Source of the DNA: Alicyclobacillus sp. SO9
GTDB lineage: Bacteria > Bacillota > Bacilli > Alicyclobacillales > Alicyclobacillaceae
DNA: 64,000 nt
Reading direction: 5' to 3'
Assembly: GCF_016406125.1 (NCBI RefSeq)
Contig: NZ_CP066339.1
Span: 558,001 to 622,000, forward strand
Each line of letters begins with the position of its first letter. The stretch's first letter is position 1. Made by a program: the position numbers and the translations under genes. Positions 1 through 64,000 of this stretch are shown piece by piece. Below the pieces are notes generated by a model. That model searched no databases. It worked only from the letters and a program-made list of their open reading frames with translations, and was not told the origin of the DNA.

Positions 1-1616
1 GGAAAACCAGTGCGGCTAAAATTCTTGCGAAAGCCGTGAATTGTTTAAATCCCCTGGAAGGCGAGCCGTGCAATGAGTGTGAAGCCTGTACAGCCGTTCA
101 AAACGGGACTGGGATGGATGTAGAGGAAATTGATGCGGCCTCCAATCGCGGCGTAGATGAAATCAGACAGCTTCGTGAAAAAGTGCAGTATGCGCCCACT
201 GGGCTGACGCGCAAAGTGTACATCGTTGATGAGGTTCATATGTTGACCACGGAAGCGTTTAATGCGCTCCTGAAGACGCTGGAAGAACCCCCCAACCACA
301 CCCTGTTTGTTCTCGCAACGACTGAGCCTCACAAAATCCCAGGGACTATCATTTCTCGCTGTCAGCGGTTTGATTTTCGTCGGATTGCACCAGAACTCAT
401 GGTGGAACGACTGGAGACTGTGTGTAGTACTGAAGGCTGGACGCGCAGCGAAGAAGCCCTGTGGAAAATTGCTCAGGCAGCAGACGGCGGGTTGCGTGAT
501 GCTCTTGGACTGTTGGAGCAGACGTCCGCGTTTGGCGGGGGAGACATCAGCAGTGAGAATGCAGCGCACGTAATGGGAGGGGTTGAGTCCGTTCTGTTAG
601 TGCAATTGCTGCAAGCCATGTGGCAACGTGACATGGCTAAGGTGTTGAATTTGCTTGGGGACTGGTATGAAAGGGGCAAGGACGCTACAAGAATCGTGCA
701 TGATCTGCTGCAGATTCTACGCGATTTGGTCATCATCAAAATGTCTCCTTCGGATAGTCTGCCAGGTCATCTTCGACTGTCTTCGCTGCAGGACGCAGCG
801 CAGCAACTGAGCGTTCCGTGGTTAATGCAAGGCGTCAAGAAACTTGGGGAGACATACACCGGTCTGCGGTATGTAGATGACCCCAGGCTTGCTTTGGAGG
901 CTGCCTTACTGGCATTGGTACCACGAGATGAAGATACTGAGGAGCGTCTCCATTCGGCACATCAGGCAAGCGGAGTAAAGTCCGAATCAGGCGTTACGGT
1001 ACCAGGTAAAGCTGCAGACAAGGCGTCAGCGAGTACGCGCTCAGATGCCAATGATTCGCGGGAACCGGATGAACCCGCAGGGGCCACAGGGCCGTCTGGA
1101 CGTCAAGGCCGCGAGGCAGCACTTGCACCAGAGCCGAGCGCGACAACGTTGGCGAAGCCCGCTGCGAAAAAGAATGGACGCACTTCCGAATCAAGGAAGC
1201 AGGAAGTTCTGAGAAAACTTGCAACTGAAGCAGACAACGAGGTACTCGAACGAGTACAATCAGAGTGGCAGCAAATTCTCCAACGGGTAAAAGATGAGCG
1301 AATTCAAACCCATGCCTGGCTGATGAACGGACAGCCTGTTTTAGCCACAAAAAATGCAGTTGTGGTTGTGTTTAGCAGCCGGTTTCACCGTGATGCAGTC
1401 ATGAAACCAGACGAGCGTACGGTCATCGAACAGGCCTTTGCCCAAGCAGCGGGCATTTCACTTCAAATGCTTGCCCTGTTAAAAGAGGACTGGGAAAAAT
1501 TTCAGACACCGACAGAGCCTGAACCAAGTGCTGCTTTGGCTACAGAGTCAGACCTTGCTGAGAAAGCGGTTCGGGTTTTCGGGAAAGACTTGGTTGAAAT
1601 TATTGACGGAGAGTGA
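1..1616 (+). CDS. dnaX: DNA polymerase III subunits gamma/tau, 5' end cut by window edge
   Basis: Clamp-loader ATPase of the replisome. The frame is already open at the first base, and the first readable residues are the end of the Walker A loop (GKTSAAK), so only the extreme N-terminus is missing. Next come a four-cysteine zinc module (C, CNEC, C), Walker B ([10 protein letters not shown]), sensor 1 (LATTEPHK) and the SRC arginine-finger motif (ISRCQRFDF). A Pro/Glu/Ala-rich linker precedes a folded C-terminal domain that would bind the polymerase in tau. About 537 residues are visible, close to the family length of roughly 560. It heads a cluster with ybaB and recR in the usual Bacillota order. 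The first GTG in the window is not the start. Confidence 0.97.
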
Positions 1617-1623
1617 TAATTAC

Positions 1624-1935
1624 ATGAAAAACATGAATCAAATTATGAAGCAAGCCAAGAAAATGCAGGAGGATATTGCACGAGCTCAAGCCGAATTGGC
1701 GGAGAAGACTGTCGAAGGTACAGCCGGCGGCGGTGCTGTAAAAACTACTATGACGGGTGACAAGAAACTTATTGGTGTATCTATCAGTAAGGAAGTTGTC
1801 GATCCGGAAGACATCGAGATGCTCCAAGATTTAATTGTAGCTTCCTTTCAAGATGCCATGAATCAGGTTGATGAGATGACCAGCACAGAACTTGGAAAAT
1901 ACACCAAGGGCATGAACATGCCGGGCTTGTTCTAA
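1624..1935 (+). CDS. ybaB: YbaB/EbfC nucleoid-associated protein
   Basis: Small DNA-binding protein of the YbaB/EbfC family, 103 residues, which forms a dimer and coats DNA. The sequence has the typical Met/Gln/Lys-rich N-terminal helix ([12 protein letters not shown]), a central beta sheet with TAGGGAVK, and the ending MNMPGLF. The ATG is chosen because a purine-rich GGAGAGTG lies upstream; an in-frame extension back into dnaX would add 32 residues unlike the family. It lies 7 bases after dnaX and one base before recR, so the three genes are probably co-transcribed. The exact role is unsettled even in studied species. Confidence 0.93.
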
Positions 1936-1936
1936 T

Positions 1937-2536
1937 ATGATGGGATATCCGGAGCCGATATCCAGGCTCATAGAGCAGTTTATGAAGCTTCCAAGTATTG
2001 GTCCGAAAACGGCTTCCCGCCTGGCATATCACGTGTTAAAGATGGAAAAATCCAGTGTGGACGAGTTTGCCACTGCACTTCACGACGTCAAGACCCAATT
2101 GGTGGAGTGCAGTATTTGTTGCAATATTACTGACATTGACCCATGTCCTATTTGTGCTGATAGAAGCAGATTGGACAGTGCTTTGTGTGTCGTACAGGAG
2201 AGCCGTGACGTGGCCGCAATGGAGCGAACGCACGAGTATTCTGGAAAATATCACGTGTTGCACGGTTCGATTTCTCCGATGGAAGGAATCGGGCCGAACG
2301 ATATTAGAATTCGTGAACTGGTGCAAAGAGTAGCAGACACGGAAGTCGAAGAAATCATTATTGCGACCAATCCCAATGTTGAGGGAGAGGCAACGGCAAT
2401 GTACATCTCGAAGTTGCTGAAACCGTTCTCTATTCGCATTTCGAGGTTGGCTCACGGGCTGCCTGTCGGAGGAGATTTGGAGTATGCAGATGAAGTGACG
2501 CTGGCCAAGGCTCTGGAAGGACGCCGAAATCTATAA
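1937..2536 (+). CDS. recR: recombination mediator protein RecR
   Basis: RecR works with RecO and RecF to load RecA on single-stranded gaps. The 199 residues show the helix-hairpin-helix region ([17 protein letters not shown]), a C4 zinc module (CSICC...CPIC), a Toprim domain beginning CVVQESRDV, and the C-terminal Walker-B-like stretch ([16 protein letters not shown]). Length equals the family norm of about 198. Two ATGs stand in tandem, and no strong ribosome site is visible, so translation is likely coupled to ybaB, whose stop lies one base upstream. Confidence 0.97.
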
Positions 2537-2635
2537 CTTTCAGTTGCATTTATTCAACTTTTCTATATGAACAGTCATATTTTGCGCCTTACTTGTCTAT
2601 GTTTTAGTAGTTACAGACAAGGGGGCGCATTTGTT

Positions 2636-2893
2636 TTGGGAGAAACCAGGAACGATGGACTGCAGCCTTTGTTGTCGCGGTTGACGGAATCCAAACACGC
2701 TATTGAATGCGCGCGGATGCAATTCAATGAAGCAACAGACCCCAATGCGATTGACGAGATTATCTACAGATGGATTGCTGAAGAGAAACGATTTCAAACA
2801 CTCATTAGGACGGCACGAGAACAGCACATTACGATTGAGGGACTAAGATGGTATTGGCATCAAACGGATCCCTACGCGCCCTCCAATCTGTAA
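2636..2893 (+). CDS. yaaL: YaaL family protein (DUF2508)
   Basis: Short, charged, mostly helical protein of unknown function between recR and bofA, the same place as B. subtilis yaaL. A TTG start is chosen because AAGGGGG lies ten bases upstream; this gives 85 residues, near the usual 75-85. An upstream ATG in the same frame would add 23 residues and has no ribosome site. The recognisable part is the helix ending in RTAREQHITIEGLRWYW. Identification rests on position, size and the C-terminal pattern, not on a strong motif. Confidence 0.7.
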   Translation: MGETRNDGLQPLLSRLTESKHAIECARMQFNEATDPNAIDEIIYRWIAEEKRFQTLIRTAREQHITIEGLRWYWHQTDPYAPSNL

Positions 2894-2938
2894 AGGGTGC
2901 GTAGGCGGTGACGGACAGAGGCGGGGGAGGGACAAGCT

Positions 2939-3217
2939 GTGAAGATTCCTGCAGACGTATCTGTGTATGTTTGGATTGGACTCGGCTTAATAGGATTATT
3001 TCTACTGGCACAACTCATGCGGCATCCGAAGCAAATTCTGCTGAGGCTCTTCAGGACTGCTGTGATGGGCTGTCTATTTGTTATCGCTGTGGATTGGATT
3101 GGTCAATACTTTCACTACCATTTACCGTTTAATCCGCTGACTGCTCTTACCGCTGGTTTGCTGGGGATCCCTGGAGTCCTAGCGCTGATAGCACTCCAAC
3201 TGTGGATTTTCCCCTAA
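2939..3217 (+). CDS. bofA: pro-sigma-K processing inhibitor BofA
   Basis: Integral membrane protein that, with SpoIVFA, holds the SpoIVFB protease inactive until the forespore signal arrives. It has 92 residues with two hydrophobic segments (roughly residues 10-28 and 38-55) and the conserved C-terminal region FNPLTALTAGLLGIPGVLAL. The GTG start follows a strong GGGGGAGGG site. It sits directly after yaaL as in B. subtilis. The gene downstream is convergent, and the 35-bp gap holds no clear GC-rich terminator. Confidence 0.9.
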   Translation: MKIPADVSVYVWIGLGLIGLFLLAQLMRHPKQILLRLFRTAVMGCLFVIAVDWIGQYFHYHLPFNPLTALTAGLLGIPGVLALIALQLWIFP

Positions 3218-3252
3218 GCTTTTCGTTACGGTTTTGCCTAAGCAAATATTTT

Positions 3253-4908
3253 TTAAAATTGATGGGGTTGGATGCGTTCTGCCAGACGTGCCAGCCTCGT
3301 GCCTACCCCAGGCAGTGATTTCAGTTCTGCCGCTGTCACCGCGTGTGAGCGCATGCTAATGAAGAGGTAGAAAAGACCACTCAGGAACAGAATGAACAAC
3401 AACTGAATCCAAGCCCATATCATTGCATGAGCATTTGTCACAGGGTGCCACAGTACGAGAGAGAACGCATACAGCACTTCTGTCAAAATTCCCGTCAGCA
3501 CAGTCGCAACCAGTGACGGCAAGACTTGGTTCCAAACAGAGAACTGCAGTTCTGCATACTTCTTCACTGCCATGATGTTGAGGGTTGATGATACCAGATA
3601 ACCCAGTGTTGACGCCATGGCTGCCCCGACAATGCCCAACGGCCCAATGAGGATAAAATTGAAAACCAGCTTTACAGCCAGGCCGATAAACATGTTGCGT
3701 ACGGGTCTGTACATTTTCCCAACGCCTTGGAGCATATAGGTGGTTATCATTTCAAATCCGCTGAAGATGCTCATGACCGATACACTGGCAATGGCATTTA
3801 CGCCGCTCTGCTGGTCAAACAGTGCCATATCAATCGGTTTTGCTAAAAGCAGCAGGACCGCAGCAATGGGAAACAGGAGAAAAAATGCTGTACGAAGCGT
3901 CCGGCGCATCTGATGGTTGATTGTTTTCAGGTCTCTGCGGGTCTGGGCGTGCGCGATGGCCGGCATAATGGAAGATCCGATAGCGACCACAAATGCCATT
4001 GGAATGCTCACCAGTTGCACCGCTTGTCGAGAATAAATTCCGTACTGTCCCAAAGCATTGGACCAACTGAGGTGCTTCAATACCGACAGGAGGTTGGGGA
4101 TGGTCAATGCGTCTACTTGGATTGAAACAGGCAGGACCAGAGCACCCATGGAGACCGGCACAGCATATTTCCAGAGTGTCTTGATGGCCTTGGACGAGGA
4201 CTCGGTGGGTGTTGCAAACCTTCTGTTGCCGAGGTCCTTTTTTAATTTCTGCACAGCCAGAATCAGCAGCCATAGTGCTGCGGCTCCACCAACGAAGCTT
4301 CCGAACGTCGCAGCAGCTGCGCCAACTGCGATATTTCCAGGGGCAAATACCTTCACTACCAGATAGGCACCAAGAACGATAGCCACCACGCGAAACAACT
4401 GCTCAACGGCCTGAGACAGTCCTGACGGCTCCATCCGCTGAAATCCTTGCAAATAGCCTCGCAACGAACTCATGACAGGAATAATCAACAGACTCGGCGC
4501 CACCGCCCGCACCGACAGCGTCACAGACTGTAAGGATGCGCCGGACGCCTTTAAGCCAATCAGCCTGCTGTACAGAGGAGCTCCAAACCACATCAGCAAA
4601 AAGCTAACTGCGCCGAGGCCTATCATCAGCCGAGATGTGAGCCGGAACAACTGTTCGACATCTCCGTACCGATTGAGTGCAAGCCGTTCTGAAATAGTGC
4701 GCGCCATTGCCGTGGGGAATCCTGCAATCGACACGGTCAACAGCAACGAATACAGTGCGTAAGCGCTGGAGTACAATCCTAAGCCGTCTTTATGTATCAA
4801 ATATGTCAAAGGTATGACGTAAACGAGGCCGAGTACCTTTGTAATAAACATGGACGCTACCATCGCGGTTGCGCCGCGGGTCAGACTGGGTTTGTGCGTA
4901 GCACACAC
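3253..4908 (-). CDS. MATE/MVF-type polysaccharide flippase, SpoVB-like
   Basis: Multi-pass membrane protein of the MviN/MurJ-SpoVB group, predicted to flip lipid-linked sugars or peptidoglycan precursors. The N-terminal pattern SLTRGATAMVASMFITKVLG, the loop RAVAPSLLIIPVMSSLRGYLQG and the Gln/Pro pairing around GFQRMEPSGLSQAVEQLFR are shared with the true spoVB near 40.1 kb, so the two are paralogues. The reading frame extends to 4998. GTG at 4908 is preferred because the conserved N-terminal helix begins just after it and the upstream residues look non-conserved, but the GGGAGG site overlaps that GTG, so the start is uncertain; ATG at 4863 is another option. An extended -10 (TGCTATAAT on this strand) lies just upstream. 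The gene interrupts the usual bofA-gin order. Confidence 0.85.
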   Translation of the reverse strand: MCATHKPSLTRGATAMVASMFITKVLGLVYVIPLTYLIHKDGLGLYSSAYALYSLLLTVSIAGFPTAMARTISERLALNRYGDVEQLFRLTSRLMIGLGAVSFLLMWFGAPLYSRLIGLKASGASLQSVTLSVRAVAPSLLIIPVMSSLRGYLQGFQRMEPSGLSQAVEQLFRVVAIVLGAYLVVKVFAPGNIAVGAAAATFGSFVGGAAALWLLILAVQKLKKDLGNRRFATPTESSSKAIKTLWKYAVPVSMGALVLPVSIQVDALTIPNLLSVLKHLSWSNALGQYGIYSRQAVQLVSIPMAFVVAIGSSIMPAIAHAQTRRDLKTINHQMRRTLRTAFFLLFPIAAVLLLLAKPIDMALFDQQSGVNAIASVSVMSIFSGFEMITTYMLQGVGKMYRPVRNMFIGLAVKLVFNFILIGPLGIVGAAMASTLGYLVSSTLNIMAVKKYAELQFSVWNQVLPSLVATVLTGILTEVLYAFSLVLWHPVTNAHAMIWAWIQLLFILFLSGLFYLFISMRSHAVTAAELKSLPGVGTRLARLAERIQPHQF

Positions 4909-5031
4909 CTCCCGATTAAAAAAAGCAACTGCATTATAGCACATGCAGCATGAAATCAGGTGACGAGAAGGATGAAACAGCGACAAGCCTGTTGTCATAG
5001 GTTAATACGACGACCGGGAGGTGTTCGGCGT

Positions 5032-5634
5032 ATGTCGGGAGTATTGACGGTTCTTGCAATTGCCATTGCGTCGAACCTTGACAACGCGGGTGTCGGGATA
5101 GCCTATGGAGTACGGAAGATACACTTTTCCTGGTGGGCGAACCTGACCATCAGCTCAATTTCGGGCTTGACGACATACATAGCCGGTGTTACAGGCTCTG
5201 CTTTGACACGCTATGTGCCAGGAAGCTTCGCAAAAATTCTCGGTGCGATAGTCATGATGCTGGTTGGTATCTGGGTACTGTTAGAGCCCTGGCGTGAACA
5301 AAGGACACAAGAGAAGGAGAATGCCAATGTCGTGACGCAAATTTTACGCGATCCCGTTTACGCAGACTTTGACAAATCCAGCAGCATCAGTTTCAAAGAA
5401 GCGCTGGTGTTAGGCGTTGCCCTTTCTCTCAATGCTTTAGCTGGCGGCTTTGATGCAGGTATCGTCCATATCGGTGTGATCTGGACTGCAGCGGCTGTTG
5501 CTCTTGCCAGCGCCGGCTTATTGGAACTGAGCGCGTATATCGGTGAACACTACGCGTCTCGCGTATTTGGGAAGCGGGCTACTTACATTGCAGGTCTACT
5601 GTTGTTTCTGGTTGGAGTATTTCAGATTTGGTAG
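5032..5634 (+). CDS. ytaF: YtaF-like sporulation membrane protein (MntP-related)
   Basis: Six-helix membrane protein of the MntP/YtaF superfamily. Each half carries the family's acidic motif: IASNLDNAGVG near the N-terminus and SLNALAGGFDAG in the second half, matching the inverted-repeat fold of manganese exporters. Known YtaF proteins belong to the mother-cell programme and their substrate is not established. The ATG is chosen for the GGGAGGTG site eight bases upstream; the open frame continues back but is not family-like. It is divergent from the flippase gene. The 200-residue length is normal. Confidence 0.82.
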   Translation: MSGVLTVLAIAIASNLDNAGVGIAYGVRKIHFSWWANLTISSISGLTTYIAGVTGSALTRYVPGSFAKILGAIVMMLVGIWVLLEPWREQRTQEKENANVVTQILRDPVYADFDKSSSISFKEALVLGVALSLNALAGGFDAGIVHIGVIWTAAAVALASAGLLELSAYIGEHYASRVFGKRATYIAGLLLFLVGVFQIW

Positions 5635-5664
5635 GTATAGAAGTTACATGCAGCACCCATACTT
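5635..5664 (+). promoter_or_regulatory. candidate sigma-F/G promoter for gin
   Basis: GTATA, an 18-base spacer, then CATACTT. This resembles the forespore sigma-F/sigma-G consensus except for the last base. In B. subtilis gin is transcribed by sigma-F. The predicted transcript would carry a leader of about 110 bases. Confidence 0.4.
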
Positions 5665-5781
5665 GATTAGTAGAGGGATTTTTAAGTGGCTTTCGTCTGT
5701 ATCAATGACTAGTGATTTCTGAGCAGCGAGTTGTTATTGGGGCGCAGTGTATCGGGATCACAACAAGGTTGGTGAACGTGC

Positions 5782-5979
5782 GTGGCGAATAACGAAACCC
5801 ATGGAGAACGGTGCATCGTGTGTGAACAGCCTAAGGAGCAAGGGATTCGCGTATGCGGGCAGTTCATCTGCTATGAATGTGAGCGGGAGATGGTGCACAC
5901 AGATACGAGTGAACCGAGTTATCAAAACTATGTACTGAGATTACGCCGAATCTGGGACGCGTACTTTCTCCCGAAGTAG
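5782..5979 (+). CDS. csfB: anti-sigma-G factor Gin (CsfB)
   Basis: Small zinc protein that binds and holds sigma-G inactive in the early forespore. The 65 residues contain CIVC...CYEC, separated by a Gly-Ile-rich strand (EQGIRVCGQFI), and the C-terminal pattern EPSYQNYVLRLRRIW, which matches CsfB in spacing and position. GTG start with AAGGTTGGTGA upstream. Its place near bofA is conserved in Bacillus. It ends just before a strong bidirectional hairpin terminator. Confidence 0.85.
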   Translation: MANNETHGERCIVCEQPKEQGIRVCGQFICYECEREMVHTDTSEPSYQNYVLRLRRIWDAYFLPK

Positions 5980-6059
5980 AGAACTGATGAATGGGTTTTG
6001 CATCGAAGGACGGCAAGACAGGCACGGAGTTAATCATGAATAGTTGCTCATGAAGCGCC

Positions 6060-6105
6060 AAAAGGGCTGCTAGAAGCTGATACAGCTTGCATCACAGCCC
6101 TTTTT
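6060..6105. terminator. bidirectional terminator between gin and malic enzyme
   Basis: Outer stem AAAAGGGCTG with CAGCCCTTTT and an inner perfect stem AAGCTG-ATA-CAGCTT. Runs of A on one side and T on the other suit both convergent genes. Confidence 0.8.
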
Positions 6106-6193
6106 GTTTGCGCTTGAAACCTTTCAGACATTGCAACAGCAGAGTACTTTTTGCAGCAATAGTGCGCTTTGCAACAAAACTTACGAAAAGATA

Positions 6194-7606
6194 CTAGACA
6201 TTGGCTTGGCGTCGTGCAACGCCGGACCGATATGCGGCTTCTGTGACTGCTTGGCTCACCGCTTTTACTACATCCTTGTTGAATACGCTGGGGACAATGT
6301 ACTGTTCGTTCAACTGATTTTCTCCAACACTGTCTGCAATGGCGTTTGCCGCTGCCAGTTTCATTTCTTCGTTAATGTCGCTTGCGCGGGCGTCTAATGC
6401 GCCGCGGAATATGCCTGGGAAACAGAGCACGTTGTTAATTTGGTTGGGATAATCGGATCGGCCCGTAGCCATAATTCGGACGTAGGGTTCTGCTTCCTCT
6501 GGGGCAATTTCCGGCGTTGGGTTCGCCATGGCAAAAACAATTGGGTCTTTGGCCATTTTCTTCAGGTGGTCAACCGTCAAAACGCCCGGACCCGAAACCC
6601 CGATAAACACATCAGCTCCCTCAATCGCAGTGTTTAAGTCACCTTTCCTGGCTTCTGGATTGGTGTTTTCCGCATACCACTGCCACATGGGGTTGTCGTA
6701 GGAGCGACCCGGCACAATAATGCCTTCTCTATCTACGCCAATTACGTTTTGTACACCTGCAGCCTGAATCATTTTCGTACAAGCTACACCGGCAGCACCG
6801 ATTCCAACGACGACAACACGCAGGTCTTTCATTTTCTTTTCTGTAATTTTACAGGCATTTATGAGTCCAGCTAAAAGAACGACTGCAGTACCATGTTGAT
6901 CGTCGTGAAAAACGGGTACCTCCATTTCTTGTCGCAAACGATTTTCAATCTCAAAGCAGCGGGGAGATGAAATGTCTTCCAGATTGATTCCGCCGAAGCT
7001 TGAGGAAATGGATTTTACGATGTTGACAATTTCGTCAGGGTCCTTTGTGTTAAGGCAAATAGGAAATGCATCTACGTTGGCAAACTGCTTAAACAGCATT
7101 GCCTTTCCTTCCATGACAGGCAGTGCTGCGTCAGGACCAATGTCACCGAGACCAAGGACAGCCGTTCCGTCTGTGACGACAGCAACCGTATTTCTCTTGA
7201 TGGTCAGCTGGTAGGCTTTGCTGGGGTCTTCTTGAATAGCTGTGCAGACTCTAGCGACACCAGGTGTATAAACGCGGGACAGGTCGTCGCGGTTTTTGAC
7301 GGGAATCTTGGATTGCATTTCAATCTTTCCGCCAAGGTGAACGAGAAACGTTCTGTCGGAAACGTTAATGACTTCAATACCGGTCCTTTGCCGCAGTGAT
7401 TCGACTACGTGCTCACGATGGTCCTCGTTATGTACATTTACGGTGATGTCGCGAATTACGTGGTCTTTTGTCACGTGAATGACGTCAACAGCAATGATGT
7501 CACCGCCAGCCTCTCCAATGGCTGTGGCAACTTGACTAAAACCAGCATTGCTCTGGATCTTGACTCGAAGAATGAGACTCAGACCTGTTGTTTGCATAAT
7601 GGCCAT
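6194..7606 (-). CDS. NAD-dependent malic enzyme with N-terminal ACT domain
   Basis: Oxidative decarboxylation of malate to pyruvate. The 470-residue protein begins with an ACT regulatory domain (about residues 8-80), then the malic N-domain (DLSRVYTPGVARVC, catalytic Lys in PVMEGKAML), metal-binding FHDDQHGTA, and the nucleotide-binding loop VVVVGIGAAGVACTKM. Start ATG is preceded by AGGGAGG seven bases upstream; longer forms in the same frame lack a site. The ACT domain suggests control by a small ligand, possibly an amino acid (inference). An extended -10 (TGATACAAT) lies upstream on this strand. The gene is not part of this region in B. subtilis. Confidence 0.93.
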   Translation of the reverse strand: MAIMQTTGLSLILRVKIQSNAGFSQVATAIGEAGGDIIAVDVIHVTKDHVIRDITVNVHNEDHREHVVESLRQRTGIEVINVSDRTFLVHLGGKIEMQSKIPVKNRDDLSRVYTPGVARVCTAIQEDPSKAYQLTIKRNTVAVVTDGTAVLGLGDIGPDAALPVMEGKAMLFKQFANVDAFPICLNTKDPDEIVNIVKSISSSFGGINLEDISSPRCFEIENRLRQEMEVPVFHDDQHGTAVVLLAGLINACKITEKKMKDLRVVVVGIGAAGVACTKMIQAAGVQNVIGVDREGIIVPGRSYDNPMWQWYAENTNPEARKGDLNTAIEGADVFIGVSGPGVLTVDHLKKMAKDPIVFAMANPTPEIAPEEAEPYVRIMATGRSDYPNQINNVLCFPGIFRGALDARASDINEEMKLAAANAIADSVGENQLNEQYIVPSVFNKDVVKAVSQAVTEAAYRSGVARRQANV

Positions 7607-7751
7607 GTTGATAACCTCCCTGATTTTGTTCTGTGCATGCTCGTGCATGTACGTAAAGGACTTGCACAAATACGTTTCCGGAAATAATATCACATTGTAT
7701 CATAGAGCCTGAATAAGTCTGAACGAGAGGTTCTGTTGAGGAGGTCCATCC

Positions 7752-9197
7752 GTGTTTGGACAGATGCCCATTTTGGAAGCTTTGCAAAGGCATGTGCAAG
7801 TTGCAAGGGGCAATCTTCATGTCCCAGGTCACCGACAGGGGGCGGTCTTGCCCGCTGCTTTTGCAACGTGGATGGGCCATGCTGCAAAACTGGACTTAAC
7901 TGAGCTGCCCGGCTTGGACAACTTGATGGCCCCGGAGGAGTGTATTCTCGAATCGGAGAAGCTAGCAGCATCCCACTACGGCTCAGACCGGTGTTTCTAT
8001 ACAGTAAACGGCTCTAGTGCCGGTATTATGGCAGCCCTTGTTACGGTGCTGCAGCCTGGAGACACTGTTCTATTTGTCAATCCGTTTCACCTGAGCGCCT
8101 GGAACGGTCTTGTACACAGCGGCGCTGATGCATTGTGTCTGCCGTTTCATTATTCGGATGAAGGCCGCCAGAGCGCTCCTGACGCAGTTGAGGTGCGCGA
8201 GAAGCTTCGCCAGCATCACAACATTAAAGCGGTGTTCTTGACTTCTCCTACCTATCAGGGTGATACTGCAGACGTCGCAGCCATTGCAAATGCTGTTCAT
8301 GATTTTGGTTTGCCGCTGATTGTTGATGAAGCCCACGGAGCTCATTTTGGGCTGGTACCGGAATTTCCTCTACACAGCATCGCTTTAGGCGCTGACATTG
8401 TGGTACAGAGTACACATAAAATGCTGCCCGCACTCACTCAGACAGCATGGATACATATACAAGGGAACAGAGTCAGCCGCAGGCGGTTTGCGGCTGTCTT
8501 AAACAGCTTTCAGACGTCCAGTCCTTCGTACTTGCTGTTGGCATCCTTGGATGCAGCCCAGGCCTGGCTGCGAAGTGAAGGTCGTGCAGCAGCTGAACGA
8601 ACAGTTTGGCGGTTGCGAAAATACGGGTTGCTTGAGGAGCCGGCGGGAGGATGGACAGGATTGGAAGTAAAACCGGTAACGCGAGACGGACTAAAGCACT
8701 GGATACCCGCTGACCGAGAGGGCAGCCGTCTGTTGCAAGACATGCTTGCGAAGCACGGCATCTTTGTAGAGTACGCTGACGGGACTGGAGTGCTGTCCGT
8801 GTTAGGACTGGATATAGAAGAAAGGGTTCTGTCGGAGTACACGAGGATTGTGCACGATTGGCACTTGAAACGTGATTTTCTGCCTCAGTCCAGAAGAGAT
8901 AAAAGACATCAAGGGATTGCAGACTTGAACGCACTGGCTGCAGCCGCTCCAAGAACTTTTGCCATCAGACCCCGAGATGCCGACCGAAACCACGGCCGTC
9001 TTGTTTTATTAGAGCGGAGTGTTGGCACCGTCTCGGCTGCCCCGATTGTGCCGTACCCGCCTGGAGTACCGCTGGTTTATCCGGGTCAGGAACTAAGTCA
9101 AGCTGCAGTTGAAGTTCTGTCCAGATGGTTTGCCTCGGGAGAGAAGATCCAGGGCATCTCGGCCAGCGGCGAGATTGAGGTCATGGCCGAAAGCTGA
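7752..9197 (+). CDS. yaaO: Orn/Lys/Arg decarboxylase-family PLP enzyme (YaaO-like)
   Basis: Fold-type I PLP enzyme of the YaaO branch. The N-terminal part carries HVPGHRQG, the cofactor site shows DEAHGAHFG and the Schiff-base lysine in STHKMLPALTQ, and a smaller C-terminal domain follows. Length 481 agrees with the family of about 480. GTG start follows GAGGAGGT by six bases. It precedes tmk as in B. subtilis. Related enzymes act on arginine or lysine, but the substrate cannot be read from the sequence. A possible link to arginine use by the cyanophycin genes 15 kb away is speculative. Confidence 0.87.
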   Translation: MFGQMPILEALQRHVQVARGNLHVPGHRQGAVLPAAFATWMGHAAKLDLTELPGLDNLMAPEECILESEKLAASHYGSDRCFYTVNGSSAGIMAALVTVLQPGDTVLFVNPFHLSAWNGLVHSGADALCLPFHYSDEGRQSAPDAVEVREKLRQHHNIKAVFLTSPTYQGDTADVAAIANAVHDFGLPLIVDEAHGAHFGLVPEFPLHSIALGADIVVQSTHKMLPALTQTAWIHIQGNRVSRRRFAAVLNSFQTSSPSYLLLASLDAAQAWLRSEGRAAAERTVWRLRKYGLLEEPAGGWTGLEVKPVTRDGLKHWIPADREGSRLLQDMLAKHGIFVEYADGTGVLSVLGLDIEERVLSEYTRIVHDWHLKRDFLPQSRRDKRHQGIADLNALAAAAPRTFAIRPRDADRNHGRLVLLERSVGTVSAAPIVPYPPGVPLVYPGQELSQAAVEVLSRWFASGEKIQGISASGEIEVMAES

Positions 9198-9203
9198 AGC
9201 CTC

Positions 9204-9229
9204 AGGTGAAACACTTCATCACCTTTTTA
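9204..9229 (+). terminator. terminator after yaaO
   Basis: Stem AGGTGA/TCACCT with a nine-base loop, followed directly by a run of T. Short but correctly placed between yaaO and tmk. Confidence 0.6.
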
Positions 9230-9351
9230 CTTAGAACCGGTTGCAACTGCCCGAAACGTGATGAGAGGCACTTGCAAGGGTGTTGCCGCAGCACATTATT
9301 AGGGTGAGACTTTGGAACATGGTATGATACAGACAAAGGCGGGAGAGATAC

Positions 9352-9987
9352 ATGTTCATCACATTTGAAGGACTGGATGGAGCAGGTAAGAGCACGCAAA
9401 TTGGCAGACTCAAGGCACGTCTTGAAGCCGCGGGGAGAACCATGGTTTCCACGCGGGAGCCGGGAGGAACGCCCGTAGGCGACAGTCTCCGTCACATTCT
9501 TTTAAATTCGGAGGCTGAGGCGGTGGCACCGAAAACGGAAGCACTCTTGTACGCCGCTTCGCGCGCGCAGTTAGTGGCACAAGTTATTGAGCCAGCTTTA
9601 ACTGCCGGTAAAGATGTCATTTGTGACAGGTACGTTGACGCCAGCCTGGCATATCAGGGTCAGGGACTGGAACTCGGGGAGCAGGGCGTCGCAGCAATAA
9701 ATCAGTTTGCCACTGGCGGTTTGCGGGCGGACATCACGTTTTTGTTTGACGTGACAGTCGCAACCAGTCGCGAGCGCGTTGAAAATTCCCGCATCGGGCA
9801 GCCCCTTGATAGAATTGAGCAACGAGATAATGCATATTTTCATCGTGTGCGGGACGAATTCCTCCGTTTGGCCAAACTGGAACCGGACAGGATTGTCGTA
9901 CTCGATGCATCCAATCACCCAGATGACTTGGAGGAGGAGATTTGGCATCATGTGGAGAAACGGTTGCCTGTCAACAAGATTATTTAA
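9352..9987 (+). CDS. tmk: thymidylate kinase
   Basis: Phosphorylates dTMP to dTDP. P-loop FEGLDGAGKST, the DRY motif in CDRYVDASLAYQG, and the lid region near QPLDRIEQRD are visible. The 211 residues match the family. ATG with GGGAGAG upstream. An extended -10 (TGGTATGAT) lies about 24 bases before the start, so tmk probably heads the darA-holB-ricT unit. Confidence 0.97.
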   Translation: MFITFEGLDGAGKSTQIGRLKARLEAAGRTMVSTREPGGTPVGDSLRHILLNSEAEAVAPKTEALLYAASRAQLVAQVIEPALTAGKDVICDRYVDASLAYQGQGLELGEQGVAAINQFATGGLRADITFLFDVTVATSRERVENSRIGQPLDRIEQRDNAYFHRVRDEFLRLAKLEPDRIVVLDASNHPDDLEEEIWHHVEKRLPVNKII

Positions 9988-10002
9988 AGGAGGGATTTTA
10001 GC

Positions 10003-10332
10003 ATGAAGCTTGTTGTGGCAGTAGTTCAAGACAAGGATAGTCCCAAACTAGCTCAAAACCTTGTCAAAACCGGCATCAGAGCAACCAAATTGGCAAGTAC
10101 AGGCGGTTTCCTGCACGCAGGTAATACAACGTTCCTCATTGGTACCCCGGAAGAGAATATGGATGAAGTATTGGAGACAATTCGCTCCAGCTGCAGGTCA
10201 AGGGAACAAATCGTAACACCAATGTCACCCATGGGAAGTCAACTTGAGTCCTATGTACCATATCCGGTTTCTGTACAAGTCGGCGGTGCTACGGTCTTTG
10301 TGATTGACATCGAGCAGTTTGTCCAGTACTGA
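10003..10332 (+). CDS. darA: PII-like cyclic-di-AMP receptor DarA (YaaQ)
   Basis: Small trimeric PII-like signal protein known to bind cyclic di-AMP. The 109 residues include the start MKLVVAVVQDKDS, the central KLASTGGFLHAGNTTFLIG, and the C-terminal strand of the ferredoxin-like fold (GGATVFVIDIEQF). It sits 15 bases after tmk with a strong AAAGGAGGG site, as in B. subtilis. The next B. subtilis gene, yaaR, is missing here. Confidence 0.92.
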   Translation: MKLVVAVVQDKDSPKLAQNLVKTGIRATKLASTGGFLHAGNTTFLIGTPEENMDEVLETIRSSCRSREQIVTPMSPMGSQLESYVPYPVSVQVGGATVFVIDIEQFVQY

Positions 10333-10402
10333 GTCTTTGCAAGCGAGAGTCTGCCGCAGAAACAGCTGTGTTTAAGATTGTTCCAGCCAAAGGAGTTACA
10401 AT

Positions 10403-11356
10403 ATGAAACAGCTTGCTTCCTTTTCAAATTGGCCAATACAGAATGATGAATTGGAGGCCCTGTACCGTTTGATTGAAACGTATCGTGCACCGCACGCTTT
10501 GTTGCTCACGGGTCTACACCAAAACACAAGGAAATTAGCTGAATATTTAGGTAAATTATTTCTGTGTTCCGGTGAAGATGCGCCATGCGGCAAGTGTGAG
10601 TCCTGCCGGCAGTTCGAAGCTGGGAGTCACCCAGATTTCTTACTGATAGACGGGGCAGAATCAGGCTCTATCAAGACTGGTCAAATCGAAGAACTTCAAT
10701 CGCAGATGAAAGTCAGGGCCCATCACGGGGGAGAAAGAATCTACGTTCTGACTGGGATAGACACGGCAACGCCCGTTGCCGCCAATCGGTTGCTAAAGAC
10801 ACTGGAAGAACCTGCTTCACCGGTTCGGGCAATTTTAACATCTGCAAATCCGGGGAGAATTTTGCCTACCGTCAAATCACGGTTGTTTTCTTATTTGACA
10901 GAACCGCTTGGGCAACCCGCAGGCCCTGAAAGCGACAATTTACACGAGCCGGAAACGGTACACAAAGGCTCTGCAGAGTCCGACGCAGAAACAAAGTTTG
11001 TCAGTTTTCAGGAGCCGGTGATAAAATGGACACACAGGTGGTTGCGCCAACAGGAACCTGCACTGGTTCTGGCGGCGTCCCTGATGGACATTGCGTCGTC
11101 AAATGATTTGCCGGACGTTTTAGATACAGTGTTACAGTGGTTGCGTGATGTAATGCATTTTCGAGTCGGCGCAAACCGTCTTTTCGTTTTTTCAGCCTAT
11201 GAGAAAGAGCTGGAAACCCAAGCTAAACTGGCTTCTGCACAGCAGTTTGCGAGGGCGGTGGAACTGGTCACGGATGCGAAGACTCGTTTACAGGCTCACG
11301 TTGCTGCCAATCTGAATATAGAGCAGTTATGTATTCGGCTGCGGGGGGTCTTATAG
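10403..11356 (+). CDS. holB: DNA polymerase III delta' subunit
   Basis: Clamp-loader subunit with an AAA+ fold. The P-loop is degenerate (LLTGLHQNTRK), as expected for delta', and the zinc module has CGKCESC. The middle contains [28 protein letters not shown], split here by family motif boundaries into the Walker-B-like strand and the LLKTLEEP sensor helix, followed by the SANPGRILPTVKSRL region. Length 317 is normal. AAAGGAG lies nine bases before the ATG. It is tightly followed by ricT, only three bases downstream. Confidence 0.93.
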   Translation: MKQLASFSNWPIQNDELEALYRLIETYRAPHALLLTGLHQNTRKLAEYLGKLFLCSGEDAPCGKCESCRQFEAGSHPDFLLIDGAESGSIKTGQIEELQSQMKVRAHHGGERIYVLTGIDTATPVAANRLLKTLEEPASPVRAILTSANPGRILPTVKSRLFSYLTEPLGQPAGPESDNLHEPETVHKGSAESDAETKFVSFQEPVIKWTHRWLRQQEPALVLAASLMDIASSNDLPDVLDTVLQWLRDVMHFRVGANRLFVFSAYEKELETQAKLASAQQFARAVELVTDAKTRLQAHVAANLNIEQLCIRLRGVL

Positions 11357-11359
11357 ATT

Positions 11360-12019
11360 ATGTTGAATGTCGTCGGTGTGCGTTTTAAGACAGCGGGTAA
11401 AATATACTACTTCGATCCCGGCGATTTACCGATAGCGAGAAACGACGATGTCATTGTCGAGACTGCGCGCGGGATTGAGTTTGGTTCAGTAGTCGTCCCG
11501 ATTGAATCTGTGGAGGAAAGCGATGTTGTCCTGCCGCTGAAACAAGTGATTCGGATTGCGTCAGCCAAGGACAGAGATGTTGTTCGGGACAATCAACAAA
11601 AGGCAAAAAACGCGATAACGGTTTTCAAGGAGAAGATTGAAGCTCACGGGCTTGAAATGAAGTCTGTTGACGCTGAGTACACCTTTGATAAGAGTAAATT
11701 GATATTCTACTTTACTGCCGACGGGCGCGTTGATTTCCGGGAGCTTGTAAAGGACTTGGCTGCTGTCTTTCGTGTCCGGATTGAACTGCGGCAAATTGGT
11801 GTACGAGACGAAGCAAAACTTCTTGGAGGCATCGGCCCGTGCGGTCGACTGCTTTGCTGCAGTACTTGGATGGGGGAATTTGAACCTGTTTCCATACGAA
11901 TGGCCAAGGACCAGAGCTTGTCGCTTAATCCGACAAAGATTTCCGGGTTGTGCGGACGGCTCATGTGCTGTTTGAAATTTGAGAATGATGTCTATCAAGA
12001 AGAGGGAACCGTCATTTAG
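11360..12019 (+). CDS. ricT: RicT/YaaT, PSP1-domain protein, C-terminally short
   Basis: Part of the RicA-RicF-RicT complex, which carries iron-sulfur clusters and directs RNase Y maturation of transcripts, and which affects Spo0A phosphorylation. Seen: TADGRVDFRELVKDLA, the cysteine cluster CGRLLCCS and the second cluster CGRLMCCLKF, all very close to B. subtilis. The protein stops 13 residues after the last cysteine motif, at 219 residues, while B. subtilis YaaT has about 275. The missing part corresponds to the C-terminal beta domain. No frameshifted continuation is visible in the 100 bases downstream, so this looks like a true short form. Confidence 0.92.
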   Translation: MLNVVGVRFKTAGKIYYFDPGDLPIARNDDVIVETARGIEFGSVVVPIESVEESDVVLPLKQVIRIASAKDRDVVRDNQQKAKNAITVFKEKIEAHGLEMKSVDAEYTFDKSKLIFYFTADGRVDFRELVKDLAAVFRVRIELRQIGVRDEAKLLGGIGPCGRLLCCSTWMGEFEPVSIRMAKDQSLSLNPTKISGLCGRLMCCLKFENDVYQEEGTVI

Positions 12020-12062
12020 CTTCTCCTTTGGCGTAAACAGGCCACCTGAACGAAAAAAGCAA

Positions 12063-12098
12063 GCTGAGACCCTTGTCTGCAAAGGCATCGGTCTCAGC
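12063..12098 (+). other. perfect inverted repeat after ricT
   Basis: Nine-base arms GCTGAGACC and GGTCTCAGC around an 18-base loop, between ricT and yabA. It lacks a T run, so it is not a classic intrinsic terminator. It could be a processing or stability element. Confidence 0.5.
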
Positions 12099-12120
12099 AT
12101 GAATTAGGGAGTTTGCCACC

Positions 12121-12438
12121 ATGGAAAAGCAGTCTCTTTTTGTACAGGTCGCTAACCTGGAAGAGCGAATTGGGGAATTATATATAGAACTGGGCACTCT
12201 CAAGCAGAAAATTCAGGATCTCATTGAAGAAAATCAGCGTTTGCAGCAAGAGAATGAGCGCTGGAGAAAGGTGTCTTCAACAGCAGATCCGTTGACTTCA
12301 GCGGGATCGGGAATTGACAATCTGTACGAAATTTATCAGGAAGGTTTCCACATTTGCAATGTGAAGTATGGAAGCCTGCGTACAGAAGGTGAATGCCTGT
12401 TTTGTCTGTCGTTTCTGCAAAAGACAGAGGATGCATAG
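12121..12438 (+). CDS. yabA: replication initiation control protein YabA
   Basis: Restrains DnaA and binds DnaN to limit over-initiation. The N-terminal half is a coiled coil (leucine-rich, LEERIGELYIELGTLKQ) and the C-terminal half is a zinc module with HICNVKYG and CLFCLSFL. Length 105 is slightly below the B. subtilis 119. AGGGAG precedes the ATG. B. subtilis has yabB and yazA between this gene and rsmI; both are absent here. Confidence 0.93.
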   Translation: MEKQSLFVQVANLEERIGELYIELGTLKQKIQDLIEENQRLQQENERWRKVSSTADPLTSAGSGIDNLYEIYQEGFHICNVKYGSLRTEGECLFCLSFLQKTEDA

Positions 12439-12456
12439 CGAGCGAGGACGAACAAC

Positions 12457-13347
12457 ATGCAAATACAGGAGAGTTTTCTTGATGAATCGGCAGCGTGTTT
12501 ATACGTGTGCAGCACTCCAATCGGAAATCTGCAAGATGTTTCACTGCGTTTGCTGCAGGTCTTACGCGACGCAGATGTGATTGCGGCAGAAGATACGAGA
12601 CAGACGCGCAAGCTTTTAACTCACTTCGAAATTCACCCTCGGTTGTTGACGAGTTACCATTTACATAATGAAAAATCTAAAGAACAGGAATTGGAACACT
12701 GGTGGGCAGAGGGGAAAAAGGTTGCACTGGTTTCTGATGCTGGTACACCAGGTGTCTCCGATCCCGGTTTTGGCGCCGTTCGAGCAGCCATCGATATGGG
12801 CATTCCGGTTATTCCAGTTCCGGGGGCGAGTGCGTCAATCGCTGCTTTGATTAGCAGCGGGTTGCGTCCGCAGCCGTTTCTATTTATTGGTTTTCTGCCA
12901 AAGGGACAAGGTGACAGACGAAAACTACTGGAGCAATACCAGTCACTTGATGCCACACTGGTAATTTATGAATCTCCTCATAGACTGGCTAAAACCGTTG
13001 CTGACTTGGACCTATTGTTCGCGCATAGGCAACTTGTTCTTGCAAAAGAACTGACGAAAAAATACGAAACGTTTGCTCGAGGCACTGCCAGTGAAGTAAA
13101 AGACTTTCTTTTGACGCATGCGCCGAGGGGTGAGTATGTGATTGTTGTGGGTCCCCCTAGTGATATTGAGACGCAGGAAAATGAAGAGGCAAAAAAGGAA
13201 GAGTCAGATGCTGTATGGCAAGAGGCCGTAGCAATTGTGGAAGAACGAGTGGAAAAAGGAATGCGTCACAAGCAAGCTGTAGAGCAGGTTGCTGCACAGT
13301 TTGGAATTAAGAAGAGGCAACTGTATCAGGCAACACTGCGTAAGTGA
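12457..13347 (+). CDS. rsmI: 16S rRNA 2'-O-ribose C1402 methyltransferase
   Basis: Methylates the ribose of C1402 in the decoding centre. The tetrapyrrole-methylase-like fold shows YVCSTPIGNLQDVS, AEDTRQTRKLL, VSDAGTPGVSDPG and PGASASIAALISSG. The C-terminal helix-turn-helix tail (KQAVEQVAAQFGIKKRQLY) is also present. Length 296 is normal. It starts 18 bases after yabA and ends at a strong hairpin facing abrB. Confidence 0.94.
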   Translation: MQIQESFLDESAACLYVCSTPIGNLQDVSLRLLQVLRDADVIAAEDTRQTRKLLTHFEIHPRLLTSYHLHNEKSKEQELEHWWAEGKKVALVSDAGTPGVSDPGFGAVRAAIDMGIPVIPVPGASASIAALISSGLRPQPFLFIGFLPKGQGDRRKLLEQYQSLDATLVIYESPHRLAKTVADLDLLFAHRQLVLAKELTKKYETFARGTASEVKDFLLTHAPRGEYVIVVGPPSDIETQENEEAKKEESDAVWQEAVAIVEERVEKGMRHKQAVEQVAAQFGIKKRQLYQATLRK

Positions 13348-13363
13348 GGCAATTGACAATAAA

Positions 13364-13404
13364 AAATTCGGAACCCGTAGTCAAAGACTACCAGTTCCGA
13401 ATTT
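13364..13404. terminator. bidirectional terminator between rsmI and abrB
   Basis: Arms AAATTCGGAAC and GTTCCGAATTT plus an inner stem GTAGTC/GACTAC. A-rich on the left and T-rich on the right, so it can serve both convergent genes. Confidence 0.85.
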
Positions 13405-13423
13405 GCAGCTCTGTGTTGTGTGA

Positions 13424-13663
13424 TTACGAATTCATTTCTGCAATGCAGGACGGACAGACATTCTTTCCCTTGAAGTGAATGATTTCGTCAGCTTGACCGC
13501 AAAAAATACAAGCCGGCTCATACTTCTTAAGAATGATGCGATCTCCGTCCACATAAATCTCTAAAGCGTCTTTTTCGCCAATTCCAAGGGTTCTTCTGAG
13601 CTCGATGGGAATGACCACGCGACCCAGTTCATCGACCTTTCGTACAATACCCGTTGACTTCAC
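13424..13663 (-). CDS. abrB: transition-state regulator AbrB with CxxC tail
   Basis: Swapped-hairpin DNA-binding repressor of post-exponential genes. The N-terminal domain (KSTGIVRKVDELGRVVIP, then ELRRTLGIGEKDALEIYVD) is nearly identical to B. subtilis AbrB. The C-terminal half differs: CIFC...CPSC suggests a small zinc-binding tail instead of the B. subtilis oligomerisation domain. The GTG at 13663 is chosen because homologues start at the KSTGIV stretch and AGGAG lies 11 bases upstream; a GTG 12 bases earlier overlaps that site. It gives 79 residues. Confidence 0.92.
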   Translation of the reverse strand: MKSTGIVRKVDELGRVVIPIELRRTLGIGEKDALEIYVDGDRIILKKYEPACIFCGQADEIIHFKGKNVCPSCIAEMNS

Positions 13664-13798
13664 TGCATACCGCACTCCTGTCTCTGTAAGTTTTTTACTC
13701 TTTTGTTATACGGATTTGAACTTCCGCATTTATTCAATATTCGCGAATGGATGATAAGGGAGTGACTATCATCAAATGCAAATTATTGAATTTCTTTT

Positions 13799-13826
13799 AC
13801 TATACCCTATTTCTATATTTTTTCAA
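13799..13826 (-). promoter_or_regulatory. sigma-A-like promoter of abrB
   Basis: On the reverse strand TTGAAA, 16 bases, TATAGT. It implies a leader of about 130 bases. That leader contains a seven-base perfect palindrome (GATGATA/TATCATC at 13750-13773), a possible operator. No perfect Spo0A box was seen here. Confidence 0.6.
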
Positions 13827-13964
13827 GGAGTTTGCATAGAATTCCATAGTTTTGACATTAATTAACACGACGAGTTTTGCGACATTCACAAACCCAGTGG
13901 ATGGCGGACGCATTCACGAAGCCATTCAACAGCAAACACAGTTGTGAGTAGTAAAATTCATAAT

Positions 13965-13993
13965 TTGACAATCGAAATCCTGCTTGATATAGT
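13965..13993 (+). promoter_or_regulatory. sigma-A promoter of the metG leader
   Basis: TTGACA, 17 bases, TATAGT. Transcription would begin near 14000 and enter the T-box leader. Within the gene-free stretch from abrB to metG this is the best forward promoter; a TTGACA at 13852 lacks a -10 element. Confidence 0.8.
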
Positions 13994-14119
13994 GTGAAAC
14001 ACAAAATTCACGTGAGCATCATGCAGACGGTCTGCAAAACACCTCAGAAATTTAGGACAGCACCGCGCAGACGGTTGGCAAACACCTAATAATATGGATG
14101 ACAAAACTCAATTTTATAT

Positions 14120-14436
14120 AAGTCGATGAAGGAAAGGTACCTGGGGGAACTGCACAGCGAACTGGGACGGTGAAAGCCAGTGAGGGAAACCAGGGAGTAT
14201 GGTTCCGGAGATTTACTGGTCGAGTACGAATTATCTCTTGAATGCGTATAAGGCCGGTACGGGTGATTTCCGTTAGCAAATGACCGTTGGACCTGTGCGT
14301 CTGACGCTGAGGCATGCAACTTCTTTCGCTGGGCTCTATTTCTGAGAGTACTCTAGGGTAACCGCGACAGAGGTTGTCTGTGAAGTTGGGTGGTACCGCG
14401 AGCAACAACTCGCCCCAATTGAGGGGCGAGTTTTTT
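14120..14436 (+). promoter_or_regulatory. methionine T-box leader of metG
   Basis: A tRNA-sensing riboswitch. The T-box sequence TTGGGTGGTACCGCG is at 14386-14400, and its variable base is T, which pairs with the A discriminator of tRNA-Met. The terminator stem CTCGCCCC/GGGGCGAG with a T run is at 14409-14436. Stem I has CCTGG pairing with CCAGG and GGAA pairing with TTCC; between them on the 3' side lies GAGTATGG, which places ATG at 14199-14201 as the specifier. The conserved GGTGAAAGCCAG element is also present. Uncharged tRNA-Met should allow read-through into metG. Confidence 0.92.
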
Positions 14437-14463
14437 GTTTTGTTTAACGATTCGCTTGTACTA

Positions 14464-14505
14464 TAGAGCAGGAGCAGGAGCAGGAGCAGGAACAGGAACA
14501 GGAAC
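14464..14505 (+). repeat. hexanucleotide tandem repeat before metG
   Basis: About seven units of AGGAGC changing to AGGAAC, lying between the T-box terminator and the metG ribosome site. Several units resemble Shine-Dalgarno sequences. Copy number could change by slippage. Confidence 0.8.
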
Positions 14506-14524
14506 AAACTAGGGAGGTAGCACA

Positions 14525-16600
14525 ATGACAGCCAAATCCACCTTTTACATCACCACGCCCATTTACTATCCCAACGATAAGCTTCATATTGGCCACGCTT
14601 ACACAACCGTAGCGGCGGACGCGTTGGCTCGCTATAAACGGCAGCGGGGCTATGACGTCATGTTTCTAACCGGGACCGATGAGCACGGCCAGAAAATCCA
14701 GAAGCGTGCAGAAGAGGCCGGGCAACCTCCTCTGCAGTATCTGGACGAAATTATTGCCTGGATTCAGGATTTGTGGGAGAAACTCGACATTTCCTACAAC
14801 GACTTTATTCGGACAACGGAGTCACGGCACACTGAGCAAGTTGCTGCAATCTTCGAGCGCTTGATTGAGCAGGACGATATTTATCTGGCGGACTACGAAG
14901 GATGGTACTGTACACCGTGTGAATCCTTTTGGTCTGAACGCGAATTGGCGGATGGAAAATGTCCGGACTGCGGCCGGGAGGTCCAGTGGTTAACGGAGCA
15001 GAGCTACTTCTTCCGTATGAGTAAATATGTCGACAGGCTGCTCGAGTTCTACGAGCAAAATCCACAGTTTATTCAACCTGAGTCGCGGAAAAACGAGATG
15101 ATAAATAACTTTATTAAGCCAGGTCTACAGGACTTGTGTGTTTCAAGAACTTCATTTGACTGGGGAATACAGGTCACGCGAAATCCAAAACACGTGGTCT
15201 ACGTTTGGTTGGACGCTCTGACAAATTACATTACAGCCATAGGATATGGGTCAGAGAATCAGGAACTGCAGCAGCAGTTCCAACGTTACTGGCCTGCGGA
15301 TGTCCATTTTGTTGGCAAAGAAATTGTTCGGTTCCATACGATTTACTGGCCAATTATCTTGATGGCTTTGGGTTTGCCCTTGCCAAAGCAGGTATACGGC
15401 CATGGTTTTCTCTTAATGAAGGACGGGAAAATGAGTAAGTCCAAGGGTAATGTAATTGACCCGAAGGTGCTGGTCCAGCGATATGGCTCAGACGCCGTCC
15501 GCTACTTTCTATTGCGAGAGATTCCATTTGGGCAAGACGGAGTGTTTACGCCAGATGCATTTATGGAACGACTTAACTACGACTTGGCCAATGACTTCGG
15601 CAATTTAGTCCACAGAACCGCGGCTATGGTGCATAAGTTTGCCGGCGGGGTTTTGCCGAAAGCCGGTGTGCTGACGAAATTTGAAGAGGAACTCATGGAA
15701 CTGGAACAGCAGACCATTTCCAATACTGAAAAGAGTATGGATGCGTTGCAGTTCTCACAAGCGTTGACGAGCGTTTGGCAATTGGTACGGCGCGTTAATA
15801 AGTATATTGACGAAACGCAGCCGTGGGCGCTCAACAAAGCAGGAGATACAGAAAGGCTCGGAACTGTGCTCCATGTGATGGTTGAGATGATACGGGTGTC
15901 GTCGATTCTTACGACACCGTTTATTCCACAGACAGCAGAGAAGATTGCAAAACAATTTCATTTCGCCGATACGGAACTGACTTGGGATACGCTTCATGAA
16001 TTTGGCATCTTGGGTGCAGGAAGAGACATCGACAAAGCCAATCCGTTGTTTCCAAGACTAGATGTCGCAGAGGAGATTCAGCTCTTGGCACAAAATGCGG
16101 GTAATGGAAAGGAAGGAACAAAGATGGACGAAACAAAGATGGACGGAACAGGGATGGAGGGAGCACAGATAGACAGAACAAAGATAGACGGAGCACAGAT
16201 AGACGGAGCAAAACAACAGAACAAGGATGGCTCCGATATAAAGAACGAAAAACAGGAGAGTGACGTACCAGGGAAAGCTCAAATTGGCATTGACGCATTT
16301 GATGCTGTTGAGCTAAAGGTTGGTCAGGTGAAGGTCTGTGACAAAGTCAAGGGTGCAGACAAGTTGCTGCGTCTCGAGGTCGACTTGGGAACGGAAGTGA
16401 GACAAATCGTCTCCGGTATTGCGAAACACTATACACCTGAAGAATTGGTCGGCGAGAAAGTCATTGTGGTGACAAACTTGAAGCCAGTTAAACTTCGCGG
16501 TGTGGAGTCCAACGGAATGATCTTGGCTGCATCCCAAGGTGATTCCTTGAAGCTTGCCACAGTGCCGGACACCATGCCAAACGGGGCGGTGGTCAAGTAA
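14525..16600 (+). CDS. metG: methionyl-tRNA synthetase with repeat-expanded linker
   Basis: Charges tRNA-Met. Class I motifs HIGH (residues 21-24) and KMSKS (302-306), one CxxC...CxxC zinc knuckle (CTPC, CPDC), an anticodon-binding helical domain, and a C-terminal Trbp111-type tRNA-binding domain (IDAFDAVELKVGQV onward). Between the last two domains lies a hydrophilic linker with six five-residue repeats of the type KMDGT/QIDGA. Length 691 exceeds the family norm near 660 because of this insert. AGGGAGGT lies upstream of the ATG. Regulated by the T-box above. The stop shares one base with the tatD start. Confidence 0.97.
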   Translation: MTAKSTFYITTPIYYPNDKLHIGHAYTTVAADALARYKRQRGYDVMFLTGTDEHGQKIQKRAEEAGQPPLQYLDEIIAWIQDLWEKLDISYNDFIRTTESRHTEQVAAIFERLIEQDDIYLADYEGWYCTPCESFWSERELADGKCPDCGREVQWLTEQSYFFRMSKYVDRLLEFYEQNPQFIQPESRKNEMINNFIKPGLQDLCVSRTSFDWGIQVTRNPKHVVYVWLDALTNYITAIGYGSENQELQQQFQRYWPADVHFVGKEIVRFHTIYWPIILMALGLPLPKQVYGHGFLLMKDGKMSKSKGNVIDPKVLVQRYGSDAVRYFLLREIPFGQDGVFTPDAFMERLNYDLANDFGNLVHRTAAMVHKFAGGVLPKAGVLTKFEEELMELEQQTISNTEKSMDALQFSQALTSVWQLVRRVNKYIDETQPWALNKAGDTERLGTVLHVMVEMIRVSSILTTPFIPQTAEKIAKQFHFADTELTWDTLHEFGILGAGRDIDKANPLFPRLDVAEEIQLLAQNAGNGKEGTKMDETKMDGTGMEGAQIDRTKIDGAQIDGAKQQNKDGSDIKNEKQESDVPGKAQIGIDAFDAVELKVGQVKVCDKVKGADKLLRLEVDLGTEVRQIVSGIAKHYTPEELVGEKVIVVTNLKPVKLRGVESNGMILAASQGDSLKLATVPDTMPNGAVVK
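16121..16210 (+). repeat. six 15-bp repeats inside metG
   Basis: Imperfect units encoding K/Q-M/I-D-G-T/A. They keep frame and expand the linker before the tRNA-binding domain. Divergence between units suggests an old expansion. Confidence 0.85.
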
Positions 16601-17370
16601 TGTTGTTCGACAGCCATTGCCACCTGTTTGACGAGCAATTTCAAGAAGACTTGGATGCCGTGATGAAGCGAGCAGCGGATGCAGGTGTCACTCGCTTTGT
16701 AGTCCCCGCAGTAGACGCAAAATCAGCATCTATGGCAATCAGGCTAGCCGAACGATTTGACGGAGTCTACGCTGCTGCGGGATTGCACCCGGAGTCGTTG
16801 GAAGACATAAAGGAAGAGGAGTTTCAACGTATTGAAGAGTTGACCCAGGAAGAAAAAGTCGTGGCTGTGGGAGAAATTGGGTTGGACTATCATTGGGATG
16901 TAGCACCAAGGGACGTTCAAATGGATGTGTTTCGACGGCAGCTGCGGTTGGCAAAGAAAGTGAACCTTCCTGTCATCATCCACAATCGAGAGGCTACGGA
17001 TGACACGGTCCGGATTTTGGAAGAGGAAGCTTCTGACGGACGTCTGCGAGGGGTCATGCATTGTTTTACAGGTAGTATAGAAACGGCACGACGGTGTATG
17101 AACTTTGGCTTCTATATTTCCTTTGGAGGCCCGGTGACCTTCAAGAATGCGAAAAATGTGCAAGCTACAGCAGCACAAGTCCCTTTGGACAGGCTTCTGG
17201 TGGAGACGGACTCTCCATATTTGTCCCCACATCCGCACAGGGGAAAGCGCAATGAGCCCGCGCAGGTACGGTTAGTTGCCGAGAAGCTTGCCGAACTGCA
17301 TGGAGTCTCTCTGGAAGACTTGAGCAATACCACTGCAGCCAATGCGGCACAGTTGTTTGGCGTGAAGTAA
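16600..17370 (+). CDS. tatD: TatD family metal-dependent nuclease
   Basis: TIM-barrel hydrolase of the TatD/YabD family, probable 3'-5' DNA exonuclease. Metal ligands are visible in FDSHCHL, GEIGLDYHWD, IIHNREA and VMHCFTG, with the late ETDSPYLSPHPHRGKRNEP motif. Length 256 is typical. Its ATG overlaps the metG stop by one base, so translation is coupled. Confidence 0.95.
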   Translation: MLFDSHCHLFDEQFQEDLDAVMKRAADAGVTRFVVPAVDAKSASMAIRLAERFDGVYAAAGLHPESLEDIKEEEFQRIEELTQEEKVVAVGEIGLDYHWDVAPRDVQMDVFRRQLRLAKKVNLPVIIHNREATDDTVRILEEEASDGRLRGVMHCFTGSIETARRCMNFGFYISFGGPVTFKNAKNVQATAAQVPLDRLLVETDSPYLSPHPHRGKRNEPAQVRLVAEKLAELHGVSLEDLSNTTAANAAQLFGVK

Positions 17371-17991
17371 ATGACACAGTCGAAGCCCGTGAAGATGCAG
17401 GAAGTGGTTGTAGTGGAAGGGATTCACGACGCGCAGGCCGTGCGGCGTGCGGTAGAGGCAGATGTTTGGGTTATTGGCGGCGATCGCGTTGCCAATCGCT
17501 TCCTCAACGAACTGAAGCGAGCTGCCGCCGTGCGAGGTGTGATTGTTCTCACCGATCCCGACGGGCCAGGCGAACGCATTAGAGAACGCATTCGCCGCGC
17601 GGTCCCCACTGCGAGACATGCGTTTATCCCCAAGCACCAAGCTTCGGGACGTCGTGAGGGGAAAAATAAAATTGGCGTGGAGCACGCTCGTCTCGATGTT
17701 ATTCGGGAGGTCCTTGAAAACGCACGAGGTGCTGAGGAATCGGTTTCTGAAAAATTGATTTCTGAGGCATCGGTTTCTGTACGCCCCCTTTTTACGGTAC
17801 AAGACTTAACGGAGGCTGGATTGATTGGGGGAAGTTCTGCCGCCTCAAGGCGTGAACATGTCGGTGATATCCTCGGGATTGGCAGTGGAAACGGGAAAAG
17901 TTTTCTGAGGAAGCTAAATGCGCTTCGGGTCACCCGTGAGGAATGGGATCGGGCTTTGAATCATCTGAAACAGACGGAGGAGTCTTCTTAA
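17371..17991 (+). CDS. rnmV: ribonuclease M5
   Basis: Toprim-domain RNase that matures 5S rRNA. VVVEGIHDAQAVRRAV, VIVLTDPDGPGERIR and the PKHQA...KNKIGVEHA region match RnmV. It follows tatD with no gap. Length 206 is about 20 above the family because of a Glu/Ser/Val-rich stretch (EESVSEKLISEASVSV) between the Toprim part and the C-terminal helices; the stretch shows repeated TCGGTTTCTG-like DNA. Confidence 0.94.
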   Translation: MTQSKPVKMQEVVVVEGIHDAQAVRRAVEADVWVIGGDRVANRFLNELKRAAAVRGVIVLTDPDGPGERIRERIRRAVPTARHAFIPKHQASGRREGKNKIGVEHARLDVIREVLENARGAEESVSEKLISEASVSVRPLFTVQDLTEAGLIGGSSAASRREHVGDILGIGSGNGKSFLRKLNALRVTREEWDRALNHLKQTEESS

Positions 17992-17993
17992 TC

Positions 17994-18863
17994 GTGACAC
18001 AACGCAAGGATAAGTCTCCAACCAAGTCTCTGAAGGAACTTCTGACAACTCACGGATTTCAGTTAAAGAAATCACTGGGGCAAAACTTTCTTATCGATAC
18101 AAACGTGTTGAACCGTATTCTCGATGCTGCGGAAATCACTCAAAACGATGGAGTTCTGGAGGTTGGACCCGGTGCAGGTGTTGTCACCCGGGAATTGGCA
18201 GAAACAGCTAAACAGGTCGTCGCTGTGGAAAAAGACACAGCGCTCGAGCCTGTACTGAAGGATTCCCTGTCGCAGTTTGACAATGTGCAAGTGATTTTTT
18301 CCGACATACTCGATGTAGACATGAATGAGTTGTGGAAACACTTCCAGACTTGCCAACGGGTTGTCGTTGTCGCCAATCTCCCCTACTATGTCACGACTCC
18401 AATCCTGTTTCAAATCTTGGAATCTGAGGTACCCGTGGACACCATTGTGGTTATGGTTCAAAAGGAGGTCGCGAATCGGCTCACTGCGTCTCCAGGCACG
18501 AAAGACTATGGGGCACTGACTGTCGCTGTCCAGTTGCGAGCGAAAGTCGACACAGTCATGCAGGTCCACCCCGGTTCATTTCTCCCGCCTCCCGGAGTAG
18601 ACTCCACGGTTGTGCGACTACGGTGCTATCCGTCACTGCCTGTACGATTGCAAAGTGTAAAAACGTTTCGCAAAGTCGTACGAGCAGCTTTTGCGACTAG
18701 GAGAAAGACACTGTACAACGCATTAAGCAACGGACTTGTTTTGCCAAAGGCACAGGTTGCTTTGGCGCTCGATGAAGCCAACATTGACAAGAGCCGCAGA
18801 GGGGAGACGCTTACCTTGGACGAGTTTGTACACTTGTCTAATTTCTTCCACGAAATGCTGTGA
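17994..18863 (+). CDS. rsmA: 16S rRNA dimethyladenosine transferase RsmA (KsgA)
   Basis: Dimethylates A1518 and A1519 of 16S rRNA. Motifs KKSLGQNFLID, VLEVGPGAGVVTREL, the catalytic NLPYYVTTPI and the C-terminal helical domain are present. GTG is chosen because GGAGGA lies 12 bases upstream and it gives 289 residues, the family size; the open frame continues back 17 codons into rnmV. It is the last gene before the large repeat array. Confidence 0.95.
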   Translation: MTQRKDKSPTKSLKELLTTHGFQLKKSLGQNFLIDTNVLNRILDAAEITQNDGVLEVGPGAGVVTRELAETAKQVVAVEKDTALEPVLKDSLSQFDNVQVIFSDILDVDMNELWKHFQTCQRVVVVANLPYYVTTPILFQILESEVPVDTIVVMVQKEVANRLTASPGTKDYGALTVAVQLRAKVDTVMQVHPGSFLPPPGVDSTVVRLRCYPSLPVRLQSVKTFRKVVRAAFATRRKTLYNALSNGLVLPKAQVALALDEANIDKSRRGETLTLDEFVHLSNFFHEML

Positions 18864-18966
18864 CTCTAACCCAATTGCTGCACCCGGCTTACCTGAGATA
18901 TCCGGCTAAGTGAGCTTCCTGGGGGCTGCCGGGGGCTGTGCCGGGGCCTCGCTGCCTGAGGTGGCT

Positions 18967-19056
18967 GGTGAGGCTGGTGAGGCTGGTGAGGCTGGTGAGG
19001 CTGGTGAGGCTGGTGAGGCTGGTGAGGCTGGTGAGGCTGGTGAGGCTGGTGAGGCT
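18967..19056 (+). repeat. ten exact 9-bp tandem repeats
   Basis: GGTGAGGCT repeated ten times without a mismatch, joined directly to the first long repeat unit. The lack of divergence indicates recent expansion or active slippage. Open in all forward frames, hence misleading as coding. Confidence 0.95.
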
Positions 19057-19058
19057 GG

Positions 19059-19456
19059 TTAGTGCCTCGAAAGATCCCTATTGTCGGAGGGGCGATGCCA
19101 TTGTGATCCCAAGGATCCCTAATGCCACCTTGCCCGAAGCCTTAGTGTCATAAAAGGGCACTAATGTCGGGAGAGGCAGAGTGGAGCGCTGCTGTTAAGG
19201 AGCAAAGGGATCACTATTTCGGAGGGCCTGCTGGTGATAGTGATCGAATCGTTCACTATCATGTGGCGGATATCGAGATAAGGATCAACGGGATCACTAA
19301 GCAACGGCGCAGACACCCCCCCACCCCCGTGTCCGTCGCAGCAGCTGCCAAATTCATTCCATGATTAGGGTGCAACTTCAATTTCAGTTGATTAATGGCA
19401 GTTTACCGCTCGTTTTTTTCGTTCGAACGCATTGCCTGCGGTGCCTGGGCGGGCAA
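19059..19456 (+). repeat. long repeat unit, copy 1
   Basis: Unit of 398 bp beginning TTAGTGCC. That word pairs with GGCACTAA about 100 bp later. Further elements: the word GGGATCACTA twice and its relatives GATCCCTA twice; a hairpin with arms GATAGTGATCG and CGTTCACTATC (one mismatch) at 19236-19260; GACAC/GTGTC around a C-rich loop; and CTGCCA/TGGCAG enclosing CAACT/AGTTG. Confidence 0.9.
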
Positions 19457-19852
19457 TTAGTGCCTCGAAAGATCCCTATTGTCGGAGAGGCCATGCCATT
19501 GTGATCCCAAGGATCCTTAATGCCACCTTGCCCGAAGCCTTAGTGTCATAAAAGGGCACTAAGGTCGGGAGAGGTAGAGTGGAGCGTGGGTGTTAAGGAG
19601 CAAAGGGATCACTATTTCGGAGGGCCTGCTGGTGATAGTGATCGAATCGATCACTATCATGTGGCGGGTCTCGAGATAAGGATCAACGGGATCACTAAGC
19701 AATGGCGCACCCCCCCACACCCCCGTGTCCGTCGCAGCGGCTGCCAAATTCACTCCATCATTAGGGTGCAACTTCAATTTCAGTTGATTAATGGCAGTTT
19801 ACCGCTCGTTTCTTTCGTTCGAACGCATTGCCTGCGGTGGCTGGGCGGGCAA
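19457..19852 (+). repeat. long repeat unit, copy 2
   Basis: Unit of 396 bp, about 95 percent like copy 1 by eye. The central hairpin is perfect: GATAGTGATCG, loop AAT, CGATCACTATC, at 19634-19658. The first arm can instead pair with GATCACTAT about 30 bases upstream, giving two exclusive folds. Confidence 0.9.
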
Positions 19853-20218
19853 TTAGTGCCTCGAAAGATCCCTATTGTCGGAGGGACGATGCCATTGTGA
19901 TCCCAATGATCCTTAATGCCACCTTGCTCGTAGCATTAGTGTCATAAAAGGGCACTATTCTGGGGAGAGGTAGAGTGGAGCGCGGGTGATAAGGAGCAAA
20001 GGGATCACTATTTCGGAGGGCCTGTTGGTGATAGTGATCGAATCGATCACTATCCTGTGGCGGATATCGAGATAAGGATCAACGGGATCACTAAGCAACG
20101 GCGCAGACACCCGCATCGACTGTGTCCGTCGCAGCGGCTGCCAAATTCACTCCATCATTAGGGTGTAACTTCAATTTCAGTTGATTCATGGCAGTTTACC
20201 ACTAATTCTTTCGTTCGA
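19853..20218 (+). repeat. long repeat unit, copy 3, truncated at its end
   Basis: Similarity to copies 1 and 2 stops near TTTCGTTCGATC, about 30 bp short of a full unit. The perfect 11-bp hairpin is kept at 20030-20054. This copy differs more from the others than they do from each other. Confidence 0.88.
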
Positions 20219-20466
20219 TCCCGTTGATCGACCGGGCCTCGCTGCCACTCGAAACCCTCATCATGAGGCTGGTCCGCGGATCGCTATTTTGGTATTTGCA
20301 GCTGCCATGATGAAGGTGCCGTCCCTTTGCTCTTGAAACAGCCCCTTTCTTTCACAGAAGACGAATCTGGCATATACTGTTGTAGCAACGTAGAATATTC
20401 ACAACAGTCACAACGGCATCTGGGTCAGAGACATTCGGACATGCTTTCCTAAACGGAGGGACACCA

Positions 20467-20952
20467 ATGATGTGGTCTTTTTTGAGCCCAACCAAAGGCG
20501 CTATGAGTTTGACAGAAGTTGTCGAGGATATTCTTTTGGACATTCGCAACAAACCTAGTGACGATTTTCGCTTGATGATTGGTACTGATTCACAGCCCAA
20601 GGAAAGCGGACGCAGCGTCACCTTTGTATCGGCCATTATTTCGCATCGTGTTGGAAAGGGAGCCAGGTACTACATTCACAAGGACCGGGAGAACCATCTC
20701 TTTTCTTTGCGGCAACGGATGTTTACGGAAGCAGCTTACTCGTTGCAACTAGGCGGAATGTTGTCCGAGGAGTTTCAGGAGCGGGGTGAAACAAGACCCA
20801 TTCAAGTTCACTTGGATATTGGCGAACGCGGTGCAACAAAGCAGATGATTCGGGAAATTGTATCCTGGATAACTGCCAGCGGGTACGAGGCTATGATAAA
20901 GCCTGATTCGTTTTGCGCCTCGAAGGTGGCAGACCGTTATACCAAAAGTTAG
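20467..20952 (+). CDS. ykuK: YkuK-like RNase H-fold protein (DUF458)
   Basis: Predicted RNase H-like fold of the YkuK family. The first strand has RLMIGTDSQPK, with an acidic residue where RNase H proteins bind metal, and a second acidic strand is IQVHLDIGERG. Activity is not established. Length 161 is normal. GGAGGG lies six bases before two tandem ATGs. B. subtilis ykuK is elsewhere in its genome, so its place here between the repeat array and yabG is unusual. Confidence 0.83.
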   Translation: MMWSFLSPTKGAMSLTEVVEDILLDIRNKPSDDFRLMIGTDSQPKESGRSVTFVSAIISHRVGKGARYYIHKDRENHLFSLRQRMFTEAAYSLQLGGMLSEEFQERGETRPIQVHLDIGERGATKQMIREIVSWITASGYEAMIKPDSFCASKVADRYTKS

Positions 20953-20982
20953 CAGCTCAAGCAAGCAGCTCAAGCAAGCAGC
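20951..20982 (+). repeat. 13-bp tandem repeat at the end of ykuK
   Basis: AGCAGCTCAAGCA occurs twice in a row, followed by a partial third copy, across the ykuK stop codon and the short gap to the convergent gene. Confidence 0.85.
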
Positions 20983-20992
20983 CTATAGAGGG

Positions 20993-21844
20993 TTATAGTG
21001 GAAGCTGGAAGCTCTCCATGTACTCCCTAAGCAAGTCCACTCTGCGATCCTGATGGTAACCAATGTGTTCCTTGCCTCTCCATCGCCGCCCAGTTGGCTG
21101 CCCGGTGAGAACGGCAAGGCCTTCCACCGCATCGCCTACTAACGTATCCAGCATCTTTCTCTGATGAGAAGCGCTTTTTGTCGGGTTTCCGGAAAACTGC
21201 GGGCTCCAAGCTCTGGATACTTCCAAGCGCAGTGGTGGTTTTTGCTGTAGACACCTTGCGGCAAACAACCCTGGATGGTACAGCCAATAAGGGGCTATGA
21301 AGGTGAATACCCGTTTGTTAACGGCGACAGGTGATTCGGACACAGACATCCCCTGAAGTTCCTTTTGTTCAGAGAGAGCTTGTTCCCAAAGCCAGACGTC
21401 TTCTCGTCTGTTAAAACGCGAATGCTCGAACGTTTCTTTGCGGCCGATAAACAAGACGTCGGCCTGTTTATGTTTTGCTTCACTTAAAAACGAATCCAGA
21501 TCAGGTCCGAAACCTCCCTTCCAATCAGAATCTACATAGGTGAACCACCCGGCGGAGAATGCGGGATGCCGCAGTGCAGCGTAAGTTCCTACAGCCTTTC
21601 CAACATCAGGGCCCAATGGCTCAGAAAACGCAACCACTCTGCCGATTCCAGGGAAGCGCTTAAAAAAAGAAGACGCCAATAATGTCGTTTTGTCACGACA
21701 CCCGTTGGCAACGACAATGCAACATCCGACGTGTGACCGGACTATTTGGGACAAGACATGTAAGATGGTACCTTCAGCGTTTCTGGCTTGAATAATGACG
21801 CACGTATCGCTATGGCTCACGACATGGCTGGCGGCATGGCTCAC
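20993..21844 (-). CDS. glycosyltransferase family 2-like protein
   Basis: GT-A fold protein. N-terminal strand TCVIIQARNAEGTI, VVANGCRDKT, and the metal-binding DSD in TYVDSDWKGGFG are visible. No membrane segment. The GTG at 21844 is chosen because AAGGGAG lies seven bases upstream on this strand; the open frame reaches 21922, where no ribosome site exists. It gives 283 residues. It is divergent from yabG, with a 97-bp shared control region. A spore-coat or envelope sugar role is inferred only from the neighbour. Confidence 0.83.
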   Translation of the reverse strand: MSHAASHVVSHSDTCVIIQARNAEGTILHVLSQIVRSHVGCCIVVANGCRDKTTLLASSFFKRFPGIGRVVAFSEPLGPDVGKAVGTYAALRHPAFSAGWFTYVDSDWKGGFGPDLDSFLSEAKHKQADVLFIGRKETFEHSRFNRREDVWLWEQALSEQKELQGMSVSESPVAVNKRVFTFIAPYWLYHPGLFAARCLQQKPPLRLEVSRAWSPQFSGNPTKSASHQRKMLDTLVGDAVEGLAVLTGQPTGRRWRGKEHIGYHQDRRVDLLREYMESFQLPL

Positions 21845-21941
21845 GACAGAACTCCCTTTTTTGATTAGACGTTCGTCACACAGTTCAGCACCAATCCATA
21901 TGCTAAAAAAGGGTCTTGGCACGTGGAAGGGGGACTGCCTC

Positions 21942-22799
21942 GTGGAAATTGGAGACTTTGTTGCAAGAAAATCTTATGATAAAGATGTTTGTTTCATTAT
22001 TGTTGAGGTGGATAAGGAGTCTGAAACGGCTATTCTGAAAGGATTTGACGTTCGTCTGGTGGCAGATGCTCCCTTATCCGATTTGCATAAGTTGACCGAT
22101 GAGGAACGAAAGCAGTTTGAAGCAGCGTCTCACCGAGTTGAGGATGAGTGTTTGCGATTGATTAAATCCAGACGCGAGTTGGAGCATGAAAAGCGCTCCC
22201 TTCGCAAGGAGGCACGCTTTGAATCAAGCCCAGATTTTTTTGAGAGGCCCGGACGGGTTCTGCATCTCGACGGCGACGGAACATATCTGAACAAATGTCT
22301 GACAATGTATCGCGAACTCGGTATCCGGGCAATTGGAAAACACGTGCCGGAAGCGCAGATGCCAAAGACTGTGACCGCGCTGTTGGAAGAACACGAACCA
22401 GACATCGTGATTATCACTGGCCATGACGGTGTGATTCGGAAGGGGAAAAACTGGTCAGATATATATAATTACCGCAATTCTGGGCACTTTGTACAGACGG
22501 TCAGACAGGCCAGAAAATACGCTCGCAATTTTGACGATCTCGTTATCATAGCGGGCGCCTGCCAGTCTCATTTCGAGGCCTTGTTGGACGCCGGAGCAAA
22601 TTTCGCCAGCTCGCCGCAGCGAATCATGATTCACGCTCTCGATCCCGTCTTTATTGCCGAAAAGATTGCATACACACCAATTAATGAGACTGTCAATGTT
22701 TACGATGTGGTTCATTCAACTTACACCGGAACAGACGGGCTGGGAGGACTTGAATCTCGAGGAAAGTACAGGTTGGGATTGCCAAAGTCAATCTACTGA
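21942..22799 (+). CDS. yabG: sporulation-specific protease YabG
   Basis: Cysteine protease that processes spore coat proteins late in sporulation. It begins VEIGDFVARKSYDKDV, has RVLHLDGDGTYLNKC, and the conserved block IIAGACQSHFEALLDAGANF and the block IHALDPVFIAEKIA. The GTG is chosen because GGAAGGGGG lies about eight bases upstream and homologues begin at this IGD motif; the frame is open 49 codons further back. 285 residues, as in B. subtilis. The start region lies close to that of the reverse-strand glycosyltransferase. Confidence 0.94.
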   Translation: MEIGDFVARKSYDKDVCFIIVEVDKESETAILKGFDVRLVADAPLSDLHKLTDEERKQFEAASHRVEDECLRLIKSRRELEHEKRSLRKEARFESSPDFFERPGRVLHLDGDGTYLNKCLTMYRELGIRAIGKHVPEAQMPKTVTALLEEHEPDIVIITGHDGVIRKGKNWSDIYNYRNSGHFVQTVRQARKYARNFDDLVIIAGACQSHFEALLDAGANFASSPQRIMIHALDPVFIAEKIAYTPINETVNVYDVVHSTYTGTDGLGGLESRGKYRLGLPKSIY

Positions 22800-22892
22800 G
22801 AACCGATAAGGACGGTTGAGAGAAGCAGTCCATAGTGCAACAGGACCACATTTAACCTACTACGATTCAATTAAATATATTTATTAAAACCA

Positions 22893-22963
22893 TTGACAAA
22901 GCAAAAAGACCGTTGTTATAATGATATACCCACATTGACACATGCCCTATGCCATGGTACAAT
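22893..22963 (+). promoter_or_regulatory. tandem sigma-A promoters of veg
   Basis: Upstream promoter: TTGACA, 18 bases, TATAAT (22893-22922). Downstream promoter: TTGACA, 17 bases, TACAAT (22935-22963). An A/T-rich stretch precedes the first. B. subtilis veg is known for very strong tandem promoters, and the arrangement is kept here. Confidence 0.88.
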
Positions 22964-22988
22964 GTACTACGGAAAGAGGTGGTGTGTG

Positions 22989-23264
22989 TTGGCGAGAAAT
23001 GCGCTCCACGACATCAAGAACAGTCTGGATGAGTTGATTGGAGAACGGGTTTTGCTAAGAGCGAACGGTGGAAGGCGAAAGACCATAGAGCGCTCGGGAG
23101 TGCTTGAGGAAACCTATCCATCTGTATTTGTGGTGAAGCTAGATCCACCGGATGGCTCGTTTAAACGAGTATCCTATAGTTATGCCGATTTGTTGACGGA
23201 GACTGTTGAACTGATGGTTTATAAAGATGGTGACAACGTCCGTCTGAGCTATAGTCCGGCATAG
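22989..23264 (+). CDS. veg: Veg protein
   Basis: Small protein linked to biofilm gene expression and to spore outgrowth in B. subtilis. It has [29 protein letters not shown] and [16 protein letters not shown], nearly identical to Veg. TTG is preferred with AGAGGTGG six to seven bases upstream; a GTG one codon earlier is possible. 91 residues. Driven by two strong promoters and closed by a long hairpin. Confidence 0.95.
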
Positions 23265-23332
23265 TATCAACTCATTTGTTTGCCTTGTTTAGGCAGATAA
23301 ATGATGAATCTGTGCAATCGTACATTTTCTTC

Positions 23333-23367
23333 AAAACAAAAGAGACGAATTTCGTCTCTTTTGTTTT
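23333..23367. terminator. bidirectional terminator after veg
   Basis: Near-perfect 17-bp arms beginning AAAACAAAAGAGACGAA, ending in TTTTGTTTT. Confidence 0.9.
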
Positions 23368-23441
23368 ATTTGTAATGTAATGTATTGTATTGTTTGCCTT
23401 ATTTGCTTTGTGTCGCTGAATTTGTGTCCAACACTTTCCCC

Positions 23442-23470
23442 TGATAATTTGCTGTGGCTTTATCATACTA
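23442..23470 (+). promoter_or_regulatory. sigma-G-type promoter of sspF
   Basis: TGATA, 17 bases, CATACTA. The -10 element matches the sigma-F/G consensus exactly, and the -35 matches partly. The start point would lie about 25 bases before the sspF start codon. Confidence 0.7.
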
Positions 23471-23500
23471 TAAAGGCCGCCGGGAAAGGTGTTGACCGAA

Positions 23501-23686
23501 ATGGGACGACGCAGAGGTACCATGTCAGATGGACTAAAAATGGAGTTGGCAAAAGAACTCGGTTTTTATGACAAGGTTCAAACTGACGGCTGGGGTGGTA
23601 TTACCACGCGAGATGCCGGAAACATGGTAAAACGGGCAATCGAAATTGCCGAGCAATCTTTGGCAGAACAGTCCCAAAAGAAATAA
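23501..23686 (+). CDS. sspF: alpha/beta-type small acid-soluble spore protein SspF
   Basis: Forespore DNA-binding protein. The 61 residues start [20 protein letters not shown] and contain the C-terminal block [20 protein letters not shown], very close to B. subtilis SspF. The ATG follows GAAAGGTG. A sigma-G promoter precedes it and a hairpin terminator follows. It keeps its place after veg. Confidence 0.95.
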
Positions 23687-23722
23687 ACGTCAGTTAGGTA
23701 CAACAAAATCCAAATGGCGGCA

Positions 23723-23772
23723 GGAGACTGTCCCGGAGTCCGATATTCATGGGCTTGGGCAGTCTCCTTTTT
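23723..23772 (+). terminator. terminator after sspF
   Basis: Arms GGAGACTGTCCC and GGGCAGTCTCC (one bulged base) followed by a T run. Confidence 0.85.
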
Positions 23773-23838
23773 GATTTCGTTTTGGACAACGAAATGGCCC
23801 TGCGTACGAAGGGTTTTTCAGTCCGTAGAAATTCGCTG

Positions 23839-23868
23839 GAATACCTGAATTTGAGTTGGGGTAGTCTA
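23839..23868 (+). promoter_or_regulatory. weak sigma-G-like promoter candidate for cphB
   Basis: GAATA, 18 bases, TAGTCTA. The -35 is good but the -10 has two mismatches to CATNMTA. No better promoter was seen between the sspF terminator and cphB. Confidence 0.3.
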
Positions 23869-23955
23869 CAGCGTGTCGATTTGTTTGAATCAAGACCTTC
23901 ACATGCAAAACTGTTTTGAAGTTGTGGGTGAAACTTGCTCGTTAGGAGGGACTTC

Positions 23956-24789
23956 ATGGGCGAGCAGCAGCCAGGACCGCTCGTTGTTATCGGCGGAGCA
24001 GAAGATAAGGAGCACGACTGTCGGATTCTCCGCCATTTTCTACAACGGGGCGGCGGAAAACGTGCACAGGTTTTGGTCATGACAGTTGCAACTCAGTTGC
24101 CCGTGGACGTCGGGATGCAATACATTGAAGTCTTTCAGAAACTTGGTGCAGCCGACGTACGCACCTTTGATGTCTCTACCAGGGAGGCCGCCAATAAAGA
24201 CAGCGCAGTTCAACATATTCGTGACGCGACCTGTATTTTCTTTACTGGCGGAGAACAACTGAGAATTACAAAGTTGCTTGGCGGAACCCGCGTTGATGCG
24301 GCGCTGCACGACGCGTTGGCGCGCGGGGTAGTGCTTGGCGGAACCAGTGCTGGGGCTTCAATGATGTCAAGTACCATGATTGTCAGCGGAGACGCTGAGA
24401 CCAGCCCAAAAATCAGCGTTGTCGACATGGCGCCCGGGATGGAATTTATGGCGGGTGTTGTCATCGATCAGCATTTCGCGCAACGCGGAAGGTTGGGACG
24501 GCTGATGTCAGCCGTTGCTCAGTACCCGCACCATCTCGGCCTTGGACTGGATGAGGACACTGCTATTGTCGTTGAGAACGGCGTTTTTCGGGTGATTGGG
24601 AAAGGGGCCGTCAGTGTGGTAGACGCCGGCGGAATGTCTTTCTCCAATTTGGATGAAGTCGGAAGTGACGAATCTTTGTCTTTGTGTGACATAAAACTAC
24701 ACATTCTGACTGAAGGCTACGGTTTCCACTTGTTAAATCGGCAGCCCATTACAGACTGGGCTGAATGGGAACGCAGCAAGGAGAGCTGA
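23956..24789 (+). CDS. cphB: cyanophycinase
   Basis: Serine exopeptidase of family S51 that cleaves cyanophycin (poly-aspartate with arginine side chains) to beta-Asp-Arg dipeptides. It opens PLVVIGGAEDKE, has the nucleophile elbow GGTSAGASMM, and the late DQHFAQRGRLGRL motif seen in cyanophycinases. ATG with AGGAGGG six bases upstream; 277 residues. Cytoplasmic, no signal peptide. It stands four bases before cphA, so breakdown and synthesis are encoded together. Confidence 0.92.
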   Translation: MGEQQPGPLVVIGGAEDKEHDCRILRHFLQRGGGKRAQVLVMTVATQLPVDVGMQYIEVFQKLGAADVRTFDVSTREAANKDSAVQHIRDATCIFFTGGEQLRITKLLGGTRVDAALHDALARGVVLGGTSAGASMMSSTMIVSGDAETSPKISVVDMAPGMEFMAGVVIDQHFAQRGRLGRLMSAVAQYPHHLGLGLDEDTAIVVENGVFRVIGKGAVSVVDAGGMSFSNLDEVGSDESLSLCDIKLHILTEGYGFHLLNRQPITDWAEWERSKES

Positions 24790-24793
24790 ATCG

Positions 24794-27436
24794 ATGAAAA
24801 TTACGTCAGTACGTCACATCGAAGGTCCTAACGTCTATATTTATAGACCAGTGCTAGTGGCCATGGTGGACTTGGAAGAACTGACTGAAAAAGAAAGCCA
24901 TCAAATACCAGGCTTTGTTGACACTCTTCTATCGTACTATCCCGGCCTTGAGGAACACCACTGTGCAAAAGGCCGACCTGGCGGCTTTGTGGAACGACTT
25001 CGAGGCGGTACCTATTTTGGACACATCGTGGAGCATTTGGCAATTGAAATGGCTTCGAACCTAGGCTTGGACGTGCACTACGGTAAAACGCTGTATGCCG
25101 GGACGAGAGGTCACTATGAAATTGTTATTGAATGTGAGTCATTTCAGTGCCAGAAGGAACTTCTTTCTGAAGCAATTCAAGTGGTGCAACGTCTTGTACA
25201 GAACCAGTCAATCACTGTTGAAGAATCCCTTGACAAAGCCGCACAGTTGTTGACGAAAGCCCAACTTGGCCCTAGTACAGCTGCAATTGTAGAAGCAGCA
25301 AAGCGCAGAGATATTCCGGTTCGACGGTTGAATGAGGGAAGCCTCGTGCAATTGGGGTATGGGGCAAACAGACGATTGGTACAGGCTACGATGAACGAAT
25401 ACACATCCGTTGTGTCTGTTGATATTGCAGGGGACAAGCAGATGACAAAGCAACTGTTGTATGAAGCTGGTCTGCCTGTGCCTGAGGGAGGCGTCGCGGC
25501 TGATGAAAATGAAGCTGTTGCGTGGTTTCTCAAGGTAGGACAGCCAGTGGTCCTAAAGCCCCTTAACGGCAACCAGGGTAAAGGTGTCAGCATGAACCTG
25601 GCAACGGAAGAAGAAGTCAGACAGGCCTACAGACTGGCATCAGGAGTCAGCCCAGAAGTGGTTGTAGAGAGATATGTAGCCGGGAACAACATTCGACTCC
25701 TGGTTGTGAACGGAAAGCTGGCAGCTGCAAGTCAACGGATTCCTGCTCGTGTTCACGGTGACGGTGTTCACACCATTCAAGAGCTAGTCGACATTGAGAA
25801 CCAAAACCCTTTAAGAGGTGATGACCACGAGTTGCCGTTGACCAGGATTCGGCTGGACGCAACAGCGTCGCGGGTGTTGGCACAGCAAGGCGTAGGTGTT
25901 ACAAGTATCCCTGCGTCACAGCAGACTGTGTATTTGCGGGACAGCGCCAATCTTTCTACCGGCGGAGAAGCGATTGACATTACCTCTGTGTTACATCCGC
26001 GTTACAGGATGATTGCCGAACGGGCAGCACGCATCATCGGTCTCAATGTCTGCGGTATTGATATGATTGTTCGCGATGCCGGACGGGACGATGAAAACGC
26101 GGTTGTCATTGAGGCCAACGCCGCCCCTGGAATTCGAATGCATCAGCACCCGTCCTATGGTTTGTCACGCAATGTGGGCGAGGCAATTGTCGATGGACTG
26201 TATCCGGACGGCAGCAATGGACGTATTCCCATTGTTTCCATAACGGGGACCAACGGAAAGACAACGACGACACGTCTCATTGCGCATAGCCTGGCAGAAA
26301 GCGGCTATGTTGTGGGGATGACCACGACGTCCGGTGTCTATGTAAATAACGAGAAGATTATGGATGGCGATACAACGGGGCCTCAGAGCGCCAAAATGGT
26401 GCTTGCAGACCCAGCTGTCGAAGCAGCTGTTTTGGAAACGGCCCGGGGCGGTATCCTCAGAGGCGGATTGGCTTACGATAAGGCGAACGTAGCAGTGCTG
26501 ACAAATATTACGCCCGATCACGTTGGTCAAGACTTCGTCGAGACCCTGGATGACCTCGTACACATCAAGTCTCTTGTTGCGGAATGCGTGGCTGACGACG
26601 GAAGTGTGGTTTTGAACGCAGATAACGCTCCCCTCGTGAAACTGGGACGGCGCCTGCGTTCTAAAATTTGCTACTTTGCCCTGTACGAAGGCAACCCAGT
26701 TCTACAGCAACATCTTTCCGAGGGCGGAGTTGGGCACTGGCTGTCGGACGGATGGATTATGGAGGGGAGGGGAAACCTCCGATGGAAGGTGACTGAGATC
26801 GACGAAATCCCTCTTACCATGCAGGGGACAGCTCGCTTTCAAGTTGAAAACTGCCTGGCGGCTGCGTCCGCCTTACGTAGTCTGGGGCTGACGAGACGCG
26901 AGATTCGGAACGCATTTGCAAGCTTTCTGCCGGCAACGGCCAACCCGGGCAGGTGCAGCATTTACCGAATGCCTAACGGATGTCACGTGGTCTTAGATTA
27001 TGGTCACAATCCGGACGGTTATCGAAGAGTCGGAGAATGGTTGCGTCAAGCTTCGCCGGGCCGCTTATTTGGAGTCGTGGGCGTGCCGGGAGACAGGGCT
27101 GACAAACTGGTACGTGAGACTGCGCGGGAGGCTGCTCAAGTCTTTGACTACTTTGTTGTCAAGGAAGATGCTGACAAGAGAGGACGCAGTGAAGGTGAAA
27201 TAGCCAGGATGATGAGTGCTGAGATTCGGAAGACAGCCCCTGATAAACCCCTGCAGATGGTTTTGAAGGAAAGTGATGCACTGTGGACGGCAATTTCAGT
27301 CATGGAGCCAGGTGATACAGCAGTGGTGTTCTATGAGCAACTGGCACCTTTACAATCCCTGATTGAAAAACTCAACGGACAGCCGTCGGAAACCTTAAGA
27401 CAAACACAGACACAGTCAGCGGTAGTGATGCGCTGA
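24794..27436 (+). CDS. cphA: cyanophycin synthetase
   Basis: Builds the Asp-Arg polymer from ATP, aspartate and arginine without a ribosome. The N-terminal domain (about 1-160) begins MKITSVRHIEGPNVY; the ATP-grasp domain (about 220-470) holds VVLKPLNGNQGKGVSMN; the Mur-ligase-like part carries ITGTNGKTTTTRLIAH and LDYGHNPDGYRRV. Length 880 is typical for CphA1. AAGGAGAG precedes the ATG. The pair lies between sspF and ispE, where B. subtilis has neither gene. Confidence 0.95.
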   Translation: MKITSVRHIEGPNVYIYRPVLVAMVDLEELTEKESHQIPGFVDTLLSYYPGLEEHHCAKGRPGGFVERLRGGTYFGHIVEHLAIEMASNLGLDVHYGKTLYAGTRGHYEIVIECESFQCQKELLSEAIQVVQRLVQNQSITVEESLDKAAQLLTKAQLGPSTAAIVEAAKRRDIPVRRLNEGSLVQLGYGANRRLVQATMNEYTSVVSVDIAGDKQMTKQLLYEAGLPVPEGGVAADENEAVAWFLKVGQPVVLKPLNGNQGKGVSMNLATEEEVRQAYRLASGVSPEVVVERYVAGNNIRLLVVNGKLAAASQRIPARVHGDGVHTIQELVDIENQNPLRGDDHELPLTRIRLDATASRVLAQQGVGVTSIPASQQTVYLRDSANLSTGGEAIDITSVLHPRYRMIAERAARIIGLNVCGIDMIVRDAGRDDENAVVIEANAAPGIRMHQHPSYGLSRNVGEAIVDGLYPDGSNGRIPIVSITGTNGKTTTTRLIAHSLAESGYVVGMTTTSGVYVNNEKIMDGDTTGPQSAKMVLADPAVEAAVLETARGGILRGGLAYDKANVAVLTNITPDHVGQDFVETLDDLVHIKSLVAECVADDGSVVLNADNAPLVKLGRRLRSKICYFALYEGNPVLQQHLSEGGVGHWLSDGWIMEGRGNLRWKVTEIDEIPLTMQGTARFQVENCLAAASALRSLGLTRREIRNAFASFLPATANPGRCSIYRMPNGCHVVLDYGHNPDGYRRVGEWLRQASPGRLFGVVGVPGDRADKLVRETAREAAQVFDYFVVKEDADKRGRSEGEIARMMSAEIRKTAPDKPLQMVLKESDALWTAISVMEPGDTAVVFYEQLAPLQSLIEKLNGQPSETLRQTQTQSAVVMR

Positions 27437-27520
27437 GTGCAAAAGGCGGCGAAGAGGGATCTACAGGGTTGACGTCGCATCCATCTCGACGCATGCTAGA
27501 ATAGGTTGAGGTGGATAACG

Positions 27521-28369
27521 ATGTTAGCAGAAAGAGCCTATGCCAAGGTAAATCTAACCTTGGACGTGAATTTTAAACGGCCTGACGGCTATCATGACAT
27601 TGATATGGTCATGCAGACAATTGATTTGTCGGATTTAATCTGGCTCGAGGAAATCTCCGGCGGTGGTATCAAAATCGAATCGAATGTGAGTTATTTGCCG
27701 TTGGACAAGCGGAATTTGGCGTACGCTGCGACTGAAGTATTTCGTCAGGAAACAGGTATCACAACGGGAGTACGCATTCGAATTGACAAACAGATTCCTG
27801 TCGCCGCCGGGTTGGGCGGCGGCAGTGCAGACGCTGCAGCTGTGCTGAGAGGACTGAATAAATTGTGGAAGACCGGGTTATCGACAGACAACCTGGCAGA
27901 AATGGGTGCATCTGTTGGTTCGGATGTGCCTTTCCTTGTGTATGAAGGTTGTGGTGTAGCCACCGGGCGAGGGGAGCAAGTTCGGCTTGTTCGCCATCCG
28001 ACAAAGGCGTGGATCGTCCTTGTGCGTCCAACGGTGTTTGTTTCTACTGCTGCAATTTACGGTGCATGTGAGTCTTTTCAAACCAGATTAGAACCGTCGA
28101 GTAAGGCCATGGTGGAAGCGCTGAAACAGGGTGACTTAGATAGAACCGCAGGATTGATTTCCAACGATTTGACGCCTGTTGCGGAAAGACTTTACCCGGA
28201 AATTGCAGAAATGAGGGAACGGTTGGAAGGTGTAACGAGATCGACCGTTTACATGTCCGGCAGCGGTCCAACGCTGTTTTGTCTCGCGCCCAACGAGACG
28301 GTTGCTCACCGCTATTACAATGCTATTAATGGATTTGCAAAGGAAGTCTACTTGTCTCGTTTTATCTAG
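27521..28369 (+). CDS. ispE: 4-diphosphocytidyl-2-C-methyl-D-erythritol kinase
   Basis: GHMP kinase of the MEP isoprenoid pathway. ERAYAKVNLTLDV, the phosphate loop PVAAGLGGGSADAAAVL and MSGSGPTLFCL are present. 282 residues. The ATG is preferred over an in-frame TTG 15 bases upstream, because that TTG lies at the edge of the GAGGTGG ribosome site. A candidate extended -10 (TGCTAGAAT) lies just upstream. Confidence 0.95.
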   Translation: MLAERAYAKVNLTLDVNFKRPDGYHDIDMVMQTIDLSDLIWLEEISGGGIKIESNVSYLPLDKRNLAYAATEVFRQETGITTGVRIRIDKQIPVAAGLGGGSADAAAVLRGLNKLWKTGLSTDNLAEMGASVGSDVPFLVYEGCGVATGRGEQVRLVRHPTKAWIVLVRPTVFVSTAAIYGACESFQTRLEPSSKAMVEALKQGDLDRTAGLISNDLTPVAERLYPEIAEMRERLEGVTRSTVYMSGSGPTLFCLAPNETVAHRYYNAINGFAKEVYLSRFI

Positions 28370-28414
28370 TTAGTTGAGTGATGATGACATGTCGCGTTGT
28401 GGGGGGAGAAGCGC

Positions 28415-29224
28415 TTGCGTCGGTCTGAACGGATTATTAGAGTCGTAAGAGCTTTACAGGAAAGGCCCAACCAGCAGATTTCACTGTCCGAACTGGCTGA
28501 GGAATACGGTGTCGCCAAGTCATCGTTAAGTGAAGATGTGGCTTTGATTCGCGACGTACTTGAAGCTGACGGTGCGGGAACCGTGGTGTCGTTAACTGGA
28601 GCAGGCGGCGGTGTGCTGCTAAGACCGCGGGTTCCCGAACGGGACCGTCAACTGTTCTTTGCTGATATGTGCCAACGCCTAAGCGACTCTTCTCGCTTGT
28701 TACCGGGAGGATTTCTGTACATGTCCGACATTTTAGGTGATGCGAGCGTACTGGACATGGCTGGACGCTTGTTTGCCGAGCGGTTTCAAGACTCCAACGC
28801 CAACGTAGTTGTGACGGTAGAGACAAAAGGAATCCCGCTGGCTTGTGCAACAGCCCATTATTTGAATGTACCTGTCGTCATTGTTCGTCGAGACCATAAG
28901 GTTACGGACGGTGCAGCCTTAACCGCACACTATGTGTCTGGTTCGGAGCGCCGTATCCAGACCATGTCGATTTCCAAGCGAGCACTCCCGCCCGAAGCCC
29001 GGGTTTTGATTGTGGACGATTTTATGAAAGCCGGAGCTACTGCAAAAGGGGTCAGCAGCTTGGTCAAAGAGTTTGCATCAAGTGTAGTGGGTACTGCGGT
29101 GTTTGTTACGACTTCAGAACCAACCGGAAAATTAGTTCCAAGTCCGGTTGCACTCTTTACCGTGGGGCAGTTGGAAGAAGAGAACGAGATTCAAGTGTGG
29201 GCCCAAACGGATTGGCGAGTCTAG
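28415..29224 (+). CDS. purR: pur operon repressor PurR
   Basis: Represses purine synthesis genes and responds to PRPP. N-terminal winged helix (RRSERIIRVVRALQERP to about residue 75), then a phosphoribosyltransferase-like domain with LLPGGFLYMSDILG, TKGIPLACATAHYLNVPVV and the PRPP loop VLIVDDFMKAGATAKG. TTG start with GGGGGGAGA upstream; 269 residues. Followed by ridA, as in Bacillus. Confidence 0.95.
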   Translation: MRRSERIIRVVRALQERPNQQISLSELAEEYGVAKSSLSEDVALIRDVLEADGAGTVVSLTGAGGGVLLRPRVPERDRQLFFADMCQRLSDSSRLLPGGFLYMSDILGDASVLDMAGRLFAERFQDSNANVVVTVETKGIPLACATAHYLNVPVVIVRRDHKVTDGAALTAHYVSGSERRIQTMSISKRALPPEARVLIVDDFMKAGATAKGVSSLVKEFASSVVGTAVFVTTSEPTGKLVPSPVALFTVGQLEEENEIQVWAQTDWRV

Positions 29225-29383
29225 TACACCCGCCATATCTGCTATGTGCAGTAATCTGTTACACTGAGCAACAGGGTGCGAAGATGCACTGGATGCCCGT
29301 CACGTACATGTGTTGACGCGCTCTGTGAAGACTTGCGCAGGGGCTGCTGAGCAGCGTTGATTCAAGATTGGAGGAGAAGAGTA

Positions 29384-29755
29384 GTGCAAACGGTTAAGAC
29401 AGATTTAGCGCCACAAGCAATCGGTCCATATTCGCAGGCAGTTGTCACAGGAAATACGATTTACGCGTCGGGTCAAATTGGATTGCGGCCAGACGGCTCG
29501 TTGGTCACGGGCTCAATTGAGGATGAGGTTTTGCAGGTGCTGGAAAATGTAGACGCCATTCTAACGGCCGCAGGAGTCAGCCGCGCAAGCGTTGTAAAGA
29601 CGACCATCTTTATGACAGACCTAGCGAATTTTGAGAAGGTCAACCAAGTGTACGGCAATTTTTTTGGCGACCATCGTCCAGCTCGGTCTACCGTCCAAGT
29701 TGCCGCTTTGCCCAAAGGTGCTCAGGTGGAAATTGAAGTGATGGCAGTATCTTGA
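29384..29755 (+). CDS. ridA: RidA/YabJ imine deaminase
   Basis: Trimeric enzyme that hydrolyses reactive enamines and imines to keto acids; it also affects PurR control in B. subtilis. AIGPYSQAVVTGNTIYASGQ, KTTIFMTDLANF and RSTVQVAALPKGAQVEIE (with the conserved Arg) are visible. GTG start follows GGAGGAG; 123 residues. The 160 bp before it, after purR, hold no clear promoter. Confidence 0.94.
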   Translation: MQTVKTDLAPQAIGPYSQAVVTGNTIYASGQIGLRPDGSLVTGSIEDEVLQVLENVDAILTAAGVSRASVVKTTIFMTDLANFEKVNQVYGNFFGDHRPARSTVQVAALPKGAQVEIEVMAVS

Positions 29756-29826
29756 GACGTGATAGCCCCTACAAAAGAGTAAACGCCTAAAATTTTCGAT
29801 AATTTTAAAATCGAAAGTTAAATCTG

Positions 29827-29853
29827 GCAGGAAATTGACGGTTTTTGTTGAAT
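29827..29853 (+). promoter_or_regulatory. sigma-H promoter of spoVG
   Basis: GCAGGAAAT and GTTGAAT match the sigma-H consensus (RnAGGAWWW and RnnGAAT) with the same AGGA-to-GAAT spacing of 21 as recalled for B. subtilis spoVG. An A/T-rich tract, which AbrB favours, lies just upstream. Confidence 0.85.
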
Positions 29854-29899
29854 ACCACTCTTAACTGACTTCAGGGACAGGACAAGGGTGGTGACAAAC

Positions 29900-30181
29900 A
29901 TGCAAATCACGGACGTACGGCTTCGCAAAGTTAACAGTGAGGGACGTATGAAGGCAATTGCTTCCGTCACTTTTGACGCCGAGTTTGTAGTGCACGACAT
30001 CCGGGTAATTGACGGAAATAACGGAATGTTCGTTGCAATGCCAAGCAAAAAGACTCCCGACGGGGAGTTTCGGGATATCGCGCATCCGATTTCATCTGCT
30101 ACACGCCAGAAGATTCAAGAAGCTGTTTTGACTGAATATGAGCGCGCGGATGACGATGCACAGGAGCAGCCCAGCGCGTAG
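29900..30181 (+). CDS. spoVG: septation regulator SpoVG
   Basis: RNA- and DNA-binding regulator of septation and envelope genes. [31 protein letters not shown] and [10 protein letters not shown] are diagnostic. ATG with AGGGTGGTGA upstream; in-frame GTGs upstream lie inside that site. 93 residues, with an acidic Ala/Glu tail. Confidence 0.97.
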
Positions 30182-30278
30182 GGTTGTTTCGCAGGTCTAT
30201 AGTCCATTTACGGTGTCTTATGTCAGGACAGCGACAGTCACTCATCTCATTATTATTGATATTCGGATTCGGCTTGGG

Positions 30279-30307
30279 GTCTGGGGACTTCCCTCGGACT
30301 CTTTTTG
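30279..30307 (+). terminator. terminator after spoVG
   Basis: Imperfect stem GTCTGGGG/CCCTCGGAC followed by TCTTTTTG. It separates spoVG from the glmU promoter. Confidence 0.55.
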
Positions 30308-30317
30308 TCATGGAAAA

Positions 30318-30346
30318 TTGAACGCTGTGACCGCATCAGGTACACT
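30318..30346 (+). promoter_or_regulatory. sigma-A promoter of glmU
   Basis: TTGAAC, 17 bases, TACACT, about 30 bases before the glmU start. Confidence 0.65.
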
Positions 30347-30376
30347 GGACTTCAGAGTGAGTATGGAGGGGATCTA

Positions 30377-31783
30377 GTGGGCAGATGTGCCGTCGTTTTA
30401 GCAGCAGGACTCGGAACAAGGATGAAGTCAAACAAGCACAAGGTACTGCACGAAGTGGCTGGCAAGCCGATGATATTACATATCCTTGATGAATTGCAAA
30501 AACTGCATCTCAGTCAATGTATTGTCGTAGTCGGGCAGGCCCGTGAAAGTGTGATGGAGGCCGTGGGAAATCGCGCCGAATTTGCAATCCAGGATGAGCA
30601 ATTGGGAACGGCGCACGCGGTTCAAACAGCAGTGCCGCTGCTTTCCCCGGATGCTGATTCTACGCTGGTGCTGTATGGCGACGCCCCCTTGGTTCGCGCA
30701 GAGACGATGGAGAAACTGTTTTCTCTGCAGGAGCAGCAAAACGCTGCTGCCGTCGTATTGACTGCACAAGTCGAGGATCCAACCGGATTGGGACGAATTG
30801 TAAAGGACAGCGAAGGCGAAATTGCAAAAATTGTCGAAGAGAAAGACGCTGACCCTGAAGAGCGAAGGATTTCGGAGATAAACAGCGGTATTTACGCGTT
30901 TTCCACTCAAGACCTGATTTCTTCACTCAAATCTATTGGAAACCAGAATGTACAAGCGGAGTACTACCTGACCGATACGGTAGATATTTTGCGCCGTCAG
31001 CAGCGAAAAGTTTTGTCCCATTGTGTCGAAGACGCGTCTGAGATTGCCAGTGTCAACAACCGGCAACAGTTGGCAGAAGTTGAATCGCTGTTTCGCAAGA
31101 AATTAAATCAGCACTGGATGATGGAAGGCGTCACAATGTTGCATCCAGAGACCACCTACATTGACGCTGACGTACAGCTTGAACGAGATACGGTACTGTA
31201 TCCAGGAACATACCTCCAAGGTACAACAAAAATCGGCGAAAATTGCACAATTGGGCCTAATTCACGTTTGTTTGATGCAATTATTGAGAGAGATTCAAAA
31301 ATAGAACAGTCGGTAGTTTTGGAGAGTACTGTCCATTCCGGTGTCAGCGTGGGTCCGTTCGCCTATATCCGTCCGGGCAGTGAAATTGGCTCGGGTGCGA
31401 AAGTCGGAGACTTTGTTGAAATCAAAAAATCGAAGCTGGGCGCGGGAACAAAGGTGAGTCATCTGGCCTATTTAGGCGACGCACAGATTGGTGCCAACGT
31501 GAATGTTGGGTGCGGTGTAATTACGGTGAACTACGATGGAGAGTCTAAGCACCAGACGCTTGTGGGAGACAACAGTTTCATTGGGTCTAACGCCAACCTG
31601 ATTGCTCCTGTTCGAATTGGGGATGGTGCATATGTGACAGCGGGATCGACCATTACAGACGATGTCCCCGGCGACGGATTCGCAATCGCCCGAGCACGTC
31701 AGACAACCAAAGAAGATTATGTAGAACAATGGAAGCAAAAGAAACACCAGGAACGGCATAATTCCAATCCAGGAGGAATGTAG
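30377..31783 (+). CDS. glmU: bifunctional UDP-GlcNAc pyrophosphorylase / GlcN-1-P acetyltransferase
   Basis: Makes UDP-GlcNAc for peptidoglycan. The N-terminal uridyltransferase has [19 protein letters not shown], and the C-terminal left-handed beta helix has hexapeptide repeats ending [20 protein letters not shown] follows GGAGGGG by five bases; 468 residues, the usual length. It forms a unit with prs four bases downstream. Confidence 0.97.
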
Positions 31784-31787
31784 AAGG

Positions 31788-32732
31788 ATGGCTCGGGAGC
31801 GAGAACTGAAATTATTCACGGGTAATTCAAATCCTACCTTAGCACGTGAAATTGCTGATCACATTGGGGTCCCCATAGGAGAATGTACCGTAGGCCGGTT
31901 TAAGGACGGTGAAGTCCATATCAAGCTGGGAGAAAGTGTGCGCGGCGCCAACGTCTTTGTGATTCAGCCCACATCTGCTCCTGTCAATGAACACTTGATG
32001 GAATTGTTAATCATGGTCGACGCCCTGAAACGGGCGTCTGCGAAGACAATCAGCGTGGTGATTCCGTACTACGGCTATGCGCGCCAAGACAGGAAGGCGC
32101 GAGCGCGGGACCCGATTACAGCAAAATTGGTTGCGAATCTGCTCGAAAAAGCCGGAGCCACCAGAGTCATCTGCATGGATCTTCACGCCGGCCAGATTCA
32201 GGGGTTCTTTGATATTCCGCTGGATCATCTCATCGGCCTTCCGATTCTTGCAAATTACTTCATTCAAAAAAACCTGGAAGATCCCGTTGTTGTTTCACCT
32301 GATATGGGGGGTGTCACCAGGGCTCGAGCATTGGCTGAGCGTCTGGGTGCGCCTTTGGCAATCATCGATAAACGACGTCCGGATGTGAATGTGGCCGAAG
32401 TGATGAATATTATCGGGGATATTGAGGGAAAGACGGCCGTCATCATTGATGACATGATTGATACGGCCGGAACCATTACAGCCGGTGCCCAGGCATTGCT
32501 TGATAGAGGCGCAAAAGATGTGTACGCTTGCTGTATTCACCCAGTGCTCTCGGGAGCTGGCGTGGACCGATTACAGGACTCAAAAATCAGGGAAGTTGTG
32601 GTGACAAACACCATTGCTTTGCCCCCGGAAAAAAGAATTGATAAGATTAAAGTGCTGTCTGTCGCTGAATTGATTGCAGAAGCAATTTTACGCGTGCACA
32701 CGCGCCGGTCAATCAGCGCATTGTTCGATTGA
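31788..32732 (+). CDS. prs: ribose-phosphate pyrophosphokinase
   Basis: Makes PRPP, the shared precursor for purines, pyrimidines, histidine and NAD and the ligand of Pur[17 protein letters not shown], the flexible loop [15 protein letters not shown] and the PRPP site [17 protein letters not shown] are present. 314 residues. AGGAGG precedes the ATG. Confidence 0.98.
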
Positions 32733-32756
32733 GTGTTTGAAAGGAGTAAAAGACAA

Positions 32757-33350
32757 ATGAATCACCCAGTTTTGGAAGCAGAAGTGCGTGATACGCACGG
32801 AAGTACGTTGGCGCGCTTGCGCAAAGGTGGACGAGTTCCAGCAGTCGTTTATGGAAACGGAATGCCAGCCACTGCTATTTCCGTATTGGACAAGGCGTTC
32901 ATCGGCGAAAATCCGTTGCGCTCCGGCTTAGTACAACTTGCGCTGGACGGAAAGAAAGTCAATGCCATGATTCACCAAATTCAACGCCATCCTGTGTCTC
33001 TGGACATCCTCCACATAGACTTTTACCAGGTGAACTTGAATGAGCCAATTGATTCGAAAATACCTGTTCATGTTCATGGGGTTGAAGAAGTCGAACGTCG
33101 CCGTGGAATTGTTCAGCAACAGCTTCGCGAAGTCGAAGTGCATGCCCTTCCAGAAAAAACGCCCGAGTACTTAAGTGTAGACGTCAGCAACCTTGAAAAC
33201 GGAGATCATCTGTCACTAGGCGATATTGAACTGCCTGCAGGTGTAGAACTTCGGTCTGATGCTGCTGAAGTTGTTGTGAGCGTACTTGTATCTAAGCGTA
33301 CGGCTGAAACCGAAGAGGATAGTTCAGAAGCGGCAGAAGTGGAAGAGTAA
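32757..33350 (+). CDS. rplY: 50S ribosomal protein L25 / general stress protein Ctc
   Basis: Binds 5S rRNA. An N-terminal L25 domain (about 1-90, LRKGGRVPAVVYGNG) is followed by a TL5/CTC C-terminal domain and an acidic Glu-rich tail. ATG with AAAGGAG upstream; an in-frame ATG 24 bases earlier has no site. 197 residues. In B. subtilis ctc is under sigma-B; no sigma-B promoter was seen here, and it lies 24 bases after prs. Confidence 0.94.
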   Translation: MNHPVLEAEVRDTHGSTLARLRKGGRVPAVVYGNGMPATAISVLDKAFIGENPLRSGLVQLALDGKKVNAMIHQIQRHPVSLDILHIDFYQVNLNEPIDSKIPVHVHGVEEVERRRGIVQQQLREVEVHALPEKTPEYLSVDVSNLENGDHLSLGDIELPAGVELRSDAAEVVVSVLVSKRTAETEEDSSEAAEVEE

Positions 33351-33365
33351 TTTTCAGGAACTCGG

Positions 33366-33390
33366 AAGCCGCGCAAAAGCGCGGCTTTCT
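33366..33390 (+). terminator. terminator after rplY
   Basis: Stem AAGCCGCGC/GCGCGGCTT with an AAAA loop and a short T-rich tail. Stable but with a weak U tract, so partial read-through into pth is likely. Confidence 0.6.
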
Positions 33391-33424
33391 GAGGTTTCAA
33401 GACATATACACTGGAGCGTGGAAC

Positions 33425-33985
33425 ATGAAGGTTGTTGTTGGTCTGGGCAATCCTGGAGCTAAGTACGAGCGCACGCGCCACAATGCCGGATTCTGGGTCA
33501 TCGCACGGTTGGCAGAAAAATTGTCGATCACAGGAACCAAGGAAAAGTGGAGTGCCATCGTAGGTGAAACATTTGTGAGCGGCGAAAAGGTCCTGCTTGT
33601 GCAGCCGCTGACCTTCATGAACAAAAGCGGAGACTCTGTCAGGCAAATTGTTGAGTACTTCCCGCAAATTAAGCCGGCCTCCGATATCGTTGTCATATAC
33701 GACGACATGGATTTACCTCCTGGGGTTATACGGTTGCGGCAGCAAGGAAGTTCAGGCGGGCACAATGGGATGAAGTCCATTGTGAATGCGCTCCGAGAGC
33801 AGTCTATCTGCAGAATTAGAATCGGCATTGGCCGCCCGGACAAACAGGATGTCATTGACTACGTGCTGCAGCGGCCTGGTGTGGAGGATGAGCAAGCGAT
33901 TGAAGAGAGCGTCAATCTTGCTGTCGAGGCTGTAGTGCTCACATTAAACAGTGGATTTCAGCATGCGATGAATAAGTATAATTAA
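33425..33985 (+). CDS. pth: peptidyl-tRNA hydrolase
   Basis: Recycles peptidyl-tRNA. VVGLGNPGAKYERTRHNAGF (with the catalytic His), FMNKSGDSV and YDDMDLPPG are visible. 186 residues. B. subtilis pth is also called spoVC. Confidence 0.97.
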   Translation: MKVVVGLGNPGAKYERTRHNAGFWVIARLAEKLSITGTKEKWSAIVGETFVSGEKVLLVQPLTFMNKSGDSVRQIVEYFPQIKPASDIVVIYDDMDLPPGVIRLRQQGSSGGHNGMKSIVNALREQSICRIRIGIGRPDKQDVIDYVLQRPGVEDEQAIEESVNLAVEAVVLTLNSGFQHAMNKYN

Positions 33986-34064
33986 CAGGTATGAGATACG
34001 CACCAACCTTCCATACTAATTGAAACGGTACTTTTTAAGGGCTGTTTCGAGAGGGGATGAGGTT

Positions 34065-34310
34065 ATGCGGATTTCTTATGTCTGTAAACACTGCCAGCAC
34101 CAAGTCGGTGAAATTAATCGACCTGATTGGAATTTTCAAGATGCAGAACGCCTTTGCGGATTTGGGAGCTTGTCAAGTGTGGAGCAAGAAGACACCATTG
34201 CATATAATCAGAATCAGAGTGTAGCATATGTACATGTGGTTTGCGATCACTGCCAACAGGCGGTAGAAGAAAACCCAGAATTGCTATTAGAAGGAAAATT
34301 GCTGCAATAG
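34065..34310 (+). CDS. fin: anti-sigma-F factor Fin (YabK)
   Basis: Small zinc protein that inactivates sigma-F during the switch to sigma-G. The 81 residues show ISYVCKHCQHQVG near the start and HVVCDHCQQAVEENPELLL at the end, the same C-pair spacing as B. subtilis Fin. ATG preceded by GGGGATGAGG. Same pth-fin-mfd order as B. subtilis. The frame is open 15 codons upstream. Confidence 0.9.
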   Translation: MRISYVCKHCQHQVGEINRPDWNFQDAERLCGFGSLSSVEQEDTIAYNQNQSVAYVHVVCDHCQQAVEENPELLLEGKLLQ

Positions 34311-34369
34311 TATTGGAGGGGGCGTACCATTGCCTCAAATTCCACGGATGTTTAACCTCGGTTGACGAC

Positions 34370-34397
34370 AGCCTTGGCTCTTTGCTAAGGCTCTTTT
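34370..34397 (+). terminator. terminator after fin
   Basis: Stem AGCCTT/AAGGCT with an 11-base loop followed by CTTTT. Confidence 0.5.
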
Positions 34398-34420
34398 GCG
34401 TGTCCGCACTTGAAGTTGTT

Positions 34421-34496
34421 CAGCGACAGAACGACAGCTTTTGTGAATTCTGTCGCTGGTATTGTCCACTGAAGTTCACGGTGTCACTGAAGTTCA
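34421..34496 (+). other. inverted and direct repeats in the mfd leader
   Basis: An 11-bp perfect inverted repeat (CAGCGACAGAA and TTCTGTCGCTG, 16-base loop) is followed by a 12-bp direct repeat, CACTGAAGTTCA, at 34467 and 34485. A looser relative of the direct repeat lies near 34406. Possible protein or RNA control site; function unknown. Confidence 0.6.
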
Positions 34497-34557
34497 GTTT
34501 ACTGTTCATAGATTTTAGTCAGATGAATGAATGTCCGCTTACCGCGGAGGAGGGGTA

Positions 34558-37500
34558 ATGTTGATTGATTTAGTGCGCCAGGTCATGGCCGGGGAAGAGT
34601 TTCAAGCATTGGCGTCTGATCTGGCCAAAAATATGCGTGATGTGATGGTCACCGGGGTAGGGGGCAGTGCTCGCCACTTGTATTATGCGGGGCTGTATCT
34701 GTGGATGCAGGAACACAAAAGAATTGGGCCCGCCATCCTGCTTGTTGTCACACATTCGTCTAGTCAAGCTGCTACGGTGTACGAAGACTTGCAGGAATTT
34801 CTACCGGAGGAAAGGGTTTTGCTCTATCCAGAGCGGGAACTGTCAGTCGTTGATATGATGGCTTACAGTCCGGAAGTTCTAACCAACAGACTTCAAGTCC
34901 TTGAGGCGCTCACAAACCGCGGTTCTTGTGTCGTTGTAGCTACGGTGGCGTCTGTGGTCCAGCCGGTGATGAACAGGAACTACTTTCGAGAGTCGACCAT
35001 TGAGTATGTTGTCGGTGACCGAATTGAACTCAACCAGCATGTGGCGCACCTCATTCAAATGGGCTACGAGCGGGTCCAGATTGTTGAGTCCAAAGCCCAA
35101 TTTTCCCTCCGCGGCGGCATCTTGGATGTTTTCCCGGTGACGGCAGACGCACCGCTCCGGATTGAACTGTTTGACGATGAAGTCGATTCAATTCGCTCCT
35201 TTGACGTTGAGAGTCAACGTTCGCTGGATAAGCGCAAAACAGCACAGGTTGGACCAGCACTGGATTTTTTGGTGCCCGAGCGAAAAATGTTCGAAGCTGC
35301 TGAAGCCCTTGAAGAACGTTTGACTCAGAGAATCGTGACCACTACCAATCTGGAAGTACGCGACAGATTGCAAGCTGTCATAGGAGAAGACATCCGCACA
35401 CTGAAGGAAGGCACTCCCTTTTACGGTGAGTTGCGGTACGAGCAACTCATGGGCAAAGACTCAGTGCAGACGTTATTGGATTACTTGACAAAAGACTCCT
35501 TGGTCTCTCTGGATGAGCCCACGCGCTTACAGGAACGACAAAAAGGACTGGAACGAGACTACTCCGAGTGGGTTTCGGCTGCGCTGATGCGAGGAGAACT
35601 TGTGTCCGGGACAATCGGAGAACCTCGTTACGATGAACTGTGGCAACATCCTGCTCTGAATTCAATTCACTTTTCGACATTTTACAGACCTACGAAGAAT
35701 CAACGGTATCAGTCTACGCACACTGTCACGGCCAAGACGATGCAAAATTTTCACGGCCAAATGCACCTCCTGAAGGCCGAAGTAGAACGTTGGGTGCGAA
35801 ACGGCATACAAGTGTTGCTGTTTGCGTCCAGCCCGGAACGCGCAGAACGCCTTGACCGGGTCCTGTCCGACTACAGAATCGATGCAGTGAAGAAACCGCG
35901 CCTGGGTCCCTCGAAACAGCCTCAGATTCTGGTAGCCAGTTTGTCTAGCGGTTTTGAGCTTCCGTTATCCCACGTTGCGGCAGTAGTTGAGACGGAAGTG
36001 TTTTCAGCAAAGCAGAAAACCAGAAGACATCGCAAGGAAATGTCTGATGCGGAGAGAATCAAAAGCTATCAGGAACTTCATGAGGGCGACTATGTGGTTC
36101 ATATCAACCACGGCATTGGGAAGTACCTCGGTATCAAAACCCTGGAAATCGAGGGAAAACACCGGGATTACCTGTATTTGCAGTATGCAGGGAATGACAG
36201 CTTATACGTTCCCGTAGAACAAATTGACCAAGTGCAGCGCTATGTCGGCTCAGAAGACAAGACGCCAAAGATGTACAGTCTAGGCGGAGGTGAGTGGAAC
36301 CGGGTCAAGCAACGTGTTTCAAAATCGGTCCGGGACATCGCTGAGGACCTGGTCAAGTTGTATGCGTCAAGACAAGCTGCACCAGGTCATGGCTTTGGCA
36401 AAGACACGGGCTGGCAGTCAGACTTTGAAGCCATGTTTCCGTACGAAGAAACACCGGATCAGCTCACTGCGATTGAAGATATCAAGAAGGACATGGAGAA
36501 AGGCAGACCGATGGACCGGTTGCTGTGCGGAGACGTCGGCTATGGGAAAACGGAAGTAGCTATTCGTGCTGCTTTCAAGGCTGTGATGGACGGAAAGCAG
36601 GTTGCAGTGCTTGTCCCGACCACAGTGTTGGCTCATCAACACTTTGAGACGTTTAAGGAGAGGTTTGCGGGGTTCCCCATCAGTGTGGATGTGTTGAGCC
36701 GCTTTCGGACCAGGACAGAAGCAAAGCGGGTTGTCGAGGGCGTGAAAGAGGGCAGCATCGATATTGTCATAGGGACTCACCGGCTGCTGAACAAGTCCAT
36801 TAAGTTCCACGATTTAGGTCTGCTCATTGTTGACGAAGAGCAGCGCTTTGGTGTGACACACAAAGAGCGGTTAAAGCAACTCCGAACCAATGTGGACTGC
36901 CTGACACTCACAGCAACACCCATTCCGCGGACACTGCATATGTCCCTGCTTGGCGTACGCGATTTGTCCGTGATTGAAACGCCGCCGGAAAACAGATTTC
37001 CGGTACAAACCTATGTGGTGGAATTTAACGAGAGTCTCATTCGTGAGAGCATTGAACGAGAACTGGGCAGGGGCGGACAGGTTTACTTTCTGTTCAACAA
37101 TGTGAAGTCCATCCAATCGATGGCAGACCGTGTGATGCGATTGGTACCCGATGCGCGGGTGGCTACGGCCCACGGCCAGATGGCTGAAAACGAACTTGAG
37201 CAAATCATGTTGGATTTTCTCGAGGGAGACATCGACGTTTTGGTGACGACGACCATCATTGAAACGGGGCTTGATATTCCGAACGTCAACACGCTCATTG
37301 TGAGTGATGCGGACAGACTTGGGTTGTCACAATTGTACCAATTGAGAGGAAGAGTCGGGCGTTCCAACCGGATTGCGTACGCCTACTTCACATATCAGAA
37401 GGACAAGGTCCTTACCGAAGTTGCAGAGAAGCGGCTTCAAGCCATAAAAGAGTTTACGGAACTTGGCAGCGGATTTAAGATTGCAATGAGGGACCTGGCC

Positions 37501-38118
37501 ATTCGCGGGGCCGGGAACTTGCTGGGAGCGGAACAACACGGTTTCATTAACTCTGTAGGGTTCGACATGTACAACGATATGTTGTCCAAAGCAGTCAAGG
37601 AAGTTCGGGGGGACAATGAGAAGGAAGTTCCTGAGCCAACCATTGAACTGCCGATTGAAGCGTATCTTTCTGATGAGTTTATTCCAGATGCTGCACAGAA
37701 AATCGAAATGTACAAGAAATTCAAGTTTATACGAAGCTTGGAGAGTGCAGACGATTTAGAAGAAGAACTGGAGGACCGATACGGGGACCTTCCAGATGCA
37801 TCCAGAAACTTACTGGACATCACGCGTCTCAAAAGTTATGCTGTGCAGTGCGACCTTGACGCGATTACGACTGAAGGTTCAGAAGTTGTCCTTCGGGTTC
37901 GGCCGGATGCCAGTTCAACTATAAATCACAGCAGGTGGTTTCAGCTTTCCAAACAGCACGCAGGCCAGTATTCAAAACGGTCGAACGGGACACTGCAAAT
38001 ATCTTTTCGTATCAAAGGAATGGGAGACAGAGAGATCTGCCAGCGGTTGCTCCGTTTTATGAGTGAATTGACAGAGGTGTCTCAAGAAAATGAGGAGGTT
38101 GAAGAATTTGCCAAGTAA
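34558..38118 (+). CDS. mfd: transcription-repair coupling factor Mfd
   Basis: Displaces stalled RNA polymerase and recruits UvrA. N-terminal UvrB-like region (about 1-340), RNA polymerase interaction domain (about 480-560, HINHGIGKYLG), then the translocase with CGDVGYGKTEV, DEEQRFGVTHKE, TATPIPRTLHMS and QLRGRVGRSN, and the C-terminal D7 domain. The ATG follows GGAGGAGGGG; 1186 residues. Its end overlaps the next gene by 11 bases. Confidence 0.97.
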   Translation: MLIDLVRQVMAGEEFQALASDLAKNMRDVMVTGVGGSARHLYYAGLYLWMQEHKRIGPAILLVVTHSSSQAATVYEDLQEFLPEERVLLYPERELSVVDMMAYSPEVLTNRLQVLEALTNRGSCVVVATVASVVQPVMNRNYFRESTIEYVVGDRIELNQHVAHLIQMGYERVQIVESKAQFSLRGGILDVFPVTADAPLRIELFDDEVDSIRSFDVESQRSLDKRKTAQVGPALDFLVPERKMFEAAEALEERLTQRIVTTTNLEVRDRLQAVIGEDIRTLKEGTPFYGELRYEQLMGKDSVQTLLDYLTKDSLVSLDEPTRLQERQKGLERDYSEWVSAALMRGELVSGTIGEPRYDELWQHPALNSIHFSTFYRPTKNQRYQSTHTVTAKTMQNFHGQMHLLKAEVERWVRNGIQVLLFASSPERAERLDRVLSDYRIDAVKKPRLGPSKQPQILVASLSSGFELPLSHVAAVVETEVFSAKQKTRRHRKEMSDAERIKSYQELHEGDYVVHINHGIGKYLGIKTLEIEGKHRDYLYLQYAGNDSLYVPVEQIDQVQRYVGSEDKTPKMYSLGGGEWNRVKQRVSKSVRDIAEDLVKLYASRQAAPGHGFGKDTGWQSDFEAMFPYEETPDQLTAIEDIKKDMEKGRPMDRLLCGDVGYGKTEVAIRAAFKAVMDGKQVAVLVPTTVLAHQHFETFKERFAGFPISVDVLSRFRTRTEAKRVVEGVKEGSIDIVIGTHRLLNKSIKFHDLGLLIVDEEQRFGVTHKERLKQLRTNVDCLTLTATPIPRTLHMSLLGVRDLSVIETPPENRFPVQTYVVEFNESLIRESIERELGRGGQVYFLFNNVKSIQSMADRVMRLVPDARVATAHGQMAENELEQIMLDFLEGDIDVLVTTTIIETGLDIPNVNTLIVSDADRLGLSQLYQLRGRVGRSNRIAYAYFTYQKDKVLTEVAEKRLQAIKEFTELGSGFKIAMRDLAIRGAGNLLGAEQHGFINSVGFDMYNDMLSKAVKEVRGDNEKEVPEPTIELPIEAYLSDEFIPDAAQKIEMYKKFKFIRSLESADDLEEELEDRYGDLPDASRNLLDITRLKSYAVQCDLDAITTEGSEVVLRVRPDASSTINHSRWFQLSKQHAGQYSKRSNGTLQISFRIKGMGDREICQRLLRFMSELTEVSQENEEVEEFAK

Positions 38119-39115
38119 ATCATGGGCGAAAACGTTGACTGGGGCAGCCGTCATCATTGCACTGACAGGTGCCGTGACAGGCTGTAGTTCGAAAACCTCA
38201 GGGAATAATACAACGGGGAATGCGACAGCCACAGGGAATGCTACTGCGACAATCCCGCCAGCCCCCAAATACAGCGGCAAAGTAGTCGCTACTTATACAG
38301 GCGGTAAACTGACGAAACAGGAACTGGACAAGCAGTATAATCTGCAAGTCGCATTGGCGGGACAGTCCAGTAAAGAACCAAAGAGCAAGTTTGTAAACTA
38401 CTACATTACTTGGTACAAGTACTTGTACGCTAAATCCGTGAAAAAAGGCGACACAAAGGTGAATGCCCAACTGGCCAATTCACAGGCATCTCAGGTCCTT
38501 ACCCAGTTGGCGTCACAGGTGTACAAATCCAAGTCTCAGTTGCAGGCGAAGATGAAGTCACTTGGGGTAACGAAGGCGGATTTGGTTCGCTATTTCGCAA
38601 AGCAACAGTATCTACAGCAGTATGTTAAAGATGAGACTAAAAACATTAAAGTGACTACTAAACAGGAACAGACTTATTACAATCAGAACAAGAAGCAGTT
38701 CATGACTGTAACAGTCGACCAAATCCTCCTGTCTACGAAAGCGAAAGCTCAGGCTGTTCAAAAACAGCTGCAAAATGGAGCCAAGTTTGCAACGCTCGCA
38801 GTGAAGGATTCAAAGGATCCGTCGGCAAAAACCAATAAGGGACATTTTGCCAACGCTGACCCAACTCAGTTTGTACCGCCTTTTGCAAACGCCTGTGAGA
38901 CACAGCCGTTGAAGAAGATTACCATTGTAAAATCCCAGTACGGATATCACGTACTTCGGGTTGATTCAAGGACACAGAAGAAATTCAGTGCTGTACAGAG
39001 CCAAATTAAACAGACGCTGACGAGCAACGCACAGCAGAAGAAGATAACACAGGTATACAATAACGCCATGAAGGCGGCCAACATCAAATTGCAAGTGAAG
39101 CAATCTGACCTGTAG
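38108..39115 (+). CDS. PrsA/SurA-like lipoprotein foldase
   Basis: Predicted extracytoplasmic peptidyl-prolyl isomerase. A basic, hydrophobic signal sequence ends at the lipobox ALTGAVTGC. After the cysteine comes a Thr/Asn/Gly linker with a repeated GNATAT unit, then a helical SurA-N-like part and a parvulin domain (VTVDQILLSTKAKA to YGYHVLRVDSRTQ). The first parvulin His is replaced by Gln (DQILL), so isomerase activity may be weak. TTG is preferred with AGGAGG nine bases upstream; an ATG at 38090 overlaps that site. B. subtilis has no such gene between mfd and spoVT. Confidence 0.85.
   Translation: MPSKSWAKTLTGAAVIIALTGAVTGCSSKTSGNNTTGNATATGNATATIPPAPKYSGKVVATYTGGKLTKQELDKQYNLQVALAGQSSKEPKSKFVNYYITWYKYLYAKSVKKGDTKVNAQLANSQASQVLTQLASQVYKSKSQLQAKMKSLGVTKADLVRYFAKQQYLQQYVKDETKNIKVTTKQEQTYYNQNKKQFMTVTVDQILLSTKAKAQAVQKQLQNGAKFATLAVKDSKDPSAKTNKGHFANADPTQFVPPFANACETQPLKKITIVKSQYGYHVLRVDSRTQKKFSAVQSQIKQTLTSNAQQKKITQVYNNAMKAANIKLQVKQSDL
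38201..38251 (+). repeat. 18-bp repeat in the lipoprotein linker
   Basis: Two adjacent 18-bp units encode GNATAT and a partial third precedes them. It keeps frame in the flexible segment after the lipid-modified cysteine. Confidence 0.75.
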
Positions 39116-39183
39116 TTGACAACTGCCGAAGTCAGCAGCCCTGACTGAACTTGCAAGATATATTCTGTACACAGTTTCCTCAG

Positions 39184-39220
39184 GGAGCCTGGTCGGTTTT
39201 ACCGGACAGGCTCCTTTTTT
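39184..39220 (+). terminator. terminator after the lipoprotein gene
   Basis: GGAGCCTG pairs with CAGGCTCC, and TCGGT with ACCGG inside; six T follow. Confidence 0.9.
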
Positions 39221-39239
39221 CGCTTGCTGGATAAGAACC

Positions 39240-39281
39240 CCTCTATATGGTGTATAGAGGAATTCAATCCATCGCATAATA
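39240..39281 (+). promoter_or_regulatory. forespore-type promoter of spoVT with overlapping palindrome
   Basis: GTATA, 18 bases, CATAATA fits sigma-F/G. The -35 element lies within a perfect 8-bp inverted repeat (CCTCTATA and TATAGAGG, five-base loop) at 39240-39260, which may be an operator. SpoVT is a sigma-G target and regulator in B. subtilis. Confidence 0.65.
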
Positions 39282-39396
39282 ACCTCACGTCAATCATCCG
39301 CGGGCTTGGCGATTAGGAATCGAACCGGTTGAAGCGTCAAATGAGAGTTGTTCTGGAAATCATCCAAAACTATGACGAGGGAGAGGGATCAACGGT

Positions 39397-39939
39397 TTGA
39401 AGGCAACTGGCATCGTACGTAGGATTGATGACCTCGGTCGTGTGGTAATTCCCAAAGAAATTCGGCGGACCCTGCGAATCCGCGAAGGAGATCCTTTAGA
39501 GATTTTTGTCGACAGAGACGGTGAAGTTATCCTAAAGAAGTACTCACCTATTGGTGAACTTGGAGATTTTGCTCGCGAATACGCAGAGTCTATAGCAGAG
39601 TCGACAGGACATATTGCTGTTATTTCTGATCGCGATGTAATTATTGCGGTTGCAGGAGGTCCAAAAAAGGACTTCACGGATAAGCCCATCAGTGAAGAAG
39701 TGGAGCAGGCAATGGAAGACCGAAGAACCATCGTGAACGCGGCGCAGGCAGATTATGCTGTTGTACGTGATCGAATGGAGCCATTTTCATCTCTTGTCAT
39801 TGCGCCCATTATCTCCGCCGGCGACCCAATTGGGTCCGTCATTTTGATGTCTCGTGAGGACGGCATAAAAATGGGTGAGTTGGAAACCAAGATTGCAGAA
39901 ACTGCTGCAGGATTCCTTGGGAAGCAAATGGAGCAGTGA
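39397..39939 (+). CDS. spoVT: stage V sporulation protein T
   Basis: AbrB-like transcription factor active in the forespore. N-terminal swapped-hairpin domain (KATGIVRRIDDLGRVVIPKE) and a C-terminal GAF-like domain (from about residue 55). 180 residues, near the B. subtilis 178. TTG start with GAGAGGGATC upstream. Related to abrB at 13.4 kb in its first 50 residues. Confidence 0.97.
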   Translation: MKATGIVRRIDDLGRVVIPKEIRRTLRIREGDPLEIFVDRDGEVILKKYSPIGELGDFAREYAESIAESTGHIAVISDRDVIIAVAGGPKKDFTDKPISEEVEQAMEDRRTIVNAAQADYAVVRDRMEPFSSLVIAPIISAGDPIGSVILMSREDGIKMGELETKIAETAAGFLGKQMEQ

Positions 39940-39970
39940 CCGTAACACCAACACTTCTGTATAGCCGCAA

Positions 39971-40006
39971 CAGGGAGCCCGGTAAGGTGACTGGGCTCCC
40001 TGTTTT
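39971..40006 (+). terminator. terminator after spoVT
   Basis: Perfect 10-bp arms CAGGGAGCCC and GGGCTCCCTG, followed by TTTTC. Confidence 0.88.
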
Positions 40007-40130
40007 CGTGCTGCAGGACTAGATTGGTCTGCCCGTCCATATCAATGAAGTAGTGCAGTTGTACATGCAGGCGAATGCTTCGGATGCATGACTGACTGTC
40101 AAACTGCTACATCTTGAATGGAGGGAAACC

Positions 40131-41735
40131 ATGGCAGGACAGAAAGGTTTTGTTCAGGGGGCAATGTTGCTTGCAGCAGCAGCAGCCGTGTCCAAGGTCA
40201 TGGGCTCTGTGTACACGATTGTACTGCAGAACGTTATTGGTGACCGGGGCATGGGACTGTTTCAGATGGCATACCCCATTTATGCCACGCTGCTGGCCAT
40301 TGCTACTGCAGGCTTTCCAGTAGCCATTTCCAAGCTCGTATCCGAGCGGCTCGCTTTGGGTGACGTTCAAGGGAGTAAAAAAGTATTCAAAGTCTCTTCG
40401 ATGCTACTCACTGCCGCCGGTATTGCGAGCTTTTGTCTGTTATTCTTTGGCGCCGCATTTTGGGCACGCGTCGCAGGCGATGAGCACGCGGTATGGGCTA
40501 TTCGTGCCATCGCTCCGGCACTGTTGTTTGTACCGATGTTGAGTGTGCTCAGAGGATATTTTCAGGGGCACCAATGGATGCAGCCGACAGCGACATCACA
40601 GGTATTGGAACAACTCGTGCGTGTGGTAACGATTATCGGGCTTGCGATGTGGCTGGAGATGAAAGGCTACAGTCATGCCATTTCAGCCGCTGGTGCCGCG
40701 TTTGGGGCAGTGACAGGCGCAATTGCAGGCTTTGCCCTTCTGCTCTATTATTGGCTGCATCGACACCCGCACGTAGACTACGACGAGACGGCACGTGTTG
40801 CGTCGTCCTGGTCTTTGGCCAAGACTTTGGTGTATTATGCTTTCCCCATCAGCCTTGGTGCCATGGTGATACCACTGATGAACAATGTGGATGTGGTGAC
40901 GGTCGTAAACCTCTTGAAAGAAACAGGGGATGCACAGGGCCAGGCGACAACCCAATTCGGACTGCTTACGGGACGGGCCTTTAAATTAATGATGTTGCCA
41001 ACCACGCTGGCTTCCGGCATTGGCATTGCAGTGATGCCGGCTGTTTCTGAGGCCTTTACGCTGGGCTTTCGCAGACTCATGTCCAATCGCATTGATACAG
41101 CAATTCGCTTAACTGTTATTCTGGCATTGCCGTCAGCCGTGGGGCTTGCGTTGTTGGCTAAACCCGTGGATGTAGCTCTCTTTAAAGATACGGCAGGTGC
41201 CGCCGCTATTCAGGTGATTGCGTTCGCTACGGTCTTTGCAGGCGTTCAGTTGACTGTCGCAGCAGTCCTGCAGGGCTGCGGCTGGATGTATCTTCCTGTC
41301 ATTCACTTGTTGATTGCCGCTGGGGTAAAACTGGTCGGAAATCTGTTGTTCATTCCCTATTACGGAATCGAAGGAGCCGCTGCAGCTACTGTAGTGAGCT
41401 ATGCTGTCGCTGCTGTGCTGAATTTTGCAGCAATGAGACGATTGCTCAAAGAACGATTTAATTGGCTGGAGTGGGTTGTCAAGCCCTCCGTGGCAGTATT
41501 CATCATGGCTGCAGCCGTATTTGGAGCGTATCAGCAGTGGCTGCGCATGGGCGGTCTGGATTTGCAACGCTGGACCATTGCAGCATCCGCAATGGCAATG
41601 GTAGGCATCGGTATCATTGTCTACGGCGTGGCTTTAATGGCCACTGGGCTGGTGCGGGAAAATGAATTGGCCCGCATCCCAAAAGTTGGTCCGCAACTGG
41701 TATTATGGTGTTCGAGAGTTGGATTGCTCCGCTGA
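40131..41735 (+). CDS. spoVB: stage V sporulation protein B (lipid II flippase family)
   Basis: Multi-pass MVF-family membrane protein needed for spore cortex synthesis. KGFVQGAMLLAAAAAVSKVMG opens the family N-terminus (split by position, residues 4-13 then 14-24), followed by RAIAPALLFVPMLSVLRGYF. About 14 hydrophobic segments can be seen. 534 residues. ATG after GGAGGG. It keeps the spoVT-spoVB-yabN order. The flippase at 3.3 kb is its paralogue. Confidence 0.93.
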   Translation: MAGQKGFVQGAMLLAAAAAVSKVMGSVYTIVLQNVIGDRGMGLFQMAYPIYATLLAIATAGFPVAISKLVSERLALGDVQGSKKVFKVSSMLLTAAGIASFCLLFFGAAFWARVAGDEHAVWAIRAIAPALLFVPMLSVLRGYFQGHQWMQPTATSQVLEQLVRVVTIIGLAMWLEMKGYSHAISAAGAAFGAVTGAIAGFALLLYYWLHRHPHVDYDETARVASSWSLAKTLVYYAFPISLGAMVIPLMNNVDVVTVVNLLKETGDAQGQATTQFGLLTGRAFKLMMLPTTLASGIGIAVMPAVSEAFTLGFRRLMSNRIDTAIRLTVILALPSAVGLALLAKPVDVALFKDTAGAAAIQVIAFATVFAGVQLTVAAVLQGCGWMYLPVIHLLIAAGVKLVGNLLFIPYYGIEGAAAATVVSYAVAAVLNFAAMRRLLKERFNWLEWVVKPSVAVFIMAAAVFGAYQQWLRMGGLDLQRWTIAASAMAMVGIGIIVYGVALMATGLVRENELARIPKVGPQLVLWCSRVGLLR

Positions 41736-41792
41736 TTGTTCAAATGACCGGAGAATATAACAGAACAATCAAATTGAAGGAGGCAGTTTGTT

Positions 41793-43277
41793 TTGGCGAT
41801 TATTTACGTGGTAGGGCTGGGGCCCGGTGACCTGTCGGGCCTGCCGATGGGGACGTATCAACGTCTTCACTCAGGACTGCCTTTGTACTTTCGCACGGGT
41901 ATTCACCCAGCCGTAGACGGATTAAAGGCAGAGGGGTTAGTTTTTAATTCCTTTGATGTGCTCTACGAGCAGGGAGAAGAGTTTGAACAAATTTACGATG
42001 AAATGGCTGAAAAACTGCTGGATGCAGCCGTACATAAGGGAGACATTGTCTATGCTGTACCAGGTCATCCGCTGATGGCTGAACAATCTGTCCAAAACTT
42101 AGTGCGCAAAACTGAGGAGAGAGCGGACATTGACGTACAGATTGGCTTTGGTCAAAGTTTCTTTGACGCGGTGTGCACGAAATTGAAGATCGATCCCATT
42201 GAAGGACTGCTCCTGGTGGATGGGACTCAGATAAGTGCAGATCAACTACGTGCCGATAAGCACCTGTTGATTGCTCAGGTCTATCATCCTGTCGTTGCGT
42301 CCGAGGTCAAGCTGACGCTCATGGAACTCTTTCCCGACGATTATTCTGTAACAGTCGTGCGGGCAGCTGGAGTGTCTGGTATGGAACGCGTCGAACAAGT
42401 TCCACTGTTTGAGCTTGACAGAGTAGACTTCATTGACCACCTGACAACAGTGTATGTTCCACCGGCAGCTTCCACAGACGTTTTATCAGGAGAGCTCTGG
42501 TATACGGCAGGGCTGGTTTCAAGGTTGCGAGCACCGGATGGCTGTCCTTGGGACAGAGAGCAGACTCATAAGTCACTTCGGAAATATATGCTGGAAGAGG
42601 CCTATGAAGTCGTACATGCCATAGATTCCGAAAATCCTGAGGAGCTTGCAAAAGAACTTGGTGATGTTCTGCTGCAGATTCTCTTACATGCAGAGATAGC
42701 CAGTGAATTTGGGGACTTTACCCTGCGAGAGGTGTTCTCCTCCCTGGGAAAGAAGCTGATTCATCGTCACCCCCATGTTTTTGGCGGTGTGAAGGCCGCC
42801 ACTGCAGAGGAGGCAGAGGGCTACTGGATGGCCGCCAAGCGGGATGAAACAGCAGAAGCAGAAGCTGAAGGCGTCCTGAACAGTGTGAAATGGGCGGCTC
42901 CAAACTGGCAAATTGCAAGAGAGTTACAGGAGAAAGCGGCAGAAGTAGGCTTCGATTGGTCAATGCTAGAGGATGTTTTTTCCAAATTGCATGAAGAAGT
43001 GGCGGAATTAGCCGCAGAAATAGGAAAAAATCATCAAGATTCTTTATTAAATGAGTTAGGAGACGTTCTATTTGTGATTGTAAACGTCGCTAGATGGTTA
43101 GACTTGGATGTAGAGCAAGCTTTAGACCGGGCAAACAACAAGTTTGTCCGGAGGTTTGGGCACGTTGAACGACGCGTAAAGGAGAGTGGCGGGTGGTCTG
43201 GTAAGTCGCTGGAAGAGCTTGATGAGTATTGGAATGAGGCTAAAGGTTTGGAAAAAGACCCACAAAACCTAAATTAA
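41793..43277 (+). CDS. yabN: YabN: tetrapyrrole methylase-like / MazG fusion
   Basis: Two-domain protein. Residues 1-220 resemble SAM-dependent tetrapyrrole methylases (YVVGLGPGDLSGLP, AVPGHPLMAEQSV). The rest holds MazG NTP pyrophosphohydrolase repeats (LRAPDGCPWDREQTHKSL, LEEAYEVVHAI, ELGDVLLQILLHAEIA). It probably removes faulty nucleotides; the methylase part has no known substrate. TTG start with AAGGAGG upstream; 494 residues. Confidence 0.93.
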   Translation: MAIIYVVGLGPGDLSGLPMGTYQRLHSGLPLYFRTGIHPAVDGLKAEGLVFNSFDVLYEQGEEFEQIYDEMAEKLLDAAVHKGDIVYAVPGHPLMAEQSVQNLVRKTEERADIDVQIGFGQSFFDAVCTKLKIDPIEGLLLVDGTQISADQLRADKHLLIAQVYHPVVASEVKLTLMELFPDDYSVTVVRAAGVSGMERVEQVPLFELDRVDFIDHLTTVYVPPAASTDVLSGELWYTAGLVSRLRAPDGCPWDREQTHKSLRKYMLEEAYEVVHAIDSENPEELAKELGDVLLQILLHAEIASEFGDFTLREVFSSLGKKLIHRHPHVFGGVKAATAEEAEGYWMAAKRDETAEAEAEGVLNSVKWAAPNWQIARELQEKAAEVGFDWSMLEDVFSKLHEEVAELAAEIGKNHQDSLLNELGDVLFVIVNVARWLDLDVEQALDRANNKFVRRFGHVERRVKESGGWSGKSLEELDEYWNEAKGLEKDPQNLN

Positions 43278-43373
43278 AGGCAGATTTAGGACTTTTCTAG
43301 GGCAGGCATGCAGGATTTCACTATTAAAACACGAATACTCTTGACGGACATTGCCACAAAGGGGGCTTTTATT

Positions 43374-43646
43374 TTGAATAAGATGGAGTTAGTTAATAAG
43401 GTTGCGGAACAAACTGGTTTGAAAAAGAAGGATGCTGAATCTGCCGTGAACAGCGTATTCACATCCATTGAAGAAGCATTAGCTGCCGGTGAGAAAGTCC
43501 AGGTAATCGGTTTTGGAACTTTTGAAACCCGTGAACGGTCCGCACGTTCCGGCCGTAATCCGCAAACAGGCGAGACTATCTCAATTCCAGCGTCTACAGT
43601 GCCGGCGTTCAAACCCGGCAACCGTTTGAAAGAAGTCATCCGCTAA
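43374..43646 (+). CDS. hup: HU-family DNA-binding protein
   Basis: Histone-like protein that bends [42 protein letters not shown] and [13 protein letters not shown] are diagnostic. TTG start is chosen since it gives the usual first residues (MNKMEL) and AAGGGGG lies eight bases upstream; 90 residues. Confidence 0.95.
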
Positions 43647-43904
43647 TTGCGGCTTGACAAGTACCTCAAAGTCTCACGCCTTGTCAAGCGACGAACCGTC
43701 GCCAAGGAAATCTGCGATGCCGGACGTGTTCTTGTCAACGGTCGCCAGGCCAAGGCAGGAACGGAATGCGAGATAAACGATGTCCTCACGATTCGCTATG
43801 GTCAAAAAACCACGCAAGTGAGGGTACTGTCGGTGGCTGAGGCAGCGCGCAAAGACCAGGCCCATGAGATGTATGAGGTTCTGACGGAACACGACGCCAA
43901 CTAA
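43647..43904 (+). CDS. rqcP: S4-domain ribosome quality-control factor RqcP (YabO)
   Basis: Works with RqcH to add alanine tails to stalled nascent chains on 50S subunits. MRLDKYLKVSRLVKRRTVA and CDAGRVLVNGRQAKAG form the S4 domain. TTG start directly abuts the hup stop, so translation is coupled. 85 residues. Confidence 0.93.
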   Translation: MRLDKYLKVSRLVKRRTVAKEICDAGRVLVNGRQAKAGTECEINDVLTIRYGQKTTQVRVLSVAEAARKDQAHEMYEVLTEHDAN

Positions 43905-43967
43905 CCACGCGCAGACTGTGTTGAGAATGTTTTGCAGTCTGTTGTCATTGCAACAATGTCCAATACT

Positions 43968-44020
43968 AAAGACGGGGTTGTTCATGCCATTGTCAGAGTG
44001 GCAGGGACAGCCCCGTCTTT
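43968..44020 (+). terminator. terminator after rqcP
   Basis: Outer stem AAAGACGGGG/CCCCGTCTTT with an inner TGCCA/TGGCA stem. It separates the hup-rqcP unit from yabP. Confidence 0.75.
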
Positions 44021-44093
44021 CTGTGTTCTATTGCGTCGCCGTGACTCATAGACTGTAGTGCAAGTACACATTTTCGGAAACAGGTGAGGCACA

Positions 44094-44366
44094 GTGGCGC
44101 AAAACAGCGAACAGGAACATGAGATTCGGTTAAAAGGACGCAAACTGGTTGAAGTAACCGGTGTAGCCAGCGTGGAGAGCTTCGATGTGCAGGAATTCGT
44201 GCTTACCACCAGCGGAGGGCCTTTGCGCATTACGGGATCGGACCTGAATATGAAACATCTGGACTTGGACAAGGGTGAAGTGTTCATCGAAGGAACCCTC
44301 ATCAGTTTGGCGTATGTTCAAGACCAGGGCAAGAAAAAATCAAGTATCAAGAAATTGTTCAGGTAG
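44094..44366 (+). CDS. yabP: sporulation protein YabP
   Basis: Mother-cell sporulation protein, needed for spore formation with YabQ. The 90 residues show HEIRLKGRKLVEVTGVASVESFD (in two parts: HEIRLKGRKLVEVTGV and ASVESFD) and LRITGSDLNMKHLDLDKGEV. GTG with AGGTGAGG upstream. Five bases before yabQ, an evident operon. Confidence 0.93.
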   Translation: MAQNSEQEHEIRLKGRKLVEVTGVASVESFDVQEFVLTTSGGPLRITGSDLNMKHLDLDKGEVFIEGTLISLAYVQDQGKKKSSIKKLFR

Positions 44367-44370
44367 AAAC

Positions 44371-44979
44371 ATGCAGTATCAATACGTCTTCTATTTACTC
44401 GTTATCGGCGGCGCTATGGGAACGGTCTATGATGTGTACAATACCGTAAGCGGGTCTTCACGTTGGCTGCGTTGGCTGCGTCCGGTGCTGGACTTGGCCT
44501 TTTGGTGTCTCTCGGCCGTCGCGGTCTACTACACCACTTTCATCACAGATGAAGGCCGCTTTCGTCTGTACACCTTCGCACTTCTTTTCATCGGGTATTT
44601 TATTTATCGTATTCTGCTGCACAGAATTGTAGTCGGGAGCGCCTTTGCTGTTGTAAGAGTTGTTCGAGGGGTACTCTTGGCCTTCGGGCGACTCGTGGAT
44701 GTACTTGTATTAAGACCCATCCGATTTGTTCTGTCTGTTGTATGGTCTGTTGCGGGACAAGTTTATACACTGCTGCATCGTCTTGAAGATGTGACTATAT
44801 GGATTCTCGCATTTTGGGCTCGTATCCTGTTGTTCCCCTTTCGAGGCCTGTTTCGAAGTCTGTTTCAAGGATGGTGGAGGGGTTGGGGAGAATCGTTTTT
44901 TAACAAATTTACAGGCAAGTGGGAAGGGATGTGGACGTACCTGTCGAATTGGATTAAGACATGGCCGCAGAGAGAGTAA
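44371..44979 (+). CDS. yabQ: spore cortex biosynthesis protein YabQ
   Basis: Polytopic membrane protein required for cortex formation. It begins MQYQYVFYLLVIGGAMG, has YDVYNTV and several hydrophobic segments up to about residue 165, then a Trp-rich soluble tail. ATG chosen for AGGTAG upstream; longer forms overlap yabP. 202 residues. Confidence 0.9.
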   Translation: MQYQYVFYLLVIGGAMGTVYDVYNTVSGSSRWLRWLRPVLDLAFWCLSAVAVYYTTFITDEGRFRLYTFALLFIGYFIYRILLHRIVVGSAFAVVRVVRGVLLAFGRLVDVLVLRPIRFVLSVVWSVAGQVYTLLHRLEDVTIWILAFWARILLFPFRGLFRSLFQGWWRGWGESFFNKFTGKWEGMWTYLSNWIKTWPQRE

Positions 44980-45010
44980 TTACGGTCTGAGTCTTTGTTG
45001 AAGGAGAGCG

Positions 45011-45358
45011 TTGTTTGTGTCTAAGCAAACCCGTTTGCACAGCCCAGCCCGTAAACAAAATGCGCCTGTCGCGGGTCAGAGAAAACCTGCTAGACGCTTC
45101 AAACTCCGCTACATTGCTGTATTGGCGCTTTGCGGATGGGCCTTTTATCACTACTGGACCGTTCAGCGTGTTCAATTGCAACAACTGCAGACAAAGCAGC
45201 ACCACCTGCAATCTCAATTGACTGAGCTCAAGCAAAAGCACACCCAACTGCAGACACAAAAAAAACAGTTGAATAGCAAGAGTTACATTGTACGTTACGC
45301 CAGCGCACACTACCATTTAATTCTTCCCGGACAGGTGCCGTTTGACTTACAGCATTAG
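45011..45358 (+). CDS. divIC: cell-division protein DivIC/FtsB-like
   Basis: Bitopic division protein. A basic cytoplasmic N-terminus, one membrane helix (YIAVLALCGWAFYHYW) and a coiled coil rich in Leu and Gln (VQLQQLQTKQHHLQSQL) are followed by a short extracellular part. AAGGAG precedes either TTG 45011 or GTG 45017; the start is not settled. 115 residues. Fixed place between yabQ and yabR. Confidence 0.87.
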   Translation: MFVSKQTRLHSPARKQNAPVAGQRKPARRFKLRYIAVLALCGWAFYHYWTVQRVQLQQLQTKQHHLQSQLTELKQKHTQLQTQKKQLNSKSYIVRYASAHYHLILPGQVPFDLQH

Positions 45359-45431
45359 AAAGTGCTAGTTGCACGTGACTGGACGAATTGCTTATTTTAA
45401 TTCCGGGCACACTGCTAACGCCATCAAAAAG

Positions 45432-45461
45432 TTGACACTGACTGATGCTTTTTCATATATT
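45432..45461 (+). promoter_or_regulatory. sigma-A promoter of yabR
   Basis: TTGACA, 18 bases, TATATT. The leader can fold: CGGCAGAG pairs with CTCTG...TGCCG (one internal loop), followed by a GTGCC/GGCAC hairpin. Confidence 0.75.
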
Positions 45462-45558
45462 ATATAAAGCAACGGCAGAGCGTCCCACTTAGGTTGGTTG
45501 AACTCTGTGGTGCCGATGTGCAAGGCACGTATTTCACTCAAGGAGGAACTGCTTCTGT

Positions 45559-45981
45559 ATGTCCATTGAAGTCGGCAGCAAATTGGAGGGAAAGGTGACT
45601 GGGATCACCCATTTTGGTGCGTTTGTTTTGCTGCCGGGTGGGGTGACTGGACTTGTACACATTTCTGAGATATCCAACAGCTATGTAAAAGACATTCACG
45701 AACACCTTAAGGTTAATGACCCTGTCACCGTAAAAGTTATTAATGTTGATAAGGATGGAAAGATTGGGCTGTCCATACGAAAGGCAGATCCAAACTATCG
45801 TCCGCCTTCTTCATCAGGCGGCGGCGGTGGCGGCGGTGGAAGAAATCGCAGACCCGGCGGTCCATCCAGGATGACTTTTGAAGACAAAATGTCTAAGTTT
45901 CTGAAGGACAGTGAAGAGCGGCTGCAGGCTTTGCGGCGCAGTGAATCAAAACGTGGCGGACGAGGTGGTCGTAGAAGTTAG
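45559..45981 (+). CDS. yabR: S1 RNA-binding domain protein YabR
   Basis: General RNA-binding protein. An S1 domain fills residues 1-75 (GKVTGITHFGAFVLLPGGVTG, read as two strands), then a Gly-rich run, and a basic Arg/Gly tail ending RGGRGGRRS. AAGGAGG precedes the ATG; 140 residues. Confidence 0.93.
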   Translation: MSIEVGSKLEGKVTGITHFGAFVLLPGGVTGLVHISEISNSYVKDIHEHLKVNDPVTVKVINVDKDGKIGLSIRKADPNYRPPSSSGGGGGGGGRNRRPGGPSRMTFEDKMSKFLKDSEERLQALRRSESKRGGRGGRRS

Positions 45982-46015
45982 TTCTGTGGCCAACTGAACC
46001 GCTGACAATATATCG

Positions 46016-46047
46016 AAGGGTTCCTAGAAGTTCTGGAGCCCTTTTTC
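46016..46047 (+). terminator. terminator after yabR
   Basis: AAGGGTTCC pairs with GGAGCCCTT (one G-T pair), then a T run. Confidence 0.8.
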
Positions 46048-46109
46048 ATTTGGCGGGGGTCTTGCGTCTATCGGTGCCAAATTCAGAACTGTGAGGTGTA
46101 TCAGAGTTT

Positions 46110-46313
46110 ATGGATTCGAACAGTGGTGAAGTATATTTGCTTGAATACAAACTCAGTGATGAAACCCAAGTGTTTTTACGCTTTAACAATATCAATGACA
46201 GGGACGGATGTCACATTTCTTTGGATATGTACAAGGCACAATTGGGACCAGTGACACAAGCGGTGCTGCAACGAATTCTGAACAAGTTCTCTGGTGAAGT
46301 TGTAACATCCTAG
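46110..46313 (+). CDS. small hypothetical protein
   Basis: Sixty-seven residues, not recognised. The composition is ordinary for a folded alpha/beta protein (VYLLEYKLSDETQVFLRF), with no membrane segment, and it ends in a helix (VTQAVLQRILNKF). AGGTG lies 12 bases before the ATG, a weak site. Coding is supported by its position after a terminator and by the lack of any other frame. Confidence 0.5.
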   Translation: MDSNSGEVYLLEYKLSDETQVFLRFNNINDRDGCHISLDMYKAQLGPVTQAVLQRILNKFSGEVVTS

Positions 46314-46331
46314 TGACAATTTCGCTTGCTT

Positions 46332-46360
46332 TTGAAGTTCAGACGGCCTTGGTTTATGCT
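46332..46360 (+). promoter_or_regulatory. possible sigma-A promoter of the small membrane protein
   Basis: TTGAAG, 17 bases, TATGCT, about 75 bases before the start. Confidence 0.4.
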
Positions 46361-46434
46361 AAAGTATCTCTATGGTTAAGGTCTTTGCAAAAGGCCCGTC
46401 GGTCTCAAAAGTCTCGTAGTTAGAGGTGAATTCG

Positions 46435-46620
46435 GTGGATAGCGCGAAATTTCTTCATCCATGGCTTATTGCAATTTTTCTCGGGCTGTTTACAATTATG
46501 GCGCTTATTGGACTCCTACGTTTAGTTCGGGAACGACGTTATTTTGGTTCAGTTCTGCTCGTGCTGGCAGTCTTCCTGTTTGGTTACAGCACATGGATTG
46601 CGGCTACTCTAAAGCTGTAG
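46435..46620 (+). CDS. small membrane protein, possibly DUF2759-like
   Basis: Sixty-one residues with two hydrophobic segments (about 8-29 and 36-57) split by RLVRERRYFG. The pattern resembles the small Bacillus protein family DUF2759 (YqgW), but this is a recollection of shape, not a firm match. GTG with AGAGGTG six bases upstream. Followed at once by a terminator. Confidence 0.6.
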   Translation: MDSAKFLHPWLIAIFLGLFTIMALIGLLRLVRERRYFGSVLLVLAVFLFGYSTWIAATLKL

Positions 46621-46665
46621 GATTGGTAACAGTTAGAGTGCATGTAGGGAAGAAAAACGGCGTGT

Positions 46666-46694
46666 AAAAAGGAGACCGGAACGGTCTCTTTTTT
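46666..46694. terminator. bidirectional terminator
   Basis: GAGACC and GGTCTC arms flanked by A and T runs, between the small membrane protein and the reverse-strand cmpA. Confidence 0.85.
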
Positions 46695-46702
46695 ACATTC
46701 TG

Positions 46703-46822
46703 CTACATTTGTGCCGACTTTACACTTCGATAGCGGAAGTATGCTTGATTGAGCATGGCTACAGCTTTCACATCGTGATTCAAAAACGCCCGTCGTAACT
46801 GACTGCGAAGCCAATCCGGCAT
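46703..46822 (-). CDS. cmpA: cortex morphogenetic protein CmpA
   Basis: A 39-residue reading frame on the reverse strand starting MPDWLRSQLRRAF and continuing with MLNQAYFRYR. This matches the recalled CmpA pattern (MPxWLxxQLxxAF ... LLNQxWFxYR), a mother-cell protein that controls cortex assembly by sending SpoIVA to ClpXP. The ATG follows a run of seven G at six bases' distance, a strong ribosome site. It ends beside a bidirectional terminator. Too short for most gene callers. Confidence 0.78.
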   Translation of the reverse strand: MPDWLRSQLRRAFLNHDVKAVAMLNQAYFRYRSVKSAQM

Positions 46823-47080
46823 CGAATCCCCCCTATGACGGCGGCATTCTTCACCCATGTTCGTGTTGTTATAGTTTATGCATACGGGCGAAAAGGTGAC
46901 TCAATTTGTTACATATCTATCAGTCATTTTGGCATTGTTATTGTATTTTAAACCTCTACACGCCTGCAAAAGGGTGAAAATTTCCATATGTAATGAGCTG
47001 ATATCACTCTGTGTCCTAGAATTCCTTGCAAAGATAGTTGTATAATAGGCCAAAATGGACACAGAAAGAGTGGACTGCAC

Positions 47081-47608
47081 ATGATTTTGTCAGACACGAA
47101 AATTCGTCAGATGATAGAGAGTAAGGAACTAATGATTGAACCAATTATGGAGAATCAAATTCAGCCGGCTTCTGTGGATGTTCGTCTTGGTCACCATTTT
47201 CTTAAAGTTCAGGAGCATCAAGTTGGCTTCATTTCATTAGACCAGCCAATAGAATACGAATCGTTTCAAAGTGATGAAATTATCATTCCGCCTCATTCTT
47301 TCTTGCTGGCCACAACCATTGAGGAAGTGGAGTTGCCCAATCACATTACTGCGTTTGTAGAAGGACGAAGTTCCATCGGCAGAATGGGATTGTTTATTCA
47401 AAACGCAGGTTGGGTCGATCCAGGATTTAGAGGAAGTATTACTCTGGAACTGTACAACGCAAATCATCTTCCGATAAAACTCATGAAAGGCTGGCGTATC
47501 TGCCAGTTAGTCTTCGCGGAAATGGATCAAGCTACGATTACTCCCTACAGAGGAAAGTATCAAGGGCAGAAAGAAGCTACCGGAAGTAAAATTTATCTCG
47601 ACAAATGA
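47081..47608 (+). CDS. dcd: dCTP deaminase
   Basis: Deaminates dCTP to dUTP, or to dUMP in bifunctional forms. [26 protein letters not shown] and [15 protein letters not shown] are the family motifs. 175 residues. AAAGAGTGGA precedes the ATG and TATAAT lies 35 bases before it without a clear -35. B. subtilis has no dcd at this place. Confidence 0.95.
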
Positions 47609-47660
47609 GGGACAGGAACGGATTCCGCTTGACATGTTACGCGGAATTTAAGAGGAACGT

Positions 47661-47689
47661 GAGCTCCAATTGAGGTTGGGGCTCTTTTT
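47661..47689 (+). terminator. terminator after dcd
   Basis: GAGCTCCAA pairs with TTGGGGCTC (one G-T pair), then TTTTTA. Confidence 0.85.
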
Positions 47690-47722
47690 ATTTGTTGAAG
47701 GCAATCGATTATGTTGTTCTAC

Positions 47723-47819
47723 TGTCGAAACAGCACAGGGTTCCTTCAAGTCCTGTCGGAAATTTTCCTGCCGCGGTCCCCGCCGTTTGACAAAATCCTT
47801 CGGAGCAACTGCATATAAT
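47723..47819 (+). promoter_or_regulatory. Spo0A-activated promoter of spoIIE
   Basis: TTGACA at 47787 and TATAAT at 47814 are 21 bp apart, too far for unaided sigma-A but the same as recalled for B. subtilis spoIIE, where Spo0A~P activates. Upstream lie a perfect 0A box (TGTCGAA, 47723-47729) and a one-mismatch box (TGTCGGA, 47754-47760). The -35 itself reads as a reverse near-0A box (TTTGACA). Confidence 0.87.
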
Positions 47820-47850
47820 AATCTTTACACCGCTCTGAGGGGGAAGTTCG

Positions 47851-50313
47851 ATGGACGGGTCACAGTATGCTTCGGAACAATCAATACCAGTACTCACTGC
47901 TAATAAAGCATCGAAGCGCAAAATGAAAGTACAAGTCGTTTTTCGTGCTTTGTTACTGCTCTTAATCAGTTGGTTGCTTGGAAGGGCAACTATTGGACAC
48001 GTGATTTCGCCCTTTGCGTTGGCTTTCTTTGCTGTCTCAACGGAGGTATTTGGCGTGAAGCGCAGCTGGCCAGTGTGGGCTGCCGTAGCAGGAACCTATG
48101 GAACTTATGGCTTTGGACAGGCATTGACGTTGCTGTTCGAATTTACGTTGTATTTGCTGCTAAGAAAGGCGCTGTTTCGAAAATCCAAACCCGATTTGCA
48201 TTGGATGCCGTTTCTGGCGGGCTTGATTGACATTGTCTCCCGGTTGGTCGCAAGTCACCAATCGTGGAGTCGTTATCATGTGTTTCTTTCGTTGGCCGAA
48301 GGCGCTCTCGTCGCTGTTCTCTCGCTTATATTCCTGCAATGTATGCCCTTATTCAATCTGCGTAAGTCTCAAAATCGCTTGCGCACGGACCAACTTCTCA
48401 GTATTACGATTTTCGTGGGCTCAGTCATGACCGGGCTGACGGGTATGGTTTTTCATAACGTATCGGCACTGGCCGTTGGTACAGATGTCATTGTTATGGT
48501 GATGGCTGCAGCAGGCGGAGTCGGCGTCTCTGCCACCGTCGGCATTGTTGTTGGTGTTCTCGCTATGCTTGACCACTCTCTGACATTGTCGCAAGTAGCC
48601 ATCCTGGGTTTCGCAGGGATGTTGTCGGGCGCGCTCAAGGAAACTGGACGCATGTTCATCGCACTGGCGTTTGCCGGAAGTGAAGCCGCTCTTACTATCA
48701 CCCTTCACACAAGTTGGAGCGCAGTGGCAGGAACCATTGGTGCGGCGCTGGTCGCGGGAGTGCTTTTAAACACGATTCCGTCGCAGTCACTATCTCGCTT
48801 AGCCGAATTTATCCCAGGTACATATGAACACAATCAAACTGAAAAACAGAGTATTAAGCGGGTTCGCAAACTGCTTCAAGAAAAGATAACGGAAATCAGT
48901 AAGGTCTTTGATGAACTCTCAGTAACATTTGCAGAAACCGAAAGCAGCGACTGGATAGCATCACGCAAGCTGGTGGATGAAACCATATCGGAATCTGTGC
49001 GCCAAGTCTGTACAGGCTGTCCACTTCGTTCAAAATGCTGGGACCAGGAAGGATTGGCAACTTACCAGGCTTTAATGGAAACAATCTCAAGGTTCGAAGA
49101 GAGCAAAACGGGATACCGGGCTGCAACGCAGGAATTGAAGGACAGATGCGTGCGTCTTGACCCAATGCTAAATGTACTTCGCCGCAATGCAGACCTGAGT
49201 GAACGGGATGCCAAGTGGTTGAAAAAGGTAAACGAACAGGCTGGGCTTGTATCTGCTCAGTTGTCCGGAGTCGCTTCTGTGATTCGGTCCGTCGCCCATC
49301 ACGTTGAGCGGGAAACAGAAGCGTCTCTGGCAGGAGAAGAAGAAATACTTGCCTCACTGGAACAATTAGGACTGTACGTTGACAATGTTCGCATTGTCAA
49401 TCTTGACCCTGGAAAAGTGGAAATCGAGGTGACGCAACCGTCACAGGGTGCCTATGAGAATTCTGTCCGTATGATAGCACCGCTGTTGTCCGGCATTGTC
49501 GGTGAGAACATCGGTGTTGCACAAGTGGAGACAAGTGATGGCGGTCCGTGTACAAGTGTTTTCACTTCAGCTCGTTTGTATGACGTGAAAGCAGCGGTCT
49601 CCACGGTCGCGAGGGACGGCAGACTGGTCTCGGGCGATAGTCATGCATCCCTGGATTTGGGCAACGGTCGCTTTGCTCTGGCCGTGAGTGACGGTATGGG
49701 CAATGGAGAACGAGCACATCGTGAATCCAACGATGCTTTAGAACTGTTGAAGCGACTTTTGCAGACGGGATTTGACCAGCAACTGGCTGTGAAAACTGTA
49801 AATTCCACTTTATTGCTAAGGTCCAGAGATGAAATCTTTACAACTTTGGATATGGCACTCATTGACCTGTATTCCGCGCAGGCCGAATTCTTGAAAATTG
49901 GCTCTGCTCCCAGCTTCATTAAACGCAATCAAGAAGTCAGATCCATAACCGGAGCAAGTGTACCAATTGGGATTTTGCAGGAAATTGAAGTGCAGTCTAT
50001 CGACGAACAGTTGCAGGGGGGAGACCTCCTGATTCTTCTTTCCGACGGAGTTTACGACGCAGCCAAGCACGTCTACAACCAGGAAGACTGGTTGAAGCGC
50101 CAGATTGAAAAGCTAGAGACGAATGACCCTCAAGAGATTGCAGACACACTTATAGAGACCGCTGTTCGCGTCAATCACGGTCAAATTCTCGACGATATGA
50201 CAGTGCTGGTGGCGGTCATCGATGAGCACCAACCGGAATGGGCAGCCATTCGTGTTCCGGGCGTGGTTGGACTGAGACAGCAAAATCCCAGTCGCAAGGA
50301 AAGAGGCGCGTAA
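47851..50313 (+). CDS. spoIIE: stage II sporulation protein E
   Basis: Septum-localised phosphatase that dephosphorylates SpoIIAA-P and so frees sigma-F in the forespore. The N-terminal part has about ten membrane helices (to residue 320), then a central FtsZ-interaction region, then a PP2C domain with SDGMGNGERAHRESNDAL, ILLSDGVYDAAKH and ILDDMTVLVAVI. 820 residues, close to B. subtilis 827. ATG after GAGGGGG. Confidence 0.96.
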   Translation: MDGSQYASEQSIPVLTANKASKRKMKVQVVFRALLLLLISWLLGRATIGHVISPFALAFFAVSTEVFGVKRSWPVWAAVAGTYGTYGFGQALTLLFEFTLYLLLRKALFRKSKPDLHWMPFLAGLIDIVSRLVASHQSWSRYHVFLSLAEGALVAVLSLIFLQCMPLFNLRKSQNRLRTDQLLSITIFVGSVMTGLTGMVFHNVSALAVGTDVIVMVMAAAGGVGVSATVGIVVGVLAMLDHSLTLSQVAILGFAGMLSGALKETGRMFIALAFAGSEAALTITLHTSWSAVAGTIGAALVAGVLLNTIPSQSLSRLAEFIPGTYEHNQTEKQSIKRVRKLLQEKITEISKVFDELSVTFAETESSDWIASRKLVDETISESVRQVCTGCPLRSKCWDQEGLATYQALMETISRFEESKTGYRAATQELKDRCVRLDPMLNVLRRNADLSERDAKWLKKVNEQAGLVSAQLSGVASVIRSVAHHVERETEASLAGEEEILASLEQLGLYVDNVRIVNLDPGKVEIEVTQPSQGAYENSVRMIAPLLSGIVGENIGVAQVETSDGGPCTSVFTSARLYDVKAAVSTVARDGRLVSGDSHASLDLGNGRFALAVSDGMGNGERAHRESNDALELLKRLLQTGFDQQLAVKTVNSTLLLRSRDEIFTTLDMALIDLYSAQAEFLKIGSAPSFIKRNQEVRSITGASVPIGILQEIEVQSIDEQLQGGDLLILLSDGVYDAAKHVYNQEDWLKRQIEKLETNDPQEIADTLIETAVRVNHGQILDDMTVLVAVIDEHQPEWAAIRVPGVVGLRQQNPSRKERGA

Positions 50314-50350
50314 TCATCTGGAAAGAGGCGCCTAATAGGAAAGAGGTGCG
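50298..50350 (+). repeat. triplicated 3' end of spoIIE
   Basis: The last codons and stop (GGAAAGAGGCGCGTAAT) recur imperfectly twice just downstream, at 50320 and 50338. Confidence 0.8.
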
Positions 50351-50504
50351 TGCAAGCTAGAACTTGACTATCGAAAACTAGAGAAGAAGAGCTTGAAAGC
50401 TCGGCGGAAAAGTTTCTGTCCTACTTTTGAATGCGCAGAATCAAGCCTGTCTATACTGCTAAGGAAGATGGAGTTGATAGAACCTTTCAACGGGGGGAAT
50501 GGCA

Positions 50505-51242
50505 GTGTCTGACAAGCAGGGAACGATTCGGCAAATACTCGTGATTACAGACGGGTGTTCAAACGTAGGAGATAATCCTGTTCAGTCTGCGGAACAAGCG
50601 CGAAAAAGAGGTATTACAGTCAATGTCATCGGCGTCGTGGACAAAGGGGACATGGGAAAGCAAGGCAAGCAAGAAGCGATGTCTGTAGCTGATGCGGGCG
50701 GCGGTATGTGCCGGATTGTTCAGCCTACAGAAGTCTCTGCCACTGCGCAGATGATGACACATCAGACAATGCAGATGACGCTTCAGGACGTTGTCAACCA
50801 GGAACTGTTGCAAGTGATGGGGAAAACGACCGAAGAATTGCCTCCGGCGGAACGCTCGCGTGTTGTCCAGGTGGTCGACAAATTGGAGGAAGAAGTAAAC
50901 CTTCGGGTTGTGGTCGCCGTAGATACCAGTGCAAGTATGCGGGATAAGTTGGGTACGGTACGAGAAGCTATACGTGACTTGTCTTTGTCATTTCAGGTTC
51001 GTACCGGCACGTCGAATGTAGCTGTCTTAATTTTCCCGGGCTCTGCTGATGAAATGGTAAAAACGGTACACCCGTTTCGCTCAGAACTTGATATGAAGAT
51101 GCTTGAGTCAATGTTGATTGCACGAGGCGGAACACCCACCGGACCTGCAATCGACTATGCAGTAACGCTGTTTTCTGCAGACGACAACAAGAGTGATTTT
51201 CCTGATCGGCCTTGGACTGAAGACTGGGCCGCTTCTGAATAG
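50505..51242 (+). CDS. yabS: YabS, von Willebrand factor A-like protein
   Basis: Two vWA-like parts: an N-terminal piece ILVITDGCSNVGDNP and a second part with the MIDAS motif VAVDTSASMRDKL and ARGGTPTGPAI. GTG is preferred because GGGGGG lies seven bases upstream; an ATG two codons earlier lies inside that site. 245 residues, as in B. subtilis. Role unknown. It is paired with the kinase gene, which starts two bases after its stop. Confidence 0.9.
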   Translation: MSDKQGTIRQILVITDGCSNVGDNPVQSAEQARKRGITVNVIGVVDKGDMGKQGKQEAMSVADAGGGMCRIVQPTEVSATAQMMTHQTMQMTLQDVVNQELLQVMGKTTEELPPAERSRVVQVVDKLEEEVNLRVVVAVDTSASMRDKLGTVREAIRDLSLSFQVRTGTSNVAVLIFPGSADEMVKTVHPFRSELDMKMLESMLIARGGTPTGPAIDYAVTLFSADDNKSDFPDRPWTEDWAASE

Positions 51243-51244
51243 TC

Positions 51245-52300
51245 ATGAATCACGTTCAACAGGGGACGGTTTTCACAGGAAAGTGGACGAGACAGTCCTT
51301 TAAGATAGCAAAGTGCCTCGGTGAAGGTGCGAATGGAGCCGTCTACTTAGCGTATTCACAGCATGGGTACGGAGCGTTGAAGTTTTGTCAGCAAGCATCT
51401 GATGCGGCGCTGGAGTGGAATATACTTGAACAGGTCAGTCAGGTTCAGACCTCATTTCCGCGGCCCATTTTGATTGACGACTGGGAGACAGCTTCAGGAA
51501 CCACATACTTCTACGTTATGGAATGGGTATCCGGAAAACCGCTGGACAAGTCAGTACAGCAGTTGGATGCCTCTTTCTACTATCAGGCAGTTGAACAGAT
51601 TGCTCTGGGTCTCTCAGCGTTGCACGGAGCGGGTATGGCTTTTTGTGACATCAAACCCCAGAACATTTTAGTGGCATTGGGTAGTGTTGCATCAGGAGCG
51701 GCGCGGAACACACTGTCGGTGCGCTTTGTCGATGTGGGGGGTGTGACTGCTTTCGGACGGTCGGTTCGGCAGTTTACACCTATATCTGACAGAGCATTCT
51801 GGGATTTGGGTAGTCGTCGGGCTGAGCCCGGCTACGACTTGTGTGGTTTGTCCCTGTCATTGTTGTTGTCAGAAAAGGGAGTTTCACCGGGGCTTTATCA
51901 AATGTCGCCGGAAGAGCGACAAAAGCATCTAAAAAAAGTGATAAGAAACTATCCGTATCCAGAGTTAGGACGTGTTCTGGAAAGAACCTTGGACGGTAAA
52001 ATCACGGATACCCAGACTTTTCTTTCTGAATGGAGAAGTGCCGGCACAGCTCGACCTTCAGTAAAACGAAAGACCAGCGGGCAGCGTCAGTTCCGAGGCG
52101 GACCGAGGACACAACGTCAATTTGCGGGACAGCAGGGTTCTCAACACAGTGCATCTGTGTATGCGGCCCAGACTGCGGCTAGCCCGCGGCAGACTGGTCA
52201 TCATAGCGACTGGACAGAATGGGTGATGTGGATCTCTTTGGTTGCCGCGGCATTGACAACAGGTGCTGCCTGGGCTACTTTTCTCGGATGGAGACCGTGA
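51245..52300 (+). CDS. yabT: serine/threonine kinase YabT, membrane-anchored
   Basis: Hanks-type kinase. Glycine loop LGEGANGAVYLA, catalytic CDIKPQNIL, and a DVG in place of DFG in FVDVGGV. After the kinase comes a basic, Gln/Arg-rich linker and a single C-terminal membrane helix (WVMWISLVAAALTTGAAW). B. subtilis YabT is expressed in sporulation, is activated by DNA binding and phosphorylates RecA. 351 residues. Confidence 0.9.
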   Translation: MNHVQQGTVFTGKWTRQSFKIAKCLGEGANGAVYLAYSQHGYGALKFCQQASDAALEWNILEQVSQVQTSFPRPILIDDWETASGTTYFYVMEWVSGKPLDKSVQQLDASFYYQAVEQIALGLSALHGAGMAFCDIKPQNILVALGSVASGAARNTLSVRFVDVGGVTAFGRSVRQFTPISDRAFWDLGSRRAEPGYDLCGLSLSLLLSEKGVSPGLYQMSPEERQKHLKKVIRNYPYPELGRVLERTLDGKITDTQTFLSEWRSAGTARPSVKRKTSGQRQFRGGPRTQRQFAGQQGSQHSASVYAAQTAASPRQTGHHSDWTEWVMWISLVAAALTTGAAWATFLGWRP

Positions 52301-52408
52301 AGCGGTTCGGCAAAGGTAGATAGTTTTCTGTTATCATAGAGACAGACAGTGTGATGCTGACTGTGAAAGACTGATGTTATCAATGCCGCAGAGATGGGGG
52401 TCAAAAAG

Positions 52409-53932
52409 ATGCCGTTACAGACAGATTTGTACGCGTCTTTTTCAGACCAACTGAGCCATTTAATTGGTCGTGCCCCGAACGAGAAGAGTTCGAACACGGA
52501 TCGTTCGAATATCGATAGTTCGAATACCGATAGTTCGAACAAGAATAGTTCGCTTTTGATAGTGGCATGTTCGGGCGGTGTCGATTCAACAACTCTGTTG
52601 CACTTGGCGCATCGCTATTGCCTAGAGAAAGAGTACCGGCTAGCAGCGGCTCATGTGAATCACGGTGTGCGAGAGTTGGCTGACCGCGATGAGAAGTTTG
52701 TGCGGGCCCAATGCGATGAACTCGATATTCCGTGTCTGGTTGCCAATCTTGCGGAAGCAAACGGTGCAGCGCCCGAACCGCGAGAGGGTGTGTTGCGTGA
52801 GCACAGGTACGAAGCGTTGTTCAAGTTCGTCCGTCAGCATCAGGCAATGGCGCTTTTGGTCGCGCACCACGCCGACGATCAATTCGAAACTGTCTTGTGG
52901 AGATTGATTCGCGGGACATCACTGAGTGGTATCAGCGGGATGCGCAGTTTGAGTGTACGACAGAATGTAAGTATTATGCGACCGCTGCTCGAACATGCGA
53001 AGTCGCAAATTCAGGCCTACGCGGACAGTCACGGTCTGGATTACATCGTAGACGAGACAAATCAATCCGAGGAATACACTCGCAATGCGTTGCGGCACAA
53101 CGTGATTCCGTATTTAAAGGGAATTCAGCCGCAAGTACTGCAGGCGGTAACAAAGTTTGCTCAGATTGCGCAGGAAGAAGATGCTTGGATTGAAGCAAAG
53201 GCCGAAGAAGTCGTAAAAACGTGCATCAAGTTTGAAGGGAATCGTGCAATTGTTGACATTTCACAACTTCACACATTTACGGTTCCTTTACAAAGGCGCG
53301 CAATTAAAATACTATTGTATTGTTTAGCTTCAATGCAATGGACGTTCGATCACGTTGACAGTATCCTGCAGTTGTCGCATTCAAAATCCCCTTCTGCTCG
53401 TATTGAGCTCCCAAGCGGATTGGCCGCTTGGCGAATATACGACGCCATGATTGTCGCAGAGCAAGGTACAGAGTCTTTCTTCGCGCGCGGGGATAGTAGT
53501 GAACCTGTCAGTTGGGCACTATGTGACAAAAGTACTATTTTGTTTCCTAACGACGGTTCGCAGTTTTGGCAGTTCTATTGTGAGCGCTGGCGTGTACCAG
53601 ATACACTGTCGGTTTCCTTGAACGAGGCTGTCATTCCCGATGTTGCAGGTATACATATCCGAACTGCCGACACCTCTGAGCGGATTCAGCCTTTGGGCAT
53701 GAATGGCAGAAAAAAGCTGCAGGATATTTTTGTGGATGCGAAAGTTCCGAAGCAAATGCGGCGTGTGTGGCCTGTTGTTTGTGTTGGCAGAGAGATTGTC
53801 TGGGTGCCAGGGCTTCTTCGCACACAGGCGCGCCTCGTTGCAGCACATGAGACCGCTGGCTGGAAGTTGACCGTGACAGCACCAGTCCTGAATTGGATTG
53901 CACATTCCAATCCAGACGCGGATAGTGAATGA
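52409..53932 (+). CDS. tilS: tRNA(Ile)-lysidine synthase with repeat-expanded N-terminus
   Basis: Converts C34 of tRNA-Ile to lysidine. PP-loop ACSGGVDSTTLLHLAH, AHVNHGVR, AHHADDQFET and IRPLLEH-like MRPLLEHAKS are present, with the C-terminal TilS domain. Between the first helix and the PP-loop lies a Ser/Asn/Asp-rich insertion of five-residue repeats (SSNTD type). ATG is chosen with GATGGGGGT upstream; a codon-15-upstream ATG overlaps that site. 507 residues, longer than the usual 430-470. Confidence 0.94.
   Translation: MPLQTDLYASFSDQLSHLIGRAPNEKSSNTDRSNIDSSNTDSSNKNSSLLIVACSGGVDSTTLLHLAHRYCLEKEYRLAAAHVNHGVRELADRDEKFVRAQCDELDIPCLVANLAEANGAAPEPREGVLREHRYEALFKFVRQHQAMALLVAHHADDQFETVLWRLIRGTSLSGISGMRSLSVRQNVSIMRPLLEHAKSQIQAYADSHGLDYIVDETNQSEEYTRNALRHNVIPYLKGIQPQVLQAVTKFAQIAQEEDAWIEAKAEEVVKTCIKFEGNRAIVDISQLHTFTVPLQRRAIKILLYCLASMQWTFDHVDSILQLSHSKSPSARIELPSGLAAWRIYDAMIVAEQGTESFFARGDSSEPVSWALCDKSTILFPNDGSQFWQFYCERWRVPDTLSVSLNEAVIPDVAGIHIRTADTSERIQPLGMNGRKKLQDIFVDAKVPKQMRRVWPVVCVGREIVWVPGLLRTQARLVAAHETAGWKLTVTAPVLNWIAHSNPDADSE
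52487..52552 (+). repeat. 15-bp repeats inside tilS
   Basis: Four units of AGTTCGAAYAYNGAT type, each with the palindrome TTCGAA except the last partial one. They encode SSNTD-like residues and keep frame. Confidence 0.9.
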
Positions 53933-54004
53933 CTGCATGAGTGACAGGTATGGTTGAACACGAGTAAGCGTATCTATGAAACAAACATGGTTCAGGAGGA
54001 TTTT

Positions 54005-54544
54005 ATGCATCCGGATTTGGAAGAGATTTTGTACACAGAAGAGCAAATTGCAGAATCCGTAGTGCAACTGGGAGAGCGTTTATCAGCCGACTACGAGAAC
54101 AAAAATCCCTTGTTTATTTGCGTTCTCAAAGGGGCAGTTCTCTTCATGGCCGATCTCGTGAAGCAAGTCACGGTTCCTATGGAGATGGATTTTATGGCTA
54201 CGTCCAGCTACGGTGAATCGTCGAAGTCATCGGGCGTTGTGAGAATTCTCAAGGATTTGGAGGGTTCGGTCGAGGGGCGAGATGTGGTCATTGTGGAGGA
54301 CATTGTGGACACTGGCTTGACGCTGGCCTATTTACGGGACATGCTGCTGAACCGTCGCGCAGCCTCGGTTAAGGTAGTCGCTTTGTTCGATAAGCCAGAT
54401 GGACGTCAAGTAGATATCATTCCGGATTACTACGGGTTTACTGTACCCAATCAGTTCATTGTTGGTTATGGCTTGGATTTTGCAGAGAAATACCGTAATC
54501 TGCCTTACGTCGGGGTCCTAAGGCGGGAGATCTATACAAAATAG
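54005..54544 (+). CDS. hpt: hypoxanthine phosphoribosyltransferase
   Basis: Salvages hypoxanthine and guanine with PRPP. ICVLKGAVLFMADL, SYGESSKSSGVV and the PRPP loop VVIVEDIVDTGLTLAYL are visible. The third ATG is chosen for AGGAGG five bases upstream; 179 residues, as in B. subtilis. Follows tilS and precedes ftsH in the standard order. Confidence 0.96.
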   Translation: MHPDLEEILYTEEQIAESVVQLGERLSADYENKNPLFICVLKGAVLFMADLVKQVTVPMEMDFMATSSYGESSKSSGVVRILKDLEGSVEGRDVVIVEDIVDTGLTLAYLRDMLLNRRAASVKVVALFDKPDGRQVDIIPDYYGFTVPNQFIVGYGLDFAEKYRNLPYVGVLRREIYTK

Positions 54545-54634
54545 TTGCTATTTATCGCCACAGGGCCTGTAGACCTGTTGAACTGATCCTGCGTGTGATA
54601 CAATAAATTCCGCCAGACCGAGAGGAGGCAAGGC

Positions 54635-56614
54635 ATGAACAGGTTTTACCGCAGCATCGTCTTTTATGTGCTGATTCTGCTCGCGATTGTCGGTGTTGTT
54701 GACTATATTACCGGTCACGACAACCAGCGGCAGACTATTTCATATAGCCAGTTCGTCACAGATGTTCAGCAGCAGAACATACAGGGTCCGGTTAAGGTGA
54801 CACCGGACGGACTGACCGCTACAATTGACGGGACAGAAAAGACTGGAAAGCAACCAAAGTTTACAGCAAGGGTTTTGCTGGATCACAATGTGACCGGCTT
54901 TTTGACAAAAAACAAAGTGAAATTCACGGTTGAACCACAACCGAAGGCGTCCATATGGATTCAGTTCCTTGAATCGGTGGTTCCGTTTATTTTCATTTTC
55001 ATCTTGATGTTCTTCCTGTTCAACCAGACACAGGGCGGCGGCAGTCGGGTGATGAACTTTGGCAAGAGCCGTGCGCGCTTGTATTCTGAGGAAAAACGCC
55101 GAGTTACATTTCGAGATGTGGCTGGAGCAGATGAAGAGAAAACTGAGCTTGAAGAAATCGTTGACTTTTTGAAAGACCCGAAGCGCTTCTCTACCTTGGG
55201 TGCCCGAATTCCAAAGGGTGTCTTGTTAGTCGGACCGCCTGGAACAGGTAAGACGCTGCTGGCCCGAGCTGTAGCGGGAGAAGCGGGAGTTCCTTTCTTC
55301 TCCATCAGCGGCTCTGACTTTGTCGAAATGTTTGTGGGTGTCGGCGCTTCGCGCGTTCGCGATTTGTTTGAGAATGCAAAGAAAAATGCGCCTTGTATCA
55401 TCTTTATTGATGAGATTGACGCTGTTGGACGTCATCGCGGTGCGGGTCTTGGCGGCGGTCATGATGAGAGGGAGCAGACTTTGAATCAGTTGCTGGTTGA
55501 GATGGACGGATTTTCTGCTAATGACGGAATTATCATTATTGCAGCTACAAACCGTCCGGATATTCTTGATCCTGCATTACTGCGCCCAGGTCGGATTGAT
55601 CGGCAGATTTTGGTCAATCGTCCCGACGTCAAAGGACGCGAAGAGATTCTGCACGTTCATGCGCGCAATAAACCGCTGGCGAAAGACGTTCGTTTGGATG
55701 TTATTGCAAAGCGTACTCCTGGTTTCACAGGTGCCGATTTGGAGAATGTGTTGAATGAAGCAGCGTTGTTAGCAGCGCGGAAGAAGAAAGATGCCATTAC
55801 ACAAGTCGATGTGGATGAAGCGATTGACAGAGTGATGGCTGGGCCAGAGAAACGCAGCCGCGTGATGTCTGAACACGAGCGTCGTCTGGTAGCCTTTCAT
55901 GAATCCGGTCATGCTATTATCGGCTTCTTCCTGCAGAACGCGGATACGGTGCACAAGGTAACGATTATCCCCCGGGGCATGGCTGGAGGCTACACTGTAA
56001 CGCTGCCGAAGGAAGACCGGTACTTCATGACCAAGCAGGAAATGATAGACCGAATCTGCGGTTTGCTGGGAGGACGCGTTGCCGAAGAGATTACCTTTGG
56101 CGAAATTAGCACAGGTGCTTCCAATGACTTGGAGCGTGTGACCAGTATAGCGCGATCGATGGTGACTCAGTACGGCATGAGTAAAAAACTTGGACCCATG
56201 CAGTATGGTAGCAGCGGTCAAGGTCAAGTGTTCCTCGGCAAGGATATCTCGTCTGAGCAAAATTACAGTGACCAAGTTGCCTATTCCATCGATGAAGAAA
56301 TGAAGGGAATCGTTGAATACTGCCATCAGCGGACGCTGGATTTGCTGACTGACAAAAAGGATAAGCTGGACGCATTGGCCAATTTGCTGCTCAAAGAGGA
56401 AACGATTGATGAAGAACGGATTCGCTCCGTTCTTGACGAAAACTATGAGAGCGACAAAGAAGCGAATGGCGATAAAGAAGCGGATGAGACCCGCGAAGTT
56501 GAGCAACAATCACATCCTGAGAATCAGTCTGATTCAGAGAGCCAAGAACCTTCTGACAACCAGTCCGATTCGGGGCCGGCAGGCAACGGTGAGTCAAACA
56601 AGCACGATGACTAA
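54635..56614 (+). CDS. ftsH: ATP-dependent zinc metalloprotease FtsH
   Basis: Membrane-anchored AAA protease. Membrane helices at about residues 7-25 and 107-127, Walker A GPPGTGKT, Walker B IIFIDEID, the SRH region and zinc site [11 protein letters not shown]. The C-terminal tail is rich in Glu, Ser, Asn and Gln. 659 residues. GAGGAGG precedes the ATG. Confidence 0.97.
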
Positions 56615-56735
56615 GCAGCGATGACAAGGCTCCTCGGGAATGTTTCTCGGGGGGCTTTTGCCGTTGGGTGGTTAGGCCTCGACGGTTGGTGTTCAGCGTT
56701 ATAGATTACGGGTGCATCTGGGTGGAGGTAGAAAC

Positions 56736-57818
56736 GTGCGCTGGGTTGCGTTAAAAAACTTAGGGGAACACAGGGTTCTGGCACAAAACATACTGGATGA
56801 GAGAGGGAGAGTCCTGCTTGCAAAGGGTGTTGAGCTCACAGACGGACGAGCCGAACGCTTGGCGAAGTTGGGGCTTTTTTCGGCTTGTGTGGAGGACCCG
56901 GCCACAGAAGACATTGAGCTGGAAGAGGTCGTTTCTCAGCGTCTGCGCGGGGAACTGGTCTCCGCTACATACGATTCCCTTGTAGAATTGGTACAAATGG
57001 AAGGTACCAAGCATATTCGAGCTTCCAACGTCAAGCGGAAACTACAACCCCTCGTGGACGACGTGCTGGGTCAGTTAAAAAGCATCGAAGGTGCCAGTCA
57101 GCACTTGGGGAATGTCTACGTGACAGACGGAGAACTCTACCATCACTCTGTCAATGTAACGCTGTTTGCGCTTACCCTTGGGATTGATCAGGGTTTGAAC
57201 AGCCACGATTTGGTCGAGCTTGGGATTGGTTCATTGCTGCACGATGTGGGAAAATTAAAGGTGCCTGGCTCGGTACTGCGTAAACCCGGCAAACTCAGCA
57301 AAGACGAGTTTGAACAAATCAAGCGGCATGCGGGCTATGGATATGAAATTCTTAGGTCGCTCCCAGACATTTCTGCTAAATCTGCTCTGATTGCGTTGGA
57401 GCACCACGAACGGTTGGACGGGATGGGCTACCCGAGGGGATTGCGAAAAGACGAGATTCATCAGTACAGCAGAATTGTGAGTGTCGCAGACGTGTATGAG
57501 GCTTTGACTGCAAACAGGGTTTACCGCAAGGGCTACCTGCCTCACGAAGCACTGGAATTGCTGCTTGGCGGAGGCGGAATGCAATTCGATGAATCGATAG
57601 TAGAATCATTTGTAAAGACTGTGGCGGTCTATCCGACAGGAGTTACAGTGAAGCTTTCAACAGGAGAAAAAGCTGTTGTTGTTGAATCAAAGCCGAAACA
57701 GTCACACCGTCCCATCGTTCGGGTAATAGAGGACCCTTATGGAAAGAGATTGGACAAGTCTTACAACCTGGATCTTTCGACAGAACTCACTCTGGAAATC
57801 GTAGCGTGGGAGTCTTAG
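56736..57818 (+). CDS. HD-GYP domain phosphodiesterase
   Basis: Likely c-di-GMP or related nucleotide hydrolase. The HD signature is LLHDVGKLKVPG and the second signature is HHERLDGMGYPRGL; the expected following ADVYEALTANR motif is also present. No membrane or response-regulator domain; the first 120 residues are a helical N-terminal region. GTG with GGTGGAGGT upstream; 360 residues. B. subtilis has no HD-GYP gene between ftsH and coaX. Confidence 0.92.
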   Translation: MRWVALKNLGEHRVLAQNILDERGRVLLAKGVELTDGRAERLAKLGLFSACVEDPATEDIELEEVVSQRLRGELVSATYDSLVELVQMEGTKHIRASNVKRKLQPLVDDVLGQLKSIEGASQHLGNVYVTDGELYHHSVNVTLFALTLGIDQGLNSHDLVELGIGSLLHDVGKLKVPGSVLRKPGKLSKDEFEQIKRHAGYGYEILRSLPDISAKSALIALEHHERLDGMGYPRGLRKDEIHQYSRIVSVADVYEALTANRVYRKGYLPHEALELLLGGGGMQFDESIVESFVKTVAVYPTGVTVKLSTGEKAVVVESKPKQSHRPIVRVIEDPYGKRLDKSYNLDLSTELTLEIVAWES

Positions 57819-57828
57819 GAGGAGACAA

Positions 57829-58617
57829 ATGGAGTCTTGGGTGTTAGTACTGAACGTGGGGAATTCCAGCATCTCCATTGGTGTATTTTCAGGTGCCAAA
57901 TTGCTGCATGACTGGCGTGTGTCAACAGACATTCGACGTTCCGAAGATGAGTTAGGACTGTTGCTGAAAGCTCTGCTTCGAGATGTCGGCTTGGAAACAC
58001 AGACTTGGTCAGGGGTCTGTGTTAGTTCTGTTGTTCCGCCTCTCGGTGCAGTCCTGGTTGCAACGATTAGAAAGTACCTAGACACAGAACCGCTGATTGT
58101 CGGCCCAGGTGTGAAAACGGGGCTAGCTATCCGGAGCGAAAACCCACGGGAAATCGGCGCCGATCGCATTGTCAATGCAGTGGCAGCGGCCAACAAGTTT
58201 GACAGTCCTCTCATTGTCGTCAAATTGGGAACCGCGACAACCTTTTGTGTTATTGACGAGACGGGAGATTATGTTGGTGGTGTTATCGCTCCCGGTGTCC
58301 GGTTAGCAGCGGATGCCTTGTATGAGCGAACTGCCAAGCTGCCAAGGGTTGAACTGGCTTATCCCAAGCATGTTGTTGGAAAAAGTACGATTTCCAGTAT
58401 TCAGTCCGGCCTGCTGTACGGTGCTGCAGGTCTGGTCGACGGAATTGTCACCCGTATCAGTGAGGAATACGCTTTGGATTTTACGGTAATCGCTACAGGC
58501 GGGTTGGCCCATTTGATTTCTCCTGCGTCCTATACCATTAATATTGTGGAGCCGTATTTAACCTTGGAAGGACTTCGACTCATTTGGCAGCGAAATGCCG
58601 GGACAAGTAATTGTTAG
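57829..58617 (+). CDS. coaX: type III pantothenate kinase
   Basis: First step of coenzyme A synthesis. Phosphate motif VLNVGNSSISIGVF, GADRIVNAVAA and KLGTATTFCVID are seen. 262 residues. Ten bases after the HD-GYP gene, with GGAGGAG. Confidence 0.96.
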   Translation: MESWVLVLNVGNSSISIGVFSGAKLLHDWRVSTDIRRSEDELGLLLKALLRDVGLETQTWSGVCVSSVVPPLGAVLVATIRKYLDTEPLIVGPGVKTGLAIRSENPREIGADRIVNAVAAANKFDSPLIVVKLGTATTFCVIDETGDYVGGVIAPGVRLAADALYERTAKLPRVELAYPKHVVGKSTISSIQSGLLYGAAGLVDGIVTRISEEYALDFTVIATGGLAHLISPASYTINIVEPYLTLEGLRLIWQRNAGTSNC

Positions 58618-58632
58618 AGGAGAGTGCACAAT

Positions 58633-59520
58633 TTGACAGATTCAACCGACCGCGCGTTGCGGGCCGTTTCTTCTGATGGCACTGTACGCGTTTTTACTTG
58701 TGTCACAACTAATCTTGTAAACGAATTGCAAAGACGACATGGCTCCTGGCCCGTCGCCACAGCTGCGCTCGGCAGGACTGCTTCTATAGCCGGAATGATG
58801 GGCCTTCAGATGAAAGGAGACGAGCGGCTGACCGTGCAAATAAAAGGCGACGGTCCGCTTGGTACCATTATGGTTGACGCTGATTCACAGGGCTTTGTAC
58901 GCGGCTATGTACAAAATCCCCACGTGCATCTTCCGAACAACAGGAAAGGTAAGTTGAACGTCGGGGGTGGCGTCGGGGAAGGACTTCTCTATGTCATGAG
59001 AGACATGGGGCTGAAGGACGTATACAGGGGAAGCAGTGAACTCCAAAGCGGAGAAATAGCGGATGACTTTACCTATTACTTTGCAATATCGGAGCAAACT
59101 CCCTCGTCTGTCGGCGCAGGCGTCTTGGTCGATACTGACAATTCGGTCATTGTCGCTGGAGGATTTATTATACAATTAATGCCGGGCCATACGGAAGCAA
59201 CCATTGAAAAAGTCGAGCGAGCTGTGGAGTCCATGCCCAGTGTTACAGACCTCTTGCGAGACATCCCAACTCCTTTACCGCACCACTTGTTGGAACGTTT
59301 ACTTCCGGATGCTCAGATACTGGAGGAACACCCGCTTGCATTTCGGTGTCAATGCTCCCGTAGTAAGGTAGAGAATACATTGAGAAGCTTAGGTGTTGCG
59401 GAAATCAACTCGATGCTTGAGGAAAATGGTGAAGCCGAGGTGATTTGTCACTTTTGCAATGAAGCTTATCACTTCGACGGGTCCGAACTGATTCGTATTC
59501 GTGACAGTATTTCGCTGTGA
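58633..59520 (+). CDS. hslO: redox-regulated chaperone Hsp33
   Basis: Chaperone switched on by oxidation. The C-terminal zinc switch is FRCQCS followed by CHFC. Also NVGGGVGEGLLYVMRDMGLK, split at VGEG in the family motif. TTG is preferred with AGGAGAG upstream; a GTG three codons earlier overlaps that site. 295 residues. Confidence 0.95.
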   Translation: MTDSTDRALRAVSSDGTVRVFTCVTTNLVNELQRRHGSWPVATAALGRTASIAGMMGLQMKGDERLTVQIKGDGPLGTIMVDADSQGFVRGYVQNPHVHLPNNRKGKLNVGGGVGEGLLYVMRDMGLKDVYRGSSELQSGEIADDFTYYFAISEQTPSSVGAGVLVDTDNSVIVAGGFIIQLMPGHTEATIEKVERAVESMPSVTDLLRDIPTPLPHHLLERLLPDAQILEEHPLAFRCQCSRSKVENTLRSLGVAEINSMLEENGEAEVICHFCNEAYHFDGSELIRIRDSISL

Positions 59521-59582
59521 CAGCCTAAAATTCTCTCACAGTGCTTTCGGAAAGCGGCTTATATGGTACTGGAGGTAGTGAA

Positions 59583-60410
59583 ATGAAAAACAGAGCAACA
59601 TCGCACGGACTACGATGCATGCCAGCCTTGGACGGGCGAACGCTGGTGATGGGAATTCTCAATGTTACACCGGATTCCTTCTCTGACGGCGGCAGGTTTG
59701 TTGACGCAGAACGGGCTCTTCGCCATGCGGAGTCCATGGTGACTGACGGCGCCGATATTATCGATGTCGGTGCAGAAAGCACCAGACCGACAGCACAGCC
59801 GCTGACGGCTGATGAAGAAATGGCACGATTAGAGCCGATTTTGCCTGCTTTGAGGAGTCGAGTGAATGTTCCCATTTCAGTTGATACCTATCATTCGCAA
59901 ACAGCCGAATACGCTTTGAATCACGGCGCAGATATCATCAACGATGTCTGGGGCGGTTTGTTCGATGCTGATATTCTCAAAGTTGCAGCGGCCTACGATT
60001 GCGACTACATCTACATGCATAACCGGACCGAAGCTGTCACGGCAGGTGCAATGGAGACGCTTGTGACAGAGACCAGGGCGGGGATTGAGCGCTGTTTGAA
60101 AGCGGGGATAGCCCCAGGTCATCTTTGGATCGATCCCGGTATCGGCTTTGGTAAAACCTACAAACAAAACCTTCAGATTCTACGAAGGCTTGGTGAATAC
60201 TGCAGTCTGGGCTACCCAGTGTTGCTCGGTACCAGCAGGAAGAGTGTCATCGGAAACACGTTGCAGACTGTTGCAACTGACAGGCTGGAAGGTTCTCTTG
60301 CTACAGTTTCCGCTGGAGTACTGAAGGGCGTGCGTGCGGTGCGGGTCCATGATGTCAAGGAGACGGTTCGCACTTGCCGGATGATTGAGGCGATTGAACA
60401 TGTGGAGTGA
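59583..60410 (+). CDS. folP: dihydropteroate synthase
   Basis: Joins pterin pyrophosphate to p-aminobenzoate; the target of sulfonamides. MGILNVTPDSFSDGG, DVGAESTRP and NDVWGG are present. ATG with GGAGGT upstream; 275 residues. Next comes folK directly; folB, which lies between them in B. subtilis, is missing. Confidence 0.96.
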   Translation: MKNRATSHGLRCMPALDGRTLVMGILNVTPDSFSDGGRFVDAERALRHAESMVTDGADIIDVGAESTRPTAQPLTADEEMARLEPILPALRSRVNVPISVDTYHSQTAEYALNHGADIINDVWGGLFDADILKVAAAYDCDYIYMHNRTEAVTAGAMETLVTETRAGIERCLKAGIAPGHLWIDPGIGFGKTYKQNLQILRRLGEYCSLGYPVLLGTSRKSVIGNTLQTVATDRLEGSLATVSAGVLKGVRAVRVHDVKETVRTCRMIEAIEHVE

Positions 60411-60942
60411 CAGTGAGTTCTCTAGTCCTGCTTCCGTACCGGTGTACATAGGCTTCGGATCGAATATAGGTAACCGAGAATCATATCTGCAGCTAGCGCT
60501 GCAAAAAGTTGAGGAACTGTCACAAACCTCGGTTCGCTGTTCGTCGCTGTACGAGACAACCCCCGTAGAGTATCTGGATCAGCCGAACTTTCTAAACATG
60601 GTGGCTGTGATACAGACCAAGCTGGGACCGCGTATTCTTCTGGAGAAATTGCAGCGCATTGAACAACAATTGGATAGAAAAAGGGGAATTCGGTTTGGGC
60701 CTCGAACAATAGATCTAGATATTCTCCTGTATGGCAACAACTACGAATGCTTTCATGACCTCCAAATACCGCATCCGCGCATGTGGCAGCGAAGTTTTGT
60801 CATGACGCCGCTGGCTGAACTGGATCCGACACGGCGAGGCCTTGGCGGACAAACATTTGCGTCAATTGCTGCGCGGATCTTCAAGAAAGGAGACGTGCGC
60901 TATGCTGGACGTCTTCGCAAGGAGACTTCGTGCCTATCGTAA
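60400..60942 (+). CDS. folK: HPPK, pterin pyrophosphokinase
   Basis: Pyrophosphorylates hydroxymethyl-dihydropterin. YIGFGSNIGNRESYL and RFGPRTIDLDILLYG are diagnostic. ATG is chosen with GAGGCG upstream; it overlaps the end of folP by 11 bases. About 180 residues. Its end overlaps the next gene by 41 bases. Confidence 0.95.
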   Translation: MWSDSEFSSPASVPVYIGFGSNIGNRESYLQLALQKVEELSQTSVRCSSLYETTPVEYLDQPNFLNMVAVIQTKLGPRILLEKLQRIEQQLDRKRGIRFGPRTIDLDILLYGNNYECFHDLQIPHPRMWQRSFVMTPLAELDPTRRGLGGQTFASIAARIFKKGDVRYAGRLRKETSCLS

Positions 60943-61150
60943 ATTGAAGCACTGGACGCAGGTGGAACTGGGAAAACAGGTTGGGGTGAGCGTCGCCGTC
61001 ATCGGCGCTTTAGAGCGAGGAACGCGAGAACCCAACGAGGAATTGTTGCGGAGTTTATGTACAGTCCTTACGGCCAGTGAAGAGGAACTTGGGATTGTTC
61101 GACAGCAGGACGGATCGCTGGACTTTAAAAGCGACAGCCCTTCGTTTTGA
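60902..61150 (+). CDS. XRE-type HTH protein (YazB-like)
   Basis: Small helix-turn-helix protein of 82 residues: RAYRKLKHWTQVELGKQVGV is the first part of the HTH and SVAVIGALERGTREPNEELL the second. AAAGGAG precedes the ATG. It lies after folK as yazB does in B. subtilis. Target genes unknown. Confidence 0.85.
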   Translation: MLDVFARRLRAYRKLKHWTQVELGKQVGVSVAVIGALERGTREPNEELLRSLCTVLTASEEELGIVRQQDGSLDFKSDSPSF

Positions 61151-61554
61151 GTGACTCAAGACGGGGACGGCTGTCCGGCATGCAAGAGACAACGCCCTGC
61201 GCTTACATATCCAAAGCCACTGCTTCTATTCTTTGTTGGTGCGCCAAATTTGAGCTGATGTGGAAATAACTTCATCTGATCCGTTGACTTTCAAAACACT
61301 GCTTACTATAATTGCGCGTAGAGTAATTCGTGATTACTTCCCATGCACTGTTGGTGGCACACTGACAGTGTTTTCTACAAACCATAAAGAGGTATCACAT
61401 TTGGCTCCACTTTGTGTGTTGAACAACGCATAGGTGGTGTTTTTGTAACATAATTATGGAGACAGACTTCCATGAATGGGCTTTCTTGAGGGTTTGGGTG
61501 CCTTACAGAAGGACTAGACAGGATTTTGTGGTATTTACTAAAGGAGAGACTGAG
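61151..61554 (+). other. gene-free stretch: greA promoter and long leader
   Basis: The first 130 bases hold nothing recognised. Then a strong promoter and a leader of about 240 bases follow. In the leader AGTAAT/ATTACT (61322-61338) and CACTGT/ACAGTG (61346-61370) can form hairpins; the second is followed by TTTTCT. Confidence 0.7.
61284..61312 (+). promoter_or_regulatory. sigma-A promoter of greA
   Basis: TTGACT, 17 bases, TATAAT. Confidence 0.82.
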
Positions 61555-62031
61555 ATGCCGGAAAAAGAAGTGCTTCTTACTACTGAAGGTTTAAAGAACT
61601 TAGAAGACGAGTTGGATAATCTCAAAGGTGTCAAGCGTCGAGAGGTAGCGGAAAGAATCAAACTTGCCATCAGCTACGGAGATATCAGCGAGAACTCCGA
61701 GTATGAAGACGCCAAGAACGAACAGGCATTTGTCGAGGGTCGGATTTTGACGCTGGAGAAAATGCTGCGGAATGCACGTATTATTAAAGATGATGAAGTC
61801 GATACAGATATAGTGAGCATCGGTTCAACTGTGCGACTCCAGGACCGGGAGTTCGACGAAGAAGTTGAATATACAATTGTTGGATCTGCAGAGGCCGACC
61901 CTTCCAAAAACAAGATTTCGAATGAATCACCCGTGGGCAGAGCCTTGATTGGTGCCTCAGTAGGTTCCGTCGTAGATGTTAATGTACCGTCTGGGACAAT
62001 TCAGTTTCGTGTGTTGGACATTAAGCGGTAA
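61555..62031 (+). CDS. greA: transcription elongation factor GreA
   Basis: Rescues backtracked RNA polymerase by transcript cleavage. The coiled coil includes [19 protein letters not shown] and the acidic tip in [16 protein letters not shown]; the C-terminal FKBP-like domain follows. ATG with AAAGGAGAG; 158 residues. The frame stays open 33 codons upstream, but that part is not family-like. Confidence 0.96.
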
Positions 62032-62049
62032 GCGGAGTCTTAACATCAG

Positions 62050-62097
62050 CTTCGGACAGGGCATATGGAAAGCCTTCGGACAGCTCATATGGAAAGC
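62050..62097 (+). repeat. 24-bp tandem duplication between greA and lysS
   Basis: Two adjacent copies of a 24-base unit starting CTTCGGACAG and ending ATATGGAAAGC, differing in two bases. Confidence 0.88.
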
Positions 62098-62293
62098 GGA
62101 CGGAATCAAGCTGTTTGGTTTCGTTCGCTTTTTGTTTAGAGGTGGCGTAATCCACTGGAACTCTGTAAAGTGGGTATAGTGAGTTTGGCAAGGCCCCAGA
62201 AAGACAAAGTGATCGGCAAAAGGACAAGCCCAGAAGGACAAGTCACAGATGGGGCGAGAGTGGGTTTGACAGAGAGAAATTGTGGAGAGGTGA

Positions 62294-63796
<1,503 letters not shown>

Positions 63797-63957
63797 CGAT
63801 TGAGTAAGCCAAACTCTGCGCAGGGCCTTTGAGCCGGACCTTTGAGCCAGGGCCCTGGGATAGCCATCAGCACCTGACGCAGCCGTCAGCGGCCGCCAGA
63901 CACCGTCGTCAGCAAATGCGTCGGACTGTGGCCGGCCTCGAATCACTGGTGTCAAAC

Positions 63958-64000
63958 AGAAGGAAACCAGAAGGAAGCCGGAAGGAAGCCGGAAGGAAGC
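63958..64000 (+). repeat. 11-bp tandem repeat at window end
   Basis: About four units of RGAAGGAARCC, running off the window. Nearby, CCTTTGAGCC is duplicated at 63825-63852. The 200 bases after lysS hold no recognised gene. Confidence 0.8.

What the first reader, a model, noticed from the sequence alone, without database searches (positions are those of the whole stretch)
18944..20246. Tandem hairpin-rich repeat array of unknown kind between rsmA and ykuK
Three 366-398 bp units stand head to tail with starts 398 and 396 bp apart. Each holds a nearly or fully perfect 11-bp hairpin (GATAGTGATCG, AAT, CGATCACTATC), an alternative partner for its first arm, several copies of GGGATCACTA in both orientations, and TTAGTGCC paired with GGCACTAA. 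No protein gene lies inside, and a 13-base word (GGGCCTCGCTGCC) occurs on both sides. This looks like a structured RNA family, a non-autonomous mobile repeat, or a protein-binding array; none is a type I can name.
Basis: partly seen in the sequence, partly recalled or inferred. Interest (0 to 1): 0.72.

Follow-up and report, generated by a model that had tools for sequence, protein, structure and literature searches.

The report
Helically phased palindrome arrays
A bacterial chromosome carries about a hundred copies of a non-coding unit made of six look-alike two-sided DNA sites set at near-exact whole turns of the double helix, and relatives carry sister designs; this looks like docking platforms for an unidentified protein that may hold or organise the chromosome.

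Summary
The three repeats are real but are one site of a genome-wide family. Each ~260-bp unit is a HEXAD: six 21-25-bp palindromes (TAGKGATC-N5-GATCMCTA) with centres 41,42,53,42,41 bp apart, about 4-4-5-4-4 helical turns. I found 103 complete hexads at about 60 sites; spacing varies by 1-2 bp although linkers differ at 43-51% of positions. RNA is unlikely: no Rfam match, RNAalifold -2.17 kcal/mol on 74 copies, and arms pair no more than independence predicts when modules are pooled, module 5 excepted. Tandem copies diverge nearly three times less in half-sites than in linkers, so sites look maintained in place. A second class, TETRADS of another palindrome at 51-62-51 bp (5-6-5 turns), occurs in this genome and other genera of the family. 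No Y1/RAYT transposase was found in this genome. All three copies of an IS110-type element sit in module 5. Best reading: double-stranded-DNA platforms for an unidentified oligomeric DNA-binding protein, perhaps architectural; hexad sites crowd the replication origin. The protein and the mode of spread are unknown.

The parts
19058..19301 (+). Hexad 1: palindrome centres 19070, 19111, 19153, 19206, 19248, 19289
   Evidence: PWM scan and spacing
19456..19699 (+). Hexad 2: palindrome centres 19468, 19509, 19551, 19604, 19646, 19687
19852..20095 (+). Hexad 3: palindrome centres 19864, 19905, 19947, 20000, 20042, 20083
19302..19455 (+). Inter-hexad spacer 1 (M6 centre to next M1 centre 179 bp)
   Evidence: such gaps run from 97 to 425 bp over the genome among those under 500 bp
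19700..19851 (+). Inter-hexad spacer 2 (M6 centre to next M1 centre 177 bp)
20096..20246 (+). Tail like the spacers, ending in GGGCCTCGCTGCC; similar tails at some other arrays only
18963..19054 (.). Minisatellite (9-bp unit GGCTGGTGA, about 10 copies) directly upstream of hexad 1; where other arrays have such repeats the unit differs
   Evidence: TRF
17943..18863 (+). Flanking gene rsmA (rRNA adenine dimethylase), not part of the element
   Evidence: Pfam PF00398
20467..20952 (+). Flanking ykuK-like gene (RNase H-like), not part of the element
   Evidence: Pfam PF04308

Best explanation
Each unit is a double-stranded-DNA docking platform. Six two-fold-symmetric sites lie on about the same face of the helix (4-4-5-4-4 turns) in a mirror-symmetric order, so that about six dimers of a sequence-specific protein can bind side by side and oligomerise into one dyad-symmetric complex over about 240 bp. 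Sister platforms with four sites (5-6-5 turns) and another recognition sequence occur in the same genome and in other genera. Supported from sequence: the sites, their rigid phasing, constraint on half-sites and spacing, and the lack of hairpin covariation overall. Inferred: that a protein binds and oligomerises. More weakly inferred from the origin-proximal, intergenic distribution: that the complexes organise or anchor the chromosome, working like (not being) Noc/NBS, SlmA/SBS or RacA sites. Units seem to multiply locally by tandem duplication and over long range by an unknown copying route.
For: Linker length differs by 2 bp or more in 229 of 26,265 comparisons while equal-length linkers differ at 43-51% of positions. 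Adjacent tandem hexads (43 pairs): half-sites 129/4128 = 3.1% different, linkers 379/4366 = 8.7%; nearest equal-length paralogues (95 hexads): half-sites 526/9120, linkers 2177/10767. Of 677 class-A sites of 12 bits or more in 631 kb, 611 are in complete hexads, 40 within 700 bp of one, 25 of the other 26 in partial or IS-split units by inspection. Tetrads keep 51-61/62-51 with almost unrelated linkers in this genome and in the loci fetched from G061 (116 of 117 sites in 29 tetrads) and G001 (88 of 89 in 22). G001 palindromes join unlike halves (arm pairing z = -7.3), unlike a hairpin. 61 class-A sites: median 0.50 Mb from dnaA against 1.30 expected, KS p 1.3e-6.
Against: No binding protein was identified, and no gene family recurs beside the arrays. 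'Complete' hexads were defined by six sites of 4 bits or more at near-standard gaps, and the profiles favour conserved copies, so decayed units are under-counted and constraint is somewhat over-stated. Arrays are not at shared gene neighbourhoods between genera in the loci held. Origin crowding is weak for tetrads (p 0.04) and the classes do not differ significantly (p 0.27). The convergent-gene bias of this genome is absent in the G061 and G001 loci. Arm pairing is above independence in module 5 (z +3.5) and in 35 G020 sites (z +2.8). Wide spread without obvious function is also what selfish repeats do.
Confidence: 0.6

Rival explanations
1. Selfish, BIME-like interspersed repeats: the palindromes are recognition sites of a transposase or recombinase that copies whole hexads or tetrads; phasing reflects assembly of its complex, with no benefit to the host.
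For: Copy number (103 complete hexads), spread to about 60 sites, genus-specific palindromes, positions not shared between genera in the loci compared, local tandem duplication, IS110 insertion into the palindromes as known for REPs.
Against: No Y1/RAYT transposase in this genome. Tandem copies show half-site constraint after duplication, and by inspection only about fifteen partial or interrupted units stand against 103 complete ones (fragments are under-detected). No autonomous copy with a gene was noticed in the loci read, but none was searched for systematically. Constraint acting only in copying-competent lineages could explain part of the pattern.
Confidence: 0.25
2. Transcription insulators or terminators between genes, acting as DNA-bound roadblocks.
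For: 31 of 64 arrays lie between convergent genes against 38 of 190 other gaps of 100 bp or more (p 3e-5) or 20 of 71 gaps of 300 bp or more (p 0.02).
Against: In the G061 and G001 loci only 2 of 21 and 4 of 20 arrays are convergent; many arrays lie between co-directional genes, including this one; the ORF calls are crude.
Confidence: 0.08
3. A structured non-coding RNA family or a cruciform-forming DNA repeat.
For: Individual modules can fold as hairpins; arm pairing in module 5 exceeds independence (z +3.5).
Against: No Rfam match at gathering level (only one hit at E 3, far below its gathering score). RNAalifold -2.17 kcal/mol over 74 copies, 1 of 11 pairs with double changes. Pooled arm pairing z 0.6; modules 1, 4 and 6 and G001 negative.
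Confidence: 0.04
4. One-off local tandem duplication without function.
For: Three copies in tandem next to a 9-bp minisatellite.
Against: About 60 sites in the genome and sister arrays in other genera.
Confidence: 0.01

Closest known systems
REP/BIME repeats (bacterial interspersed mosaic elements)
   Same: Over a hundred intergenic palindromes per genome in regularly spaced arrays, species-specific, proposed to bind proteins and organise the chromosome, and targets of IS elements (abstracts of PMC2817692 and PMC1525189)
   Different: No Y1/RAYT transposase in this genome; no hairpin covariation overall; fixed sets of six or four sites with mirror-symmetric whole-turn spacing, which I do not recall from BIMEs
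Noc-binding sites (NBS) of Bacillus subtilis and SlmA sites of E. coli
   Same: About 70 palindromic sites around most of the chromosome and absent from the terminus region (passages of PMC4331003); here 61 hexad sites crowd the origin
   Different: Different sequence and length (NBS sequence recalled); phased hexads and tetrads rather than single sites; hexads thin out but are not absent toward the terminus (6 of 61 in the last fifth)
RacA (ram) and RefZ (RBM) sites of B. subtilis
   Same: Origin-proximal inverted-repeat sites of DNA-binding proteins in a spore former (recalled; only search listings with abstract starts seen)
   Different: Far fewer sites and no phased hexads as far as recalled; no search for RacA or RefZ in this genome was made
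IS110/IS1111 elements that target REPs (seekRNA / bridge RNA)
   Same: An IS110-type element sits in the same palindrome in all three of its copies; ISPa11 and IS621 target REPs (passages of PMC11187229, one from its reference list)
   Different: Here the element is a passenger in the array, not its maker

Membership tests
REP/BIME | Cognate RAYT (Y1_Tnp) transposase in the genome | tested here: not met
   0 PF01797 matches in G000, also 0 in carriers G061, G006 and G027; 30 of 59 genomes of the order have one, among them carriers G001, G016, G020, G007 and G062
REP/BIME | Hairpin whose arms covary | tested here: not met
   Pooled arm pairing z 0.6; G001 z -7.3; exceptions are module 5 (z +3.5) and 35 G020 sites (z +2.8)
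REP/BIME | Many intergenic palindromes, regularly spaced | tested here: met
Structured RNA family | Match to a described family | tested here: not met
   0 of 4227 Rfam families at gathering score in the window
Structured RNA family | Conserved fold with compensatory changes | tested here: not met
   per-module pairing
Sequence-specific protein-binding array (works like) | Two-fold-symmetric half-sites under constraint | tested here: met
Sequence-specific protein-binding array (works like) | Whole-turn spacing between sites | tested here: met
Sequence-specific protein-binding array (works like) | A protein that binds | not testable with these tools
   needs binding experiments; no candidate stood out among neighbours
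Noc NBS / SlmA SBS | Depletion near the terminus | tested here: inconclusive
   Class-A sites thin out from the origin (32, 6, 10, 7, 6 per fifth) but are not absent
Noc NBS / SlmA SBS | Noc or SlmA homologue binds | not tested
   no search for these proteins or their sites in this genome was made
MITE | Terminal inverted repeats with target-site duplication | tested here: inconclusive
   Similarity between arrays starts near module 1 and often ends near module 6 (by eye), but no empty sites were available

The most novel reading that the evidence does not exclude
A previously undescribed bacterial chromatin-like system: hundreds of fixed-geometry, mirror-symmetric operator sets (hexads at 4-4-5-4-4 turns, tetrads at 5-6-5 turns, open arrays at about 4 or 5 turns) serve as nucleation sites for one fast-diversifying family of DNA-binding proteins that assemble defined higher-order complexes and shape the origin half of the chromosome in one bacterial family.
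Probability: 0.3. Interest if true: 0.92.

Novelty: new variant of a known kind. Interest (0 to 1): 0.8.

Why it matters
Fixed numbers of sites with mirror symmetry and whole-turn phasing, kept through heavy linker divergence and present with other palindromes in sister genera, imply a defined multi-dimer nucleoprotein complex; ten keyword searches of an open-access library found no description of it. If it organises chromosomes, it gives a new system for dispersed-site architecture; if it is selfish, it is a kind of interspersed palindrome repeat whose genome lacks a RAYT. Either way the geometry can be tested directly.

Tried and rejected
Structured RNA: Rfam scans, RNAalifold on 74 cores (2 of the 76 full copies were left out as truncated) and arm-pairing counts gave no support overall. 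One-off duplication: rejected. REP/RAYT: rejected for this genome. Gene-linked element: clustering of neighbouring ORFs and Pfam on 120 of 128 neighbouring proteins, 24 of them also singly, gave no recurring family; the commonest was MFS_1 in 4 of 120, and one search shows only the 25 commonest of 172 families, so a DNA-binding protein seen once could be hidden (one LuxR-type regulator and two sigma-54 activators are among the neighbours). Orthologous positions: 1 of 26 G000-G001 and 1 of 3 G000-G061 reciprocal pairs were array neighbours in both genomes. Strand: hexads were 52 plus and 51 minus. Helical phase between hexads: R 0.17-0.37 over five trial periods, best p about 0.004 at 10.4 bp, uncorrected; not claimed. 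Direct repeats GGGCCTCGCTGCC as element ends: not supported, the 3' copy is part of a tail that some other arrays share and the 5' copy lies before the minisatellite. Phages, plasmids, IMG/VR: nothing for the hexad unit; a G061 tetrad gave matches of about 40 bp in 14 plasmid records (13 Clavibacter, 1 Burkholderia), 5-6% of the query in those listed, which I read as irrelevant; a G020 array and a tetrad pattern gave none. Public genomes: 0 for two hexad patterns, own genome possibly left out. BLASTN of one unit matched 1 of 61 genomes, the own one; exact hexad patterns matched only the own genome among 59 of the order and 398 of the class, but such searches miss the diverged arrays that the profile models find. 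Papers: ten searches found no description of such arrays in the library held; most subscription papers are not in it. A plasmid tblastn to name the organism was uninformative.

Full report
OBSERVATION. Read as a set, each of the three units holds six palindromes of the form TAGKGATC-N5-GATCMCTA with centres 41, 42, 53, 42 and 41 bp apart in all three copies. No other site of either class (below) passes the thresholds used in the rest of the 64-kb window.

GENOME. BLASTN of the array gave 88 matches in the window's own genome and a sequence-only profile gave 155 (its list is cut and 150 of 891 candidates were scored, so totals are lower bounds). In 57 stretches (631 kb, the window included) I find 103 complete hexads in 66 array pieces, which are 61 sites once pieces starting within 3 kb of each other, mostly split by insertions, are merged. 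Arrays have one to five units head to tail. The outer gaps are 41 or 42 bp in 408 of 412 cases and the central gap is 52 or 53 in 102 of 103, where the script allowed 38-46 and 48-58; the gaps between hexads run from 97 to 425 bp among those under 500. At about 10.4 bp per turn these are 4-4-5-4-4 turns. Of 677 sites of 12 bits or more, 611 are in complete hexads, 40 lie within 700 bp of one, and of the remaining 26 I assign 25 by inspection to partial or IS-interrupted units; the last (L081, genome 698855) repeats the site at 701002 across a transposase gene. Shuffled sequence reached 14.1 bits at most, with 10 of about 630,000 positions at 5 bits or more.

CONSTRAINT. Across all 5253 pairs of hexads half-sites differ at 15% of positions and equal-length linkers at 43-51%, yet linker lengths differ by two or more bases in only 229 of 26,265 comparisons. 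Between neighbouring tandem hexads, which share a local origin, half-sites differ at 129 of 4128 positions, the five central bases at 84 of 1290 and linkers at 379 of 4366 (43 pairs; the printed p of 4e-28 treats positions as independent). 21 of 215 linkers in these pairs differ in length. This points to selection in place on half-sites and spacing. A caution: only hexads with six sites of 4 bits or more and near-standard gaps entered, which favours conserved copies; typical sites score 16-33 bits, so the bias should be small.

NOT RNA. Rfam gives nothing at gathering level. RNAalifold on 74 cores gives -2.17 kcal/mol and one doubly changed pair of 11. Watson-Crick agreement between arms equals independence for hexads pooled (z 0.6), is below it for modules 1, 4 and 6, near it for 2 and 3, and above it for module 5 (z 3.5). 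In genome G001 the arms are systematically unlike (z -7.3), in G061 slightly below independence (-1.9), in 35 G020 sites above it (2.8). The sum speaks for half-sites read on double-stranded DNA.

SECOND CLASS AND RELATIVES. Weak hits beside some hexads proved to be another palindrome, about AATAAGCNCYTCNGARGNGCTTATT, in sets of four at 51, 61-62 and 51 bp (78 sites in 15 of 57 loci). A profile of 17 tetrads gives 161 matches in this genome (both strands, list cut), which I read as 47 sites; 13 of these lie within 2 kb of a hexad array start against a mean of 2.3 and a maximum of 8 in 300 random draws. The same profile matches 8 of 59 genomes of the order including this one, in 5 genera (stricter filters), and the hexad profile 6 of 59 including this one, two of them weakly. 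In the 20 loci fetched from G061 the sites form 29 tetrads (116 of 117 sites) and in the 20 from G001 22 tetrads (88 of 89). These loci were chosen by the profile, which favours the spacing, but the motif scan covered the whole fetched stretches (5-20 kb each) and found almost no lone sites. Genome G020 has tetrads at 52-62-52 (and many pairs at 62) and also runs of 7 to 14 sites KAWGTGATC-N5-GATCACWTM at 42 bp with a few exceptions; G007 has two runs at 53 bp; G006 a run of 10 at 41 bp and a 51-62-51 tetrad. The G020 run that I inspected has similar linkers and may be an ordinary tandem repeat; in hexads and tetrads the linkers within a unit are unlike. An exact hexad pattern found no match in 398 genomes of the class other than the own one, nor did two in the public species collection (the own genome may be left out).

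PLACEMENT. dnaA is at base 367 of the chromosome. The 61 hexad sites lie a median 0.50 Mb from it (expected 1.30, KS p 1.3e-6); 32 of 61 are within the first fifth. The 47 tetrad sites are only mildly skewed (p 0.04), and the two classes do not differ (p 0.27). By a crude ORF picker the arrays lie between genes, though several ORFs of 90-183 aa overlap them and one array's weak last site reaches into a 382-aa ORF. In this genome they favour convergent gene pairs (31 of 64 against 38 of 190, or 20 of 71 longer gaps), but not in the G061 or G001 loci (2 of 21, 4 of 20). Neighbouring genes are ordinary and no family recurs notably. Positions are hardly shared between genera in the loci compared.

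PASSENGERS. A 1679-1680-bp IS110-family element has three nearly identical copies in the genome, and all three sit in a module-5 palindrome, twice in one arm and once in the mirror arm. IS1111 and IS110 elements are known to seek REP palindromes by guide RNA (passages of PMC11187229). Two other arrays contain or adjoin transposase genes of the Mutator and DDE_Tnp_1 types.

READING. The geometry argues for a defined multi-dimer protein complex on double-stranded DNA: shown are sites, phasing and constraint; inferred are the protein and its oligomerisation; more weakly inferred is a chromosome-organising role, by analogy with Noc, whose roughly 70 palindromic sites spare the terminus (passages of PMC4331003). 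The main rival is a selfish repeat with an unknown mobiliser. The genus and species are not given by the tools; from gene order and kinship I would guess the Alicyclobacillus group, which was not tested.

Noticed in passing
L047:5330-7010, L065:5139-6818, L069:5274-6952: All three genomic copies of a 1.68-kb IS110-family element (nearly identical) are inserted in the module-5 palindrome of hexads, in both mirror arms: a likely guide-RNA-directed target preference.
   Followed up: partly
window 18963-19054 and the flanks of many arrays: Short tandem repeats of differing unit lie beside arrays: repeats in 48 of 108 array flanks against 24 of 85 other intergenic gaps (p 0.025), possibly a sign of replication slippage near bound arrays.
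   Followed up: partly
L043:4882-9342: Two similar pairs of hexads lie 3.7 kb apart in the same orientation, with two 266-aa ORFs between them, one a LuxR-type response regulator.
   Followed up: no
L073:4784-6299 and L081:4871-6852: Hexad arrays contain or adjoin a Mutator-type and a DDE_Tnp_1-type transposase gene; in L081 a class-A site and the class-B sites after it recur on both sides of the gene at the same distance.
   Followed up: partly
G000:C1:460375-461351, 3325511-3326162, 3239232-3242154, 3767679-3768610: Class-B matches in runs with a period of about 112 bp, perhaps a third arrangement (pairs of sites); seen only in the match list.
   Followed up: no
G001 loci L141-L160: Class-B palindromes in this genome join two unlike halves (AATAAGGG and AATAAGCG types), hinting at two protomer kinds or an asymmetric dimer.
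   Followed up: partly
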